Below, piece after piece: positions 1-64,000 of a stretch of DNA of 64,000 nucleotides. The stretch's first letter is position 1, and each line of letters opens with the position of its first letter. This DNA comes from Ilyomonas limi. Its GTDB lineage: Bacteria; Bacteroidota; Bacteroidia; Chitinophagales; Chitinophagaceae. A model generated the notes under the pieces. It ran no database searches, was not told where the DNA came from, and saw only the letters and a program-made list of their open reading frames with translations. Location of the stretch: contig NZ_SZQL01000005.1 in assembly GCF_005233845.1 (NCBI RefSeq), positions 186,001 to 250,000 on the forward strand. The letters run 5' to 3'. The position numbers and the translations under genes are program-made.

Positions 1-1
1 A

Positions 2-175
2 CTGCTACAAAAAAGATTTATAGCACAGTTACAAAAAGAAAAACAATACCGCACATTCGAGTATGAGTACAGTAAAGAAACGTTTAAAAAAATAGAAGTA
101 CACTGGGCAAAATACATTTATCAATGGAACAACAAAACAGCGGATGCTGTTACTGATACGTATGTGCTAAACTAA
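2..175 (+). CDS. 3' end of an unidentified gene (partial)
   Basis: An open frame enters from the left edge and ends at TAA 173-175, giving 57 residues that finish ADAVTDTYVLN. The composition is protein-like (rich in K, E, Y and W) and the stop lies 40 bases before the radical SAM gene on the same strand, so the two may be co-transcribed. I do not recognise the family. The start and most of the protein are outside the window. Confidence 0.55.
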   Translation: MLQKRFIAQLQKEKQYRTFEYEYSKETFKKIEVHWAKYIYQWNNKTADAVTDTYVLN

Positions 176-215
176 ATAAATACCAAAACTGTTCTTCAAA
201 ATTATCATTCTTTTT

Positions 216-1439
216 ATGGAAACGACTATAATCATTCCGCAAAAAACAAATGCTCCATCTTATGTAAGTTATAGTGCGAAACCAACTGTTTTGCGTACAC
301 AGCAAACCAGCAAGCTGGAAAAATGGCTTGTATCGTTTTGCAAGCAGCTTACATTGTTTTATTTAGCCTGTATTACTATCAAAAAACCTGTACAAATATT
401 AAAAGCTTACCGGCAGTTGATGCAGTTGCGCAGGCAAACCTGGGGTGCGCAGGTGCATAAAATGTACAAAGTAGATGGCAGATATTACAATAACTTATAC
501 AACCCTGGCTGGCCTTCGGCGGCGTACAATGCTTTCTTAAAAGATGAGTTATTGCGTCATGCATTTCCATTGCAATATACCGGCAGGTTAAGCATGGTTT
601 TTTTCGCCATTACCCGTAAATGTCCGCTGCGCTGCGAGCATTGTTTTGAATGGGACAACCTGAATAAAAAAGAAACGTTTACAAGAGAAGAACTCATTAA
701 AATTGTAGACTTGTACCAGCAGCAGGGAGCTATTCAGATTCACTTTAGCGGCGGCGAGCCAATGGTACGCATACACGATTTGGTGGAAGTTATAAAGCAT
801 GCAAAAAAAAGGAGTGAATGTTTTGTGCTTACATCTGGTTTTAATTTGACCGCTACTAATGCTAAACGCCTGAAAGAAGCCGGATGCAAAGGTGTGGTGG
901 TAAGCATTGATCATTATATACCCGAGTTGCACAACGGTTTCCGGCGGCACGCCAGCAGCTTTGAGCAAGCTGTAAATGGTGTGCAACATGCGTTACATGC
1001 TGGTCTTGTAGTTACACTCAGCATATGCGTTACCAAATCATTTATTGATGGGGGGCACCTGATGCCGTATATGCAGTTTGCCAAAACGTTAGGTGCTCAC
1101 TTTGTACAGTTATTAGAGCCCAAAAACATTGGGCATTATGCCAATAAAGAAGTGCTGCTCGAAGAAACACATATACTTCAATTGGAGCAGTTTTTTAAAA
1201 GTATCAACAGCGACAAAAAATATAAAGACTTTCCCTTTGTAATGTATCATGGTTTTCATCAGCGCAGGGTTGGTTGTTATGCCGGTAGCCGCAGCATTTA
1301 CATAGATAGTGCCGGGGATGTAAATGCCTGTCCTTTTTGTCATACCAAATCGTACAATGTGGGAGATATTTTAAGGGCTAAGCGTAAACAAACACCTATG
1401 AAAGAAAATAGGTGCCCGCGCTTTGGAAAAATTGCATAA
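216..1439 (+). CDS. radical SAM protein with SPASM-type C-terminus
   Basis: 407 residues. The radical SAM cluster motif CPLRCEHC places cysteines at 136, 140 and 143 (CxxxCxxC, the [4Fe-4S]/S-adenosylmethionine site), followed by the GGEP motif at 179-182. The C-terminus carries further cysteines at 354, 372, 375 and 400 in the CxnCPFC...CP pattern of SPASM domains, which bind auxiliary iron-sulfur clusters. A roughly 125-residue N-terminal extension with a hydrophobic stretch near residues 38-55 precedes the barrel. SPASM enzymes often modify peptides or act as anaerobic maturases, but no precursor peptide gene is visible beside it, so the substrate is unknown. The start is ATG 216; the next gene begins 105 bases downstream. 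Confidence 0.85.
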   Translation: METTIIIPQKTNAPSYVSYSAKPTVLRTQQTSKLEKWLVSFCKQLTLFYLACITIKKPVQILKAYRQLMQLRRQTWGAQVHKMYKVDGRYYNNLYNPGWPSAAYNAFLKDELLRHAFPLQYTGRLSMVFFAITRKCPLRCEHCFEWDNLNKKETFTREELIKIVDLYQQQGAIQIHFSGGEPMVRIHDLVEVIKHAKKRSECFVLTSGFNLTATNAKRLKEAGCKGVVVSIDHYIPELHNGFRRHASSFEQAVNGVQHALHAGLVVTLSICVTKSFIDGGHLMPYMQFAKTLGAHFVQLLEPKNIGHYANKEVLLEETHILQLEQFFKSINSDKKYKDFPFVMYHGFHQRRVGCYAGSRSIYIDSAGDVNACPFCHTKSYNVGDILRAKRKQTPMKENRCPRFGKIA

Positions 1440-1544
1440 AATAAATACCCCTTTTTTGACGATAATCGAGCACACATATCAAAATGTTGCGGCAATTTTC
1501 ATTGTTATGTTGTACATTCCGTTTTCAAATAAAATATCCCTCTT

Positions 1545-1973
1545 ATGAATCGCGTACAACAAGTACTTTCCCGCAAGGGCACAAATGCCGTTGCAGTTTC
1601 TCCCGATACTTCGGTGTATGAGGCATTAAAAGTGATGGCCGAAAAAAATATAGGTTCGGTAGTGATAATGCAAGGCGATACATTCTTAGGTATTGTTACC
1701 GAACGGGATTATTCAAGAAAAGTAATTCTGCAAAATAAACATTCCGATACCACGCTCGTGTCTGAAATTATGACGGCTGATTTGCCGCGTGTATCACCTG
1801 AGGATACGATAGATCATTGTATGGGATTAATGACCAGCAACAACATCCGCTACCTGCCCGTTTTTGATAATGATCGCTTAGCTGGCATTATCTCTATGAG
1901 CGATGTAGTAAAAGACACCATTCTTACACAACAGCAAACTATCAATCACTTAAACGAGTATTTGTATTCGTAG
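1545..1973 (+). CDS. CBS domain-pair protein
   Basis: 142 residues made of two CBS motifs in tandem, about residues 8-62 and 74-128, and little else. The sequence VVIMQGDTFLGIVTERDYSRKV is split by the typical G-I-V-T-E-R-D turn of the first motif, and GLMTSNNIRYLPVFDNDRL with SMSDVV belongs to the second. CBS pairs bind adenosine nucleotides such as AMP, ATP or SAM and usually regulate a partner protein. No partner is fused or adjacent here. Stand-alone proteins of this kind are common in bacteria. The cytoplasmic location is inferred from the lack of a signal peptide. Confidence 0.88.
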   Translation: MNRVQQVLSRKGTNAVAVSPDTSVYEALKVMAEKNIGSVVIMQGDTFLGIVTERDYSRKVILQNKHSDTTLVSEIMTADLPRVSPEDTIDHCMGLMTSNNIRYLPVFDNDRLAGIISMSDVVKDTILTQQQTINHLNEYLYS

Positions 1974-2319
1974 AAATATTGTTTCATTATTATCTTTTAA
2001 TCGGAAATTTTAAAGTTAGTCCGGGCTGCTGTGCCTGATAGGATAAGAGTCGCATCTTTGCGAGCGATAATAAAGCAATCTGTGGATTTTATAAAGATCA
2101 TTATTGATGGCTGATTTTTAATTTTATTAGAGAATTTAAGCCAACTGCGAAATACTACTGATAGCTTATTTTGATTGTACTGTACTGCAAAGATTGCTTC
2201 TTCTGCGCTCGTTATTACGGGCGTAGTTTTACTTATATTCTAAATAATGCCGTGTAAAATGTAGGCTTGTCGCCGAAGAAAAAATCTCCTAAAAACAATA
2301 AACCCTATACTTTTATGCC
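1974..2319. other. 346-base spacer with an inverted repeat pair
   Basis: No gene is supported here. The spacer holds two inverted arms, described separately at 2061-2081 and 2191-2211. Apart from those I see no promoter or terminator that I can defend. Confidence 0.5.
2061..2211. repeat. inverted repeat pair, CGAGCG-N6-AAGCAATCT
   Basis: Arm 1 (2061-2081) reads CGAGCG, six free bases, AAGCAATCT. Arm 2 (2191-2211) is the inverse, AGATTGCTT, six bases, CGCTCG. The arms are about 110 bases apart. The sequence resembles the GCGAG...GAAGCAATCT short repeats dispersed in many bacterial genomes, which suggests a small mobile repeat rather than a terminator; that identification is from memory. Confidence 0.5.
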
Positions 2320-2817
2320 ATGAATCCGGATAATTTAAATGAATTGCCCGAGTGGGACGACGATGAATTTAATGAAGAATACACTGAAGGAGAAGAATGG
2401 AGATCTTCGGTAACCACCGAGCTGTGCAAAGCCATGTATAAACAATGGAATACAGTAGTGCTCGTGCTTAAAGCGGCATTTGACAGTATGAAAGAGCCTG
2501 GTGAGGACAGCCTGTTTAATAAGGAGTTTATGGAAGATCAAAAGGAAATGATATTGGGTGATGCGTATGAGGTTGCTGCTAAAATAAGAAGTTCCGAAGT
2601 GGGGCTATATATTATTCGCATGGAGAATGCAGCTATCATAAGAAAGAATGCACAGTTTATAAAAATAAGCACCAACAACTTTATAGAAGATGATTTGATG
2701 GAAGCGGAACACCGCCTCATTATCCGGCAGGAAATAGATGCTTTCCGCGAGTTGTTTAAGCAATGGGTTGCTTCTTTTGAGAAGGATGAGTATGAAGACG
2801 AATGGGGATTATTTTAA
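2320..2817 (+). CDS. hypothetical acidic protein
   Basis: 165 residues, no signal peptide and no membrane segment. The first 27 residues are strongly acidic (WDDDEFNEEYTEGEEW) and the C-terminus is acidic again (EKDEYEDEWGLF). The middle is predicted to be largely helical and contains the run VAAKIRSSEVGLYIIRMENA. I do not recognise a family. The gene is bounded downstream by a 13-bp hairpin, and the long open frame with ordinary composition supports it as real. Its function is unknown. Confidence 0.7.
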   Translation: MNPDNLNELPEWDDDEFNEEYTEGEEWRSSVTTELCKAMYKQWNTVVLVLKAAFDSMKEPGEDSLFNKEFMEDQKEMILGDAYEVAAKIRSSEVGLYIIRMENAAIIRKNAQFIKISTNNFIEDDLMEAEHRLIIRQEIDAFRELFKQWVASFEKDEYEDEWGLF

Positions 2818-2899
2818 TTTTTTAGACCAGGATTATACTGATGATGGCTGATTACCTGATATAAGAACTATATCATGGATTGTTTTATACTCAAAATAG

Positions 2900-2933
2900 A
2901 AAGTTCCGAACTGTTGTAATAGTTCGGAACTTT
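2900..2933. terminator. bidirectional hairpin terminator
   Basis: A perfect 13-bp inverted repeat (2900-2912 and 2921-2933, AAAGTTCCGAACT) has an 8-base loop and A- and T-rich ends. It lies between the convergent acidic hypothetical gene and the M3 peptidase gene, so it can end transcription from both sides. Confidence 0.75.
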
Positions 2934-2996
2934 AATTTATATACTTTATAATTCTTAATCTTAGCGCTTTCGTGCTTTCACGATTCAACAAAAATG

Positions 2997-5138
2997 TTAC
3001 TCTCCTGCAGGCAATCCCAATGCTTTTTCCATGGGCTTGATGCTGGGTGCATGACCTCTGAAATTGCGGAACATTTTGTTGTAATCTTCGGTGTTGCCGC
3101 GCGATAAAATCATATCTCTGAAACGCTGACCGTTAGCGCTCGTTAAGCCACCATTTTCTTCAAACCATGAATACGCATCTTCTTCCAGCATTTTTGTCCA
3201 TAGGTACGCATAATAGCCGGCAGCATAACCATTGCTCCAGATGTGCAAAAAGTAAGAAGAACGATAGCGTGGCGGCACTTGCGGCAAAGCCAGCCCGGTA
3301 GCTTGCAAAGCAGCTAATTCAAAAGAATCTGCATTGTTTATTGCATTGCTGTCTTTGGTGGTATGCCACTGCATATCGAGCGAAGCGTCAGCCAGCAGCT
3401 CGGTCAGGCTGTACCCCTGGTTAAACGTGCCGGCACTTTTTATCTTATCCACCAAACTTTGTGGTATGGGTTCGCCGGTTTTATAATGCACTGCATAATG
3501 CTTCAATACTGTTGGATACAATGCCCAATGCTCATTGAACTGCGAGGGAAACTCCACAAAATCGCGGGCAACATTAGTGCCTGAAAGCGTAGGATATTGT
3601 TGGTTGCCAAACATACCATGCAGTGCATGACCAAACTCGTGAAACATGGTAGTTACATCATCAAAAGAGATGAGGGCAGGCTCACCGGGCGCAGGCTTTG
3701 TAAAATTGCATATATTATAAATTACCGGTTTGGTGTTCATCAGTTTTGTTTGCTCCACCAGGTTGCTCATCCATGCGCCACCCGATTTATTATCCCGCTT
3801 ATAATAATCGCCGTAAAACAAAGCCAATGGTTTTCCATCTTTGTCAAACACTTCAAACACACGTACATCAGGCTGCCATACAGGAAGGTCATGGCGCTCT
3901 TTAAAGGTTAAACCGTAGAGTTGATTAGCAGCATAAAACACACCATCTTCTAGTACTTTATTCAGTTCAAAATACGGCTTTATCTCATTTTCATCGAGGT
4001 TGTATTTTTCCTTGCGCACCTGCTCGGCATAATAGTTCCAGTCCCAGGGCATCAGTGTAATACTGTCGCCCCGCTTATCAATTTGTGTTTGTATCTCGGC
4101 TGCTTCGCCTTTGGCTTTTGCGGTAGCGGCCGGCACTAATTGTGCAAAGAATTGTGCAACTGCTTCGGGTGTTTGCGCCATTTGGTCCTGCAGTTTCCAG
4201 GCGGCATAATTGGGAAAGCCCATTAGTTTTGCTTTTTGTTCGCGAATGTCTGCAAGCCGCAAAATAGTAGAACGTGTATCGTTGGAATCGCCATGCTCTG
4301 CACGCAGCCAGGATGCCTGAAACAATTGCGCTCTGGTGGCGCGGTCATCAAGCGATTGCAGCGGTGGCTGCTGCGTGGTGTTTTGCAATGGAATGAGCCA
4401 TTTGCCGGTAAGATTAGCTGCTTTTGCATTTTGTGCATACGCCGCCTTTTCGGTGGCAGAGAGTCCTTTTAATTTAGATGAATCCTCAATTATTAAGGCA
4501 CTGTTTTTAGCGGCATTCAGGAGTTGATTGGTAAATTTTGCGCTTAGTCCGGCTTCTTCTTTATTAAGTTTTTTCAGTTTTGTTTTATCTTCTTCCGATA
4601 GCTTGGCACCTGCCAAAACAAACTCCAGATATTGGTACTCGACTAACCGGTTTGATTCGGAATCTAAATGCAGTTTTTCTCTGTTTTGATAAATGGTTTC
4701 AATGCGCTTGAACAATTTCGGATTAAGGTAAATAGCATCCTGGTTGGCAGCCAGTTGCGGTGCCATTTCCTCCTGTAGCTGCTGCAAGGTATCGTTGGTA
4801 TTAGCGCCGGTAACAAGATTGAACACGTGGTTTGCGCGACTCAATAATTGACCCGATTTTTCCAATGCGACCAATGTATTTTCAAATGTAGGCGCAGCCG
4901 GATTGTTGGCAATTTTAGCTATCTCTTCCTGCTGGGCTTTCATGCCGGCTTCGAGTGCGGGCTTATAATCGGTAATGGTGATTTTATTGAAGGGCGGCGC
5001 TGCAAAGGGCAGCTTGCTGGGTGCGCTGAATGGGTTGGAAGCTGGCAAAGCAGCAGCATTGTTTTGCAGCACTGCTTTGTTTTGTGCAAATAAGTTCAAG
5101 GCAAATACATTTAGTAGAACGACAAATATGGTTTTCAT
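2997..5138 (-). CDS. dcp: secreted M3 family metallopeptidase (peptidyl-dipeptidase Dcp type)
   Basis: 713 residues from ATG 5138, chosen because it begins with a clean signal peptide (MKTIFVVLLNVFALNLFAQ); the frame is open 40 codons further upstream but that stretch does not look coding. The zinc motif HEFGH lies at residues 500-504, and the third ligand is Glu 529 in DFVEFPSQ, as in M3 peptidases. Length and the C-terminal GYAAGYYAYLWTKMLEEDAY segment match peptidyl-dipeptidase Dcp and oligopeptidase A relatives. It probably removes dipeptides from peptide C-termini in the periplasm; the exact specificity is inferred. It is monocistronic, convergent with the acidic protein gene and divergent from the kinase locus. 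Confidence 0.92.
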   Translation of the reverse strand: MKTIFVVLLNVFALNLFAQNKAVLQNNAAALPASNPFSAPSKLPFAAPPFNKITITDYKPALEAGMKAQQEEIAKIANNPAAPTFENTLVALEKSGQLLSRANHVFNLVTGANTNDTLQQLQEEMAPQLAANQDAIYLNPKLFKRIETIYQNREKLHLDSESNRLVEYQYLEFVLAGAKLSEEDKTKLKKLNKEEAGLSAKFTNQLLNAAKNSALIIEDSSKLKGLSATEKAAYAQNAKAANLTGKWLIPLQNTTQQPPLQSLDDRATRAQLFQASWLRAEHGDSNDTRSTILRLADIREQKAKLMGFPNYAAWKLQDQMAQTPEAVAQFFAQLVPAATAKAKGEAAEIQTQIDKRGDSITLMPWDWNYYAEQVRKEKYNLDENEIKPYFELNKVLEDGVFYAANQLYGLTFKERHDLPVWQPDVRVFEVFDKDGKPLALFYGDYYKRDNKSGGAWMSNLVEQTKLMNTKPVIYNICNFTKPAPGEPALISFDDVTTMFHEFGHALHGMFGNQQYPTLSGTNVARDFVEFPSQFNEHWALYPTVLKHYAVHYKTGEPIPQSLVDKIKSAGTFNQGYSLTELLADASLDMQWHTTKDSNAINNADSFELAALQATGLALPQVPPRYRSSYFLHIWSNGYAAGYYAYLWTKMLEEDAYSWFEENGGLTSANGQRFRDMILSRGNTEDYNKMFRNFRGHAPSIKPMEKALGLPAGE

Positions 5139-5367
5139 TTCACACGGTTTATTCAGGTTTGGAAGATAGGTATTCTTTAGAGAAAATAAAATGCAGGAGT
5201 TTATTAAGAAACGGCTTTGGGAAAGAGGATTCTTGAATTCCGTTCTGATAAAATACAAAACTTTTCATGATTTGTATGCTATCTGTCTGTATCTTTCTTT
5301 ATGGAAATTGTACTGCATACCTTGCCATATTTTGCTACACTATCTATAGAATACGAAACAGCATTGG

Positions 5368-5472
5368 TCGTTAGGTTACGACATCATAAAAGCTCATGAT
5401 AGAGAAATAAAAGTGGAAAGTAAGGAAGGTGAAGGAAGTGCGTTTTTAATTCAATTACCAATAACAACCTAA
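5368..5472 (+). pseudogene. remnant of a histidine kinase C-terminus
   Basis: Translated in the frame ending at TAA 5470-5472, this short stretch gives SLGYDIIKAHDREIKVES followed by KEGEGSAFLIQLPITT. It is nearly the same as the last residues of the two kinases downstream (SLSYDIVKAHGGEIKVES and KEGEGTALIIQLPA). The frame is closed by TAG at 5347-5349, and no ATPase domain precedes it. It is therefore a decayed or deleted third kinase copy, left 9 bases before the start of the first intact kinase. The GG of the G2-type loop has become DR, which also fits loss of function. Confidence 0.8.
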
Positions 5473-5481
5473 GTCCTTCAA

Positions 5482-8400
5482 ATGAATAAAATTTTTGTAT
5501 TGCTCATTATTATCTGCTTTTCATTTGCTATTAACAGTTGTAATGAAAGGAACAGAAACATCCCTTTACCGAAATATGTAATTCAATCTAAAACCATCGC
5601 ACTCCATTGGTCAGCGCCGCAAAAAATACGGTTTTATGATACTTCCAAATTAATCGTTACAACAAAAAAGTTAGACTTTGATGCTTTGCCCGAAGAAGTG
5701 TATGATAGCACGGTAGCGCAGCCCTTCTCGAAAAAGCCAGTAGTAACTCATTTTAATTGGGACAGTTTGCCACGTGCAGCTTTTAATTATAATACCCTTC
5801 CATCAAAACCATTTCATTTTAAAACCTATGCAGTTACGCCTGAAATTATAAAAGCAGGCCCACTGGTTTTTAAACAAATGACAAACCAGCCTTTTTTTGA
5901 AATCACCAATGCTGAGGATATAATAGGCAAACAACAAGTTGATTGCACTTTAGAAGACAAAGCAGGTTTTATATGGATTGCTTCAAGAAACGGATTGTTC
6001 CGGTACGATGGCGAGAACCTGGTCCGGTATCTGAAAGCGCGTCTTCAGATTAATAGTTTAAGGGAAGATGATAAAGGACAAATATGGGTATCTTTCTTCA
6101 AATACAGTTCCGGCGAAAGAGGTCTCTTTGTTTTAAATACCGAAAAAAATGTATTGCAGGAGTTAGATGCTAAGCAGATGCAGATGGAAGGCTCAATTCC
6201 ATGGGATTTTGCATTTGATAGCTATGGTAAGCTATGGGTAGAAACGCATAGCGGCATGCGCATTATTGACCTACATAAAAATGTTATAAAAAGCTTTACA
6301 GTAAAGCAAGGTTTATCAGCCGATACTGCTAGAAGCTTGTTACAAGATGAAGAAAAAAATATGTGGATTACAACCAACAACGGGCTGGATATTATAAATG
6401 CAAAGCAGAATACGATAAGTTATTTTAAAAAAGAAAATGGATTGCCCTCTGATACAACGTGGAGGATTGCAAAGGATGAAGAAAAAAGAATATGGGTAGA
6501 TGATGCTCATGGTGGATTGTCTGTTATCGACAGGCACGCAGGAACTATTAACCACCTTGATTGGACTACCACGAATTTTAAACCAACCCTCCAAACTTTC
6601 TATGTCTATAATATGATGGATGATGGCAACGGAAATATGCTCGTTGATTATTTAGACTATAGTACACGTACCCATGATTTAAAGATAATCAACCCGAAAA
6701 ATAATACGACAAGGGAAATACGCTTTCCTTCTGAGGAAGGATGGATTGGTTCTTCTTTATTGGATAAGAACGGACAAATCTGGTTAAGCAATTACGGTAA
6801 TCTGGAGATTTTAAATAAAAATGGTTACGATACACACCATGCAGGCAATACCAATATTACTGCACTTGCGGAGGATGCCCGTAACAATATTTGGATTTCC
6901 GACGTAGGTAAAGGAATTAAAATTTTAAACCCTGTTACCGGCAAAGCAAAGATTTTAAATAAAGCGGCAGGTTTAAGTAACGATACGCTGGGTGTGAAAT
7001 GCATTGATGGAAAAATATATGTAGCCACACCAAGCGGGCTCGACATCATTGATTCGGGTTATACAACAATAACTTATCTGGGTAAAATGCCAACAGCTTA
7101 TCCTGTACTTCACAAGGGCAATATATGGCTGCAAAACTTTAGAACTGGTAGCTTTGAAGCATTTAATCTGGAAAAGAAACTCCGTTTTCATGTGGATATT
7201 TCCCTGGGTAAACAAGACGAAAATTTGCAACAAATTCAGGATAAAGAAGCAAACATATTACTCTGTACCGGGTCGAATGTATTGGGTGTAATAGATAGTG
7301 GTAGTGCGTACATTCGATACACAGATACTGTCTTATCTGCCGAAAGCACGGTCTTCAAACCGATGTGTTCTGACACATTGGGCAATACATGGATAGCAAT
7401 TGATACCGTTCTCTTCAAAATAAACAAAAGAAGAGATTCCGTTACCATGTTTTCACCACAAAACGGCTTGTTTAATTCCTACATCAAATCCCTTAATGAA
7501 TATAACGGTTGTATTTATTCCGGCACCTTTGCCGGTGTAAATATCATTACGCCGCCAAATCCGTTTACCGGTAATACATGGTGCATACAATCTTTAGGAA
7601 AGAATGAAGGCTTTAGTGCCAATTTGGGTGAATTTCAAAATGATGGCATTAGCCATAATGGGATCTATTGGTGGGTAGGTAATGGAGGCATCACCTTTTT
7701 GCCTCCCCTGCAATTAAATAAACCTGTTCTCTCCAAAACGTATATAACAAGTGTTGATGTGTATAATGAGCCGCAACATTTTTCAAACAAGCGGGGCGAA
7801 TATACCGTAACGGGAGATACCCTGTGGGATGCCAATACGAACAATTACTATCTCAAGGGGCAAAAACTGAATATGGTCTCAAATGCTTATGGAAATAAAA
7901 TGAAGTGGGACAGCATTACCGGACCTTACAACATGCCGGTAAATCTTACCATGCCTTATGACATGAATAATTTACAATTTCATTTTGTTCAATCGAATGA
8001 AGGCACCGGCGATGCGGAGTACAGGTATTACCTCGAAGGATATGATAGTGCATGGAGCGAGACAACTACCAACACTTCGAGCAGAAATTACTTTGAGCTC
8101 CCTGCAGGAAAATATACTTTTAAAGTGAGCTCCCTAAATAGTTATGAGTGGAGCAAGCCCGCCGAATTTAGTTTCACGATAGCGAGTCCCTGGTGGAAAA
8201 GCTGGTGGGCATTTGTGATTTATTTTGTTTTAATAGCATTGATATATGCGGCGTTTCGCTCCTTCAATTTAAAACGTCAGAACAAACTGCTTGAGGTAAA
8301 GGTGAACCAACGGACAGCGCAGTTAAACCAGTCACTTAAGGAATTGAAATCCACCCAGGCACAACTCATTCAATCAGAAAAAATGGCTTCACTCGGGGAA

Positions 8401-9147
8401 CTTACTGCAGGCATTGCACACGAGATACAAAACCCATTGAACTTCGTTAATAATTTTTCTGAAGTAAATGTTGAGTTGATCGAAGAATTAAAAAGTGAAA
8501 GGTCAAAAGTCAAACATGAAAACGGAGAACCGGAAGATGAAATATTGAATGATATAGAACAAAACCTTCAAAAAATTCTTCATCACGGCAAACGTGCGGA
8601 TAGCATTGTGAAAGGCATGCTGCAACACTCCAGGGCAAACTCTGGTAAGAAGGAGTTGACTGAGATCAATGCTTTGGTGGATGAGTGTGTACGCTTAAGC
8701 TATCACGGCATGAGAGCAAAGAGTAAAGAGTTTAATGCAACAATTAATATCAATTTAGATGAAAGTATAGGTAGAACAGATGTTGTGCCGCAGGATATCA
8801 GCAGGGTATTGCTTAACTTGCTGAATAATGCTTTCTATGCTGTGGATGAGAAAAAGAAGAGCCCCCAATCCCTAAAGGGGAGTGAAGGATACGAGCCAAC
8901 TGTTTCCGTGTGTACAAAAAGACTGGATGGCAAAGTAGAGATACAAGTAAAAGATAATGGCAATGGCATTTCTCGGAATATAGTAGATAAAATATTTCAA
9001 CCATTCTTTACTACCAAACCTACAGGACAGGGCACAGGGCTGGGTTTATCTTTAAGCTACGATATTGTAAAAGCACATGGCGGAGAGATAAAGGTAGAAA
9101 GCAAAGAAGGAGAAGGAACAGCACTTATTATTCAATTGCCTGCTTAA
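5482..9147 (+). CDS. two-component sensor histidine kinase with periplasmic beta-propeller
   Basis: 1221 residues. A lipoprotein-like signal ends at Cys 20 (AINSC). Residues about 150-770 carry two-component propeller repeats, each with the form D..G.IW....GL, then a Y_Y_Y-type domain near 800-900 (YRYYLEGYDSAWSE), a membrane helix at about 907-925, a coiled coil, the kinase H-box with His 980 (GELTAGIAHEIQNPLNF), and an HATPase domain with N, G1 (DNGNG) and G2 (GTGLGLSLS) boxes. It has no receiver or DNA-binding domain, unlike classical hybrid systems, and no response regulator is encoded nearby. Residues 1127-1136 are an insertion made by a dispersed repeat. Substrate sensing by the propeller is inferred. 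Confidence 0.9.
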   Translation: MNKIFVLLIIICFSFAINSCNERNRNIPLPKYVIQSKTIALHWSAPQKIRFYDTSKLIVTTKKLDFDALPEEVYDSTVAQPFSKKPVVTHFNWDSLPRAAFNYNTLPSKPFHFKTYAVTPEIIKAGPLVFKQMTNQPFFEITNAEDIIGKQQVDCTLEDKAGFIWIASRNGLFRYDGENLVRYLKARLQINSLREDDKGQIWVSFFKYSSGERGLFVLNTEKNVLQELDAKQMQMEGSIPWDFAFDSYGKLWVETHSGMRIIDLHKNVIKSFTVKQGLSADTARSLLQDEEKNMWITTNNGLDIINAKQNTISYFKKENGLPSDTTWRIAKDEEKRIWVDDAHGGLSVIDRHAGTINHLDWTTTNFKPTLQTFYVYNMMDDGNGNMLVDYLDYSTRTHDLKIINPKNNTTREIRFPSEEGWIGSSLLDKNGQIWLSNYGNLEILNKNGYDTHHAGNTNITALAEDARNNIWISDVGKGIKILNPVTGKAKILNKAAGLSNDTLGVKCIDGKIYVATPSGLDIIDSGYTTITYLGKMPTAYPVLHKGNIWLQNFRTGSFEAFNLEKKLRFHVDISLGKQDENLQQIQDKEANILLCTGSNVLGVIDSGSAYIRYTDTVLSAESTVFKPMCSDTLGNTWIAIDTVLFKINKRRDSVTMFSPQNGLFNSYIKSLNEYNGCIYSGTFAGVNIITPPNPFTGNTWCIQSLGKNEGFSANLGEFQNDGISHNGIYWWVGNGGITFLPPLQLNKPVLSKTYITSVDVYNEPQHFSNKRGEYTVTGDTLWDANTNNYYLKGQKLNMVSNAYGNKMKWDSITGPYNMPVNLTMPYDMNNLQFHFVQSNEGTGDAEYRYYLEGYDSAWSETTTNTSSRNYFELPAGKYTFKVSSLNSYEWSKPAEFSFTIASPWWKSWWAFVIYFVLIALIYAAFRSFNLKRQNKLLEVKVNQRTAQLNQSLKELKSTQAQLIQSEKMASLGELTAGIAHEIQNPLNFVNNFSEVNVELIEELKSERSKVKHENGEPEDEILNDIEQNLQKILHHGKRADSIVKGMLQHSRANSGKKELTEINALVDECVRLSYHGMRAKSKEFNATININLDESIGRTDVVPQDISRVLLNLLNNAFYAVDEKKKSPQSLKGSEGYEPTVSVCTKRLDGKVEIQVKDNGNGISRNIVDKIFQPFFTTKPTGQGTGLGLSLSYDIVKAHGGEIKVESKEGEGTALIIQLPA
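8861..8889 (+). repeat. CCCCTAAAGGGG-type repeat inside the kinase gene
   Basis: The core CCCTAAAGGGGAGTGAAGG, preceded by GCCCCCAAT, matches the elements found in the ribosomal operon spacers (for example at 49761-49790). Here it is translated in frame as SPQSLKGSEG between the N box and the next strand of the ATPase domain. The paralogous kinase has only QLNGT at this point. Confidence 0.75.
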
Positions 9148-9278
9148 CTATTTGTTTTATAGCTAAATATGTGCAAATGTGAATTTTTGTATTAATCAAT
9201 TTTATATTAATATATATTTTTTAACTTACCTTGTTTTTCTTTCCAACTAATGTGCTGCCATGTTAAAATCTCGCTACT

Positions 9279-12200
9279 ATGTTAAAGTTATTTGCCCTGA
9301 ATAAAATGCCTAAACTTCTGCTGTTATTATGTTTGATCGCCTTAAAGTTAAATGCACAGCCACTAAAGATTACAGATTTTGTATTGTTTGGCGGCAAAAA
9401 TGACGGTCCCTTAACCGGTATTACAACACCCGGCTCTCCGGGATTTGCTGTAAATATTGCATCGGCAGCTACTATTACTAATGGACGTATTGGCAGTTAC
9501 AATCTTATAAAATCTACAGGTAATACTACCCTTAGCTGCAGCCTTAACAGTGGTGGGATTATCAATCTTGCAAATGGTGCTAAAATAAATGGAAGTATCA
9601 CTGCTCAAAATCTATATAATGCAACGGGCAATATTCTTCAAATGGGTTCCAATGCTTATGTGAAATATAACATTGACGTGAATGGTAATATATTCATTAG
9701 CAAGGGAACAGTCGGAGGCAATGTAACACATCCGCCCGGCACTATTTATTCGGGGCCGAAGCCCGGCGGAGCGGAATATAAAAAGATACCCAATATTCCA
9801 ACACTTCCGGATCTGCCTGCTGTTACCAGTTTTGTTTCCAAAGGAACAGATGATGTAACTGCTACGCGTACCATAACGCCCGGCTATTACCGCAACATGA
9901 AATTGTCCGGCAATAAAAAAGTAACATTTAGTGGCCCGGGCGATTATTACTTTACATCCATCCATAACACAAACAGCAACAAACTGGAGTTCGATTTTAA
10001 AGGCACAGCAACTGGTAATATTAGAATTTATGTGGAAGGCGATGTGGATCTTGATAAGGCGACTTCCAGTTTAAAAAATGGCGGTGCGGCATCCAGAATA
10101 TATCTTGAAGTACATGGCAACGGCAGCACAAACGTTGTTAATACTTTCTCCTTTACTGTTTCTAATGGCGCTTCTAACACATCTGCATGGCTGGGAACGG
10201 TGTGGGCACCTTACGCCGGTATTAATATAGGTTCGGGTACAGGTACAAGTTATATAACCGGCGCATTGTGGAGTGCTACGCAGGTAAATATACAAGCTGG
10301 CTCCAATATAAATTTTGAACCGTTTGCCGGATTTGATGCAGGCGATGGTCTTATTGTTCCCGGTTATACACCTCCTGCTGCCGGAAAATCTGATGATCTG
10401 ATTGGACCGGAACTGGCGTCGCTTTGCCAGATGTTTACTAACGGCATTATACCATCGCCTGAGATTTACCGTATCATTGACCAGAGTGTACTAATTGAAG
10501 TGGTTGTTAAGGCTGGTAATTACAACAATGCCTTGAGCAAACTACGGGATCAGTATGGCATGACCGGCTTTGTGGATAACGGTCCAAATAGTTTGATCAT
10601 AACCGGCAAAATACCCATAAGTCAGCTCTGTCTGTTAAATAGTGATGCTGAAATGAAGAGCTATGTGAATTCGTGCAGGCCGTTGTATCCGCCCATTACC
10701 AGTACAGGTCTTGTAACCACAGGCGGTGACACTTCGGTTCATGCTGATGTTGTTCGTAATGCCTTTCATTTAACAGGTGCAGGCATTAAGGTGGGAGTTC
10801 TTTCAGATGGCTACAACACTATTCCCGGTAACCCTGCAAATACCGATATTATAAACGGAGATCTGCCTGGTCCTGGCAATCCTGTTCATCCGACTCCGGT
10901 AGATGTTTTAGCAGATTATCCTTATGGAAGGTCAACAGATGAAGGCAGGGCAATGCTGCAAAATGTACATGATATGGCACCCGAAGCTACACTTGCCTTT
11001 AGAACCGGCTTTATAAGCGAGGGCGATTTTGCACAAGGCATTAACCAACTGCAGCGTGCCGGCTGCAAAGTAATAGCCGACGATATTACTTATATTACAA
11101 CTCCGTTCTTCAAAGACGGGCTTGCTGCGCGGGCTGTAAATAGTGTAAAAACGCTCGGCGTATCGTACTTTTCTGCGGCGGGTAATTTTGGCTCCAAATC
11201 TTACGAAGCTATATTTAGCCCTGTAGCTGCACCGGCAGGCCTTACGGGTGAAGCACACAATTTTGGCGGCGGGGATATTTTTCAAAACGATTCTTTACAG
11301 GCGGGCAGCTATACTATTGTAATGCAATGGGAAGATTCTATTTATTCGCTTGGCCAAGGTGGCGCACAAAACGATTTTGATATTTATCTGACGAATGATG
11401 ACGGCAGTATTTTATTTGGTATGAACAGGACAAATTTTGGTGCTGATCCTATTGAAGTGCTGCCCTTTATTGTAAAGGCCAATACGCGTACAAACATTAT
11501 GATTGTGCGTGCTGCAGGTACTACCCCCAACGTAAGAATTAAGTTTATCGTATATCGCGGCGAACTGAAGTTTAATGAGTTTGCAACCGGTACCTCTACC
11601 CTGGTGGGGCAGGCCAATGCAGAGGGTGCTATGGCTGTTGCTGCTGCCCGTTATACCCGCACGCCTGCTTACGGTGTTAACCCGGCTTTAATTGAAACAT
11701 TTTCATCCACAGGAGGTGCACCTGTATATGGTATAGTAAGACATAAACCAGACTTCACAGCGCCTGATGGTGGTAACAGCACGGTCAATTTTGGTTCTTT
11801 AGACATTGAAGGTGACGGTGTGCCCAATTTCTTTGGCACCTCTGCTGCTGCTCCTCATGCTGCAGGCGTGGCAGCCTTGATATTGGAAGGTAAAAAGCGT
11901 TTTTATGATAAAGTGCTCCAGCCGGATTCTGTAAGGATTATTTTAAGTAATACTGCATTGGACATGACTTCCACTCCCGGCTTTGATAACCTCAGTGGTT
12001 ATGGTTTAATACAAGCTGATGCGGCTATTGGTAGTTTTGCAGCGCCTACTCCCGAGCTGGATAGTTTGCTGGTTTCTAACACTTCGTCAGCAACTCCGGG
12101 CAAAAATGCAGTTACAGTAACCTTAAAGGGAAAATATTTTCGTACTAATACAACTGTTACAGTGAGAGGCGTGCCAGTAACTACCCAAATCCTCAATTCA

Positions 12201-14207
12201 ACACTGGCAACTGCTGTGATTCCTCCATTTATGGGCAATCCGCCGGTGCAGATGTACACAGCTCCTGTTACGCCAAGCAAGTTGGATGGACAATATTCTC
12301 AGCCGCTTTATTTCTTTAGCCCTATAAAAAAGAAGATAACAGTAACGGCTGATAACAAAACAAAAAAATACGGAGAAAAACTGCCGGACTTCACGTCAAC
12401 AATCCTCGTAGATGGTGCGCCATTGGCTGCTTCGGGCCTGTCTGCTGCTGATTTAAACTTAGACTCTATTGTGTACACAACGCCTGCAACAAACAGCAGC
12501 AATGTTGGCTTGTACTATATACGTCCTTCATTTAAACCATTGACTGCTGATGATTCCTTGGCGTTTGAATTATACGATTACACCTTTAAGGACGGCATAC
12601 TTTTCAACAATAAAATGCCATTGCTGGTAACACCAAGTGATACTATACTTACTTATGGCGATAAAATAAGCGGCTTTCATTATACCTACACGTATGGCGA
12701 TTCATTGATACCGGTTGCTGAAAAAGCAGGCTTTTTAAATAATATCAGCACTGTTCATCATACAACAGTTAACAATAATGTAGTAGCATTTGTGGATGGA
12801 AAAAGCATTATTAACGGAAGAACATTGACCGATGCAGACCTGCTGAACATGGGCGTAATGGCAAGTGCAAAATCCATAATCAATGCACGCAATATTATCA
12901 ATGCCAAATCTATCATCAATGGTGTGGTGGTAAATGATACTACTAAGGTTGTTGACCTTGCTGTACAATCCATATATAACTATCAGTTTGATTCATCCGC
13001 TTCTCCGCTTGTAAATGCGAAAAGTATAGTAAATGCGAGAGCTATTATCAATGCAAAATCTATAATAAACGGTACAGCAGAAGTAAATGCCAAAAGTATA
13101 ATTAATGGCAGCAGTATTTTAAACAGTAATGCTGTTGGCGATACGAGTAATCAAAATGTTGTAGTAATTGTAGATGAAACGGATGTTCCGGCAGCGACAA
13201 ATGTGGTGTCTGATTTTACATCAGTTAATATGGTAACAGGCGTAACGGCAGGAGATTTCAGGATTGTTCCGGCTGCCATGATCTCTGAAAATTTTGAAAT
13301 AAGATATGGACTTGGCAATTTAAAAATTTTACCGGCGCCACTTTCTGTAAAGGCAAACGATACATTAATGTTTCAGGGCGGGGTGGTACCCACATTCACT
13401 TCAACAATAAAAGGTCTTAAAAACAGCGATACGTTGCTGAGTGGGCCGGTATATACCCTTAATCCGGTTTATATTGGCAATGCAGGCACTTATGCAATCA
13501 TCCCTTCCGGTGTTGAGCTTGATTGTCCTGAATGTTATATTACTACTTATACGCAGGGAACATTGTATGTAAATCCTAAAGGTAAAAATGCCAAAAACCT
13601 TAAGCCTTATCTCGTGTGTGTTGATACATTAATAAATGACCCAACGGGGTTGAAATATATAGCAACATACGGATGCAGAAACGACAACGCTACAATGCTG
13701 TATGTGCCTACGGGTCCAAACAATTATTTGTCGGGTGTTGCTGCTGCTACTGCTGTGGGCAATTTACCTGAGTACTTCTTACCGGGCGGTGATAATACTT
13801 TTCAGATAAAATTTAATGGACAAAAACTAAGATGGACCGTTAAAACATACAACGTTTATCAATACACGGCTACCGCGCAGGATGCAAGTTCTACGTCTGC
13901 AAGATGTAAGAAGGCAACAAGTAATAAGCTGGCAGGCAGTGTATCTCCTGAGGCAGCCGGCACAACCGCAACAGTATCGCCCAATCCTTCTAAAGGCAGG
14001 TTTATAATCTCTACAGGTAAGGGAATTATTTCTGACAGGGATGTGCATATAACAGATGTAACCGGCAAAATATACATCCCAAGCATTAGTAAGCGCTCAT
14101 TGGGAAATCTTGAAATTGAGTTGCCTGCAGGTGCATCGAGTGGGGTTTATTTTATAAGAGTTAAGATTGATAATAATTATAAGGTTTTCAAGGTTGTGAA
14201 GTTGTAA
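9279..14207 (+). CDS. T9SS-secreted subtilase-like protein with MBG domains and NAKSII repeats
   Basis: 1642 residues. Signal peptide to about residue 26 (ALKLNAQ). Residues 27-350 form a repetitive beta-rich region resembling ice-binding or polymer-forming adhesin folds. Residues about 490-920 are a subtilase-type domain with Asp 510 (VGVLSDGYN), Glu 555 (STDEGRAML) in place of the usual histidine, Asn 636 (SAAGN) and Ser 855 (FGTSAAAPHAAG), so an acid triad as in S53-like members of the fold is likely. An IPT-like segment and MBG domains follow (ADNKTKKYGEKLPDF), the second interrupted by NAKSII repeats at 1174-1282. The last 80 residues are a T9SS sorting domain. It is a probable surface or secreted protease lying between two kinases. 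Confidence 0.85.
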   Translation: MLKLFALNKMPKLLLLLCLIALKLNAQPLKITDFVLFGGKNDGPLTGITTPGSPGFAVNIASAATITNGRIGSYNLIKSTGNTTLSCSLNSGGIINLANGAKINGSITAQNLYNATGNILQMGSNAYVKYNIDVNGNIFISKGTVGGNVTHPPGTIYSGPKPGGAEYKKIPNIPTLPDLPAVTSFVSKGTDDVTATRTITPGYYRNMKLSGNKKVTFSGPGDYYFTSIHNTNSNKLEFDFKGTATGNIRIYVEGDVDLDKATSSLKNGGAASRIYLEVHGNGSTNVVNTFSFTVSNGASNTSAWLGTVWAPYAGINIGSGTGTSYITGALWSATQVNIQAGSNINFEPFAGFDAGDGLIVPGYTPPAAGKSDDLIGPELASLCQMFTNGIIPSPEIYRIIDQSVLIEVVVKAGNYNNALSKLRDQYGMTGFVDNGPNSLIITGKIPISQLCLLNSDAEMKSYVNSCRPLYPPITSTGLVTTGGDTSVHADVVRNAFHLTGAGIKVGVLSDGYNTIPGNPANTDIINGDLPGPGNPVHPTPVDVLADYPYGRSTDEGRAMLQNVHDMAPEATLAFRTGFISEGDFAQGINQLQRAGCKVIADDITYITTPFFKDGLAARAVNSVKTLGVSYFSAAGNFGSKSYEAIFSPVAAPAGLTGEAHNFGGGDIFQNDSLQAGSYTIVMQWEDSIYSLGQGGAQNDFDIYLTNDDGSILFGMNRTNFGADPIEVLPFIVKANTRTNIMIVRAAGTTPNVRIKFIVYRGELKFNEFATGTSTLVGQANAEGAMAVAAARYTRTPAYGVNPALIETFSSTGGAPVYGIVRHKPDFTAPDGGNSTVNFGSLDIEGDGVPNFFGTSAAAPHAAGVAALILEGKKRFYDKVLQPDSVRIILSNTALDMTSTPGFDNLSGYGLIQADAAIGSFAAPTPELDSLLVSNTSSATPGKNAVTVTLKGKYFRTNTTVTVRGVPVTTQILNSTLATAVIPPFMGNPPVQMYTAPVTPSKLDGQYSQPLYFFSPIKKKITVTADNKTKKYGEKLPDFTSTILVDGAPLAASGLSAADLNLDSIVYTTPATNSSNVGLYYIRPSFKPLTADDSLAFELYDYTFKDGILFNNKMPLLVTPSDTILTYGDKISGFHYTYTYGDSLIPVAEKAGFLNNISTVHHTTVNNNVVAFVDGKSIINGRTLTDADLLNMGVMASAKSIINARNIINAKSIINGVVVNDTTKVVDLAVQSIYNYQFDSSASPLVNAKSIVNARAIINAKSIINGTAEVNAKSIINGSSILNSNAVGDTSNQNVVVIVDETDVPAATNVVSDFTSVNMVTGVTAGDFRIVPAAMISENFEIRYGLGNLKILPAPLSVKANDTLMFQGGVVPTFTSTIKGLKNSDTLLSGPVYTLNPVYIGNAGTYAIIPSGVELDCPECYITTYTQGTLYVNPKGKNAKNLKPYLVCVDTLINDPTGLKYIATYGCRNDNATMLYVPTGPNNYLSGVAAATAVGNLPEYFLPGGDNTFQIKFNGQKLRWTVKTYNVYQYTATAQDASSTSARCKKATSNKLAGSVSPEAAGTTATVSPNPSKGRFIISTGKGIISDRDVHITDVTGKIYIPSISKRSLGNLEIELPAGASSGVYFIRVKIDNNYKVFKVVKL
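12801..13130 (+). repeat. in-frame NAKSII/NARxII repeat array
   Basis: This DNA encodes residues about 1174-1282 of the subtilase-like protein. The hexad [KR][SNA]I[IV]N[AG] recurs at least eight times (KSIING, AKSIINA, RNIINA, KSIING, AKSIVNA, RAIINA, KSIING, AKSIING), in blocks separated by 20-30 unrelated residues. The codons differ between copies, so the repeat is kept at the protein level. Confidence 0.75.
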
Positions 14208-14337
14208 TTTATACTTTGCAAGGCAGGGCAAGGCTCCTTATGTCATAAAACAATTTCCATTGGAAAATTTAAAAAAACAGCACAAGTATTTTTGTTTAAC
14301 AACAGGTGATATAAAGCCTGTTGTTTCATTCATTAAA

Positions 14338-16458
14338 ATGATGGCCTGCATTATTTTGGCCTTGCTTTATGCAGCAAAAGGGTATAGCCAGGATGCAGAA
14401 ACTGATAGCCTGCTACAGATAGTAGCCAAAGGAAAGGATGACAGCCTTAAGGTGAATGCGCTTATCAGTCTTACAGTTTCCAACTACCAGTCGTCACCCG
14501 GTAAAGCACTTGAATATGCCAACAAAGCTAAAGACCTTGCTATTAAATTAAACTTTAAAAGTGGTGAAGCGTATGCTTATAAATGGCTGGGTATTATTGA
14601 AAACTATCAGGGCAACTACTACGAAGCCCTGGTTCACTCCAACACATCATTGAATATATTTAAAACCCTGGGAGATAAGGCGGGCACATCGAATCTGCTT
14701 AATAATCTTGGTGCTTTTTATGCAGATAAAGATGAAAATTCCAGAGCTGTTCAATATTATTTGCAAGCACTTGATCTGGCTAAGCAAAGTGGCAACAAAC
14801 TCAGGATTGCAAGTACACTCGGCAATATTGGTGTGATATACTCCAAAAATCCTGCAACAAACGATACGGCGCTTGCTTACTATTTAAAAGCACTGCCTTA
14901 TGCACAGGATATACAAGACAGTGAATCTATCGGAATTATTTATACTAATATTGGTGAAGTATATGCTGTAAAAAAGGATTATAATAAAGCCTACAATTAC
15001 TATAACAAGGCTGTACAAACTTTAGGCAACTCTGCCAGTACAGCCTATACTTACAATGATATAGGTAAATTGTATAAGCAACAGCAGGCATATGATTCGG
15101 CTGATGTTTATTTCGATAAGGCATACACTATAGCGCAGCAAAATAATTCTCCGGTTGATGTAATGCAGGCTTTAATAGGTAAAGGACAACTGCAAATGGC
15201 GCTTAACAAAAATAAGGAAGCTATTGTACTGTTTAATAAAGCGCTTGATATAGGTAAGCCTATCCAATCAACCCCCGAATTAAAAGGCATTTATGAAGGA
15301 CTTTCGGCAGCATATAAAAAAATGAACGACTACGAGCATGCCTTTCTGTTTCAAAGCTTGCTAAACAATTTGTATAACACGGTTAATGAAAGAAAATTAA
15401 ATTTTAATACTGCAACGCTTGAGTACGCAATGGAATTGCAAAAGCAATCCGGAAAAATAGCCATGCTGATGAAAGAAAACGAAATGCAGGAATTAGATCT
15501 TAAAAACGAAAAATTTGCCAGAAATGTATCGCTCGCTGCTTTGGGAGTGCTATTGATTGTTACGATCATGCTGCTGCTTAATATCAATCAAAGAAAAAAG
15601 CTGAACCGGCTGTTATCCATTCAAAAAAGGCAGATAGAAATCCAGAAAACGAATGTGGAAAAAGCACTGATGGAGTTGAAAGCTACGCAATCGCAGCTTA
15701 TTCATTCAGAAAAAATGGCTTCTTTGGGAGAGCTGACTGCTGGCATCGCCCATGAGATACAAAACCCGTTAAATTTCGTGAACAACTTCTCGGAGTTGAA
15801 CAAAGAGCTGATTGATGAGTTAAAAAACGAATTGCTGTTGGATAATAAACAAGAAGCACTGTTGATAGCTGATGACATCAGAGCAAACGAACAAAAAATC
15901 ATGCATCATGGTAAGCGTGCAGACAGCATTGTAAAAGGCATGCTACAGCATTCGCAGGCAAGCAGTGGTAAGAAAGAACTAACAGACATCAATGCTTTGA
16001 TAGATGAAAGCCTGAGATTAAGTTATCATGGATTGAGAGCGAAGGACAAGGCGCTTAATGCAACAATTCACACCAGCTTTGATGCAGGCGTCGGTAAGAT
16101 AAATATTATTCCACAAGACATCAGCAGAGTAATGCTCAACCTGTTCAATAATGCTTTCTATGCTGTAAATGAAAAGAAAAGGCAATTAAATGGAACGTAT
16201 GAGCCTAAGGTTTCAGTGCACACCAAAAAGGAAAATCATAGCATTACTATTACTGTAAAAGACAATGGCAATGGTATTCCACAAAACATTACAGATAAAA
16301 TTTTTCAGCCTTTTTTCACCACCAAACCCGCAGGGCAGGGAACAGGATTAGGATTATCTTTAAGTTATGATATTATCAAAGCGCATGGCGGTGAGATAAA
16401 GGTAGAAAGTACAGAGGGAGAAGGAACAAAGTTTATAATTTATGTGCCATTTGTTTAA
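14338..16458 (+). CDS. sensor histidine kinase with TPR sensor region
   Basis: 706 residues from ATG 14338, chosen because it gives a signal peptide (MMACIILALLYAAKGYSQ); an in-frame TTG at 14260 would add 26 residues. Residues about 30-370 are TPR repeats (for example AYAYKWLGIIENYQGNYYEA and LGAFYADKDENSRAVQYYLQ), predicted periplasmic. A membrane helix at about 397-415 and a coiled coil lead to the H-box with His 472 (GELTAGIAHEIQNPLNF) and an HATPase domain ending EGEGTKFIIYVPFV. The kinase half is very similar to that of the propeller kinase upstream, while the sensors are unrelated. No receiver domain or response regulator is present in the window. Confidence 0.9.
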   Translation: MMACIILALLYAAKGYSQDAETDSLLQIVAKGKDDSLKVNALISLTVSNYQSSPGKALEYANKAKDLAIKLNFKSGEAYAYKWLGIIENYQGNYYEALVHSNTSLNIFKTLGDKAGTSNLLNNLGAFYADKDENSRAVQYYLQALDLAKQSGNKLRIASTLGNIGVIYSKNPATNDTALAYYLKALPYAQDIQDSESIGIIYTNIGEVYAVKKDYNKAYNYYNKAVQTLGNSASTAYTYNDIGKLYKQQQAYDSADVYFDKAYTIAQQNNSPVDVMQALIGKGQLQMALNKNKEAIVLFNKALDIGKPIQSTPELKGIYEGLSAAYKKMNDYEHAFLFQSLLNNLYNTVNERKLNFNTATLEYAMELQKQSGKIAMLMKENEMQELDLKNEKFARNVSLAALGVLLIVTIMLLLNINQRKKLNRLLSIQKRQIEIQKTNVEKALMELKATQSQLIHSEKMASLGELTAGIAHEIQNPLNFVNNFSELNKELIDELKNELLLDNKQEALLIADDIRANEQKIMHHGKRADSIVKGMLQHSQASSGKKELTDINALIDESLRLSYHGLRAKDKALNATIHTSFDAGVGKINIIPQDISRVMLNLFNNAFYAVNEKKRQLNGTYEPKVSVHTKKENHSITITVKDNGNGIPQNITDKIFQPFFTTKPAGQGTGLGLSLSYDIIKAHGGEIKVESTEGEGTKFIIYVPFV

Positions 16459-16583
16459 AGGAAAAAGTTGTTTGGATAAGGGATTTCAAATCAGTTCCAT
16501 CCTTCATATCCTGAAAGCCTCGATTCAGACAAATAACTTACTTTTAAAAGCATAACATCTTTAATCCAAAAAAACAGTAAACC

Positions 16584-16964
16584 ATGGCTATTGCTCCAAA
16601 AACACCAGGCATTCACCACATCAACCTGCGCTGCAGCGATCTGGAGGCTGCAAAGAATTTTTACCAGGACACCATCGGCTTTCCGGTTGTACTTGCAACA
16701 GAAGACTTGTTTGCCTTTCCCATTGGCAATGTTTTTATTGTATTTAAAAAGGCAGCAGACAATGCAACATTTAACCCACATACTATTGGTACTGACCATA
16801 TTGCCATAGCCTGCGAAAGTGAAGAAGAACTACAACGTGTAGCAAAAGGACTGAACGATGCCGGCGTAGAAAATACCGGTATCAAAACCGATCCTACATT
16901 GCAAAAGCAGTACGTTGCTTTTAAAGATCCTGACCGTATTCAGTGGGAGTTTTATATGGTGTAA
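16584..16964 (+). CDS. VOC (glyoxalase/bleomycin resistance-like) family protein
   Basis: 126 residues with two beta-alpha-beta-beta-beta halves. GIHHINLRCSDLEAAKNFYQ opens the first, GTDHIAIACESEEEL the second, and DPDRIQWEFYMV ends it. The paired histidines and the final Glu are the usual metal ligands of vicinal oxygen chelate enzymes. Members include glyoxalase I, dioxygenases and antibiotic-binding proteins, and the reaction cannot be read from the sequence. ATG 16584 lies 125 bases after the TPR kinase, and there is no clear operon. Confidence 0.85.
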   Translation: MAIAPKTPGIHHINLRCSDLEAAKNFYQDTIGFPVVLATEDLFAFPIGNVFIVFKKAADNATFNPHTIGTDHIAIACESEEELQRVAKGLNDAGVENTGIKTDPTLQKQYVAFKDPDRIQWEFYMV

Positions 16965-17105
16965 TACCGCTTGTATTTATTGCAGCACGATGAGCTGTTA
17001 TGCCCGCGGTGGTACTTATGAAGGTACATTGTAAATGAAGGTGCAAGAGTCTTGGCTGTGCCACAAGATATATTTTTTATGCAGCACATATGTTGCTAAT
17101 GCCTG

Positions 17106-17336
17106 TTAATAAATTTTTACAAACTCCCAGTCTCCTGCTATATTTTTTATATACAGTTTTCTAAACTCTACTTCATAAAAAGATTTGTCGGGTACTATCA
17201 AAGCATTTGATGGCAGGCAGGATTCCGCATCAAAAGAATGTGTACTCCTTACTGGAATACGAATAATGTCGTGCTTAAACTCCGAAGTATAAGGCAACAT
17301 ATCACGTGCTGCCTCCATAATTTGTACTGTTGTCAT
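17106..17336 (-). CDS. small hypothetical protein
   Basis: 76 residues, soluble, beginning MTTVQIMEAARDMLP and ending YIKNIAGDWEFVKIY, which looks like a compact beta-rich end. No family is recognised. It lies downstream of, and on the same strand as, the large membrane protein gene, separated by about 120 bases. The acidic-basic balance and the alpha-beta pattern are protein-like, but with only one frame to judge by the call is moderate. Confidence 0.5.
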   Translation of the reverse strand: MTTVQIMEAARDMLPYTSEFKHDIIRIPVRSTHSFDAESCLPSNALIVPDKSFYEVEFRKLYIKNIAGDWEFVKIY

Positions 17337-17455
17337 ACTAATAATCTATAACATGGATAACATATTTTGCACCGCGGCTATTCTATCCGGCCGCATTTAT
17401 AAAATTGCAGGTGTTATAATGCTATTTCCAATTAAGTAATATAATCAGGAATTAT

Positions 17456-20400
17456 TTATTTTTTATTATCACTTGTGCTGGCAGCAGGCATACTAAAGGT
17501 ACTCTTGTCAAACAGCTTTAAAATAGCCGGCAGCAATGCACCCATTGAAGTAACGATAGTAATTAATCTTCTGGAGGCTTCTTCCTGCGATATAAAAATG
17601 AATATTGCACTTGCAATAAGAATAATATAAAATACCGTTCGCAATGTACCCCACGAACCTGTTCTGCTTGCGCGGCTCATTTTTCTTACTTCCTCAGCTC
17701 CCTCTTTTGTGATAAGAAAATTGCGAAAGCTTTTTGTCATCAGGGAAATGTTGCCATCTTCTTCTTTCACCAACAATCCTTTGTCGTACAAATCATATAG
17801 CAGTATTACCTGTTTATAGTTTGTGAAACCATCAGTGGCAAAGTCGTACAGTGTATATTTTTCCACATCAGTGCATTGTTCCCATATAGCTTCATATACA
17901 TCGTTCAGTACAAGGTGCAGCCAGATAATTACTTCCTCATTGTTTTCTTTCAATGCTTCATTTTCCTTTTTTCTGATTGTTGCAAAATTCACTGCTTCGA
18001 CCTCTGTGAATATGCCTTTACCTGCTTCTTGCAGACCTGCAGATTTGTAGCTCTTTTGCAACCATAAAGTATCTTCCTGCGCCAAAGCATTGGCATCAGT
18101 TACATTAATATTGGGTGTTTTAAAAAAGTCTATCAGGAATATCTTTTTGGCAATGGAATAAATGATTTTATAAAAAACAAAAATGAAGATAAGTAAGAGC
18201 AAAAGCTGCAGCCAGCCAATATAATTACCTGTAAGTTTTTTAAATAAATACGTATGGGGAAGCGTAGAAGTGAGCACAAGCGAATAAGCCGATCTGTTAT
18301 CTGTAGTGTTGTTGTAAAATAACCGCAGCACCTGGGTTGAATCGGTATTATTCATTTGCCAGTAATAGTATCGGTGATGCGATGGATCGTCATAAAACTC
18401 ATCGTGATCGGGCGGCAGAAAAAGGTATCGTGTGATGGACTTGTAAAAGGGGGAGCAACTTAAATTTTGTGGTGGTACCTGCCCGTAATTATTAATCTTT
18501 TCCAGTGTATCCTTATTCAATAAGTAAATACCCATGCCGGTATCAAACTTGAGATTGTTGATGTAGGCGGTGGCCCTGTCCTTAAATGGGGTAATATTCA
18601 ATTTTGTTTTCCAGAATAGTTGATTGATATCAGTGCGTCTTTGCTGTATCTTTTTTGCAAGGTCTATCTGTAAAGACTGCAACCGCAAATTATTTTCCTG
18701 CCTGAAGGCATAACTTACAAAAGTAATAGCGGGCACTACACTTATTAATGTAGCCGCCAGCAACAAGGTAATTACAAAATAAGCGAGATAATGATTGTTG
18801 GCTTGCTGTTCTTTACTGTTTTTTTTGTAGTCAGGATTAAACCCTGCAATGGCTACTATTACCGGCAATGCCAATACGATCAGTATCCATATTCCACATA
18901 TTACAACATGCCCGTTGGTGCATGTTTTACTAAAAAAAAGAACATTCTGAAGAATAGCAAACAGCAGGATAGATACTATATACAGCAACAGAATACTTAC
19001 ATTAGAAAGCAGGAATCTGCGGTATTGGCTGATGCTGAAATAAGCACCTTTTATTTTTTCTTTGATAATAAAGTCTCTTGATTTCTTAACCATATAATAG
19101 CCCGTAACAACAAACAGCGGAAGCAGCAAAGCAGCATTCACAGTAAATAAATAGTATTCCTCTGCACTATAACGATAGTAATAAAAAGCAGCGAACAAAA
19201 ACGTAAGAATGAAGCAGGCAATACATTGACAAATATTCTTAATATAATAACCTTTTTTATCAGCCGATGGATGCAGCCAGTTGAGATCGGCAGGAGTAAA
19301 CAGCAGTTTGGTAGCCCGCTTGCCACTTATCATCATGCTATAAGAAAAAAGAGAGGCAAACAAGAGCAGTGTGGATTGGCACAAGAAAACAAATGCTATA
19401 ATGTGTAGTAAAAACAGGTATTCACCTCTTTTGTTGTAATAAGTAATAAGATAATAGGGGAGTCCCGGCATGGGCTTGATAATCATTCTTACCTGTTGCT
19501 CGTACAGGCTAATATTGCGCAGCAACGTACTGTCTTTATGATGGATGGCATTGCGTATTGCCAGGCTGTCGCCCGATTCTTCCAGTATGTTTTCCTGCAG
19601 GTTACGCGCCGTATCAGAATGACTAATGATATTGCCTGCCTCATCTACAATGCAAAAGGCGAAACCCTTGGGCACTATCGTATTCCACACCGAATACATT
19701 TTGCTGGATAAGGCGGCAACGGCTGCGTTCTTAGCTGGTATTTGCGAGTCGCCGGCTGTCTTTATCTGGGCGCTGCTGGGCAACGATATATTAATGGTGT
19801 ATTCGCCGGTGAGGCGGGAAAGTACAGGTTGTATGCTAAATCTTTCGCCGGCAATTGCTGGTGGTGCATTGGGCAGTGTGTATCCTCGTCCAAATTTTAT
19901 ATCCCTAAAGTACTGCCTGTCGCTCAATTGAAAATAGGTGGGTGCCAGTCTGTTTACCAATGTCCATACGGCAATGTCATTGCCTTCATTATTCATCCAG
20001 TGCAGGTTGGTAAAATGCTTATAATATTTAGGATAAAAAATGATGTCTTTTAAATCTATAGAATCACGCGCAGGTTTGTTGAGCAATCCGAGCCTTGCTT
20101 TAGTGTCTGAATCAATGGCTGCGGATGCATGCATAATTGTGTTGTCGTAATATCGTAATTGCTGAACACCCTCGCTGATCTCCTTATAAAAATTGCCTGT
20201 TATGCTGTTTTGCAGGTGCTGTAAAACAGCCGTAGCCCATCTTGTACGGTACGAATACAACCAGGTGGATGAACAGACGAGCACTATAAAAAAGGGAATG
20301 AAAAAAATGACAACAATGATGATTCTTACATCTCTGATGGTGATGTTTTCCTGGGCACTTAAAAAGAATATCTTTAAGAATGGCAGTACAAGCAGCAATA

Positions 20401-21319
20401 CAACGATTATAACACATAGCGTTACCAGCAGGTTGATAGGTACGCTTTGCGATTGTGCTTTGTAAACATCGCCCGATACAATACCTGCCAGTACATACGT
20501 ATCGGATGCCCCGGGCTGCAATTGAAAAGGCAGCAGAAACATTTTATAAGTAATGCCTTCTATGTCAAGATCTGCAATAACAGGTGCTTCGATATATTTA
20601 TTATGAAAAAGAGAATCGGTATTAATATTCGCAATATCAGCATTTTCAGACTTATACAAAATGGCATCAAAACGGGCATTTTTACCGGCATCTTTTTTTT
20701 CTGAATCCCCTCTTTGTTTTATCAGCAGTATCGATTCAAAGGTGGTCGTGTGCACCTTAAGAAGCGGTTCGAGTATATCGGCAAGCGATTGTTTTATTGT
20801 AAAAACGTGTTGCGGTTTTCCATTCGTATCCCTTTTTGCGGCTGGGTTGTTTACGAAAAAACTTACAGAATCCTGCTGAATAGTTTTTCCTGATTGAAAA
20901 GCATCAATGCTTAATGCATTTCCTTTGAATGACGATAGGAAGACAGCATTCAATCGTTGCCTGTATGTACTATCAGGCAGGAAGGATATGGTAGCTTTAC
21001 TATTAGCAGTGGCGCTATCGCCTGTTGAAGAGGTGCCTGCCGGTATAGTATGTGCAAATGTATTTACATGCAGGGTAGTATCTTTGTTTTTCTGGCTTAT
21101 ATAATTGTAGCTGTAAACGGTTCCATAATTCACTACTCTTTGCTTAAAGCTGTTACTTATTTCGTGCAGAATTCTAAAGATTCGTAGGTTGTATTGCATG
21201 CGCTGCTGCGGCATATAAACAAGATAATAAACAGCGAGAAAGGAGCCTATAATTCCTATTAGCAGGATAATGGTAATAATCCTGCGAACAACCGGAGAGT
21301 ATAAGCCTTTTTCGCTCAT
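17456..21319 (-). CDS. very large polytopic membrane protein with Cache-like sensor region
   Basis: 1287 residues with at least ten membrane helices. The order is a helix at 11-33, a first extracytoplasmic domain to about 290, paired helices near 295-365, and a second extracytoplasmic domain containing LSDRQYFRD and PVLSRLTGEYTINISLP, the pattern of Cache sensors. A block of about seven helices follows (IIAFVFLCQSTLLLFASLFS and others), then a third extracytoplasmic domain, one helix, and a cytoplasmic part. In that part residues 1142-1204 (VEKYTLYDFATDGFTN, SLMTKSFRNFLI) resemble a winged helix. Two helices end the protein. No kinase, cyclase, GGDEF or methyl-accepting domain is visible. I do not recognise the family; a sensory role is inferred. 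Confidence 0.8.
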   Translation of the reverse strand: MSEKGLYSPVVRRIITIILLIGIIGSFLAVYYLVYMPQQRMQYNLRIFRILHEISNSFKQRVVNYGTVYSYNYISQKNKDTTLHVNTFAHTIPAGTSSTGDSATANSKATISFLPDSTYRQRLNAVFLSSFKGNALSIDAFQSGKTIQQDSVSFFVNNPAAKRDTNGKPQHVFTIKQSLADILEPLLKVHTTTFESILLIKQRGDSEKKDAGKNARFDAILYKSENADIANINTDSLFHNKYIEAPVIADLDIEGITYKMFLLPFQLQPGASDTYVLAGIVSGDVYKAQSQSVPINLLVTLCVIIVVLLLVLPFLKIFFLSAQENITIRDVRIIIVVIFFIPFFIVLVCSSTWLYSYRTRWATAVLQHLQNSITGNFYKEISEGVQQLRYYDNTIMHASAAIDSDTKARLGLLNKPARDSIDLKDIIFYPKYYKHFTNLHWMNNEGNDIAVWTLVNRLAPTYFQLSDRQYFRDIKFGRGYTLPNAPPAIAGERFSIQPVLSRLTGEYTINISLPSSAQIKTAGDSQIPAKNAAVAALSSKMYSVWNTIVPKGFAFCIVDEAGNIISHSDTARNLQENILEESGDSLAIRNAIHHKDSTLLRNISLYEQQVRMIIKPMPGLPYYLITYYNKRGEYLFLLHIIAFVFLCQSTLLLFASLFSYSMMISGKRATKLLFTPADLNWLHPSADKKGYYIKNICQCIACFILTFLFAAFYYYRYSAEEYYLFTVNAALLLPLFVVTGYYMVKKSRDFIIKEKIKGAYFSISQYRRFLLSNVSILLLYIVSILLFAILQNVLFFSKTCTNGHVVICGIWILIVLALPVIVAIAGFNPDYKKNSKEQQANNHYLAYFVITLLLAATLISVVPAITFVSYAFRQENNLRLQSLQIDLAKKIQQRRTDINQLFWKTKLNITPFKDRATAYINNLKFDTGMGIYLLNKDTLEKINNYGQVPPQNLSCSPFYKSITRYLFLPPDHDEFYDDPSHHRYYYWQMNNTDSTQVLRLFYNNTTDNRSAYSLVLTSTLPHTYLFKKLTGNYIGWLQLLLLLIFIFVFYKIIYSIAKKIFLIDFFKTPNINVTDANALAQEDTLWLQKSYKSAGLQEAGKGIFTEVEAVNFATIRKKENEALKENNEEVIIWLHLVLNDVYEAIWEQCTDVEKYTLYDFATDGFTNYKQVILLYDLYDKGLLVKEEDGNISLMTKSFRNFLITKEGAEEVRKMSRASRTGSWGTLRTVFYIILIASAIFIFISQEEASRRLITIVTSMGALLPAILKLFDKSTFSMPAASTSDNKK

Positions 21320-21551
21320 ATACGCATTTCCGCTTTAAGGGTACTAATTGTTTAATTGCCATATAAATGTACACGTTTATTGCAGCAATACAAGTCTTAA
21401 ATGCAGTTCAGGTATCTTTGGGTTGTTTAAGAGCAATTGTCTTAATTACGAAGGCCGAAGAATATGAAAATTCAGGAAAGTATTAATAAATAATACTTCA
21501 TATAATTTTTTCTCTTTGGGTTTTCAGGATTCCCGTTGCGGAAAAATGAAA

Positions 21552-21579
21552 GTGCTTATTGCGCAAAGGCAATAAGCAC
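21552..21579 (-). terminator. hairpin terminator after the GroES-like gene
   Basis: A perfect 11-bp inverted repeat (GTGCTTATTGC, 21552-21562 and 21569-21579) with a 6-base loop lies 50 bases past the GroES-like stop. Read on the minus strand it is followed by TTTCATTTTT. It separates that gene from the large membrane protein gene. The rest of the 312-base spacer shows nothing else. Confidence 0.6.
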
Positions 21580-21631
21580 AGTATAATGCTGATAAATAGG
21601 GCAATTAAATTTTTTGTAATGAAAGCAGGTA

Positions 21632-22003
21632 TTACAGATCTTCTTCTCTTTCCAGCATCAGTATGGCGCTTTGCGGTACGATAAAATATTTTTCTCCTTC
21701 ATACATTACTTCTGTTGCACTGTTCATCAAAAAGATAGCTACATCGCCCTCTCTGGCCTGTAGCGGCAAATATTTTACCTGCTCTTCTTCTGTTTTCCAG
21801 GGCTCGTTTTCTACAGGCAGCGGTATGGCATAGCCTGGACCTGTTTTTATTACATAGCCTTGTTGTACCCGTTCCTTTTCCTGCACGCCGGGTGGCAAAA
21901 ACAGGCCGGTAGACGTTCTTTCGTCTGCATGTTGTGGCTTTATTAAAACACGGTCGCCAATAATGATGAGCTTCTTTAGTTTATTATCCGGTGTTAATAG
22001 CAT
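21632..22003 (-). CDS. GroES/Cpn10-like co-chaperone family protein
   Basis: 123 residues. IGDRVLIKPQHADERTSTGLFLPPG is the opening strand and mobile-loop region of Cpn10, and GDVAIFLMNSATEVMYEGEKYFIV followed by SAILMLE is the closing half. It is longer than a canonical GroES (about 95 residues), with an insertion around residues 65-85 (ENEPWKTEEEQVKYLPLQ), and it is not beside groEL. It is therefore better seen as a divergent paralog than as the main GroES. Whether it caps a chaperonin is unknown. Confidence 0.85.
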   Translation of the reverse strand: MLLTPDNKLKKLIIIGDRVLIKPQHADERTSTGLFLPPGVQEKERVQQGYVIKTGPGYAIPLPVENEPWKTEEEQVKYLPLQAREGDVAIFLMNSATEVMYEGEKYFIVPQSAILMLEREEDL

Positions 22004-22020
22004 ATCCAGTATTTATGCTG

Positions 22021-22028
22021 CAAAATTA
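22021..22028 (-). promoter_or_regulatory. -7 box of the GroES-like gene
   Basis: The minus strand reads TAATTTTG, a match to the Bacteroidetes TAnnTTTG box, 18 bases before the ATG at 22003. No convincing -33 TTG was found at the expected distance, so this is tentative. Confidence 0.35.
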
Positions 22029-22270
22029 TTGCAACAATTTGTTTTTCTTTTTGCAGAAGAAAAGGTTTGCTTATACATATACGCAACAGTAGGTTGAAAA
22101 CCTGTATAAAATTAAGGTTTAAATATTGTTTTTACATTGTTGCAACCGCCTGATCAAAAGCGGGGCCTGTTTTGTTTGCAACAGACGATCAAAAATTAAT
22201 GCTTTATCTTTAGTTTAGGGGCGTTCTTATTTATTTCTAACTTATCAAAAACATCTACAATTTGTCATTA

Positions 22271-24301
22271 ATGAAAATCGCTTTTGCCGTTCTTTTTCTA
22301 TGTTTTTCATTCAATAGTATTGCGCAGAAAAAACAAAACAAAACACCTTTTGAAGGTTATGTGTATAGCCGGGCACCACTGCACGAAAATCCATACATCC
22401 AATTGCCTTTGGGCGCCATTAAACCACAAGGCTGGCTGAAGGAAATGCTCATTCGCCAGAAGACTGGTGCAACCGGCAATTTAGATAAGTTGTATCCTCT
22501 AGTGATGGGCAGTCGCAATGGCTGGCTGGGCGGCGATGGCGATCAGTGGGAGCGTGGTCCTTACTGGATAGATGGTTTGCTGCCGCTGGCTTATATACTG
22601 GACGATAAAGAACTGATTGCAAAAGTAAAACCATGGGTAGAATGGACGATTAGCAGCCAGCAGCCGGATGGTTACTTTGGACCATCTAAAGACTATAGTT
22701 ACGAGCCGGGCTTGCAAAGAGATAATAGCCGTGACTGGTGGCCAAAGATGGTAATGCTGAAAGTATTGCAACAATACTACAGTGCTACTGGCGATAGGCG
22801 GGTGATTAATCTGCTCACCAATTACTTCAAATACCAGCTAAAACAGCTGCCCGAAAAACCGCTTGACCACTGGACTTTTTGGGCACGCTACCGCGCCGCC
22901 GACAATATGGAAGTAGTGTATTGGTTGTATAATATTACCGGCGATACATTTCTGCTGAAGTTGGGTGATTTGCTGCACAAACAATCGTTCAATTTTACCA
23001 ATGCATTCTTAAACACCGATATGCTTTCAACAATGGGAAGCATACATGGTGTAAACCTTGCACAAGGCATGAAAGAACCTGCCATATACTACCAGCAACA
23101 CCCGGAAGCGCAATATTTGAATGCGATGCAAAAAGGCTTTGCAGACCTGCGCAAATACGATGAAATGGCGCATGGATTGTATGGTGGCGACGAAGCGCTG
23201 CATGGCAATAATCCAACGCAAGGCTCGGAGTTGTGTACGGCGGTAGAAATGATGTTTACATTGGAGAATACGCTGCGAATAACCGGCGATGTGAGCTATG
23301 CCGACCACCTGGAAAAAATTGCTTTTAATGCACTGCCCACGCAAACGACTGATGATTACATGAACCGACAATATTTTCAGCAGGCCAACCAGGTAATGAT
23401 TACCCGACAGGCGCACAATTTTGATGTGAACCACGATGGCACCGATGTGTGCTATGGATTGCTTACCGGCTATCCTTGCTGTACTTCCAACATGCATCAG
23501 GGCTGGCCAAAGTTTACCCAAAACCTGTGGTATGCAACGGCTGATAAAGGCTTGGCGGCATTAGTGTATTCGCCAAGCGAAGTAAACGCTTATGTGGGCA
23601 ATGGTACTGCGGTATCTGTTAGAGAAGAAACAGCTTATCCTTTTGAAGAGGGTATAAAATTTACCTTGAACATAGACAATAAAGATGGTGCAGTTACTTT
23701 TCCCTTTCACCTGCGCATACCCGACTGGTGCACTAAAGCAACCATTAAAATAAACGGAACCGTATGGAAGGAAGTGCCCGGCAACCAAATGGTAATAATA
23801 AACAGAGCATGGAAAAGCAGTGATGTAGTGGAGTTGGAATTACCCATGCACATTTTTAAAAACACTTGGTACGAAAACTCCCGCTCAATAGAGCGCGGAC
23901 CCATTGTATATGCATTAAAAATGGGCGAAGAAGTAAAAAAGATAGAAAATAACAAGGATGCTGCGCAATACGGCGGCCATTACTTTGAAGTACTACCCAC
24001 TACACCATGGAACTATGGTTTGGTGAATGTACTGGATGATAAACTGGCAGAAAGTTATACGGTGGAGAAGAAAGGGGCAATAGCCAGTTATCCCTGGAAT
24101 TTAGATAACGCGCCAATACAAATTAAAGCAAAAGCCAAACGCATACCTGGTTGGCAGTTGTACAACGAAATGGCAGGTCCCATCCCTTACAGCATTGCTT
24201 ACAACTTAAAGACCAATGATACAATTGAAGAAATTACGTTGGTGCCGTATGGCTGCACACAATTGCGCATATCTCAGTTTCCGGTGATTGCAGGAAGATG
24301 A
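22271..24301 (+). CDS. secreted glycoside hydrolase, GH127-like (beta-L-arabinofuranosidase type, DUF1680)
   Basis: 676 residues from ATG 22271, which gives a signal peptide MKIAFAVLFLCFSFNSIAQ; a TTG three codons earlier is also in frame. The fold starts with the family sequence PLGAIKPQGWLKEML and WERGPYWIDGLLPLAYIL. The zinc-cysteine centre is visible as Glu 320-x-Cys 322 (SELCTAVEMM) and Cys 403-Cys 404 (YPCCTSNMHQGW), equivalent to the Glu, Cys, Cys-Cys set of HypBA1. The family removes beta-L-arabinofuranose from plant glycans or glycoproteins, though related subfamilies differ in specificity. No SusC/SusD pair is adjacent, so it is not in an obvious polysaccharide utilisation locus. 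Confidence 0.88.
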   Translation: MKIAFAVLFLCFSFNSIAQKKQNKTPFEGYVYSRAPLHENPYIQLPLGAIKPQGWLKEMLIRQKTGATGNLDKLYPLVMGSRNGWLGGDGDQWERGPYWIDGLLPLAYILDDKELIAKVKPWVEWTISSQQPDGYFGPSKDYSYEPGLQRDNSRDWWPKMVMLKVLQQYYSATGDRRVINLLTNYFKYQLKQLPEKPLDHWTFWARYRAADNMEVVYWLYNITGDTFLLKLGDLLHKQSFNFTNAFLNTDMLSTMGSIHGVNLAQGMKEPAIYYQQHPEAQYLNAMQKGFADLRKYDEMAHGLYGGDEALHGNNPTQGSELCTAVEMMFTLENTLRITGDVSYADHLEKIAFNALPTQTTDDYMNRQYFQQANQVMITRQAHNFDVNHDGTDVCYGLLTGYPCCTSNMHQGWPKFTQNLWYATADKGLAALVYSPSEVNAYVGNGTAVSVREETAYPFEEGIKFTLNIDNKDGAVTFPFHLRIPDWCTKATIKINGTVWKEVPGNQMVIINRAWKSSDVVELELPMHIFKNTWYENSRSIERGPIVYALKMGEEVKKIENNKDAAQYGGHYFEVLPTTPWNYGLVNVLDDKLAESYTVEKKGAIASYPWNLDNAPIQIKAKAKRIPGWQLYNEMAGPIPYSIAYNLKTNDTIEEITLVPYGCTQLRISQFPVIAGR

Positions 24302-24438
24302 GTACAGGAATGAAAGGAGCAAAATACAAGGAATGAACATAAAGATACAAGTAATGAAGATAAAGGTAAAAGGTATAAGAAACAGGATAAAAATGTACTG
24401 TTGTAATAATTCGGGTGTGTTGATCCACTAAGGAAACC

Positions 24439-24470
24439 AAAAGCCCGCTGTGTTAAAGCAGCGGGCTTTT
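24439..24470. terminator. bidirectional hairpin terminator
   Basis: A perfect 12-bp stem (AAAAGCCCGCTG, 24439-24450 and 24459-24470) has an 8-base loop. Flanking A and T runs on both sides suit termination in both directions, between the convergent GH127-like gene and the GloVer-repeat gene. Confidence 0.85.
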
Positions 24471-24489
24471 GCTTTAAATACTTGTTGTT

Positions 24490-27400
24490 TTATTGTTTAA
24501 TGAACTTAATGGTTTGGCGGTTATTATCGGTTTGTACGGTTAAGAAATACATGCCTGATGCTAAGGTGGCAACATCCAGTGAAGCGGAAGAAGCGCCTTG
24601 CAAATGCAATTGCTTATTTATTACTATACTTCCCTTTGCATCGGCAACAGTTACGATGATGGTTTCTGCTCCGGTATTCATTTGCAAATTGCAGGTGTTA
24701 TGTACCGGATTGGGATAGAGCTTTGCACTAAATAATTCATCGTCTCCGGTTTTCATTGTTGCTTCACCTGCCATCGTATTGGCTGTTAAAGTAGTAGCAG
24801 GATTCACCTTTATTGTAAATGCCTGTTCATCGTACATTGCCGGCGTACCATTATCCGTAACTCTTATGGTAGCGGTATAAGTACCCGTTGCAGTAGGTGT
24901 CCAGCTAAACACACCGGTACCCGCATTGATTTTCGAACCCGCCGGCGCATTTCTGAGTGAGAAAGTAAGCGTTTGCCCTGCATCTACATCGGCTGCAGTT
25001 GCTTTAAACTTCAATGTATTATTTACAATTACTGTTTTATTTTTAATGGTATCCAGCACCGGTGCATGATTAACGGTTGTTGCCGGCTTAACGGTTATTT
25101 TTACTTTAGCTGGTGCCGAAGCCATGCAGCCAATACTTACTTTAAAGGAAAATGAATCAGCACCGGAATATCCTGCATTAGGAGTATAAGTTCTGTTGGC
25201 ACCGGTACCACTTATTGTTCCGTTTTTAGGTTGTGCCGAAATGGTATAAGTAAGTGATGAACCGCCTGAACCACTTAGCGTAATGGCTACGGCTTTTCCC
25301 TGATCCGTAGTAACAGATTGCGGATTGGCAACAAGGTTATTAACAGGAGCAAATATCAGGCTGCCATAGGGGTTGCCTCCATCGGCAATAAGATTTAAAT
25401 GGCGCAGCACTGTATAGGCGCCGCCGCTAGTAATTTTGAAAATTGTACCGGTATTGTATTTGCCGCCAATGCTTGTTGTACCATACAGCACGCCATCTGG
25501 ACCCTGTACCAGGCTACCTTTTGGCATTCTGCCATCAGTAGTAGCATTTAAGTATCTTAATACTTTTAGAGTTCCTGTTAAAGAAGCCTTGAAGATGGTA
25601 CCGGCGCTGTAACTGCCGCCATCACTGCAGGTGCCATACAAGTTGCCATCCTTCCCCTGTATCAGGCTACCTTGCGGGTTATATCCATCCGTACTGCTGT
25701 TGAAGGTATGCAATACCGTAAATGTATTAGGTAAAGTAAGCTTAAATATCTTTCCATTATTGGTGGTCATGCCATACAGGCTACCATCTGTTGCCTGTAC
25801 CAGTCCGCCTTGTGGGCTACTGCCATCGGTTGCATATGCTAAATGTCTTACTACCGTATATGCACCGCCCAACGCTATTTTAAAAATAGTGCCTCCGCCA
25901 TTAGCGCCGCCTGAGCTATTCATACCGTACAAAAAGCCATCTGTTGCCTGTATCAACCCACCCTGCGGATAGCTGCCATCGGTGCTGCTGTTGAGGTGGC
26001 GCAATACCGTATAATTTCCGGTGGGAGTTATTTTAAAAATTACGCCACTGTTGTTATTTCCACCTTCCGATGCCGTACCATACAGGTTGCCATCACTTGC
26101 CTGTACCAAACTCCCTTTTGGGTTGCCACCGCTTATACTTCTGTTGAAAGAAAACAACACAGTAGTATTACCACCACACATTTTTATGATGGTGCCATAG
26201 CCATAAGCGCCGCCTTTACTGGTAGTAGCATAGTAAGCACTGTCTTTACCTTTTATAAAAGATTCGTAAGGTTCATTGCCCAGGGTAGCACCATTAAAGC
26301 TGGTAAGCAATGTTACTGCACCAGCCGTTGTTACTTTAAAAGCGGTGCCCATATTGTAAGTGCCGCCGAGACTGGCCAAAGCATACAGGCTGGCATCGTT
26401 ACCTTTTATCAGGGCACCGTTTGGCGTACTACCTTCTGTAGCTGGCTGCAGCGAGTGAATAACTGTATAAACGTTGCCAACTAATTTATAAATAGTGCCC
26501 GAAGTATAAGCGCCCCCCGTACGGGTCATTCCATAAAAAGCACCATCTGTGTTTTGAAGTAGCGCACCATACGGATTGCCGCCATCTTTGCTGGCAGAAA
26601 GATTTTTTAAAACTGTATATACACCACTTGGTGTTATCTTAAAAATGGTTCCGTTGCCGCCGGTCCCACCGCTATAGCAAGTGCCATAAAAATTGCCATC
26701 TTTGGCTTGTATCAGGTCACTTTGCGGGTAGCCACCATCCGAAGCTCCATTGAGATGTTTCAGTACAGTTAAGTTACCTGTTTTCGTTATTTTAAAAACA
26801 GTACCGTAGTTATAAGTGCCGCCGTAGTAAGCAAGACCGTATAAGTTGCCATCTGTACCCTCGGTAAGGCTGCTATAACTATTGCCACCTTCGGTAGCCA
26901 TATTCATGTTATGTATTACTGTAAACACACCACCTGGTGTAAGCTTATAGATTGTTCCGGCGCTGTTGGCACCGCCGCTATAGGTAGTGCCGTAATAGTT
27001 GCCATCACTGGCTAAAACGAGATGACCATTAGGGTGCGCACCGTCGGTGGAATAATTGAAGTTTTTAATAACTGAAAATGCACCTGAAGTTGAGATTTTA
27101 AAGATGGTTCCGTAGGAGGTAATACCACCGCTGGGCGTTACACCATATAGATTGCCATCTGCTCCTTTTATCAGTTCACCATCAGGGTAAGCGCCATCGG
27201 TAGTGTAATTAAATTGTTTCAACATGGTTACCGCACCGGTAGCCGACATGCTGAAAACAGAACCATAGCCATATGTGCCGCCGCTGCTGGTCATACCATA
27301 AAACTTGCCGTCATCTCCTTTCAGCAAACTGCCGGTAGGTGTTTTGCCCCAATCAGCAAAGTTTTGAATGAGCGAAAAATTGGAGCCATTGGTATTAATG

Positions 27401-27552
27401 GTAAAGGCAGTGCCTTTACCATCAGGACCGCCATTGGAGGTTAAACCGGTGAGCACTGTTTGTGCCGATGCCGGTTGCAGTAATGTTGTTAAGCCAATCA
27501 ACAACAGGAAAATGCTGCGGGTTAGTAGTTGGGTAAAGTTATTTTGTTGCAT
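24490..27552 (-). CDS. T9SS-secreted protein with GloVer repeats
   Basis: 1020 residues. The signal peptide ends near residue 30 (LLQPASAQ). About fifteen repeats of the TIGR03803 (Gloeo_Verruco) type fill residues 35-770, each with DGNLYG.....GG...GTIFKIT and a following hydrophobic strand; together they probably build a beta-propeller-like surface. Two Ig or cadherin-like domains follow (TYTPNAGYSGADSFSFKV; SKINAGTGVFSWTPTATGTY). The end (KLYPNPVHNTCNLQMNTG to QTIKFIKQ) is a T9SS sorting domain. Repeat numbers of this kind vary easily by recombination. The function is unknown; adhesion or binding is possible. It is divergent from the acyl-CoA desaturase gene. Confidence 0.9.
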   Translation of the reverse strand: MQQNNFTQLLTRSIFLLLIGLTTLLQPASAQTVLTGLTSNGGPDGKGTAFTINTNGSNFSLIQNFADWGKTPTGSLLKGDDGKFYGMTSSGGTYGYGSVFSMSATGAVTMLKQFNYTTDGAYPDGELIKGADGNLYGVTPSGGITSYGTIFKISTSGAFSVIKNFNYSTDGAHPNGHLVLASDGNYYGTTYSGGANSAGTIYKLTPGGVFTVIHNMNMATEGGNSYSSLTEGTDGNLYGLAYYGGTYNYGTVFKITKTGNLTVLKHLNGASDGGYPQSDLIQAKDGNFYGTCYSGGTGGNGTIFKITPSGVYTVLKNLSASKDGGNPYGALLQNTDGAFYGMTRTGGAYTSGTIYKLVGNVYTVIHSLQPATEGSTPNGALIKGNDASLYALASLGGTYNMGTAFKVTTAGAVTLLTSFNGATLGNEPYESFIKGKDSAYYATTSKGGAYGYGTIIKMCGGNTTVLFSFNRSISGGNPKGSLVQASDGNLYGTASEGGNNNSGVIFKITPTGNYTVLRHLNSSTDGSYPQGGLIQATDGFLYGMNSSGGANGGGTIFKIALGGAYTVVRHLAYATDGSSPQGGLVQATDGSLYGMTTNNGKIFKLTLPNTFTVLHTFNSSTDGYNPQGSLIQGKDGNLYGTCSDGGSYSAGTIFKASLTGTLKVLRYLNATTDGRMPKGSLVQGPDGVLYGTTSIGGKYNTGTIFKITSGGAYTVLRHLNLIADGGNPYGSLIFAPVNNLVANPQSVTTDQGKAVAITLSGSGGSSLTYTISAQPKNGTISGTGANRTYTPNAGYSGADSFSFKVSIGCMASAPAKVKITVKPATTVNHAPVLDTIKNKTVIVNNTLKFKATAADVDAGQTLTFSLRNAPAGSKINAGTGVFSWTPTATGTYTATIRVTDNGTPAMYDEQAFTIKVNPATTLTANTMAGEATMKTGDDELFSAKLYPNPVHNTCNLQMNTGAETIIVTVADAKGSIVINKQLHLQGASSASLDVATLASGMYFLTVQTDNNRQTIKFIKQ

Positions 27553-28010
27553 AAAGTAATACTCGTTTAAGGGTTTATATAAATAGTGATAGTTGCTTTG
27601 TAAGGCAATACGAAACTACCTTGCAGGTATGCGAAAGGAAATAGCATAAATATGCTATGTAGGCAGAATGTTAAGGAGATGTACAACAATGAGCAGCGTT
27701 GAAAGTAATTAATTGTGTAAAATTTAAGGAATTGCATTAGATTAAAATCGCTGTATAAGCTGTTGCTATCCAAGCCTGCGGTTATAGCATGGAGCGATTA
27801 TGTACCATTATTGCATATTATGCAGATATGGAGCAGGTAGTTTACTCCAAATCCACCATGAAGGTGTCTTAATCAGGGATTTTTTTTATTAATTTTGCGG
27901 TGTACTTTATTTTTCCAAAAACCTACAGTAGTTAACCAACACCAAAAGTTTTCGTGTTTGTACAAGTGCTGGCTGGTTTGCAGATTATCATTTATTTTTA
28001 AACTTTGCTC
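27553..28010. other. 458-base divergent intergenic region
   Basis: This region separates the GloVer gene (minus) from the acyl-CoA desaturase gene (plus). It holds the -7 box at 27890-27897. No small gene or RNA is supported. Confidence 0.5.
27890..27897 (+). promoter_or_regulatory. -7 box upstream of acyl-CoA desaturase
   Basis: TAATTTTG matches TAnnTTTG. It lies 114 bases before the ATG at 28011, implying a leader of about 105 bases. No TTG is seen at the expected -33 position, so support is partial. Confidence 0.35.
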
Positions 28011-28811
28011 ATGGTTGCTATCTTGTTATTTTTCTTTTTACATTGGTTTCTGTCTCTCTTTTTTCACACTTTTTTCCTTCACCGTTACGCGTCTCATCAA
28101 ATGTACACCACCCGCAAGGGCTGGGAAAAAACCTTTTATTTTCTTACCTGGTTTGCACAAGGTTCTTCCTATTTAGTGCCCAGGGCTTATGCTATCCTGC
28201 ACCGCATGCATCATGAGTATAGCGATACGGAGGAAGACCCGCACTCTCCTCATTTTTTTAAGGACGTATGGCAGATGATGATGCATACTGCTGAGATTTA
28301 CAGTGCTTATCAAACAGGTAAAAAACTGCCCGATCCGCAGTTTACAAAAGATTACTTGCCTGTTTGGCACAAGCTGGATCGCATTGGCCACCACATGGCT
28401 ACGAGGCTCACTTTTGCTGCTGCATATATTGCTTTTTATATTTATTTTGCCCCAAGCCTCTGGTGGTTTTTGCTCCTGCCGATACACTTTTTTATAGGTC
28501 CGGTGCAAGGCGCTATCGTTAACTGGTGTGGTCATAAATACGGCTACAGCAATTTTGAGAATGGCGATAAATCTAAAAATACCACTCCGTGGGGCGTATT
28601 GCTGATGGGCGAACTTTTTCAGAACAATCACCACTACGATAAAGACAACGCCAACTTTGCGCGTAAATGGTATGAGTTTGATACTACCTACCTCATTATG
28701 CGCGGCTTAAACAAATTGCGTATCATTCGCCTTGTTCCTGCAACCAGCCCGGTTGTTACAACGCATACAAAGCAGGTGGTTCGCGAACGCAATCTCCAGT
28801 TGAATGATTAA
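28011..28811 (+). CDS. acyl-CoA desaturase (membrane fatty acid desaturase)
   Basis: 266 residues from ATG 28011 (a TTG two codons earlier is in frame). The three histidine boxes of the di-iron site are visible: HRYASH at 24-29, HRMHH at 64-68 and NNHHYD with His 207-208, plus the VNWCGHKYG motif of the stearoyl-CoA Delta-9 family. Hydrophobic segments at about 2-20, 40-58 and 125-160 anchor it in the inner membrane. It should place a double bond in saturated acyl chains to adjust membrane fluidity. A strong terminator follows the gene, so it is transcribed alone. Confidence 0.9.
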   Translation: MVAILLFFFLHWFLSLFFHTFFLHRYASHQMYTTRKGWEKTFYFLTWFAQGSSYLVPRAYAILHRMHHEYSDTEEDPHSPHFFKDVWQMMMHTAEIYSAYQTGKKLPDPQFTKDYLPVWHKLDRIGHHMATRLTFAAAYIAFYIYFAPSLWWFLLLPIHFFIGPVQGAIVNWCGHKYGYSNFENGDKSKNTTPWGVLLMGELFQNNHHYDKDNANFARKWYEFDTTYLIMRGLNKLRIIRLVPATSPVVTTHTKQVVRERNLQLND

Positions 28812-28850
28812 CATTTTTTAGAAGAGCACTTCCATTTAAATATTTTATAA

Positions 28851-28896
28851 AACGGGTAAGTATAAAACAGAACTTTATACTTACCCGTTCTTTTTT
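28851..28896 (+). terminator. rho-independent terminator of the desaturase gene
   Basis: A perfect 16-bp stem (28851-28866 and 28874-28889, AACGGGTAAGTATAAA) with a 7-base loop is followed by CTTTTTT. It lies 40 bases after the desaturase stop and before the GH20 promoter. Confidence 0.92.
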
Positions 28897-28928
28897 ATAC
28901 AAACACATAAAGAAAAAATATAAAGTTG

Positions 28929-28960
28929 TTTGTGTAAATGCTTTGTGCATTATATATTTA
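28929..28960 (+). promoter_or_regulatory. promoter of the GH20 gene
   Basis: TTTG at 28929-28932, 20 bases of spacer, then TATATTTA at 28953-28960 (one mismatch to TAnnTTTG). The predicted start of transcription is about 13 bases before ATG 28979. The 20-base spacing equals that of the rpsJ promoter. Confidence 0.45.
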
Positions 28961-28978
28961 CCCGCACAACACTTGTCT

Positions 28979-30883
28979 ATGAAAAAAATTTGTATCTCGC
29001 TTTTTGTCTTCATTATTCCTTTTATACTGCCGGCGCAGCAAGATAACATTGCTATTATGCCGCAGCCCGTATCTGTTTTGCCGCAGGCAGGCAAATTTAC
29101 TTTTGCCAATAATATTCTCATCAGTGCGCCAGCTGGCAAAGAAGTGCAGTATGTAACGGACTATCTCACCAATAAACTCCATACAGCCATTGGTTATCCG
29201 GTTACTGTTAGCAGTTCGGGTGGCAATGCTGCTATTCAATTACTGCTGAACAAAAACGGCGACACTGCATTAGGCAAGGAAGGTTATAAGCTATCTGTTA
29301 CGCCAAACAACATTGTTATCCGCGCCAACCAGCCCGCAGGTTTATTTTACGGCGTGCAAACGCTGCTGCAGTTATTGCCCAAAGAAATAGAAAGTGATAC
29401 CACTGTACATAATGTAAGCTGGACAGCACCTTGTGTAGAGATTACCGATTATCCGCGTTTTGCATGGCGCGGGCTGATGTTTGATGTAGCGCGCCATTTC
29501 TTTACCAAAGCGGATGTAAAAGATTTTATAAACCAGATGGTGAAATATAAGCTGAACATCCTGCACATGCATCTCACAGATGATGAAGGCTGGCGTATAG
29601 AAATAAAAAGCCTGCCCAAGCTGACCGAAGTAGGTGCATGGAACGTAAAAAAAGTAGGTTATTTTGGTACTTTTTCGCCGCCTATACCCGATGAGCCGCG
29701 TAACTATGGTGGTTTTTATACGCAAAATGATATAAAAGAATTAGTGCAATATGCCAGGGAGCATTTTGTAGATGTTTTGCCCGAAATAGATGTGCCTGGG
29801 CACAGCCTCGCAGCCATTGCAGCTTATCCCGAATTATCCTGTTCTGGCGGAGCTGTTAATCATGGCGTTTCTTCCGGCGAATCCATCAAAGATTGGTCAA
29901 CGCACACCGCACTGGTAGATGATAACCTGTGCCCGGCCAACGAAAACGTATATGCATTTTTGGATAAAGTAATAACCGAAGTAGCACAGTTGTTTCCCTT
30001 TGAATATATCCACATGGGCGGCGATGAAACCTTTAAAACCTTTTGGGAAAAAAGCGATGCAGTAAAAGCTTTGATGAAAAGGGAAAATCTGAAAACGATG
30101 GAAGAAGTGCAGGCTTACTTTAGTAAAAGGGTAGAAAAAATTGTAGAATCGAAAGGCAAGAAGTTCATGGGTTGGGATGAAATACTGGAAGGTGGCCTGG
30201 CACCCAATGCCGTAGTGATGAGCTGGCGCGGCATACAAGGCGGTATAGAAGCAGCCAAGCAAAAGCATGAAGTGGTAATGAGTCCCACCACGTTTGCTTA
30301 CCTCGATTATATGCAGGGCGATCCCATCATAGAGCCACATATTTATGCAACGCTTCGCCTGAAAAAAGCTTACGAGTTTGAGCCTGTGCCCGATGGCGTT
30401 GACCCTAAGTACATAAAAGGCGGGCAAGGCAATTTATGGTCAGAGCAGTTGTACAACATGCGCCATGTGGAATATATGCTGTGGCCGCGTGCAATGGCTA
30501 TTGCAGAAAGTGTATGGTCTCCAAAAAAGGCAAAAAACTGGAATGATTTTGTAGATAGGGTAGAAGCGCAGTTTCCGCGCCTGGATGAGGCAAATGTAAA
30601 ATATGCACCCAGCCTGTACGATCCCTCTTTCAGTGCCGATACGACTGCGGATGGAAAGTTGATGATTACGCTTACCCCCGAAGCTAATAACCTGGATATT
30701 TATTATAGTTTTGATAATTCTTTTCCCGACCGTTTTTATCCAAAATATACCGAACCGTTGATTGCACCCAAAGACGCGGTGATGCTGAAGGTGATTACTT
30801 ATCGCGGCACTCAGCCAATGGGCAGAATGATTGCGATGCCGTTGGATGTGTTGAGAAAGCGTGTTGCTAAAAAAGAAGAATAA
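28979..30883 (+). CDS. secreted beta-N-acetylhexosaminidase (GH20)
   Basis: 634 residues from ATG 28979, which gives the signal peptide MKKICISLFVFIIPFILPAQ; a TTG 12 codons upstream is in frame but overlaps the promoter. The GH20b-like N-terminal domain covers about 25-150, and the catalytic barrel starts at YPRFAWRGLMFDVARHF. The catalytic pair is Asp 349-Glu 350 in IHMGGDETFKTFW, and HMHLTDDEGWRIEIK is the other family signature. It releases terminal GlcNAc or GalNAc from chitin oligomers or glycoproteins, with the substrate's N-acetyl group acting as nucleophile. The C-terminal 80 residues form a small beta domain (DIYYSFDNSFP), as in chitobiase-like enzymes. Confidence 0.94.
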   Translation: MKKICISLFVFIIPFILPAQQDNIAIMPQPVSVLPQAGKFTFANNILISAPAGKEVQYVTDYLTNKLHTAIGYPVTVSSSGGNAAIQLLLNKNGDTALGKEGYKLSVTPNNIVIRANQPAGLFYGVQTLLQLLPKEIESDTTVHNVSWTAPCVEITDYPRFAWRGLMFDVARHFFTKADVKDFINQMVKYKLNILHMHLTDDEGWRIEIKSLPKLTEVGAWNVKKVGYFGTFSPPIPDEPRNYGGFYTQNDIKELVQYAREHFVDVLPEIDVPGHSLAAIAAYPELSCSGGAVNHGVSSGESIKDWSTHTALVDDNLCPANENVYAFLDKVITEVAQLFPFEYIHMGGDETFKTFWEKSDAVKALMKRENLKTMEEVQAYFSKRVEKIVESKGKKFMGWDEILEGGLAPNAVVMSWRGIQGGIEAAKQKHEVVMSPTTFAYLDYMQGDPIIEPHIYATLRLKKAYEFEPVPDGVDPKYIKGGQGNLWSEQLYNMRHVEYMLWPRAMAIAESVWSPKKAKNWNDFVDRVEAQFPRLDEANVKYAPSLYDPSFSADTTADGKLMITLTPEANNLDIYYSFDNSFPDRFYPKYTEPLIAPKDAVMLKVITYRGTQPMGRMIAMPLDVLRKRVAKKEE

Positions 30884-30920
30884 AAACAGGATCTGAACAA
30901 ACTACAATGAATATTTTGTA

Positions 30921-30957
30921 CGCCACGGGTGAGGGTAGCTGTACCTTTTCCGTGGCG
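30921..30957 (+). terminator. probable terminator after GH20
   Basis: An 8-bp stem CGCCACGG (30921-30928) pairs with 30950-30957 over a 21-base loop that itself contains GGTA/TACC. The sequence after it is CATTTGTATT, so the T run is weak. Confidence 0.5.
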
Positions 30958-31041
30958 CATTTGTATTAACCGGAATGAGCTATTTAAATTTTCATTAAAC
31001 TTTAATTTTCTGCTAAAACAGCTTTGTTTATAATTACACCA

Positions 31042-34000
31042 ATGAAAACGATTCTGATTGCTGTCTTTTGCTTACTGCTGGTGTCTTGTACCCAAAAAAC
31101 GTTGTTCAAAAAGCTGTCTTCCGAGGAAACCGGAATTGCTTTTAATAATGCGATACAGGAAAACGACTCGCTCAATACACTTGACCTGGAATTTTTGTAC
31201 AACGGCGGTGGCGTTGCCGTGGGTGATTTTAATAAGGATGGCTTGCCCGATTTGTATTTTACAGCCAGTGTTACCAGTAACAAATTGTACCTCAACAAAG
31301 GCAATCTGAAGTTTGAGGATGTAACCGGCAAAGCTGGTGTAAGCGGCGTAGGCGAGTGGAGTAATGCTGCTTCTGTTATTGATATAAACAATGATGGTTT
31401 TGAAGATATTTATGTATGTACTACTATAAAAAGTGATCCGCAGCAACGCCGGAATTTATTGTACATCAATGAGGGCAAACAAACAGATGGTGTGCCGCGT
31501 TTCAAAGAAATGGCATCCGCATACGGCCTTGCCGATACCAGCTACGCGGTTCATGCCGCTTTTCTCGATTATGATAATGATGGCGATCTGGACATGTATC
31601 TGGTAACAACCAAGCTGGCTAAAAGAGCATCTACCAGTCTCGGTATCCGGGATACTTCCTCGGAGGATTATGACCGGCTGTACCGCAACGATTGGAATGC
31701 CGCCTTAAAGCACCCGGTGTTTACCGATGTGTCTAAGGCAGCGGGTATTCACCAGCATGGCTACGGGCTGGGCGTTGCTGTAGTTGACATTAATAAAGAC
31801 GGCTGGAAAGATATATATGTAACCAACGATTTTTTTAGCAGCGATCATCTGTACATCAACAACAAGAACGGCACGTTTACCGATGAGGTAAGAGACTATT
31901 TTAAACACACTGCACGCAACGCCATGGGCAATGCAGTGGCGGATATTAACAACGATGGTTTGGAAGATGTGCTTACGGTGGATATGAACCCGGAAGACAA
32001 TTACCGCAAGAAAAAAAATATGAGCGGTTACAACTATTACGAGTATCAACGCATGTTGTACGACAGCAACGAACTGCAATATGTGCGCAATACCTTGCAG
32101 TTGAATATGGGGCCGCGCGTAAATGGCAACGACTCGATAGGTGCACCGGCTTTTGGTGATATTAGTTTTTACACCGGTACTGCCGAAACCGATTGGAGCT
32201 GGAACCCCTCTATTGCCGACTTTGACAACGATGGTAACAATGATATCATTATTACTAACGGTTACCCACGCGATGTAACGGACCACGATTTTATTGCTTT
32301 CAGAGGCATGGCAAAAGGTTTTATAAAAAAACAGGATATTATTAATGAAATCCCTATCGTTAAAATACCGAATTATGCTTATAAGAATAATGGCAATCTG
32401 AAATTTGAAAACATTACAAAAGACTGGGGTTTGGATGAGCCTTCGTTTTCAAACGGTGCAGTTGCCGTTGACCTTGACAATGATGGCGATTTGGATTATG
32501 TCATCAACAACATTAATGAGGAAGCGTTTGTGTATGAGAATACATTAAACGATAAAGAAAAAACACAAAAGAACTATATAAAGATTGCCTTTGATGGCGG
32601 TGCACAAAATACAAAAGGCATTGGCGCTATCGTTGAGTTATATTATGGTAAGACAAAGCAGGTATATGATAATGAGCCTTGCCGCGGCTATCTCTCGTGC
32701 ACCGATACCAAAGCTTTTTTCGGATTGGATTCTACTAAAACTATTGACTCGCTCGTTATACGCTGGCCCAATCTTACCAGGCAAACCATTAAAGGTGTAA
32801 AAGCTAATCAACTGCTCACCGTTAATATTGCTAATGCCCATACACCCGATAGCTGGGATGCTCCGCAAATAGACAGCACTGCTTTATTTACCGACATTAC
32901 AGCCAACGCAAACATTCACTATAAGCAGTTTGAAGCCGATTATATAGACTTTGATAAAGAGCGTTTGCTTCCACATAAATTTTCGCAATATGGTCCCGGA
33001 CTGGCTGTGGCTGATATAAATGGTGATGGGCTGGATGATATGTATATTGGTGGCTGTACCGACCAGAATGGGTCTTTATTGCTGCAGCAGCCTGATGGAA
33101 AGTTTATACAAAAACTGTTTCCCGGCGATTCTATTGACAGCAGAGGCCGTCCCGAAAATATGGGCGTGCTACTCTTTGACGCCGATGGTGATGGCGACAA
33201 CGATTTGTGGTGTGCCAATGGCAGCAATGAATATCCGGCAAACAGCAGTACCTATGCAGACCGTTTTTACATTAATGACGGTAAAGGCAACTTCAGGCTG
33301 GATACCACAGTAATACCTCTAAACTACACCAGCAAAAGCTGCCTTAAAGCTGCTGATTATGATGGTGATGGAGACCTCGATTTATTTATTGGCGGGCGTT
33401 GCATGCCGGGCAATTACCCAATGCCGGTCAGCTCATTTATTTACCGGAATGATTCGCACAATGGCATTATTAAGTTTACCGATGTTACTGCTTCGGTGTG
33501 TAAAGACCTGCAAAAAATAGGAATGGTGTGCGATGCGGTATGGACGGATTTTGATAATGACGGCGCTACCGATTTAATTGTTACCGGCGAATGGATGCCT
33601 GTTACTTTCTTTAAAAACAAAGGCGGTAAATTTGAAAATATAACTGCACAAACCGGTATTGCAGGCCAGAAAGGTTGGTGGAGCAGCCTCGCAGCCGGCG
33701 ACTTTGACAATGATGGCGATATAGATTATATAGCTGGCAATCTTGGTTTGAATGCCTTTGTAAGAGGTAGTGATAAAGAGCCGGTAAGAGTGTATGCCAA
33801 AGACTTTGACAACAACGGTAATACAGATGCGGTGCTTACGTTGTACCTGAAAGATCAGCAAGGTGTAAGGCGGGAGTACCCTGCACTTACCCGCGACGAT
33901 ATTACCAGCCAAATGCCTGCGCTGAAAAAGAAATATAATGCCTATAAAGATTTTGCTGTGGCGGACATTCACCAAATGTTTACGCCCGAACAGTTGAAAG

Positions 34001-34593
34001 ATGCGCTGGTGCTGGAGGCTAATAATTTTACAAGTTGTTATATACAAAATAATGGCAATGGCAAGTTTGTAATGAAGCCTTTACCCCAAATGGCGCAACT
34101 GGCGCCATTGAATGGTATGCAAACCGGCGACTTTAATGGCGATGGCAATCTGGATGTTGCTATTTGTGCTAATGATTATGGCAACGAAATAACCGCCGGC
34201 CGTTATGATGCGATGAATGGGCTGGTACTGCTCGGCGATGGTGCCGGTAATTTTACGGCACAAACCATTTTGCAGAGCGGCTTTTTTGTGCCCGGTGATG
34301 CTAAAGCATTAGTAGCTTTAACAGGTGCTGATAACAGTTATCTGTTAGCTGCATCGCAGAACAAGGATGATTTAAAATTGTTTAAGAGCAAACTGAACAC
34401 ACAGCATATGGTACCGGTGCAATCTGCTGACAGGGTGGCTTACATCACTTTAAGTGATGGTAAAAAACGCAAAGAAGAACTATATTTTGGCACTTCGTTC
34501 CTATCTCAGTCGGCAAGGTTTATTACAAAAAATAACAGCATTAAACAAATAGAAATTGTAAACGCTAAAGGGGAAAGGCGGGTAGTGCAGTAG
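31042..34593 (+). CDS. FG-GAP/VCBS repeat lipoprotein with ASPIC/UnbV domain
   Basis: 1183 residues from ATG 31042, giving the lipoprotein signal MKTILIAVFCLLLVSC with Cys 16; a TTG six codons earlier is in frame. Repeated calcium-loop motifs DxNxDGxxD occur throughout (DFNKDGLPDLYF, DINNDGFEDIYV, DYDNDGDLDMYL and about ten more), as in beta-propellers of the integrin-alpha or CRTAC1 type. An ASPIC/UnbV segment (NEPCRGYLSCTDTKAFFGL) sits mid-protein. Such proteins are often encoded near SusCD systems in Bacteroidetes, but none is here. It is probably anchored in the outer membrane and facing outside; its ligand is unknown. Confidence 0.9.
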   Translation: MKTILIAVFCLLLVSCTQKTLFKKLSSEETGIAFNNAIQENDSLNTLDLEFLYNGGGVAVGDFNKDGLPDLYFTASVTSNKLYLNKGNLKFEDVTGKAGVSGVGEWSNAASVIDINNDGFEDIYVCTTIKSDPQQRRNLLYINEGKQTDGVPRFKEMASAYGLADTSYAVHAAFLDYDNDGDLDMYLVTTKLAKRASTSLGIRDTSSEDYDRLYRNDWNAALKHPVFTDVSKAAGIHQHGYGLGVAVVDINKDGWKDIYVTNDFFSSDHLYINNKNGTFTDEVRDYFKHTARNAMGNAVADINNDGLEDVLTVDMNPEDNYRKKKNMSGYNYYEYQRMLYDSNELQYVRNTLQLNMGPRVNGNDSIGAPAFGDISFYTGTAETDWSWNPSIADFDNDGNNDIIITNGYPRDVTDHDFIAFRGMAKGFIKKQDIINEIPIVKIPNYAYKNNGNLKFENITKDWGLDEPSFSNGAVAVDLDNDGDLDYVINNINEEAFVYENTLNDKEKTQKNYIKIAFDGGAQNTKGIGAIVELYYGKTKQVYDNEPCRGYLSCTDTKAFFGLDSTKTIDSLVIRWPNLTRQTIKGVKANQLLTVNIANAHTPDSWDAPQIDSTALFTDITANANIHYKQFEADYIDFDKERLLPHKFSQYGPGLAVADINGDGLDDMYIGGCTDQNGSLLLQQPDGKFIQKLFPGDSIDSRGRPENMGVLLFDADGDGDNDLWCANGSNEYPANSSTYADRFYINDGKGNFRLDTTVIPLNYTSKSCLKAADYDGDGDLDLFIGGRCMPGNYPMPVSSFIYRNDSHNGIIKFTDVTASVCKDLQKIGMVCDAVWTDFDNDGATDLIVTGEWMPVTFFKNKGGKFENITAQTGIAGQKGWWSSLAAGDFDNDGDIDYIAGNLGLNAFVRGSDKEPVRVYAKDFDNNGNTDAVLTLYLKDQQGVRREYPALTRDDITSQMPALKKKYNAYKDFAVADIHQMFTPEQLKDALVLEANNFTSCYIQNNGNGKFVMKPLPQMAQLAPLNGMQTGDFNGDGNLDVAICANDYGNEITAGRYDAMNGLVLLGDGAGNFTAQTILQSGFFVPGDAKALVALTGADNSYLLAASQNKDDLKLFKSKLNTQHMVPVQSADRVAYITLSDGKKRKEELYFGTSFLSQSARFITKNNSIKQIEIVNAKGERRVVQ

Positions 34594-34619
34594 GATTTTG
34601 AGCCGCAAAGTCATTAAGC

Positions 34620-34664
34620 AAATAAGTTGCAAAAAGATCATTTTATTCTTTTTGCAACTTATTT
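34620..34664 (+). terminator. hairpin after the VCBS lipoprotein gene
   Basis: A perfect 17-bp inverted repeat (34620-34636 and 34648-34664) with an 11-base loop, rich in A and T at the base, lies 27 bases after the stop. It probably ends the lipoprotein transcript. Confidence 0.75.
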
Positions 34665-34865
34665 AGGTTGATAGGTGAGAAAAATAATCTAAGACTTCAC
34701 TTGGAATGATGAATTAAAAGGCAATAAGCTTTTGTCTTGGTAACTGCTTGGCTAAAATCCACATCTTATTACTTAATTACCTAAAGCCTTGCATTAATGC
34801 AAACGCATTTGAATACAGGTTTCTATAAACAATAATTTTCATCATCAAATAACCATATTAACTGC

Positions 34866-35648
34866 ATGAAAACTAATCCTATCAGGTTTATAACAGGATT
34901 TGTCTGCCTGTTTGCGCTGTATCACGCTGCGGAATACATGGTTCTTTTTAAAAATAACGCGGGCGGCTTCCTTGCTTTTCAGGCGCTGTTTTTTATAGCA
35001 GCCTGGTTCATTGCAAAATGGCAATTTAAAGAAGGACTGGCGGCCTGGGGATTAAGTATAAAAAAGCATTTTATTCCCCAACTGCTGCTTGGAATGATGA
35101 TGGGTATTATCTTGTATGGGTTAACCTATTTTATCAATCTTATTACGGGTGTTGAAGTAAAGGTTGGTGTACCGCAATTTTCATACATGATTGGCCCGTT
35201 GCTGTTATTTCTATTCGGTAATCTCTTTTCCTCTTTCGCCGAAGATGTATTGACGAGAGGCTATCTGTACAAACATTTGAACGGTAAGATTAGCGTAGCC
35301 GCACTTATTTTTATTTCTGCTGCCGTTTATCTTTTCAACCATATCTACCGGTTGAACGATGGCATTGTTACTTACCTGTATCTTTTTCTGCTGGGCGTTT
35401 TATTTATCATTCCGCTTATACTTACCAGGCGCCTGTGGTTTACGGGTGGCATGCACTGGGCTGGCAATGTATTTTTTTATTTTACGCATAATCTTATTCA
35501 GACAATCCCGGGAGAGGTTGCATTTTCTGCCAATTATACTTTGTGCATTTGTATTTTGCTAATGATTCCTGCCAGCTACTTTATGCTCAAAAGTAATAAC
35601 ATGATTGCTGCAGATAAGAGTAAAAATGCAAAGTTGAGGATGGTATAA
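34866..35648 (+). CDS. CPBP family intramembrane protease-like protein
   Basis: 260 residues with about seven membrane helices. The CPBP (Abi/Rce1-like) signature is present as Glu 126-Asp 127-x3-Arg 131 (SFAEDVLTRGYLY), His 159 (LFNHIYR) and His 197/Asn 201 (MHWAGN). Most members have Glu-Glu in the first motif, so Asp 127 is a conservative change. Bacterial homologs are proposed intramembrane glutamic proteases, some linked to bacteriocin immunity; no bacteriocin gene is seen here. ATG 34866 is used. The gene stands alone. Confidence 0.85.
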   Translation: MKTNPIRFITGFVCLFALYHAAEYMVLFKNNAGGFLAFQALFFIAAWFIAKWQFKEGLAAWGLSIKKHFIPQLLLGMMMGIILYGLTYFINLITGVEVKVGVPQFSYMIGPLLLFLFGNLFSSFAEDVLTRGYLYKHLNGKISVAALIFISAAVYLFNHIYRLNDGIVTYLYLFLLGVLFIIPLILTRRLWFTGGMHWAGNVFFYFTHNLIQTIPGEVAFSANYTLCICILLMIPASYFMLKSNNMIAADKSKNAKLRMV

Positions 35649-35819
35649 GCTACGTTTAAAGACAATGAAGACAAAGCGGGTATCTATAAAAATGTTTTTA
35701 TTTAAAACAAGCAGGCATACTATACAAACACCAAAAAGCTATATATTGCCACTCCAATGCTGCAATGCCTTTTTTATTAAAAACAACTAACGGTTTACAC
35801 TTCTAAAAATCATTTAATT

Positions 35820-36740
35820 ATGAACACTTCGCGCAGAACATTTTTAAAGCAAAGTTCATTTGCTTTAGCAGGCGTATCGTTACTTTCCAACCGGCTTTTT
35901 GCTGCTGCTGCCGCCAGCAATGAAATAACCGGCATTCAGTTGTATTCGGTACGGGATGATATGAAAAAAGATCCGTCCGGCACCCTGAAGCAGTTAGCCG
36001 ATATGGGCTATAAGTATGTAGAACATGCCAACTATGTGAATGGAAAATTTTATGGCTACGCACCTGTTGATTTTAAAAAATTGCTGGACGACTTAGGTTT
36101 AAAAATGTACAGCGGGCATACGGTAATGAACAAGCAGGATTGGGACGAAGCTAAAAACGACTTTACCGATAAATGGAAACAAACCGTAGCCGATGCTGCA
36201 ATTGTAGGGCAGCAGTATGTGATAAGCCCGTGGCTTGACGAAAGTATGCGCAACAATATGAGTGATTTTAAACGCTATATGGATGTGTTTAATAAATGTG
36301 GTGAACTGTGCAAAAAATCGGGGATGAAGTTTGGCTATCACAACCACAATTTTGAGTTTAGCACCAAACTGGATGGCGTACGGTTGTACGATTTAATTCT
36401 TAAAAACACCGATCCTGATCTGGTTGCACAGCAGTTGGACATGGGCAATATGTACGAAGCCGGCGGCATTGCAATGGATGTAGTAAAACAATACCCCGGA
36501 CGTTTTGAACTGATGCACGTAAAAGATGAAATAAAAAGCAAAAACCCTGGCGAAATGGGCGGCGGCTACGAAAGTACCGTATTGGGTAAAGGTGTTATTC
36601 CGGTGAAAGAAGTGATAGACTACGGCCGGAATAAGGGTGGCACCACACAATTTATCATAGAGCAGGAATCTTATCAGGATAAAACACCGTTGGAATGTGC
36701 CAAAGAAGATTTACGGATAATGAAAGGCTGGGGATATTGA
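35820..36740 (+). CDS. exported sugar phosphate isomerase/epimerase-like TIM-barrel protein
   Basis: 306 residues. A twin-arginine signal is clear: SRRTFLK at residues 4-10, then ALAGVSLLS and AAAAA, so folded export is expected. The xylose isomerase-like barrel starts at ITGIQLYSVRDDM; metal-binding type motifs include FGYHNHNFEF, LVAQQLDMGN, FELMHVKDE and FIIEQESYQ. This group is widespread in Bacteroidetes and is often annotated as sugar phosphate isomerase/epimerase, but its substrates are mostly unknown. A strong terminator follows. Confidence 0.88.
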   Translation: MNTSRRTFLKQSSFALAGVSLLSNRLFAAAAASNEITGIQLYSVRDDMKKDPSGTLKQLADMGYKYVEHANYVNGKFYGYAPVDFKKLLDDLGLKMYSGHTVMNKQDWDEAKNDFTDKWKQTVADAAIVGQQYVISPWLDESMRNNMSDFKRYMDVFNKCGELCKKSGMKFGYHNHNFEFSTKLDGVRLYDLILKNTDPDLVAQQLDMGNMYEAGGIAMDVVKQYPGRFELMHVKDEIKSKNPGEMGGGYESTVLGKGVIPVKEVIDYGRNKGGTTQFIIEQESYQDKTPLECAKEDLRIMKGWGY

Positions 36741-36761
36741 GCCTTGCACAATATATCACGC

Positions 36762-36796
36762 AAAACAGGGGCATTTATAGCCCCTGTTTTTGTTTA
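36762..36796 (+). terminator. rho-independent terminator
   Basis: An 11-bp perfect stem (AAAACAGGGGC, 36762-36772 and 36780-36790) with a 7-base loop is followed by a T-rich tail. It ends the isomerase transcript. Confidence 0.9.
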
Positions 36797-36885
36797 ACGC
36801 AACCTTACAACACATTATGTTTTTTGATGAATAATATACAAAAAATGGTATGCCCGCCAATATTCCCAAATCCCTGATATTGTGC

Positions 36886-36916
36886 TTGTACAAACTAAAC
36901 AGGTAATGTAGATTTG
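36886..36916 (+). promoter_or_regulatory. promoter of the secreted nuclease gene
   Basis: TTG at 36886-36888, a 20-base spacer and TAGATTTG at 36909-36916 make an exact TAnnTTTG match. ATG 36936 lies 19 bases after the box, so the leader is short. Confidence 0.6.
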
Positions 36917-36935
36917 TTTTTACAACCTTCCTGCA

Positions 36936-38294
36936 ATGAATGCCAAACCGTTATTGCTTCTTTGTATCAGTCTTGCCTGTTTCATATTCAGCAGTTGCCA
37001 GCAACCTACGCAGGCAGTGGCAGTCAATGCTGCAAATGATGTAGCTTTCAGAGAAGATTTTTCAGGCGCCTCCAAGCCCACTTATACCTCCGCAATTATA
37101 AATTTTAAAACAGGCGATTGGTACTTGGCTGATGCCTTGATTGGTACCAGTAAATCGGATGTTACAGAAAGTGGCGCTGCCGTACGCATACGCAATAGCG
37201 GCAAACTGGGGATGGGATTTGACGTAAACGGCGCACAAAGGGTGTATGTTGGCTATGCTGTTTATGCAAATGACCAACCTTCAACCTGGCAGTTATGGAT
37301 GTCCACAAATGGGGGTGATACTTACAGACAGGTTGGTTCAACCATTACGGCCGGTAACCGTACGGTACAAAAGATTGCCTTTGATGTTGATCAAACCGGC
37401 AATGTGCGCTTTGAAATAAGAAAAGCAAGCGGCGGCAAAAACAGGCTGTTAATCACTTCTCTTGCTATTGCTGCCAGCGGTGTTGTAAACACCCCGCCAA
37501 AATCTTCCGGCAATAACGAACAACTAACTGCCACTGCAGGAGATAACAGTAATACGTTACTTGGCAATCCTACCAATGCCTTGCACAACCTTAGCAGCGG
37601 CGACAATTATTTAATTGATCACGGTTATTATATAGAAAGTTATAACAAAACGAAATGCACACCCAATTGGGTAAGCTGGCATATTGGCGCCAGCGATTTA
37701 GGCAACGTAAACCGTGTAGATAACTTCAGACCGGATGCAAGCCTGCCCAATGGCTGGTATGCTGTAGATGATGACGATTATAAAGGCTCCGGCTTTGATA
37801 AAGGACACAACTGTCCCTCGGGCGATCGCACTGCGACCACCCAGGCCAATGCTTCTACCTTTTTTATGGACAACATTATTCCGCAGGCTCCCAACAATAA
37901 CCAGCGTACCTGGGAGCACCTGGAAAGCTATTGCAGAGACCAGATAAAAAAAGGTAATGAGGTGTATGTAATTATGGGTAATTACGGCAGCGGCGGTACA
38001 GGTAGCAAAGGCTATACAAAATCTATTAATCAGGGTAAAATCAATGTGCCCGCTCGTATATGGAAAGTAGTTGTTATTATTCCGAACGGAAACAATGATT
38101 TAAGCCGCATTGACAATAATACACGCGTAATAGCTGTAGATACGCCCAACGACAACAGCATTGCACCCGATTGGATGCAATATATAACTACAGTAGCCGC
38201 CATAGAAAAAGCGACTGGTGTTGATCTGCTCTCTGCATTGCCCGATAACATAGAAAACGTACTTGCCAAAAAGAAGTTTTCAGGTGGTAATTAG
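36936..38294 (+). CDS. lipoprotein DNA/RNA non-specific endonuclease
   Basis: 452 residues with a lipoprotein-like signal ending at Cys 21 (FIFSSCQQ). Residues about 35-180 form a beta-sandwich domain (REDFSGASKP to LLITSLAIAA). The NUC1-type nuclease domain follows: HNLSSGDNYLIDHGYY, then GFDKGHNCPSGDRTA with the catalytic His 291, and MDNIIPQAPNNNQRTWEHLE supplying the metal-binding Asn and the following Glu. Enzymes of this family cut DNA and RNA with Mg2+. Surface anchoring suggests nucleic acid scavenging or degradation of extracellular DNA, which is an inference. Confidence 0.92.
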   Translation: MNAKPLLLLCISLACFIFSSCQQPTQAVAVNAANDVAFREDFSGASKPTYTSAIINFKTGDWYLADALIGTSKSDVTESGAAVRIRNSGKLGMGFDVNGAQRVYVGYAVYANDQPSTWQLWMSTNGGDTYRQVGSTITAGNRTVQKIAFDVDQTGNVRFEIRKASGGKNRLLITSLAIAASGVVNTPPKSSGNNEQLTATAGDNSNTLLGNPTNALHNLSSGDNYLIDHGYYIESYNKTKCTPNWVSWHIGASDLGNVNRVDNFRPDASLPNGWYAVDDDDYKGSGFDKGHNCPSGDRTATTQANASTFFMDNIIPQAPNNNQRTWEHLESYCRDQIKKGNEVYVIMGNYGSGGTGSKGYTKSINQGKINVPARIWKVVVIIPNGNNDLSRIDNNTRVIAVDTPNDNSIAPDWMQYITTVAAIEKATGVDLLSALPDNIENVLAKKKFSGGN

Positions 38295-38412
38295 GAAAAA
38301 TTATACCATTTCAACTTGCAGCATCATTTATACCAGGTTGAAAGCCAGAGGTTTTCTGCTTGTAGCCTGTCGCTTGCAGCTTATAAAGCATAGCTTATTT
38401 GAATTGCTGATA

Positions 38413-38866
38413 TTATACCCCAAATTGCATCAGATGATGGTCGGTGTGTTTCCACTCGGCAATACCCCATTGTGTAGTGGTTAAATTGCCAAAAGCCGGG
38501 TGTGTCAATGTTATTGCTTCTTTGCAGCTGGCAAATTGTTGCATTGTTTCAATGAACATTCCTTTCTGGGCTTGAAACTGGTCTGCTCCAAGTTTCCCTC
38601 CGGTGTCGTTGGCAGATTCTGTTTTTAAATTTTTAGGAAAATTAGGATCAATGTACAAAGCTATTATTCTCATCAATTGTTGTTTAAAAAGTGCTTTGCT
38701 TATAAGGAATGTTTCCGTCCAGCACCTGGTTATTGCAGAGGTTACAATGCAACAGCATTTCTGTTGCATTCATAATGTTCCATTTAGGTTTGGCATTCGC
38801 TTGTAAAGCATTTACGCGAATTATCATTTGCTCAGCAGCAGCCTTGTTTAGTAAATTCTTTTTCAT
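38413..38866 (-). pseudogene. DUF1569 family protein gene, frameshifted
   Basis: Two overlapping minus-strand frames make one protein. The first (start ATG 38866) reads MKKNLLNKAAAEQMIIRVNA to DGNIPYKQSTF and then hits TAA. The second carries KQQLMRIIALYIDPNFPKNL through to WKHTDHHLMQFGV. Removing one T from the run of five (A run at 38686-38690 on the plus strand) joins them without a gap as YKQSTF-KQQLMRI. The joined product of about 150 residues looks like a DUF1569 (DinB-like fold) protein, including the final HTDHH metal-type motif. It is either a recent frameshift or a homopolymer sequencing error. Confidence 0.8.
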
Positions 38867-39111
38867 GTATGTATGATAAAATTGTTTGTGTAACTGGTTA
38901 TTTTCTGTTTTGGTTAATTCATTCCTTTTACTGCGGCAAAGCCATATCCTCTATTATCCATCCTTCATTAACAATTATAAAGAAATAAGGTACTATTTAA
39001 GATTTTAGAAGAATAGGACTGCGCAGGCTCAAAGAGAAATGCGTTGTCAGGCATTCTTTCATATTATGCAAATTTTTACCCTCTTTATGTTCCTGTCCGC
39101 CAACAGTCGGG

Positions 39112-39145
39112 TTTGCGGTTCAACATAATTTTTGGTGTAATTTTT
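39112..39145 (+). promoter_or_regulatory. possible promoter of uvsE
   Basis: TTTG at 39112-39115 and TAATTTTT at 39138-39145 with a 22-base spacer. Both the spacing and the last base of the box deviate from the consensus, so the call is weak. Confidence 0.3.
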
Positions 39146-39161
39146 ACAGTATAAGCCAATC

Positions 39162-40052
39162 ATGAGTTTAGGATATGCTTGTATAAATATTAGCTTGAGC
39201 GAAGAAGGTATTACCACTAATCGTACAATGATCAGGCGTACTTTTTTAGAGAAAGGTATTCAGTATGCATCCCAACTGGCATTACAGAATGTGAAGGGAT
39301 TGCTCGAAATACTAAAATGGAATGTGGCAAATAACATTAAAGTATTCCGCATTACATCAGAATTATTCCCCTGGGCATCGGAATATACATTAGAATCGCT
39401 GCCGGATTTTAAGGAAATTCGCTTGGTGCTGGAAGAAGCAGGTAAACAGCCTGTTCGTGTGAGCACACATCCTGGACCCTTTAATAAGCTGGCAGGCAGT
39501 GGTACTACCTTAACCAACACCATTAAAGATTTAGAAATACACGGCCGGTTATTTGATTTGATGGGCTTGCCCGCTTCCCACAGGCACAAGATTAATATTC
39601 ATGTTGGTGGTGCTTACGGCGATAAAGTGGCAACAATTGAGCGCTTTGCGCAAAACTTCAAATTGCTTTCGGCAAGTGTACAAAAAAGGCTAAGCGTGGA
39701 GAACGACGACAAAACAGGCTTATATACGGTCGCCGACCTGGTACCCCTGCACCAAATGATTGGCATACCAATAGTATTTGATTATTTTCATCATAAACTG
39801 CACCCCGGTACACAAAGCGAAGAGGAAGCCTTTTTAGCAGCATATAACACATGGGATGTAAAGCCGGTATTTCATTACTCCAGTTCGCGCAAAGAAAAGG
39901 AAGACCCAACGAGTAAGAAAGAAGCGCATTCCGATTGGGTGCACGAGCGTATAAATACCTACGGGAAAGACGTGGATATTGTGCTTGAAACAAAAATGAA
40001 GGAGCTTTCTTTAATAAAGTACAGAGCAGAATTTGGCGATAGCGAAGTATAG
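39162..40052 (+). CDS. uvsE: UV damage endonuclease UvsE/UvdE
   Basis: 296 residues. The start MSLGYACINISL is typical of the family, and the TIM-barrel motifs are clear: KVFRITSELFPW, VRVSTHPGPFN, INIHVGGAYGDK, LSVENDDKTGLYTVADL, IPIVFDYFHHKL and PVFHYSSSR. These contain the His, Glu and Asp ligands for the metal cluster. The enzyme nicks DNA 5' to UV photoproducts and some abasic sites, as an alternative to nucleotide excision repair. It is monocistronic and convergent with the META lipoprotein gene. Confidence 0.94.
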   Translation: MSLGYACINISLSEEGITTNRTMIRRTFLEKGIQYASQLALQNVKGLLEILKWNVANNIKVFRITSELFPWASEYTLESLPDFKEIRLVLEEAGKQPVRVSTHPGPFNKLAGSGTTLTNTIKDLEIHGRLFDLMGLPASHRHKINIHVGGAYGDKVATIERFAQNFKLLSASVQKRLSVENDDKTGLYTVADLVPLHQMIGIPIVFDYFHHKLHPGTQSEEEAFLAAYNTWDVKPVFHYSSSRKEKEDPTSKKEAHSDWVHERINTYGKDVDIVLETKMKELSLIKYRAEFGDSEV

Positions 40053-40246
40053 TTGCCCGCACCTTTTTATCGAACTGTTTAAAGATAAGCGGCCAAGCCA
40101 AAGCAGTTTATGTAGTGTACTAAACTGCTATTCACACTAAACGTCTCCATCGTTCTATTGTTTAACCGTGGAGGCGCTAAGACGTGAATTAAAAATATGC
40201 ATTACTTTCCAGTAATTCTAATAACCTCCCCAAATTCCCTTCCGGC

Positions 40247-40702
40247 TTACCTTACTTTTATCCAATAAGAGAGCGGTGTTTGGCTCACCTTCAAAACCAG
40301 TGTATCGCCATTAATTTCAAAGCTGTTGGTACGTAGCAGGTTTCTTTCAAAAGCGGCTTCATCATAGCCGGGACAAGCCATTTTGGTACTTATAAAATCG
40401 TGATTGAAAGTAAGGCTGTTCTTATCTACTTCAAATGTGCCGGAGAAGTTGTTGCAGCCGGTATTGCCGGTTACCCGCTTGCTATCCATTATAAAGTTTA
40501 AAACAGGAATTCTACCTGCAGCAGTGTCTGACGGCATAACAGGAATTAGTTGCCATTTACCACTGGGTGTATTGCCGGGTTGTTGATCAAAAGCCGTTGG
40601 TGTTGCTTCAACCTGTGTGTCTGCGGCAAGGAGTTGCTGATTATTTGCAGACCGTTTACAACCTAATGTGGCGAGGAGTAAAATACAAATAACTATTTTC
40701 AT
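40247..40702 (-). CDS. META domain lipoprotein
   Basis: 151 residues. The signal ends at Cys 15 (LLLATLGC), giving a lipoprotein. After a linker of about 35 residues a single META (HslJ-like) domain begins at GKWQLIPV, with the family motif VTGNTGCNNFSGTFEV, then STKMACPGYDEAAFERNLL. E. coli HslJ of this family is linked to heat and novobiocin tolerance; the biochemical role is not established. It is transcribed away from the Hsp20 gene. Confidence 0.88.
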   Translation of the reverse strand: MKIVICILLLATLGCKRSANNQQLLAADTQVEATPTAFDQQPGNTPSGKWQLIPVMPSDTAAGRIPVLNFIMDSKRVTGNTGCNNFSGTFEVDKNSLTFNHDFISTKMACPGYDEAAFERNLLRTNSFEINGDTLVLKVSQTPLSYWIKVR

Positions 40703-40898
40703 ATCCTATCCTTTTTTAGTATGCCCAACAAAAACTGCACCTGCAAAAAATTACCCCTTATTTATAAACATTTATATAAGTGAATGATATTTTGCTGCTT
40801 CCGTTTTTTAACATTATCCTTACCACATGAAAGCAATCTGTAGCACTTGCAGTGGTATTAAAATTGATGCCTGCTATTTTTAAAAATTATATTTTAAA

Positions 40899-40905
40899 AA
40901 GGAGG
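40899..40905 (+). promoter_or_regulatory. strong Shine-Dalgarno of the Hsp20 gene
   Basis: AAGGAGG sits five bases before ATG 40911. Most genes in this window have no such site, so it stands out and suggests high translation. Confidence 0.8.
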
Positions 40906-40910
40906 CTTTT

Positions 40911-41342
40911 ATGAACAATCTTGCAAGAAGAAACCGGGATGTTAACCCATGGCGGGATTTTTTAAACTTAGATGATTTTTTTGGTGGTGCCATGTCAGGC
41001 AGAAATGCCCAGTTACCGGCTGTAAACATCTCCGAAAACGACAAAAGCTACCATGTAGAGGTTGTGGCGCCCGGTTTTAAAAAGGAAGACTTTAAAGTAA
41101 AGGTGGATGATGATATATTAACGATTAGTGCGGAAACAAAAACTGAAAATACGGAGGAAGGACAGAATAAGGAATATTCGCGGCACGAATACAGTTCCAG
41201 CTCTTTTACACGCAGTTTTCAACTGCCGGATAATGTAAAAGACGATAGCATTTCGGCAACTTATCAGGACGGTATTCTTAAGCTGGAAATGCCAAAGTCG
41301 GAACAGCAGCAAAAGGCAACCAAAGAAATAGCGGTTAGCTAA
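40911..41342 (+). CDS. Hsp20/alpha-crystallin small heat shock protein
   Basis: 143 residues. A short N-terminal arm (NPWRDFLNLDDFFGG) precedes the alpha-crystallin domain at about 38-130, which starts PAVNISENDKSYHVEVVAPG. The C-terminal part holds YQDGILKLEMPK. It is an ATP-independent holdase that binds unfolding proteins. The perfect ribosome binding site and a strong terminator suit a stress-induced monocistronic gene. Confidence 0.94.
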   Translation: MNNLARRNRDVNPWRDFLNLDDFFGGAMSGRNAQLPAVNISENDKSYHVEVVAPGFKKEDFKVKVDDDILTISAETKTENTEEGQNKEYSRHEYSSSSFTRSFQLPDNVKDDSISATYQDGILKLEMPKSEQQQKATKEIAVS

Positions 41343-41371
41343 TAAGCATTGCATAACGGTATATCGTTGTC

Positions 41372-41422
41372 AAACACATACAATAAAGGCGCACCGCAGG
41401 TGCGCCTTTATTGTATGTGTTT
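41372..41422. terminator. 24-bp bidirectional terminator
   Basis: The arms 41372-41395 and 41399-41422 are perfectly complementary around a 3-base loop (core AGGCGCACC/GGTGCGCCT). It lies between the convergent Hsp20 and desaturase genes, and the last two bases of the right arm are part of the desaturase stop codon. Confidence 0.92.
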
Positions 41423-42524
41423 ACATCGTTTCCTCAAATAAATTTTCATATACCGCATTTGCCTTTAATAAGCGATAATGATTAAATAAGGAATGGGAGA
41501 GTGTAAAGGTGCGGTAAGGCAGTTGATGTTTTTTTGCAAAAGCTTCGATCACTGTAGTTACTTCGGGGTAATACACATGATTGATATGCGGAAAAAGATG
41601 ATGCGCAATGTGATAATTGAAAGAACCCATAAAGAAGCGGATAAACCAGCTATCGCTGATCACATCATTGGTCGTAGCCAACTGGTGCCTGAACCAAGTG
41701 TCTGGCAGCATACCTTTTTCATCCGGTAAAGGAAACTCACTCTCCGGCGTAGCATGTGGCGAGAGCAGAACCACTAATGAGATAATACTTGCGGTAAACA
41801 TCATAATTAAAAAAGCAATAAATATTTGCGCCCAGCTAATGCCCAGTACTACTTTGGGAATTACAATTGTATAAAGTAAAAAGAAAATTTTAAATAGAAA
41901 CAACTTTACGTATTCTATTGCAGGTATATGCTGGTTTACTTTCCATACCAGCCGGCTCTTAATAAAAAAATCTTTATAGTCACGCACCAGCAACCAGTTG
42001 AAAAGATACAACGGATACAGCAGAGGCAAATAAAAATGCTGATACCGATGCATGACAGAATAGGCTCCATGAGGAAATACACGCGCCATTGGGCTTTGTT
42101 CAAAATCGCTGTCCCAACCCATTACATTGGGATAATTGTGATGCAAACGTATATGGCGTATCTTCCACATGTAGCTGTTTGCGCCCATTATATCAAAGAA
42201 ATAAACATACATGCGGTTGAGCCACGGTTGCTTAAAAAGGGTATGGTGTACAGCATCGTGTATAAGGTTTAGAAAGTTAAGCAGCAGAAAACAACCGAGC
42301 AAAAAATAACAGATGTACAAAACACCAATATTACTGCCCCACAGCAGCGCACCTGCATACGCAGCTACATACAATAACGGAAACAAGATTGTTTTAGCTT
42401 TTATTGTCCACCAACGCTTGGCCTCCAAAGCTGCTACCACTTCCATCACTTGCTGGCGTAAGGATATAAATAAATCCTGCTCTGCTTTTACTTTCATAAA
42501 AACCGGCTTGGCCAGAGTTCTCAT
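41421..42524 (-). CDS. membrane fatty acid desaturase (FADS family)
   Basis: 367 residues with membrane segments near 46-64, 68-88 and 195-250. The three histidine boxes are HDAVHH (89-94), HIRLHH (124-129) and HIAHH (305-309), the HxxHH form found in front-end and omega desaturases rather than in acyl-CoA Delta-9 enzymes. It therefore probably acts on a different acyl position or on lipid-linked chains from the desaturase at 28 kb; that is an inference. ATG 42524 is used, with a second ATG nine codons inside. A good promoter precedes it. Confidence 0.9.
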   Translation of the reverse strand: MRTLAKPVFMKVKAEQDLFISLRQQVMEVVAALEAKRWWTIKAKTILFPLLYVAAYAGALLWGSNIGVLYICYFLLGCFLLLNFLNLIHDAVHHTLFKQPWLNRMYVYFFDIMGANSYMWKIRHIRLHHNYPNVMGWDSDFEQSPMARVFPHGAYSVMHRYQHFYLPLLYPLYLFNWLLVRDYKDFFIKSRLVWKVNQHIPAIEYVKLFLFKIFFLLYTIVIPKVVLGISWAQIFIAFLIMMFTASIISLVVLLSPHATPESEFPLPDEKGMLPDTWFRHQLATTNDVISDSWFIRFFMGSFNYHIAHHLFPHINHVYYPEVTTVIEAFAKKHQLPYRTFTLSHSLFNHYRLLKANAVYENLFEETM

Positions 42525-42582
42525 AAGTTACTCGTTTTTAAATGTCTATCCGATAAATAAAAGATTAGTTGTGAATGTCTTG

Positions 42583-42613
42583 CAAAATTAGCATCACGTG
42601 TTATTTCAGGCAA
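42583..42613 (-). promoter_or_regulatory. promoter of the FADS-type desaturase
   Basis: On the minus strand a TTG (42611-42613), a 20-base spacer and TAATTTTG (42583-42590) match the Bacteroidetes consensus exactly. The -7 box lies about 58 bases before ATG 42524. Confidence 0.55.
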
Positions 42614-42976
42614 TATTTTTCAAAAAAATGAGATTTGCATGATGCAACAGGCTTACGGAAATTTTTCATAAACGGTTATTTTTATCCGCAAGCATAATGC
42701 CTAAAATGTATTTCCCTAGTACCGTTCGTACATTTTCATGTATGTACACCTTTCTTGTATATTTATGCACATGCGCTGTTTATTTCCACAATACGGATGA
42801 TGTAACTTTCCAAAGCATGTGCATCTTTATGCAATAGCTTATTATGTATAATTATAAAACATTTGTTTGCAAATAAACTATGCTGTAAACTTCATTACTT
42901 ATAGCATTTTAGTGATGAACAAAAAAGTATATGCAAACAAGGCAGTGATAACTGTATTCATGTCATTATCTGTTGT

Positions 42977-42984
42977 TAGTTTTG
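42977..42984 (+). promoter_or_regulatory. -7 box of the epimerase gene
   Basis: TAGTTTTG matches TAnnTTTG and ends 18 bases before ATG 43003. No clear -33 element is seen. Confidence 0.35.
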
Positions 42985-43002
42985 CGCTTCAAAACTGAAA
43001 CT

Positions 43003-43935
43003 ATGGCACTGCATACCATTCTTGGCGCGAACGGCACTATTGCTACCGAACTGTTACCCATTCTGCACCAAAACAAAGAACATATAAGACTGGTTTCGCG
43101 CCGCCCGCAACCGGTTTCTTATGCGCAAAACATTGCTGCCGATATGCTTAACTATGATGAAGTGATATCAGTGGTGCGAGGTTCTGATATAGTGTATTTG
43201 CTGGTAGGTTTGGAGTATAATTATAAAGTGTGGCAAAGAGATTGGCCGGTAATCATGCGCAATGTGATAAACGCCTGTAAAGCAGCCAATGCAAAGCTTA
43301 TCTTTTTTGATAACGTATATCCGTATGGTATTGTAAATGGTAAGATGAATGAAGCAACGCCATTCAACCCCATAAGTAAAAAAGGAAAAATACGCGCGGA
43401 AATAGATATGATGTTATTAAACGAAATGCAAAGCGGCGCTTTGAATGCCATTATTGCAAGAGCAGCCGATTTTTATGGTCCGCGTTGCACCGATAAAAGT
43501 GTGCCCAATACTTTGGTGTTTAGCCGGCTGAAGAAAAAGCAAACGCCTCAATGGCTTGCCAATGCGGCTGTGCCACGCTCGCTCACCTACACGCCCGATG
43601 CTGCTAAAGCCATTTATATACTTTCGCAACATCCCGAAGCATTTGATCAAACATGGATGTTGCCTACTGCTGCACCACCGCTTACGGGTAAACAATTTAT
43701 ACAGCTTGCTGCCCGGTACATGCATGGCACCAATAAAGTGCAGGTCATACCAAAATGGGTGGTAGGTTTTATTGGATTATTCAATCCGGTAATGAAAGAA
43801 ATACACGAAATGATGTACCAGGATGAATACGGTTACTGGCTGGATTCATCAAAGTTTGAGCAGACTTTTCATGTGAAACCAACGCCTTACGAAGAAGGTA
43901 TAAAAGCTACCGCCGAATGGTTTTTGCAAGGCTGA
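43003..43935 (+). CDS. NAD(P)-dependent epimerase/dehydratase family protein
   Basis: 310 residues from ATG 43003; an in-frame TTG ten codons upstream lies inside the putative -7 box and is rejected. The Rossmann nucleotide motif is TILGANGTIATELLP near the N-terminus, followed by RLVSRRPQP, DIVYLLVGLEYNYKVWQ and FFDNVYPYG. The usual YxxxK pair is not obvious, so it is an atypical extended short-chain dehydrogenase (NmrA-like or epimerase-like), perhaps without classical catalysis. The substrate is unknown. Confidence 0.8.
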   Translation: MALHTILGANGTIATELLPILHQNKEHIRLVSRRPQPVSYAQNIAADMLNYDEVISVVRGSDIVYLLVGLEYNYKVWQRDWPVIMRNVINACKAANAKLIFFDNVYPYGIVNGKMNEATPFNPISKKGKIRAEIDMMLLNEMQSGALNAIIARAADFYGPRCTDKSVPNTLVFSRLKKKQTPQWLANAAVPRSLTYTPDAAKAIYILSQHPEAFDQTWMLPTAAPPLTGKQFIQLAARYMHGTNKVQVIPKWVVGFIGLFNPVMKEIHEMMYQDEYGYWLDSSKFEQTFHVKPTPYEEGIKATAEWFLQG

Positions 43936-44386
43936 TGGATAAAACTCAATAAGAATTGATTAAGATTCTTACGCATTGATGTTCGTCAATCTAACGGGTT
44001 GTTCACTTCTAAAGGAATGCGGGAGAAGTATTTGCTTATTTTTTGTGAGGTTTTGTTTTATAACCAAAAGCTGCTTTTGCCATTCTGACGAAGTGAGCAC
44101 TTGTGCATTGCCTTAAATCAGCATCTGTTTTAAAGAGTGATTATGTATAATCTTTAGATGCTTCATATCTCAGCATAACGAAGCCCGAGGACGGTCGTTT
44201 ATAGTAAATACGATAAAGAAATGAGCCAGATGAATTTCGTAAATCTTTGATACAGCTATCGGCCTGGTGTTGGCTGATAAATATATAACCATTTACTGCA
44301 TAAATATTTTCCTATGTGGCAACCGGGTGATTAATGTTGCGTACTCATAAGTATAACCCTCTTTTATCACCTCCAAATTGCCATTT
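43936..44386. other. 451-base intergenic region
   Basis: I see no supported gene, RNA or clear terminator here. The sequence is AT-rich with many stops on both strands. Confidence 0.45.
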
Positions 44387-45451
44387 ATGAAAAAACTTCT
44401 AAACAAATCACTCTTTGCTTTTATTACGCTTCCGCTCTTAGCACTTGTTATTTCTACGGGTTGTAACCGCCTCGATAATGTACCTACGCACAATTATGCG
44501 CAAACCAATCTGGTGAGCGATGAAGATAATGAAGAATACGAAGCATCGCGTATAGATGAAACCCTGGTGAATCCGTGGGGTATAGCGGTAAACCCGAATG
44601 GACCTATCTGGATTGCTTCTGAGGGCAGCGGTATGAGTCAGGTGTATGATAATATGGGCGGTCAGATTATTCCGGCTGTTATGATACCCGGTCCTGACCC
44701 TCACACGCCCGGACATCCAACAGGTATTGTGTTCAATGGAACTACCGATTTTGTAATTCCGGGCACCGGCTTACCTGCCAAATTCATTTATGTAGGCGTT
44801 GATGGTATTGTATCGGCATGGAACGGCGGCAGTGCAGCCATTATAATTGCCAATAACGCAGGCACGGCGGTGTACACTGGTATTACTTTGGGCAATGTAG
44901 GCAGCAACAATTACATCTATGCCGCCAACTTTGCAGCCGGCAAAATTGATGTTTGGGACAAAGATTTTCATTGGGTAAATATGTCATTCACCGATCCTAA
45001 TTTGCCCGCAGGCTATGCCCCTTATAACATCCGTCTTATCAATCGCCTGTTGTATGTAACCTATGCAATGGTAGATCCTGTAACACATCACGAGCAAAAA
45101 GGAGTAGGTTTAGGCATTGTCAATGTGTTTACACCCAATGGGACCTTTGTAAGGCGTTTTGCTACTGGCGGTACGCTCAATGCACCTTGGGGACTTGCTG
45201 CTTCTACACCTGGCTTCGACGGACGTGGTGATGCGATATTGATAGGCAATTTTGGCGATGGAAAAATTAATGTTTTTGACGCATTGGGCAGGTATAAAGG
45301 ACAAATAATGAGCAAAGGGATGCCGCTTGAAATTGAGGGCTTATGGGCATTGGAAACCAACGTGCCTGGCACTGACCCCGGTCTGCTATATTTTACTGCC
45401 GGTATAGATGATGAAGCGCATGGATTGTTTGGGTATATTATGCATAAATAG
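44387..45451 (+). CDS. TIGR03118-type beta-propeller lipoprotein
   Basis: 354 residues from ATG 44387; the TTG three codons earlier is in frame. The signal is a lipoprotein type with Cys 26 (VISTGC). The body starts NLVSDEDNEEYEASRIDETL and VNPWGIAVNPNGPIWIASEG, which are characteristic of the TIGR03118 family, and continues with NHL-like blades (GNVGSNNYIYAANFAAGKID, LNAPWGLAASTPGFDG). It is probably a six-bladed propeller on the cell surface or in the periplasm. The function is unknown. Confidence 0.82.
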   Translation: MKKLLNKSLFAFITLPLLALVISTGCNRLDNVPTHNYAQTNLVSDEDNEEYEASRIDETLVNPWGIAVNPNGPIWIASEGSGMSQVYDNMGGQIIPAVMIPGPDPHTPGHPTGIVFNGTTDFVIPGTGLPAKFIYVGVDGIVSAWNGGSAAIIIANNAGTAVYTGITLGNVGSNNYIYAANFAAGKIDVWDKDFHWVNMSFTDPNLPAGYAPYNIRLINRLLYVTYAMVDPVTHHEQKGVGLGIVNVFTPNGTFVRRFATGGTLNAPWGLAASTPGFDGRGDAILIGNFGDGKINVFDALGRYKGQIMSKGMPLEIEGLWALETNVPGTDPGLLYFTAGIDDEAHGLFGYIMHK

Positions 45452-45474
45452 GGTAGTGCAGTTTTGAGCAAAGG

Positions 45475-45508
45475 AGCCGACTTGTTATTAGGTCGGCTTT
45501 TGTTTTTA
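45475..45508 (+). terminator. terminator after the TIGR03118 gene
   Basis: The stem AGCCGAC/GTCGGCT (45475-45481 and 45492-45498) has a 10-base loop and is followed by TTTGTTTTT. It isolates the ribosomal cluster from upstream transcription. Confidence 0.85.
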
Positions 45509-45769
45509 GTACACATAAAAGCAGGAGCTTTTGTAAAATAATATATTTATTTCAATTTTATAGAGCCAATATGTTATTTCAATTGTTTATTATAAAAGCT
45601 ATCCGCAAATACAGTACAGCAGGAAAGGCTTTTTCATAGAAAGAAAGTTATAGAACGGTAGAAATGGTAAATTTTCGAATTTAGGATGATGGAATAATGC
45701 GTGTAAGCCAGAAAGATTACCCTAAAACTCATCTTTTTTACTTTTCTTTTTAAAAAAGTACAAAAAAAG

Positions 45770-45801
45770 CTTGTGTATTAATATTCATCCTGTTACCTTT
45801 G
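45770..45801 (+). promoter_or_regulatory. promoter of the S10-spc ribosomal operon
   Basis: CTTG at 45770-45773, a 20-base spacer and TACCTTTG at 45794-45801 form the best consensus promoter in the window. A small hairpin (CCCAA...TTGGG, 45806-45823) lies in the predicted leader just before ATG 45832. Confidence 0.7.
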
Positions 45802-45831
45802 CGCTCCCAATTTGAAATTTGGGTTAAGGAT

Positions 45832-46137
45832 ATGTCGCAACGAATACGCATAAAATTACAGTCTTACGATCACAACCTGGTAGATAAATCTGCTGAGAAA
45901 ATCGTAAAAACAGTTCGTGGTACCGGTGCCGTGGTTACGGGTCCAATACCTTTGCCAACGCATACAAAAATATTTACTGTGCTGCGTTCGCCGCACGTAA
46001 ATAAAAAGAGCCGTGAACAGTTCCAGTTAGCAACGCACAAGCGCTTGCTGGATATTTATACTTCTTCTTCCCGTACAGTAGATGCTTTATCAAAGCTCGA
46101 CCTGCCTTCTGGTGTAGAAGTAGAAATCAAAGCGTAA
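45832..46137 (+). CDS. rpsJ: 30S ribosomal protein S10
   Basis: 101 residues from ATG 45832 ([20 protein letters not shown]); a TTG further up overlaps the promoter and is rejected. It sits in the 30S head and, in other bacteria, also partners NusB in antitermination. It is the first gene of the operon, directly behind the promoter; no rpsL, rpsG or fusA precedes it here. A 322-base spacer with two repeat elements separates it from rplC. Confidence 0.97.
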
Positions 46138-46138
46138 G

Positions 46139-46170
46139 CCTCCGGACCCCTAAAGGGGGAGGAAAGGCAG
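46139..46170 (+). repeat. CCCCTAAAGGGG element, forward copy (rpsJ-rplC)
   Basis: Starting at the rpsJ stop codon, the core CCCCTAAAGGGGGAGGAAAG is a forward copy of the dispersed element. Its inverted partner is at 46273-46297. Confidence 0.75.
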
Positions 46171-46272
46171 ACAACAAAAGTTCTTAACTTATCGTCATCT
46201 CTCAATCGTCCTAAAAATTATTAGGATTGAAAAAAGAGCTCTGAACAACAATAAAAAATCGAAGTTTCCAGA

Positions 46273-46297
46273 CTCCCTTTAGGGCTGGGGCTTCACC
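46273..46297 (-). repeat. CCCCTAAAGGGG element, reverse copy (rpsJ-rplC)
   Basis: CTCCCTTTAGGGCTGGGGCT is the reverse form of the element. Together with 46139-46170 it brackets a spacer of about 100 bases. The remaining 160 bases to rplC show nothing that I can name. Confidence 0.75.
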
Positions 46298-46459
46298 AGA
46301 CATATAAACAGGCCCTTCGAGGTTTGTTTACCTCCGGTACTTCTCCTCCCGATTACGTCGGGAAACAACAGAAAAGGTCGGTAGGAAAACAAGGATTGAA
46401 TCACGCTTCATCGGTGTGATGTCCTCCATACCTCCGCGGGGCACAAACCGCAAAACACG

Positions 46460-47077
46460 ATGAAAGGTATTATTGGTAAAAAAGTGGGGATGACCAGCAT
46501 CTTTGGGGCAGACGGAAAGCAAACCGCTGTTACTATTATCGAAGCTGGACCTTGTGTAGTAACACAGGTAAAAACCCAGGAAACGGACGGCTATAATGCA
46601 ATCCAAGTCGGCTTCGGCGACAAAAAAGAAAAACACGCTACTTCAGCCGAAATCAATCACTTCGCAAAGGCTAATACCTCAGCCAAAAAATTCGTAAAAG
46701 AATTCCGCGACTCTTCTCTCAACAAAAATATTGGTGACACCGTTACTGTAGACATCTTCGCCGAAGGCGACAAGGTGGAAGTTGTAGGCACTACAAAAGG
46801 TAAAGGTTTCCAGGGCGTTGTTAAACGTCATGGCTTCCACGGTGTAGGTGAGCAATCTCATGGTCAGCACGACCGTCAGCGCGCTCCCGGTTCTATCGGT
46901 AATTCTTCCGACGCTTCCCGCGTATTTAAAGGTATGCGTATGGCAGGCCGCATGGGCAGCGACCGTGTGAAAATGAAGGGCTTGAAAGTGGTAAAAATAT
47001 TTCCTGAAAAGAATTATATACTGGTAAGCGGTTCGGTTCCCGGCCACAACGGTTCTATCGTTTTAATCCAGAAATAA
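46460..47077 (+). CDS. rplC: 50S ribosomal protein L3
   Basis: 205 residues. It begins [20 protein letters not shown] and holds the long-loop motif [14 protein letters not shown], which reaches towards the peptidyl transferase centre. It is an early assembly protein of the 50S subunit. Where E. coli L3 has the methylated glutamine of AGQMG, this protein reads AGRMG, so modification by a PrmB-like enzyme at this site is not expected. It is followed by rplD after 20 bases. Confidence 0.97.
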
Positions 47078-47097
47078 TCACTAATTAAAGAATTAAA

Positions 47098-47742
47098 ATG
47101 CAGGTAGAAGTTTTAAATATACAAGGCCAGCCAACCGGCAGAATGGTAGAATTACCGAACGAAATATTTGGTGCAGAGCCAAATGATCACGTGCTGTATC
47201 TGGCTGTAAAGCAGTACCAGGCTGCACAGCGCCAGGGTACACACAAAGTAAAAACCCGTGCCGAAGTGCATGGTGCCAGCCGCAAATTGCACAAGCAAAA
47301 AGGTACCGGCGGTTCCCGTAAAGGTAACATCCGCAACCCTTTATACAAAGGTGGTGGTACTATCTTCGGACCTAAGCCACACGGCTATGGTTTTAAACTG
47401 AACAAAAAGGTAAAAGACCTCGCTAAAGTAAGCGCGCTTTCTTATAAGGCTAAAGACAATGCGATTGTAGTGTTGGAAGACCTGAACATGGAAGCTCCAA
47501 AAACAAAGCAGTTCAGCGATATGCTGAAAGCTTTGAACGTAGCTGGTAAAAAAGCATTGTTTGTATTACCCGACTATAATGATAACGTGTATCTCAGCCT
47601 CCGCAATATGCCAAAAGTAGAAAGCACGTTGCTGGCAGACCTGAACACTTACGAAGTAGTAAACGCCGATGTACTGGTGCTGACTGAAAATACTGCAAAG
47701 ATTTTCAGCGAGGAAGAGCTGCCAGCAGAAACAGAAGCATAA
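47098..47742 (+). CDS. rplD: 50S ribosomal protein L4
   Basis: 214 residues. The tunnel loop is seen in HKQKGTGGSRKGNIRNPLYK and PKPHGYGFKLNKK. L4 lines the peptide exit tunnel near the constriction, where changes can give macrolide resistance. In E. coli it also represses its own operon, but there is no evidence for that here. It lies between rplC and rplW with short spacers. Confidence 0.97.
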   Translation: MQVEVLNIQGQPTGRMVELPNEIFGAEPNDHVLYLAVKQYQAAQRQGTHKVKTRAEVHGASRKLHKQKGTGGSRKGNIRNPLYKGGGTIFGPKPHGYGFKLNKKVKDLAKVSALSYKAKDNAIVVLEDLNMEAPKTKQFSDMLKALNVAGKKALFVLPDYNDNVYLSLRNMPKVESTLLADLNTYEVVNADVLVLTENTAKIFSEEELPAETEA

Positions 47743-47770
47743 TTAAAGAACGTTTCAACTTTTATCAATA

Positions 47771-48070
47771 ATGAAACTCAGTGATGTATTAATAAAGCCG
47801 GTACTGACCGAAAAAGTAAACAACCAGCAGGAAAAGCTGAGAAGATATGCTTTTAAGGTAGATAAAAAGGCAAACAAGCTGGAAATAAAGAAAGCTGTAG
47901 AAGACATGTACGGCGTAAGCGTAGAAGACGTGAATACAGTTATCGTTCCCGGCAAAAACAAAACACGCTTTACAAAAGCCGGTTACATAAAAGGTGTAAA
48001 GCCTGGTTATAAGAAAGCTTACGTAACCGTTGCTGAAGGCGAAACAATAGATTTATACTCTAATATTTAA
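47771..48070 (+). CDS. rplW: 50S ribosomal protein L23
   Basis: 99 residues, starting MKLSDVLIKPVLTEKVNNQQ. It contains the family segment YAFKVDKKANKLEIKKAVE and the basic loop NKTRFTKAGYIKG. L23 sits at the tunnel exit and is the docking point for trigger factor, SRP and SecYEG. Its stop codon is immediately followed by a repeat element. Confidence 0.97.
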   Translation: MKLSDVLIKPVLTEKVNNQQEKLRRYAFKVDKKANKLEIKKAVEDMYGVSVEDVNTVIVPGKNKTRFTKAGYIKGVKPGYKKAYVTVAEGETIDLYSNI

Positions 48071-48071
48071 T

Positions 48072-48100
48072 GTCCCTAACCCCTAAAGGGGGAATAAAGG
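48072..48100 (+). repeat. CCCCTAAAGGGG element, forward copy (rplW-rplB)
   Basis: CCCCTAAAGGGGGAATAAAG preceded by GTCCCTAA starts two bases after rplW. Its inverted partner is at 48174-48197. Confidence 0.8.
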
Positions 48101-48173
48101 CATCTAAATAGAACTTATTTCTAAATATGGTAACAGACGCCGAGAAAGTCTGATTATAAAAGCAGTTAAAAAA

Positions 48174-48197
48174 ATTCCCCTTCAGGGGATGGGGGCT
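48174..48197 (-). repeat. CCCCTAAAGGGG element, reverse copy (rplW-rplB)
   Basis: ATTCCCCTTCAGGGGATGGG followed by GGCT is the reverse form. It ends six bases before the rplB ATG at 48204, so pairing with 48072-48100 would bring the rplB start next to a stem. Confidence 0.8.
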
Positions 48198-48203
48198 TAA
48201 CAA

Positions 48204-49043
48204 ATGGCATTAAAGAAATACAAACCAATGACAGCCGGCACACGCTGGAGAATTGGAAATGCTTATGCTGAAATCACTACCAATGAGCCTGAAAAGAGTT
48301 TGCTGGAACCGCAGCATAGCACTGGTGGTCGTAATGCGCAAGGTCGTCGCTCTATGCGTTATATGGGTGGTGGAAATAAGCATCATTACCGTATTATAGA
48401 TTTCAAGCGTGATAAAAGAGGTATTGACGCGAAGGTCGTATCCATTGAATATGATCCAAACCGTACTGCATTTATAGCATTGCTGCAATACACTGATGGA
48501 GAAAAAAGATACATTATTGCTCCGCAAGGTATTCAGGTGGGCGCAACCGTAATAGCCGGCGATGCTGTAGCTCCTGAGTTGGGTAATGCATTGCAAATGA
48601 AAAACATGCCTCTGGGTACTGTAATTCACAATATTGAATTGCAGCCAGGGCAGGGCGCTAAAATGGCTCGTAGCGCAGGCTCTTCTGCCCAGTTGACCAA
48701 CAAAGAAGAAAAATACGCGGTATTGAAAATGCCAAGTGGTGAATTGCGCAAAGTGCTTATTAACTGCTATGCAACGGTAGGTGTGGTTTCTAACAGCGAC
48801 CATAACCTGGAGCAGGCTGGTAAAGCAGGTGTAAACCGCTGGAAAGGTATCCGTCCACGTAACCGTGGTGTTGCGATGAACCCCGTAGATCACCCGATGG
48901 GTGGTGGTGAAGGTAAAGCTTCCGGCGGTCACCCACGCAGCCGTACCGGTAAATATGCAAAAGGTTTAAAGACTCGCAAGCATAAAGGCAGCGATCAATT
49001 GATCATTCAGCGCAGAAATGGTAAAAAACTTACCTTAAAATAG
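48204..49043 (+). CDS. rplB: 50S ribosomal protein L2
   Basis: 279 residues, starting [20 protein letters not shown]. The conserved basic parts [20 protein letters not shown] and [20 protein letters not shown] are present. The motif that is VDHPHGGGEG in E. coli is [10 protein letters not shown] here, so the histidine once proposed to aid peptidyl transfer is Met; I believe this is usual in Bacteroidetes. L2 joins the subunits and supports the peptidyl transferase centre. Confidence 0.98.
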
Positions 49044-49085
49044 TATTTACCATCTAATTTCTAAATTTCAAATTAACTCATTACT

Positions 49086-49355
49086 ATGGGTCGTTCGATA
49101 AAAAAAGGTCCTTATGTAGATGTAAACCTCGAAACAAAGGTGCTCAACATCAACGAAGGAAAAAATAAGAAAAGCGTTATTAAAACATGGAGCCGCCGCT
49201 CTACCATCACGCCGGATTTCGTAGGTCACACTTTTGCTGTGCACAATGGCAACAAGTTTATCCCGGTGTATGTTACCGAGTTCATGGTAGGTCATAAATT
49301 AGGTGAGTTTGCCCCTACACGCAACTTCAGAGGACACGCTGGTTCTAAAAAATAA
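49086..49355 (+). CDS. rpsS: 30S ribosomal protein S19
   Basis: 89 residues, starting [20 protein letters not shown] and ending [16 protein letters not shown]. It binds 16S rRNA in the 30S head with S13 and contacts the A-site tRNA region. It is followed by a 72-base spacer filled with a repetitive inverted sequence. Confidence 0.97.
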
Positions 49356-49358
49356 ATT

Positions 49359-49420
49359 GTTTAACGTTTAAGGTTTAAAGTTGAAAAGTAACATTAAACA
49401 TTAAACATCAAACTTGAAAC
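49359..49420. repeat. AT-rich imperfect inverted repeat (rpsS-rplV)
   Basis: The left arm 49359-49389 is built of GTTTAA-like units and the right arm 49390-49420 of ATTAAACATTAAACATCAAA-like units, the inverse of the left. It fills nearly the whole spacer before the rplV ATG at 49428. Confidence 0.6.
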
Positions 49421-49427
49421 AAATAAA

Positions 49428-49784
49428 ATGGAAGCTGTTGCTAAATTAAATAATTATCCTACGGGTCCCCGGAAGATGCGTTTGCTCGCCGATTTGATTC
49501 GTGGTATGCAGGTAGAAAAAGCATTAGCGATACTGGAACATCATCCGCAACACAATGCTGTTCCGCTGGCTAAATTGCTTAAAAGTGCTATTAACAACTG
49601 GGAACAAAAGAACGAAGGCGGCAATGCTGCTGATGCAAACCTGGTAGTAAAAACCATTTTTGTTGATGGTGGACGTGTTTTGAAGCGGATGCGCCCGGCA
49701 CCACAAGGTCGCGGGTATCGCGTTCGCAAGCGCAGCAATCATGTAACAATCATCGTTGATGCCCCAACCCCTAAAGGGGAGTAA
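49428..49784 (+). CDS. rplV: 50S ribosomal protein L22
   Basis: 118 residues, starting [20 protein letters not shown]. The tunnel hairpin region [20 protein letters not shown] is typical. The last residues, DAPTPKGE, and the stop codon are encoded by a dispersed CCCCTAAAGGGG element, so the natural C-terminus of this protein has been set by the repeat. L22 lines the exit tunnel opposite L4. Confidence 0.97.
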
Positions 49785-49790
49785 GAAAGG
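49761..49790 (+). repeat. CCCCTAAAGGGG element overlapping the rplV stop
   Basis: CCCCTAAAGGGGAGTAAGAA, preceded by GCCCCAA, spans the last codons and TAA (49782-49784) of rplV. Its inverted partner is at 49851-49875. Confidence 0.85.
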
Positions 49791-49850
49791 GCAATCCGAA
49801 CTGAAAAGATTGAACAACTTAAATTGACAAAATAAAAATCGCAGCTTCCA

Positions 49851-49875
49851 AACTCCCCTTTAGGAGATGGGGCTC
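49851..49875 (-). repeat. CCCCTAAAGGGG element, reverse copy (rplV-rpsC)
   Basis: AACTCCCCTTTAGGAGATGG followed by GGCTC is the reverse copy. It ends 13 bases before the rpsC ATG. Confidence 0.8.
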
Positions 49876-49888
49876 TAAATAAGACAAC

Positions 49889-50719
49889 ATGGGTCAAAAA
49901 GCAAATCCTATTGGTAACCGGTTAGGCATCATCAGAGGATGGGAAAGCAACTGGTACGGCGGTAAAAACGACTATGCCGGCAAACTCATTGAAGATAACA
50001 AGATCCGGACTTACCTCAATGCCCGTATCAACAAAGGCGGTATCTCCCGTATAGTGATTGAACGCACTTTGGGCAAGCTGATTGTTACCATTCATACTTC
50101 TAAGCCGGGTATCATCATTGGTAAAGGCGGTGGAGAAGTTGACCGTATTAAAGAAGAACTGAAAAAACTCACCGGAAAAGACGATGTTCAGATTAACATT
50201 CTGGAGATCCGTCGTCCGGAACTGGATGCCAACATCGTTGCCGATACAATTGCACGCCAGATTGAAAACCGCATCAACTTTAAACGTGCTACCAAAATGG
50301 CAGTAGCTTCTACGCTCCGCATGGGTGCAGAAGGTATTAAAGTAAAACTGAGCGGTCGCCTGGGTGGTGCTGAAATTGCCCGCAGCGAAGAATTCAAGCA
50401 GGGACGTGTGCCTTTGCATACTTTACGCATGGATATAGATTATGCCAACGTGTACGCTCAAACCGTGTATGGTAAAATAGGCATTAAAGTATGGATTTGT
50501 AAGGGTGAAGTTTTAGGTAAGCGCGACCTCAATCCAAACTTCATCGGCGGTAAAGATGTAAGTGGCGATAGAAGAGATGACAGGAGAGATGGTGGCGATC
50601 ATCGCGATCACCGTGGAGACAGAAGAGATGACCGTCGTGGCGGTGGAGATAGAAGAGACGACCGCAGAGGTGGTGGTGGAAATGACCGCAGAGGTGGCGG
50701 TGGTGGTCCAAGAAGATAA
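49889..50719 (+). CDS. rpsC: 30S ribosomal protein S3 with Arg/Asp/Gly-rich tail
   Basis: 276 residues. The first 220 are ordinary S3: [20 protein letters not shown], the KH motif [20 protein letters not shown] and the C-terminal domain [20 protein letters not shown]. From about residue 225 a tail of some 50 residues follows, made of DRRDD and RRGGG-like repeats ending GGGGGPRR. E. coli S3 is 233 residues, so the tail is an extension. S3 lies at the mRNA entry channel, so a charged flexible tail there could touch mRNA; that is an inference. Confidence 0.97.
50567..50716 (+). repeat. low-complexity RDD/RGG-coding stretch of rpsC
   Basis: The DNA is a degenerate tandem array of AGAAGAGATGAC-like and CGTGGCGGTGG-like units. 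It encodes the S3 tail and could change in length by slippage. Confidence 0.7.
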
Positions 50720-50720
50720 A

Positions 50721-50802
50721 TTAGTTTCCGGTTATCTGTTTCAGGATGCCGGTGAATATAAAATTAATAACCGGAATCGGGCAACCGGCAACCGGTAACT
50801 AA
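50721..50802. repeat. CCGG-rich imperfect inverted repeat (rpsC-rplP)
   Basis: TTAGTTTCCGG (50721-50731) is nearly the inverse of CCGGTAACTAA (50792-50802), and TTCCGGTTAT (50726-50735) exactly the inverse of 50767-50776. The element fills the 95-base spacer before rplP. Confidence 0.6.
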
Positions 50803-50814
50803 AACAGTTTTGAA

Positions 50815-51234
50815 ATGTTACAGCCGAAAAGAAGTAAACATAGAAAAGCACAAAAAGGTCGCATCCGCAATGTGGCTAAAAGAGGCACCAGCATTGCTTT
50901 TGGTTCATATGCACTGAAGTCTGAGGAGCCAATCTGGTTGAACAACCGCCAGATTGAAGCAGCCCGCCAGGCGATGACCCGTGCCATGAAGCGTGAAGGT
51001 AATGTATGGATTCGAATATTCCCTGATAAGCCCATCACCCGCAAGCCATTGGAAGTGCGTATGGGTAAAGGTAAAGGTAACCCTGAGTTTTGGGCCGCTG
51101 TAGTAGAACCAGGTCGTATCATTTTTGAATGTGATGGCGTACCTGAGCAAGTAGCAAAAGACGCTATGGAACTGGCAGCACAAAAGTTACCGATTAAAAC
51201 AAGATTTGTTGTAAGAAGAGATCTTCAGGCATAA
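50815..51234 (+). CDS. rplP: 50S ribosomal protein L16
   Basis: 139 residues, starting [20 protein letters not shown]. It contains [20 protein letters not shown] and [18 protein letters not shown], both typical. L16 lies near the A site and the central protuberance, binds late in 50S assembly, and carries the arginine that is hydroxylated by YcfD in some bacteria. Confidence 0.97.
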
Positions 51235-51272
51235 TACCTGGTTTAATTACCAATTATTAAAAGAATAATACA

Positions 51273-51497
51273 ATGGCTAATAAAAAATACGAATTCAACA
51301 AAAGCCTGAAAGATTTTAACGAGGCAGATTTGCAGGCTCGTGTAAACGAAGATACTGTTCGCCTTAAAAAACTGGAATTTGCTCATGCAATTTCTCCATT
51401 GGAAAACCCAATGAGCATCCGCAATCTTCGCAAGGATATTGCAAGGGTAAAAACGGAGTTGAAGAAAAGAAAATTACAAAGCGCTTCAAACGCTTAA
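51273..51497 (+). CDS. rpmC: 50S ribosomal protein L29
   Basis: 74 residues of helical hairpin type, with LKKLEFAHAISPLENPMSIR and the final basic helix RKDIARVKTELKKRKLQ. It lies by the tunnel exit next to L23. It is slightly longer than the usual 60-70 residues because of the N-terminal KKYEFNKSLKDFNE. Confidence 0.95.
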   Translation: MANKKYEFNKSLKDFNEADLQARVNEDTVRLKKLEFAHAISPLENPMSIRNLRKDIARVKTELKKRKLQSASNA

Positions 51498-51535
51498 TTA
51501 TAAGAAGCCGGTAATCCGGTACAAAAGTTAATACA

Positions 51536-51796
51536 ATGGCTGTAGAAAGAAATTTGCGAAAAACAAGAATAGGTACTGTAAGCAGCACCAAAATGGAAAA
51601 GACCATTACGGTTGCTGTGGAAAGAAAAGTAAAGCATCCTATTTATGGTAAATTCCTGAACAAAACCACCAAGTTTCACGCTCATGACGAAAAGAATGAG
51701 TGTACTGTGGGTGATGTGGTAAGAATCATGGAAACCCGTCCCCTCAGCAAAACAAAACGCTGGAGACTGGTGGAAGTAATTGAAAAAGCAAAGTAG
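51536..51796 (+). CDS. rpsQ: 30S ribosomal protein S17
   Basis: 86 residues, starting [20 protein letters not shown]. The OB-fold segments [20 protein letters not shown] and [20 protein letters not shown] are clear. It is a primary 16S rRNA binder in the body of the 30S subunit. A 111-base spacer with short direct repeats follows. Confidence 0.97.
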
Positions 51797-51803
51797 TAAA
51801 AAA

Positions 51804-51886
51804 CTACGAGCTACGAGCCCTGAGCTACGAGCCGTACTGTAGAAAATATATAGTTATTAATTGCTAAAGGCTTGCAGCTTGCAGCT
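51804..51886. repeat. short direct repeats (rpsQ-rplN)
   Basis: GAGCTACGAGCC occurs at 51808-51819 and 51822-51833, with a third CTACGAG at 51804-51810. GCTTGCAGCTTGCAGCT follows at 51870-51886. A related GCTTGCAGCTT occurs at 38372-38382. This looks like another small dispersed repeat type. Confidence 0.55.
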
Positions 51887-51907
51887 AATAGCTCAAAGCT
51901 TATACAA

Positions 51908-52276
51908 ATGATTCAGCAAGAAAGCAGGTTAAATGTAGCTGACAACAGCGGTGCCAAAGAAGTGCTTTGCATCCGGGTGTTAGGCAATTCCGGTCAGGAC
52001 TATGCTAAAATAGGAGACAAGATTGTAGTAACCGTAAAGGACGCTTTGCCTGCTGGCGGTGTAAAAAAAGGTACGGTTTCTAAAGCAGTAATTGTACGTA
52101 CTACCAACAAGCTTCGTCGTAAGGACGGATCTTACATCCGCTTTGATGATAATGCTGTGGTATTGTTAAATAATGCCGATGAGCCTCGTGGAACCCGCAT
52201 TTTTGGACCTGTAGCCAGGGAATTGCGCGATAAAGGTTACATGAAGATTATTTCACTGGCACCAGAAGTATTATAA
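51908..52276 (+). CDS. rplN: 50S ribosomal protein L14
   Basis: 122 residues from ATG 51908 ([20 protein letters not shown]); the upstream in-frame extension lies in a repeat and is rejected. It ends [24 protein letters not shown], as expected for L14. The protein contacts 16S rRNA in an intersubunit bridge and is a target of the silencing factor RsfS. Confidence 0.97.
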
Positions 52277-52358
52277 TACGTATCTTTGCCGCCCTTTTGA
52301 AAAGCGGTAAGGTGTTGAATAACAAATAAAAAGGTTGACTCCTTTAAATAAAGCAACA

Positions 52359-52697
52359 ATGAGCAACAGATTTAAACCTAAATACAATATTAAACGCGGC
52401 GACTCTGTAGTAGTAATTGCAGGGGACGATAAGGATTTAAAGAAACCGCGTCAGGTGCTGGAAGTTATCATAGACAAAGGTCGCGTGGTAGTGGAAGGTG
52501 TAAATATTGTAACAAAACATACCAAACCTTCCGCACAAAATACAAAGGGCGGCATCATTAAGAAAGAAGCTCCAATCGCTATCAGCAATGTAATGTTGTG
52601 GGATGCTAAAGCTGGTGCTCCTTCAAAAATCAAACGCAGCAGAGAAGGTGGTAAATTAGTTCGCATATTTAAAAAATCAGGGGAGGCAGTTAAATAA
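52359..52697 (+). CDS. rplX: 50S ribosomal protein L24
   Basis: 112 residues from ATG 52359 ([20 protein letters not shown]); a TTG eight codons upstream is in frame but gives a poor match. The KOW motif is [20 protein letters not shown]. It initiates 50S assembly. Its TAA overlaps the rplE ATG by one base (TAATG at 52695-52699), so the two are translationally coupled. Confidence 0.97.
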
Positions 52698-53272
52698 TGA
52701 GCACTGAAAAATATACTCCGCGCCTCGCAGATAAGTACAAAAAAGAAGTTGTACCTGCATTGGTAAAAAAGTTTGGCTACAAAAGCGTAATGCAAACGCC
52801 TAAGCTGGAAAAGATTTCCATCAACAGGGGTGTAAACGGCGCTGTAGCTGACAAGAAATTAGTAGATGTTGCAGTGGATGAACTGACAAACATCACTGGT
52901 CAGAAAGCGGTTGCTACACAAAGTAAAAAAGACATTTCCAACTTTAAGTTGCGTAAAGGCATGCCTATCGGCGCACGTGTTACACTTCGTGGAGAAAAAA
53001 TGTACGAATTTCTGGACCGTTTGATTTCTGTTGCTCTGCCCCGCGTTCGCGATTTTAAAGGCATTAGCGACAAGGCATTTGATGGTCGTGGCAACTATAC
53101 TTTAGGTGTTACTGAGCAAATCATTTTTCCGGAAATTGATATTGATAAGGTGAATAAAATCACTGGTATGGATATCACGTTTGTAACTACAGCTCAAACA
53201 AACCAGGAAGCTTACGAATTGTTGAAGGAATTGGGTTTGCCTTTCAAAGGCATCAAAAAAGATAATCAATAA
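52697..53272 (+). CDS. rplE: 50S ribosomal protein L5
   Basis: 191 residues, starting [20 protein letters not shown]. It contains [33 protein letters not shown] and [20 protein letters not shown], all L5 motifs. It binds 5S rRNA in the central protuberance. It is coupled to rplX by a one-base overlap. Confidence 0.97.
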
Positions 53273-53310
53273 ATTAATTAGTACACTGTAGTACTACACA
53301 ATATAAGATT

Positions 53311-53580
53311 ATGGCAAAAGAATCGATAAAAGCCAGAGAAAGAAAACGTCAGGCATTGGTAGATCAATATGCTGCAAAACGTGCCGCTTTAAAAGAAGCT
53401 GGTGATTATGCTGCTTTAGACCAATTGCCACGCAATGCTTCACCTGTCCGGTTGCACAACCGTTGCAAGCTCACCGGCCGTCCCAGAGGTTACATACGTT
53501 ACTTCGGTTTATCGCGCAATATGTTTCGCGACATGGCATTGAATGGTAAAATTCCAGGTGTAAAGAAAGCAAGCTGGTAA
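53311..53580 (+). CDS. rpsN: 30S ribosomal protein S14 (zinc-free type)
   Basis: 89 residues. It begins [20 protein letters not shown] and ends [19 protein letters not shown] and KKASW. It has the long middle section and a single Cys in NRCKLTGRP, not the CxxC pairs of the short zinc form, so it is the zinc-independent C-minus type. A pair of repeat elements lies in the spacer after it. Confidence 0.96.
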
Positions 53581-53587
53581 GCTCTTT

Positions 53588-53606
53588 GCCCCTAAGGGGA
53601 ATTGAA
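53588..53606 (+). repeat. CCCCTAAGGGG element, forward copy (rpsN-rpsH)
   Basis: GCCCCTAAGGGGAATTGAAG begins eight bases after the rpsN stop. It is a shortened copy of the element, with two A residues in the centre rather than three. Confidence 0.7.
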
Positions 53607-53648
53607 GCAAATAACATTAAACTTAATAATTTAAATAAAAACTTTTCG

Positions 53649-53670
53649 CTCCCTTTAGGGAGATGGAGGG
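53649..53670 (-). repeat. CCCTAAAGGG element, reverse copy (rpsN-rpsH)
   Basis: CTCCCTTTAGGGAGATGGAG is the reverse copy. It ends nine bases before the rpsH ATG. Confidence 0.7.
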
Positions 53671-53679
53671 CACAAAATA

Positions 53680-54078
53680 ATGGTAACTGATCCTATAGCA
53701 GATTTCCTCACGAGAGTTAGAAATGCGCAGTTAGCCGGTCACAGGATTGTTGAAATTCCCGCGTCTAATTTGAAAAAACGTATCACTGAAATTCTTTACG
53801 AACAGGGATACATTTTAAAATACAAGTTCGAAGATGATGCGAAGCAAGGCTTGATAAAAATTGCCTTGAAATACGATCCCACTACAAAACAACCAGCTAT
53901 CCGTTCATTGGAAAGAATCAGCCGTCCGGGGTTGCGTCAATACGCTAAGCCAGCCGATTTCCGTCGTGTAATCAATGGTTTGGGTATTGCTATCCTTAGC
54001 ACGTCTAAAGGGGTTATGACCGATAAGCAAGCGAAGTCGCAGAATGTTGGCGGCGAAGTGCTTTGCTATATTGCATAA
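53680..54078 (+). CDS. rpsH: 30S ribosomal protein S8
   Basis: 132 residues, starting MVTDPIADFLTRVRNAQLAG and ending KSQNVGGEVLCYIA. The C-terminal motif ISTSKGVMT appears here as LSTSKGVMTDKQAKSQ. S8 is a primary 16S rRNA binder; in E. coli it represses the spc operon by binding mRNA near rplE, which is not tested here. A 141-base spacer to rplF shows no element that I can name. Confidence 0.97.
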   Translation: MVTDPIADFLTRVRNAQLAGHRIVEIPASNLKKRITEILYEQGYILKYKFEDDAKQGLIKIALKYDPTTKQPAIRSLERISRPGLRQYAKPADFRRVINGLGIAILSTSKGVMTDKQAKSQNVGGEVLCYIA

Positions 54079-54219
54079 AGATTTGCCTGTAAGGCATCCG
54101 GCTATTCAAACGATAGTAGCAGGATTATAATGGATGAATGACAATTAAGTTTTCTATACGGTAACTGAACACATTCTTTCAATATCGTTTAACAGTAATA
54201 AAAATCTAAAAAAGTAATT

Positions 54220-54774
54220 ATGTCACGTATAGGAAAAAAGCCAGTTACCCTACCGAAAGGCGTAACAGTTACGGTTGGGAAGGATAACGTGGTAACGGTA
54301 AAAGGACCTAAAGGCGAACTGAAACAAGCTATCGACAGGGATATTACCGTGGAAGTAAATGGTGACGAAATTAACATCACCCGTTCTACCGACCAGATTC
54401 GCCATCGCGCTATGCACGGTTTATACCGTTCTTTATTAGCTAATCTGGTAAAAGGCGTAACTGACGGCTACAAAAAAGATTTAGAATTAGTGGGTGTAGG
54501 TTACAAAGCAGCAAATACCGGCAACTTGTTAGACCTTTCTTTAGGTTATTCGCACAATATTGTTTTTGAAATACCTAAAGAATTGAAAGTTTCAACAGAA
54601 ACTTTGAAAGGCCAGAATCCTAAAGTATTTCTGGAAGGAATAGACAAACAATTGTTAGGTCAGGTAGCTGCTAAATTAAGAAGTCTCCGTAAGCCAGAGC
54701 CTTACAAAGGTAAAGGCGTTAAATACACAGACGAAGTGGTTCGCCGTAAAGCTGGTAAAGCTGCCGGTAAATAA
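54220..54774 (+). CDS. rplF: 50S ribosomal protein L6
   Basis: 184 residues, starting MSRIGKKPVTLPKGVTVTVG. It has the two L6 repeats and the final signature KPEPYKGKGVKYTDEVVRRK. It sits near the sarcin-ricin loop and the GTPase centre. Confidence 0.97.
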   Translation: MSRIGKKPVTLPKGVTVTVGKDNVVTVKGPKGELKQAIDRDITVEVNGDEINITRSTDQIRHRAMHGLYRSLLANLVKGVTDGYKKDLELVGVGYKAANTGNLLDLSLGYSHNIVFEIPKELKVSTETLKGQNPKVFLEGIDKQLLGQVAAKLRSLRKPEPYKGKGVKYTDEVVRRKAGKAAGK

Positions 54775-54873
54775 GCTTAATTACACAATAATGAGGCTTT
54801 CGGGCTTATTGTTTTATTTAAAAGATAATCGTTCACCTTTTCCTGGCAGTATCAGGAAAGCATACATACAATA

Positions 54874-55227
54874 ATGAACACAAAAGGTATAAGAAGAGAG
54901 AAAATACATTACCGCATTCGTAAAAAGATTAGTGGTACTGGTCAAAAGCCACGTCTTTCTGTATTTCGCAGCAACACGGCTGTTTACCTGCAATTGATTG
55001 ATGACGAAAGTGGTAAAACAATTACAGCTGCCTCTACAAAAGATAAAGATGTTGCAGCACAGGCTGGTACAAAGTCGGAAAAAGCTAAGCAGGCTGGTGC
55101 TGCTATTGCACGCAAAGCGGCAGAATTAGGTGTAACTGCAGCCGTGTTTGACAGAGGTGGATACTTGTATCATGGTCGCGTAAAAGCAGCCGCAGAAGGT
55201 GCAAGAGAAGGCGGACTGCAGTTTTAA
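54874..55227 (+). CDS. rplR: 50S ribosomal protein L18
   Basis: 117 residues, starting MNTKGIRREKIHYRIRKKIS. It contains KPRLSVFRSNTAVYLQLIDD and FDRGGYLYHGRVKAAAEGAR. It binds 5S rRNA with L5. A weak hairpin (ACAATAA/TTATTGT, 54785-54812, with a T run after) lies before the gene. Confidence 0.97.
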   Translation: MNTKGIRREKIHYRIRKKISGTGQKPRLSVFRSNTAVYLQLIDDESGKTITAASTKDKDVAAQAGTKSEKAKQAGAAIARKAAELGVTAAVFDRGGYLYHGRVKAAAEGAREGGLQF

Positions 55228-55281
55228 ACTGCTGACTTTTTCGGTATATACATTATAACTCATTTATTATAACTCGGTAAG

Positions 55282-55803
55282 ATGTCAAAAGTAATTTCAA
55301 ATAAAGTAAAAGCCGGCGGCGATGTAGAGCTGAAAGAAAAAGTAGTAGCCATAAACCGCGTGGTAAAAACCACAAAAGGTGGTCGTACTTTCTCTTTTTC
55401 TGCTCTTGTTGTTGTAGGCAACGAAAACGGCGTAGTTGGTCAGGGTTTGGGCAAAGCCAAAGAAGTACAGGAAGCTATTACCAAGGGTATTGAAGATGCC
55501 AAAAAGAACCTGATAAAAGTGCCGATAATGCATGGCACCATTCCACACGACCAATTAGGCAAAGAAGGTGCTGCTAAAGTATTAATAAAACCAGCGGCTC
55601 ATGGTACTGGTGTGATTGCCGGTGGTAGTATGCGTGCGGTACTGGAAAGTGCTGGTATCACAGACGTATTGGCAAAAAGCCTTGGTTCCGCCAATCCGCA
55701 CAATGTGGTAAAGGCTACATTGAAAGCATTAACTATGTTGCGCGAACCAGTAGAAGTGGCTAAAAATCGCAACATCCAGTTGAAAAAAGTATTCAACGGA
55801 TAA
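55282..55803 (+). CDS. rpsE: 30S ribosomal protein S5
   Basis: 173 residues. The double-stranded-RNA-binding-like half includes [20 protein letters not shown] and [20 protein letters not shown]; the second half has [20 protein letters not shown]5 affects decoding accuracy and helps unwind mRNA with S3 and S4. Confidence 0.97.
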
Positions 55804-55806
55804 ATA

Positions 55807-55826
55807 GTCCCCTTTAAGGGAGTGAA
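55807..55826. repeat. CCCCTTTAAGGGAGT element (rpsE-rpmD)
   Basis: GTCCCCTTTAAGGGAGTGAA, four bases after the rpsE stop, is a single near-palindromic copy of the same element type. No inverted partner was found in this 71-base spacer. Confidence 0.6.
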
Positions 55827-55874
55827 AACAAATCATTACATCATTTACAATATTCCTGTAAAGGATTTTAGGCT

Positions 55875-56057
55875 ATGACAAAAATTAAAATTACACAGGT
55901 AAAAAGCGGTATAGATAGGCCAGAGCGTCAAAAGAAAACGCTAAAGGCATTAGGTCTTACCAAATTGCATGCTACCAAAGAAGTAGAAGCTACACCGCAG
56001 GTACTTGGCATGGTGGGAAAAGTGAGCCACCTGATAAAAATTGAGGAAGTATTATAA
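55875..56057 (+). CDS. rpmD: 50S ribosomal protein L30
   Basis: 60 residues, the usual length, starting MTKIKITQVKSGIDRPERQK and ending GMVGKVSHLIKIEEVL. A small 50S protein that is absent from some bacterial lineages but kept here in the canonical place between rpsE and rplO. Confidence 0.96.
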   Translation: MTKIKITQVKSGIDRPERQKKTLKALGLTKLHATKEVEATPQVLGMVGKVSHLIKIEEVL

Positions 56058-56166
56058 GTTAATAAGATAGATTTGCAACCTGTTATAATAAAGCAAATCA
56101 TACATCGTAAATTGTACATAATATTGCGAGGGGCGATTCCCCGTTAAGTCAAAATCAAATTAAATA

Positions 56167-56616
56167 ATGAAACTGCACACATTAAAACCTGCAGAAGGTG
56201 CTACACACAAAGAAAAACGTTTAGGCCGCGGTGAAGCAAGTGGTAAAGGTGGTACTTCCACAAAAGGTAATAAAGGTGGACAAAGCCGTGCCGGTTACCA
56301 GCGGAAAAATGCACACGAAGGCGGTCAGATGCCCATTCAACGCCGCTTGCCAAAACGTGGCTTTAAAAATAACAACCGTATAGAATATAAAGTATTCAAC
56401 CTTGGTCAAATTGAAGCGTTGAATGAAAAATACGCCTTCAACGAGTTTAGTCTTGAAAACCTGTATGTCAACGGATTGATTGGTAAAACAGACAAGGTAA
56501 AAATATTGGGAGATGGAGAATTAAAAACCGGTCTTGCCTTTAAAGTAAATGCGGTAAGTGCTAAGGCAAAAGAAGCTATAGAAGCAGCCGGTGGAAGTGT
56601 TGAGATTTTAAAATAA
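56167..56616 (+). CDS. rplO: 50S ribosomal protein L15
   Basis: 149 residues, starting MKLHTLKPAEGATHKEKRLG. The glycine- and lysine-rich arm GRGEASGKGGTSTKGNKGGQ threads into 23S rRNA. The globular half ends SAKAKEAIEAAGGSVEILK. It is followed by two hairpins before secY. Confidence 0.97.
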   Translation: MKLHTLKPAEGATHKEKRLGRGEASGKGGTSTKGNKGGQSRAGYQRKNAHEGGQMPIQRRLPKRGFKNNNRIEYKVFNLGQIEALNEKYAFNEFSLENLYVNGLIGKTDKVKILGDGELKTGLAFKVNAVSAKAKEAIEAAGGSVEILK

Positions 56617-56636
56617 TTTTTCCGATATTTGTGTAA

Positions 56637-56683
56637 CCTGCCTGCCGGCAGACAGGCGCATCCATTTTAGCGATGCGTTTTTG
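56637..56683 (+). terminator. tandem hairpins between rplO and secY
   Basis: CCTGCCTGCC/GGCAGACAGG (56637-56656) is a near-perfect palindrome. It is followed at once by CGCATC/GATGCG (56657-56662 and 56672-56677) with a TTTTT tail. The second could act as an attenuator that lowers secY expression relative to the ribosomal genes; the first resembles a dispersed repeat. Confidence 0.6.
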
Positions 56684-56715
56684 CTTAAAGATATTCACCT
56701 TACAATCCACGATTA

Positions 56716-58065
56716 GTGAAAAAGTTTGTACAGACATTAAAGAACATCTGGAGTATTGAGGAGTTACGTACAAAAATTATTGTAACACTTGCTTTACTTT
56801 TTACCTACCGCTTAGGAAATGCTATTGTTCTTCCCGGCTTAGATCCCAACCGAATTCAGGAAGCGGCAAATAATGCGCAAGGCAATGGCTTATTAGGGCT
56901 GTTTGACTCTTTTGCAGGTGGTGGTTTTTCTCATGCTTCTATTTTAGCGTTAGGAGTAATGCCATATATTTCAGCTTCTATTTTTATGCAGTTGGCTACT
57001 ATATTGGTTCCGCAGTTGCAAAAAATTCAGAAAGAAGGTGAGAGCGGCAGAAAGAAAATTAACCAATGGACACGTTATCTTACTGTAATCGTTACCTTAT
57101 TTCAGGCGGGTGCTTATGTACAGTATTTAAAAACACCGGGCTATGCCGAAGCGTTAATTCCGGCTTATGCACCTTTCTTTTTTGCTTCTACATTAATAAT
57201 ACTTACAGCCGGTACTTTATTCGTGATGTGGCTTGGCGAAAAAATTCAGGATTCAGGATTAGGCAACGGTACTTCTATCATCATTATGATAGGTATATTA
57301 GCACGTTTGCCACAATCGTTGGTGCAGGAGTTTGATGCACGTCAAAACAAAGGTGGTGGCGGCTTACTTATCTTTTTAATTGAAATAGGTATCCTGATTG
57401 CTATTATTATGGGATTGATAGTGCTGGTACAAGGAGTAAGAAAAGTAACTGTTAACTATGCCAAACAAATTGTAGGCAACCGTCAGTACGGCGGCGCACG
57501 TCAGTTTCTGCCGTTGAAGGTAAACAGTGCCGGTGTAATGCCTATCATCTTTGCGCAGGCAATTATGTTCCTGCCTACCCTGGTTTCTTTTACCAGCTTA
57601 ACAGAAAGCGCCAAAGGCGGCATCATCAGCATATTCAGCAATCACAGTAACCCATGGTATATGCTTATCTATGGTGTAATGGTAATTGCATTTACTTTTT
57701 TATACACTGCATTAATCTTCAATCCAAAGCAAATGAGCGAAGATCTGAAGCGTAATAATGGCTTTATTCCGGGCGTAAAACCTGGTCAGCCAACAGCCGA
57801 TTATATCGGCGCTATCATGGATAAGATTACCTTGCCAGGCGCCATCTTATTGGCTTTCGTGGGTATTTTCCCCGGTTTTGCAGAGTTATTAGGTGTACAG
57901 GCAGAGTTCAGCACCTTCTTTGGTGGTACCTCACTGCTGATTATGGTAGGGGTAATACTTGATACTTTGCAACAGATAGAAACGCACCTGCTGATGCGCC
58001 AATACGATGGATTGATGAAAGGCGGACGCCTGCAGGGCAGGCAAACTGCGCCAATTTCTTACTAA
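56716..58065 (+). CDS. secY: preprotein translocase subunit SecY
   Basis: 449 residues from a GTG start (MKKFVQTLKNIWSIEELRTK). Ten membrane helices are expected; family motifs include ALGVMPYISASIFMQLATIL, WLGEKIQDSGLGNGTSIIIM and PGVKPGQPTADYI. SecY forms the protein-conducting channel in the inner membrane with SecE and SecG. It is the last gene before a clear terminator. Confidence 0.97.
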   Translation: MKKFVQTLKNIWSIEELRTKIIVTLALLFTYRLGNAIVLPGLDPNRIQEAANNAQGNGLLGLFDSFAGGGFSHASILALGVMPYISASIFMQLATILVPQLQKIQKEGESGRKKINQWTRYLTVIVTLFQAGAYVQYLKTPGYAEALIPAYAPFFFASTLIILTAGTLFVMWLGEKIQDSGLGNGTSIIIMIGILARLPQSLVQEFDARQNKGGGGLLIFLIEIGILIAIIMGLIVLVQGVRKVTVNYAKQIVGNRQYGGARQFLPLKVNSAGVMPIIFAQAIMFLPTLVSFTSLTESAKGGIISIFSNHSNPWYMLIYGVMVIAFTFLYTALIFNPKQMSEDLKRNNGFIPGVKPGQPTADYIGAIMDKITLPGAILLAFVGIFPGFAELLGVQAEFSTFFGGTSLLIMVGVILDTLQQIETHLLMRQYDGLMKGGRLQGRQTAPISY

Positions 58066-58108
58066 GAAGTTGCATCAGGAAGAGCGTTTAATTAAACACA
58101 TTTTATAC

Positions 58109-58141
58109 AAAACCTGTTAGAGAACTTCTGACAGGTTTTTT
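58109..58141 (+). terminator. rho-independent terminator after secY
   Basis: AAAACCTGT (58109-58117) pairs with 58131-58139, and the stem continues inward with G-T pairs. Seven T residues follow. It ends the S10-spc transcript before map. Confidence 0.88.
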
Positions 58142-58156
58142 TATATAAGAATAATA

Positions 58157-58981
58157 ATGGGCAGACCAAAGAATATGATTATTTACAAAACAGATGCAGA
58201 AATAGGCTTAATGCAACAAAGCGCACAACTGGTAAGTAAAACCCTGACAGAAGTTGCAAAAGTGCTGAAGCCTGGCGTTACCACCATGGAGCTGGATAAG
58301 CTTTGTGAGGAATTTGTGCGCGACCACAATGCCATTCCTTCTTTTAAGAACTACAAGGGCAGTTATCCTTACAGTATCTGCGCATCTATTAATGATGTGG
58401 TGGTGCATGGCTTTCCCAATAATGAGCCGCTGAAAGAAGGCGATATTGTTTCTATCGATCTGGGGGTAATACTAAACGGCTGGCATGGCGATCATGCCTA
58501 TACATTTATTTTAGGTGATGTAAGCGAAGACGTGTTGAAACTTGTACGCATTACAAAGGAATCTTTATACAAAGGCATTGAAAAAGCAATAGCAGGCAAT
58601 CGGCTTGGCGATATTTCGTATGCTATACAGGAGCATACCGAAAAGAAAAATGGCTATGGAGTGGTACGCGAACTGGTAGGGCATGGTTTGGGCAGAAGTC
58701 TGCACGAAGATCCACAAATGCCTAACTATGGTAAACGTGGCAATGGGCCGAAAATGCACGAAAATATGGTATTGGCAATAGAGCCGATGATTAACCTGGG
58801 TACACGCGAAGTATATACTGACAGAGATGGCTGGACCGTGCGCACAAGTGACGGTAAACCTTCTGTACACTTTGAACACGATGTATGTGTAAAGCGCAAC
58901 AAAGCACTAATTTTATCGGATTATAGCATTATAGAAGCAGCAGAAAAAGCTAATTCCTACCTAAATACAAGTTATTACTAA
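58157..58981 (+). CDS. map: type I methionine aminopeptidase
   Basis: 274 residues from ATG 58157; ATG 58175 (MIIYKTDAEIGLM) is the start more usual for the family. Metal ligands are visible in SIDLGVILNGWHGDHAYTF, GHGLGRSLHEDP, VLAIEPMINLG and HFEHDVCV. It removes the initiator methionine from nascent proteins. In many genomes infA and rpmJ follow map; here a flavoprotein gene does. A terminator lies between secY and map, so it needs its own promoter or readthrough. Confidence 0.96.
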   Translation: MGRPKNMIIYKTDAEIGLMQQSAQLVSKTLTEVAKVLKPGVTTMELDKLCEEFVRDHNAIPSFKNYKGSYPYSICASINDVVVHGFPNNEPLKEGDIVSIDLGVILNGWHGDHAYTFILGDVSEDVLKLVRITKESLYKGIEKAIAGNRLGDISYAIQEHTEKKNGYGVVRELVGHGLGRSLHEDPQMPNYGKRGNGPKMHENMVLAIEPMINLGTREVYTDRDGWTVRTSDGKPSVHFEHDVCVKRNKALILSDYSIIEAAEKANSYLNTSYY

Positions 58982-58997
58982 GAAGCATCTCTTGTCA

Positions 58998-59045
58998 CGA
59001 AGGCTCAAAGACACATATTAAACAATATGTGTCTTTGAGCCTTCG
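58998..59045. terminator. 22-bp perfect hairpin between map and the flavoprotein gene
   Basis: The arms 58998-59019 and 59024-59045 are perfectly complementary (CGAAGGCTCAAAGACACATA and two more bases) with a 4-base loop. No real T run follows, so it may be a repeat element or RNA-stabilising stem as much as a terminator. Confidence 0.65.
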
Positions 59046-59060
59046 TAGCGATTTTATTAC

Positions 59061-60296
59061 ATGGAGAACAAAGGCAAAACATTAATTGTAATTGGTGGGG
59101 GAGCTGCAGGCTTTTTTTGTGCTGTAAATGCCGCTAAAAATAATCCTACGCTCAACGTAATTATTACAGAAAAAAGTAGCAAATTATTAAGCAAAGTAAA
59201 AGTGAGTGGTGGTGGCAGATGTAATGTAACCCATCACTGCTTTGGGATAGAGGAATTAATAAAAAAATATCCGCGTGGTCAGCATTTCCTTAAAAAGGCT
59301 TTCCATCATTTTAACACAGCACATACCATACAATGGTTTGAAGAACGCGGTATCACATTAAAAGCCGAGGCAGATGGGCGCATGTTTCCACAGAGCAATA
59401 CCTCGCAAACCATTATAGATTGTTTACTGAAAGAAGCAAACAAGTATAATGTGGAAATAATAATGAATGCTGATGTAAAACAAATAAGCAAAGTAAACTT
59501 TGTTTTCCAATTACAGCTTGCAGGTGGCAGGCACTTACTGGCGGATTACGTTTGTGTTGCATGTGGTGGTTTTTCCAAACCGGAACATTTTCAATGGCTG
59601 CAACAATTAGGACATAGTTTTGAATCTGCGGTGCCTTCTCTTTTTACATTCAATATGCCAGGCAACAGTATTACGGCCCTTATGGGGGTGAGTGTAGAAC
59701 AGGCAATTGTAAAAATTACCGGTACTAAATTGTTGCAGGAAGGGCCTGTTTTAATTACGCATTGGGGCTTAAGTGGACCTGCAGTACTCAAGTTATCGGC
59801 GTATGCTGCAAGAGAATTAGCACAGGAAGGATACAATTTTTCGATACTTATCAACTGGTTGCCGCAGTACAACGAGCAGACTTTAAAAACAAAATGGCAG
59901 TTATTACGCAATCAATTAGCAACGCAGGCAATAGGTAGTAAAAATCCTTTTCATTTGGCTGCCCGCTTATGGCAATATTTTTTGCAGCAGGCAGCTATTC
60001 CTGTTGAAACGCGCTGGTCTGCCATAACTGCTAAGCAGCAAAACAAGCTCATTCAAACACTGGTTGCACAATCCTTTGAGGTAAAGGGTAAAACCACTTT
60101 TAAAGAAGAATTTGTAACCTGTGGCGGTATTAAACTATCTGAGATAAATGCTTCTACGATGCAGAGCCGTATAGTATCCAATTTATTTTTTGCTGGTGAA
60201 ATAATGGACGTAGATGGTATTACCGGAGGCTTCAATTTTCAACATGCCTGGACAAGCGGCTGGATTGCTGCAAAGGCAATTGCCGAAGTACTTTAA
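59061..60296 (+). CDS. BaiN/HI0933-family NAD(P)/FAD-dependent oxidoreductase
   Basis: 411 residues. The FAD motif is VIGGGAAGFFCAVNAAK at about 10-26, the family signature KVSGGGRCNVTH follows at about 47, and DVDGITGGFNFQHAWTSGW closes the protein. HI0933-type flavoproteins include the bile acid reductase BaiN, but most members have no known substrate. It follows map after the 22-bp hairpin. The cytoplasmic location is inferred from the absence of a signal peptide. Confidence 0.92.
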   Translation: MENKGKTLIVIGGGAAGFFCAVNAAKNNPTLNVIITEKSSKLLSKVKVSGGGRCNVTHHCFGIEELIKKYPRGQHFLKKAFHHFNTAHTIQWFEERGITLKAEADGRMFPQSNTSQTIIDCLLKEANKYNVEIIMNADVKQISKVNFVFQLQLAGGRHLLADYVCVACGGFSKPEHFQWLQQLGHSFESAVPSLFTFNMPGNSITALMGVSVEQAIVKITGTKLLQEGPVLITHWGLSGPAVLKLSAYAARELAQEGYNFSILINWLPQYNEQTLKTKWQLLRNQLATQAIGSKNPFHLAARLWQYFLQQAAIPVETRWSAITAKQQNKLIQTLVAQSFEVKGKTTFKEEFVTCGGIKLSEINASTMQSRIVSNLFFAGEIMDVDGITGGFNFQHAWTSGWIAAKAIAEVL

Positions 60297-60300
60297 CTAT

Positions 60301-60380
60301 AAAGACGCTAAGACGAAGGAGTACAAAGAACAAAAGCATTTGCTTCGTGAAACTTCACGTCTTAGCCGTTACGCTTGCCT
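60301..60380. repeat. imperfect inverted repeat of the CTAAGACG type
   Basis: AAAGACGCTAAGACGAAGGA at 60301-60320 and an inverse copy containing CTTCACGTCTTAGCCGTT at 60352-60369 face each other just after the flavoprotein stop. Related GCTAAGACG sequences occur near 40172 and, reversed, near 2961. Confidence 0.5.
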
Positions 60381-60421
60381 TCGCAAAAATAAAATTCTAA
60401 CTATCTTCCCTTCAACCTGAA

Positions 60422-60429
60422 TACATTTG
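60422..60429 (+). promoter_or_regulatory. -7 box of the FNR-type reductase gene
   Basis: TACATTTG matches TAnnTTTG and ends 15 bases before ATG 60445. No TTG lies at the expected -33 distance. Confidence 0.35.
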
Positions 60430-60444
60430 TATTAAACAGAGTTT

Positions 60445-61176
60445 ATGCTTGAGCCCTGGCGCACCGGTAAAGTAATTAAGATAGAAAATGCTACGTTTAA
60501 TACGCGTCGCTTCTGGATAGAGATCCAGGGCGTGGAAGTATTTCATTTTAAACCCGGACAATTTGTAACGCTTGATTTACCTATTTCCGAAAAGCGCAAC
60601 AAACGCTGGCGCAGCTATTCTATTGCTTCGTACCCTGATGGCAGCAATGTAATTGAACTCGTAATTGTACTGCTGGAAGGCGGGCTGGGAAGCAATTATT
60701 TATTCAATCAAATAATTGTAGGCAGTGAACTGACGTTGCGTGGTCCGCAAGGGGTATTCGTATTGCCGGAAGTGTTGGATAAAGATTTATTTTTAATATG
60801 TACCGGCACGGGCATAGCACCATTTCGCTCGATGGTGCATTATATTCATCTACATAATATCCCATACCGGAACATCTATCTTATTTTTGGTACCCGCTAT
60901 TTAAGTGATTGCTTATACAAAGAAGAATTGGAACAGTTAGCAACGCAGATGAAAGGCTTCTATTATTTGCCTACTTTCTCCCGCGAAGACAATACCTTAC
61001 AAGATATTCATCACGGCTATGTGCATCATTTATACGAAGAAATAGTAGTAAAAGAGAAGAAACCAGCCGCTAAGTTTTACTTATGTGGCTGGAAGAATAT
61101 GATTGATGAGGCAAAGGAAAAGATTGTAGCCTTAGGCTACGATAAACACGATATACATTTGGAATTGTATGGGTAG
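60445..61176 (+). CDS. ferredoxin--NADP reductase family flavoprotein
   Basis: 243 residues. The FAD-binding domain has RSYSIAS (56-62) and the phosphate-binding stretch LEGGLGSNYLFN; the NAD(P) domain has CTGTGIAPFRSM (119-130) and, near the end, YLCGWKNMIDEAKE. There is no fused iron-sulfur domain. It should pass electrons between NAD(P)H and a ferredoxin or flavodoxin; the partner is not in the window. Confidence 0.9.
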   Translation: MLEPWRTGKVIKIENATFNTRRFWIEIQGVEVFHFKPGQFVTLDLPISEKRNKRWRSYSIASYPDGSNVIELVIVLLEGGLGSNYLFNQIIVGSELTLRGPQGVFVLPEVLDKDLFLICTGTGIAPFRSMVHYIHLHNIPYRNIYLIFGTRYLSDCLYKEELEQLATQMKGFYYLPTFSREDNTLQDIHHGYVHHLYEEIVVKEKKPAAKFYLCGWKNMIDEAKEKIVALGYDKHDIHLELYG

Positions 61177-61373
61177 AATCCTTCGCTACAGACAAGAGAA
61201 AAAATAGAGGCTTCGCAGAGATAAGAGATAACTTGAAAACAAACCGCCATCAAGATGAGATATTCAATAAAACCTTTCAGGTTTATGTACCAAAAACAGA
61301 ATAGTTAACCGAGCAACATCTTACAGGTATATAAAATCAGTTTGCCATCTCAATAGCGATTTGGCATGAAAAC

Positions 61374-61408
61374 AAAATGGTTACGGATTAGTAGTCCGGA
61401 ACCATTTT
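61374..61408. terminator. hairpin between the reductase and glyS genes
   Basis: AAAATGGTT (61374-61382) pairs with AACCATTTT (61400-61408), with an inner CGGA/TCCG stem. It lies between convergent genes. The remaining 301-base spacer also has a small direct repeat, TAATAATACTCC, near 61413-61440 and nothing else. Confidence 0.7.
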
Positions 61409-61477
61409 CATTATAATAATACTCCATAATAATACTCCGCATAGACTCTTTAAGCTCCTGTTCTTTGCAGTGAAAAA

Positions 61478-62926
61478 TCAAGCTCCAATCAACGCAAACA
61501 CCTTTGCCTTAATATCAGCAATATTAATTCTTTCCTGTTGCATTGTATCGCGATAACGGATGGTTACCGTATTATCTTCTTTGGTTTGATGATCTATGGT
61601 AATGCAGAACGGTGTACCAATTGCATCCTGACGACGATAACGCTTGCCAATCGTATCCTTCTCCTCATAAAAACATCTGAAATGCGGCTTACACATATTC
61701 ATAATACTGCGGGCCACATCGGGTAAGCCATCCTTTTTAGTAAGTGGCAAAATAGCGAGTTTTATTGGCGCCAGTACCGGCGGTATGCGCATTACCACGC
61801 GGCTGTCGTTGCTGCCATCATCTTTAATCAGTGTTTCTTCTTCGTAACTGTTGCTTAATATCAGTAAAAACATTCTATCCAAACCAATAGATGTTTCTAT
61901 CACGTACGGCACATAATGCTGGTTCAACTCCGTATCAAAATACGTCATCTTTTTGCCGCTGTATTGCTGGTGCTGACTTAAGTCGAAATTACTGCGCGAA
62001 TGAATACCTTCCACCTCCCTAAAACCCATCGGGAAATTGTATTCAATATCACAGGCTTCCTTGGCATAATGCGCCAGTTTGGTATGGTCGTGATAGCGGT
62101 ACTCGCTGGCGGGAATGCCCAGGCTTAAATGCCATTGCAGGCGCGCCTCTTTCCAGTATTGATACCAATCGCCTTCAGAGCCGGGACGTACAAAATATTG
62201 CATTTCCATTTGCTCAAACTCACGCATACGGAAGATAAACTGGCGCGCTACAATCTCGTTGCGAAAAGCCTTACCAATTTGTGCAATACCAAACGGAATC
62301 TTCATGCGTGCCGACTTTTGCACGTTGAGGAAATTGACAAAAATACCTTGCGCCGTTTCGGGGCGCAGGTAAATGGTATCTGCCTCTTCCGTTACAGAAC
62401 CCAACTGAGTAGAAAACATCAGGTTGAACTGGCGAATGTCTGTCCAGTTGCAAGTGCCACTAACCGGGTCAACAATGTTATTATCTTCAATCAATTGCTT
62501 CAAAGCAACATAATCGTCCTTTGCGAGCAACTGCTCCATATTTTTCAGTAAGGCATACTCTTCTTCTTTTTTGCCTTCCATCGCCAGCTTATCGGCATGT
62601 GCCTCTATCAGGTGATCTACACGGTAGCGCTTTTTACTGTCTTTGTTATCAATCATCGGGTCGCTGAAGTTGTCCACGTGCCCGCTAGCTTTCCAGGTAG
62701 TAGGATGCATAAAAATAGCGGCATCAATGCCTACAATATTTTCGTGCAGTTGTGTCATGCTCTTCCACCAATAGTCCTTAATATTTTTCTTCAGCTCGCT
62801 GCCCCATGGACCATAATCGTACACGGCACTCAAGCCATCGTATATTTCGCTGCTGGGGAAAATAAAACCATATTCTTTAGCATGGGCAATAATTGCCTGC
62901 AGTTTGTTGTCTTGTTGTACGCTCAT
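61478..62926 (-). CDS. glyS: glycine--tRNA ligase (single-chain type)
   Basis: 482 residues. It is the single-chain alpha2 class II enzyme: it begins with AHAKEYGFIFPSSEIYDGL and YDYGPWGSELKKN, motif 2 is FRNEIVARQFIFRMREFEQM, motif 3 is SIGLDRMFLL, and an anticodon-binding domain follows from about residue 380. It charges tRNA-Gly. The two-subunit form (glyQ plus glyS) is not present here. The gene has a possible promoter immediately upstream. Confidence 0.96.
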   Translation of the reverse strand: MSVQQDNKLQAIIAHAKEYGFIFPSSEIYDGLSAVYDYGPWGSELKKNIKDYWWKSMTQLHENIVGIDAAIFMHPTTWKASGHVDNFSDPMIDNKDSKKRYRVDHLIEAHADKLAMEGKKEEEYALLKNMEQLLAKDDYVALKQLIEDNNIVDPVSGTCNWTDIRQFNLMFSTQLGSVTEEADTIYLRPETAQGIFVNFLNVQKSARMKIPFGIAQIGKAFRNEIVARQFIFRMREFEQMEMQYFVRPGSEGDWYQYWKEARLQWHLSLGIPASEYRYHDHTKLAHYAKEACDIEYNFPMGFREVEGIHSRSNFDLSQHQQYSGKKMTYFDTELNQHYVPYVIETSIGLDRMFLLILSNSYEEETLIKDDGSNDSRVVMRIPPVLAPIKLAILPLTKKDGLPDVARSIMNMCKPHFRCFYEEKDTIGKRYRRQDAIGTPFCITIDHQTKEDNTVTIRYRDTMQQERINIADIKAKVFALIGA

Positions 62927-62933
62927 AGGGCGG

Positions 62934-62966
62934 CAAAAATAATGAGAAGATTGTTCTTTGCTGCAA
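62934..62966 (-). promoter_or_regulatory. possible near-leaderless promoter of glyS
   Basis: On the minus strand TATTTTTG (62934-62941) matches TAnnTTTG, with a TTG at 62964-62966 (22-base spacer). The box ends only seven bases before ATG 62926, so the leader would be almost absent. Confidence 0.35.
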
Positions 62967-63251
62967 ATAAAACATGGATAGGGTAGAAGCTATTTAATAT
63001 ATTGAATAAGGATTTGGGCTTGGAACATTCGGTTAAATGTTGAACTTTTATTAGCTCGCTCTTTAATTTATTTAGCTCTGGATCACCTGATTCATTTTTG
63101 AATTTTGGTAAATTCAAAATATATGTAACTGTTCTTGAGCTTTTAAACAATAATCCAATATTTTGTTGTTTTTTCATCGAGTGCATGAGGGCTTCTTACC
63201 TATCAAGCTATAGATGTCGAGTTCACCAAACCTGGACGATATTTTCACTGC

Positions 63252-63322
63252 TTGAGGAAAGGTTTAATTTATTAAACCCTCCTCAATAAAAACGCCGACG
63301 AGGTTTAAACCTCGTCGGCGTT
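63252..63322 (-). terminator. tandem hairpin terminator of the ArsR-SRPBCC pair
   Basis: A perfect 32-base palindrome at 63291-63322 (arm ACGCCGACGAGGTTT) lies 23 bases past the SRPBCC stop. On the minus strand it is followed by TTTTTATT. Next to it, TTGAGGA...TCCTCAA (63252-63286) forms a second hairpin. Confidence 0.85.
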
Positions 63323-63344
63323 AAATATAATTATTGCAAACTTT

Positions 63345-63851
63345 TTACTTTATCAGTGTTTGCTCTAATAATTCTTCCAGGTTATTCAAACCCATAGTAA
63401 AGCCGCCTTCAAAGCCCATAGCCATTAATTGTTGCATATCGGCTTCGGTTGCAAATGTAATTTCAACCACCACATCTGTCCCGCCATTACTTGCCTTAAA
63501 CTCATTTTTCCAATTGCTTTTTTGAAAATCCGGGCTAGGGTTGCCGTTTTCATCGCAAAAGAAATCCAATGCCTCAAAGCTGCTGCCGGGATTGATTTTT
63601 ATAAAATCCACTTTTGACCAATGTTTGGTGTCGTCCGGCCCCACCATCGCGTAGTGCCAATAACCGCCTTCTCTAAAATCCATCGTTTTGGTTTCTGCTC
63701 GCCAGGGTTTGGGTGCCCACCATTGGTCTAAAAGGTCGCTTTCCGTCCAGGCGCGCCATACTTGTTCCGGCGCAGCATCAAAATGTCTGATAATCGTGAT
63801 TTTCTTGTTGGGCAAATCTTTGCTGATTTGCAGTTGGTTGTTCGTTGCCAT
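63345..63851 (-). CDS. SRPBCC/AHSA1 domain protein
   Basis: 168 residues. The AHSA1-type fold is seen in KITIIRHFDAAPEQVWRAWT, LDQWWAPKPWRAETKTMDFR and the final helix GFTMGLNNLEELLEQ. These small START-like proteins bind hydrophobic ligands or, as Aha1, chaperones. It starts one base after the stop of an ArsR-type gene, the usual bacterial pairing in which the regulator controls the SRPBCC gene. Confidence 0.92.
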   Translation of the reverse strand: MATNNQLQISKDLPNKKITIIRHFDAAPEQVWRAWTESDLLDQWWAPKPWRAETKTMDFREGGYWHYAMVGPDDTKHWSKVDFIKINPGSSFEALDFFCDENGNPSPDFQKSNWKNEFKASNGGTDVVVEITFATEADMQQLMAMGFEGGFTMGLNNLEELLEQTLIK

Positions 63852-63852
63852 G

Positions 63853-64000
63853 TTATTGGGGTTTTATTTGGTTTAAAACTTTTTCCAAATTGTTGAAGCG
63901 GCTTTCCCATTGCTGGCGGAATTGCTCCAGCCATATATCTACTTCTTTCATTTTTTGAGGATTGAAGTGATAGTAGATTTCTCTGCCGTTCTGTTCTTGT
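63853..64000 (-). CDS. ArsR-type HTH regulator, C-terminal part (partial)
   Basis: The minus-strand frame that runs off the right edge gives 48 residues: [20 protein letters not shown] and then [20 protein letters not shown] before TAA at 63853-63855. This is the wing and the last helix of ArsR-family regulators of the type paired with SRPBCC genes. The recognition helix lies outside the window. Its stop and the next ATG are one base apart, so translation is probably coupled. Confidence 0.82.

Follow-up and report, generated by a model that had tools for sequence, protein, structure and literature searches.

Two-component kinases of myxobacteria are known to duplicate and diverge, with indels, frameshift pseudogenes, lineage-specific loss and occasional domain shuffling (PMC4603909). 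The locus described here resembles that birth-and-death process, in which duplication, indels and frameshifts lead to pseudogenes and loss, and it is a new example of the ordinary birth-and-death of tandem kinases. Unlike the myxobacterial case (PMC4603909), it concerns a Bacteroidota family in tight same-strand arrays and its relic is a 3' stub lying immediately ahead of a kinase that survives. The other relevant group is that of the propeller kinases, which combine Reg_prop (PF07494), Y_Y_Y (PF07495), HisKA (PF00512) and HATPase_c (PF02518) domains. The surviving kinase, K1, has all of these domains. The stub matches the end of the K1 HATPase_c domain and, unlike the propeller kinases, keeps only the last ~34 codons. 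We found no description of kinase 3' stubs of this kind in the part of the literature that our search covered.

The stub lies in a 64,000-nucleotide stretch of Ilyomonas limi DNA, which we analysed as a whole (the window). The features around it are as follows.

2997 to 5138, minus strand: M3-family oligopeptidase (dcp-like), the divergent left neighbour of the stub; its likely start is at 5138.
5324 to 5367, plus strand: possible, badly decayed extension of the stub pseudogene, read in a different frame (PYFATLSIEYETALVV compared with PFFTTKPTGQGTGLGL).
5368 to 5472, plus strand: stub, probably the 3' end of a histidine kinase gene (HisKA/HATPase_c) that has been lost, encoding SLGYDIIKAHDREIKVESKEGEGSAFLIQLPITT followed by a stop codon.
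5482 to 9147, plus strand: K1, a lipoprotein two-component-propeller histidine kinase with Reg_prop, Y_Y_Y and HisKA plus HATPase_c ("lipoprotein" being a label taken from the N-terminus).
9279 to 14207, plus strand: subtilase of family S8, secreted, which carries MBG domains and a Por secretion tail and separates K1 from K2.
14260 to 16458, plus strand: K2, a TPR-type histidine kinase that belongs to the K1 family.

K1 and K2 are thus not adjacent, being separated by the 1642-aa subtilase gene. In the subtilase, a NAKSIINA/G-like peptide motif recurs close to the MBG domains.

In the window translation, the peptide encoded by codons 5368-5469, with TAA at 5470-5472, is the C-terminal end of a histidine kinase ATP-binding domain. 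A kinase-module profile of 251 positions, built from 172 intact modules of the window and its relatives, matched it at positions 216-249 in a six-frame search (E 4.7e-9). It was also found by a whole-genome protein search (E 4.7e-8, with 75% identity to the K1 tail) and recovered by a second one at E 2.2e-11, while a nucleotide profile run over 352 nt gave E 4.4e-19 with a match beginning at 5367. A search of a plasmid collection returned no match. The stop codon of the stub is separated from the K1 ATG at 5482 by 9 bp (5473-5481). A preliminary description had reported a third-kinase remnant at 5368-5472, nine bases short of the start of the propeller kinase, and both the in-frame homology and the measured gap bear this out. 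That the similarity is due to chance, or marks the end of an unrelated gene, has nothing but the short length of the stub in its favour. With 102 in-frame bases running to a stop codon, E-values of 4.7e-9 and 4.4e-19 in the two profile searches and a position exactly at a kinase-kinase junction, we regard this explanation as practically negligible; a chance match is ruled out by the E-values, and the similarity of the C-terminal module places the stub in the K1/K2 family beyond chance.

Next, we considered whether the stub could still be functional. Its reading frame spans 40 codons from stop to stop (5350-5469), with no start codon ahead of the match, and no recognisable kinase body is left upstream. 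The second Gly of the HGGE motif, which is Gly in 269 of 269 intact modules, is Arg in the stub. Similarly, the stub has Gly in place of Ser just before YDI, a position at which the 269 modules carry Ser, Ala or Thr and never Gly. The stub is therefore a non-functional relic, with its body missing, no start codon and an invariant Gly replaced, and cannot encode a functional protein. A functional small gene or leader peptide would agree with an open frame of 40 codons that stops 9 bp ahead of K1, and among the other orphan tails some run into the next start codon (gaps of -8 to -1). This is very unlikely, given the absent start codon and the two residue changes, and the tails of other genomes are preceded by unrelated sequences.

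Differences between the stub and K1 number 5, 2 and 15 at codon positions 1, 2 and 3, respectively. Such a predominance of third-position changes indicates that the lost gene diverged while it was functional, as a long-diverged paralogue rather than a fresh copy. A weak similarity, specific to K1, may also continue the kinase pseudogene upstream to ~5324 in another frame. Controls on this segment were equivocal: a K1-specific shuffle gave p of ~0.002, uncorrected, the summed score over six kinases gave p of 0.02, and a general panel of 40 sequences gave no signal of homology upstream of 5367. We consider this extension suggestive only.

We then compared the stub with other kinases at the DNA level. 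Of 60 nt compared, it shares 47 with K1, 50 with a C8 tandem kinase (the highest value within the genome) and 52 with the orphan tail of locus L103, which comes from another genus; the family tails used in this comparison average 45.5. Genome-wide blastn likewise gave the two C8 kinases as the best matches (82-83%). A special similarity of the stub to K1 and K2 is ruled out by these values. The match to the ends of both downstream kinases that had been noted before thus stands as a family match and is not special to them, the stub being no closer to K1 and K2 than to distant family members. The two kinase modules had also been called near-identical; they share 74% DNA identity, and no exact run between them exceeds 20 nt. 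As the stub is nearer to C8 than to either of them, and as long near-identical tracts among stub, K1 and K2 are absent, there is no evidence of recent recombination at this locus, for which an exchange between modules had been suggested as a possibility.

To place the locus among its relatives, we used 81 loci (the window and 80 from contigs of other genomes; 1.3 Mb, 224 full modules). Upstream sequence of 600 bp or more was available for 190 family kinases. For 121 of these, an intact kinase of the family lies no more than 500 bp upstream, with a median gap of 9 bp, the same as the gap between the stub and K1. An orphan tail lies upstream of 12 (window included), and 57 have neither. One long array comprises ~17-18 family kinases on one strand over roughly 50 kb (L213-L215; G027:C1:1978000-2032000), with no orphan tail detected. 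For the 27 K1-type orthologues with enough upstream sequence, the upstream neighbour is an intact kinase in 16 (for example, at 12 bp in L057 and 52 bp in L143), a remnant in four and nothing recognisable in seven. An intact gene is thus found at the equivalent place among K1 orthologues of other genera. Besides the window stub, the remnants are a tail alone, 153 bp upstream, in L103, a frameshifted module (positions 150-236) in L140 and a truncated kinase in L144. When a tree was built from K1-type sensor regions, the window grouped with L103, L140 and L142 (SH-aLRT 99). No member of this clade keeps the upstream kinase, and the upstream kinases of the two K1 orthologues closest to that of the window are decayed. 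The expansion and loss of tandem kinases that had been suggested for this locus are supported by these observations.

Cumulatively, homology, position, the missing start codon, the change at an invariant residue, and the intact and decayed kinases at orthologous loci are observed features of the stub, and the view of it as what is left of a vanished tandem kinase has good support from the frequency of intact kinases directly upstream in the family. Very probably, it is the pseudogene of a third kinase of the same family, once directly upstream of K1 and lost by deletion. A HisKA/HATPase_c kinase would originally have stood directly ahead of K1 in tight tandem, and a deletion, presumably in place, would have removed its sensor and all of the catalytic module except for the final ~34 codons. 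The stub would now be part of the K1 5' leader and make no kinase, and its persistence may be owed to its position immediately before the K1 start. The K1 orthologues are only ~34-36% identical to K1, yet the stubs of the window and L103 agree at 52 of 60 DNA positions. This similarity is too high for a single ancient neutral relic, so that separate, more recent losses appear likelier for the two stubs.

An alternative to loss in place is that the stub came along with K1, copied or moved from an array elsewhere with the left breakpoint in the tail of the preceding kinase. No kinase would then ever have been lost at the window site, and the stub would still be the end of another kinase. The peptidase-K1 adjacency was not seen in 18 relatives, so the flank is not conserved, the stub has its best in-genome matches in the C8 tandem kinases, and the sequence to its left has no above-chance match elsewhere in the genome, all of which would suit such a transfer. 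Loss in place also has to accommodate the seven of 27 K1 orthologues without a trace of an upstream kinase. On the other hand, K1 is not close to any C8 kinase (module DNA identity 70-75%), so that any move must be old, and orthologues of other genera have decayed kinases directly upstream in differing neighbourhoods, as expected from loss in place. We consider a transfer of K1 unlikely, and the deletion of a tandem kinase remains our preferred explanation.

The preliminary description had also proposed an exchange of sensor regions between kinases. In a 38-module tree, modules from one genome tend to cluster (over all genomes, 16 changes against 26.9 in shuffles, with none of 200 shuffles as low). 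One K1-type module (genome G283) is nested in its own array (support 99), though its sensor is orthologous to other K1-type sensors. This grouping by genome fits within-genome homogenisation or sensor swapping over time, making sensor exchange plausible for the family over evolutionary time, with no event demonstrated here. It is background to the recombination idea and not evidence of an event at the window locus.

Gain and loss of neighbouring sensor genes are ordinary, whereas scars of one kind are unusually many in the K1/K2 kinase family. We collected 31 orphan tails that were neither at an edge nor frameshifted; they come from the 81 loci and from further loci chosen with the help of a one-per-genus sample (60 family genomes). 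Along the 251-position profile, 22 of them start at 212-221, a slightly generous count as some non-palindromic starts (e.g. L130 and L207) lie further upstream in the DNA, beyond stops or frameshifts; eight start at 178-211, none earlier and one later. The window stub, starting at 216, falls within the peak. About 13 of the 31 tails join directly onto the end of a ~110-bp palindromic repeat (TTGTCTGAATCACGGATT...AATCCGTGATTCAGACAA), which begins at a kinase stop codon. Its copies occur mainly at kinase clusters in several of the genomes searched, and in these nearly all copies of the end motif are in clusters.

A precise fusion of the tail with the right end of the repeat was seen at L087:4430-4745, L104:4162-4344, L104:8934-9119, L129:5805-5981, L074:479-640, L208 (G045:C1:875218-875825), L210 and L205. 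In L087, the repeat forms tandem copies together with a tail ORF of 36 codons, the spacers being nearly identical and the tails clearly diverged. Dense direct arrays of repeat end motifs lie between kinase genes at L095:7026-8000 and 11422-12118 (G298:C94), and all listed end-motif copies of G298 are on contig C94. At L208, complement 9826-9216 (G045:C1:875361-875711), a GxxExxY gene (TIGR04256/PF13366, PD-(D/E)XK) sits inside the palindrome, between a kinase stop codon and an orphan tail. Degraded GxxExxY pieces follow kinases in L074 and L079. In L221 (complement, ~1500-2060 of the reverse complement; G295:C19), a palindrome of the same type with a GxxExxY gene directly follows the stop codon of a gene that does not encode a kinase.

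We asked whether the window stub could likewise be the footprint of a site-specific event, in which a palindrome or GxxExxY-type element recurrently splits off the last ~30 codons. The clustering of the tail starts with none before 178, the tails abutting a repeat that is found mainly at kinase clusters, and the arrangement in G045 all speak for such an event in the family. At the window locus, a palindrome and a GxxExxY element were both sought and neither was found: the terminal inverted repeat (...TGATTCAGACA) is absent directly before the stub, the end motif occurs at about background level only in the I. limi genome, and a search of the window revealed no GxxExxY gene. Moreover, no kinase was present within the ~1.5 kb flanks of 30 other GxxExxY loci. 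Given the missing palindrome and the background-level motif, a site-specific origin of the stub is kept as an improbable reading. Equally doubtful is the more specific conjecture that kinases are recut at the SLSYDI codons (G2 region) in a palindrome-linked manner that leaves a 30-codon tail, the window stub then being an old case whose repeat has decayed.

On its own, the stub is a record of one lost sensor kinase. Together with the comparison across genomes, it points to three properties of these arrays: 1) tandem arrays of Bacteroidota turn over gene by gene, leaving a recognisable 3' scar; 2) in tandem sensor-kinase arrays, module sequences track the genome and not the sensor; and 3) the clustered left ends of the scars are an unexplained, testable regularity. 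Such 3' scars can be counted as a measure of kinase turnover.
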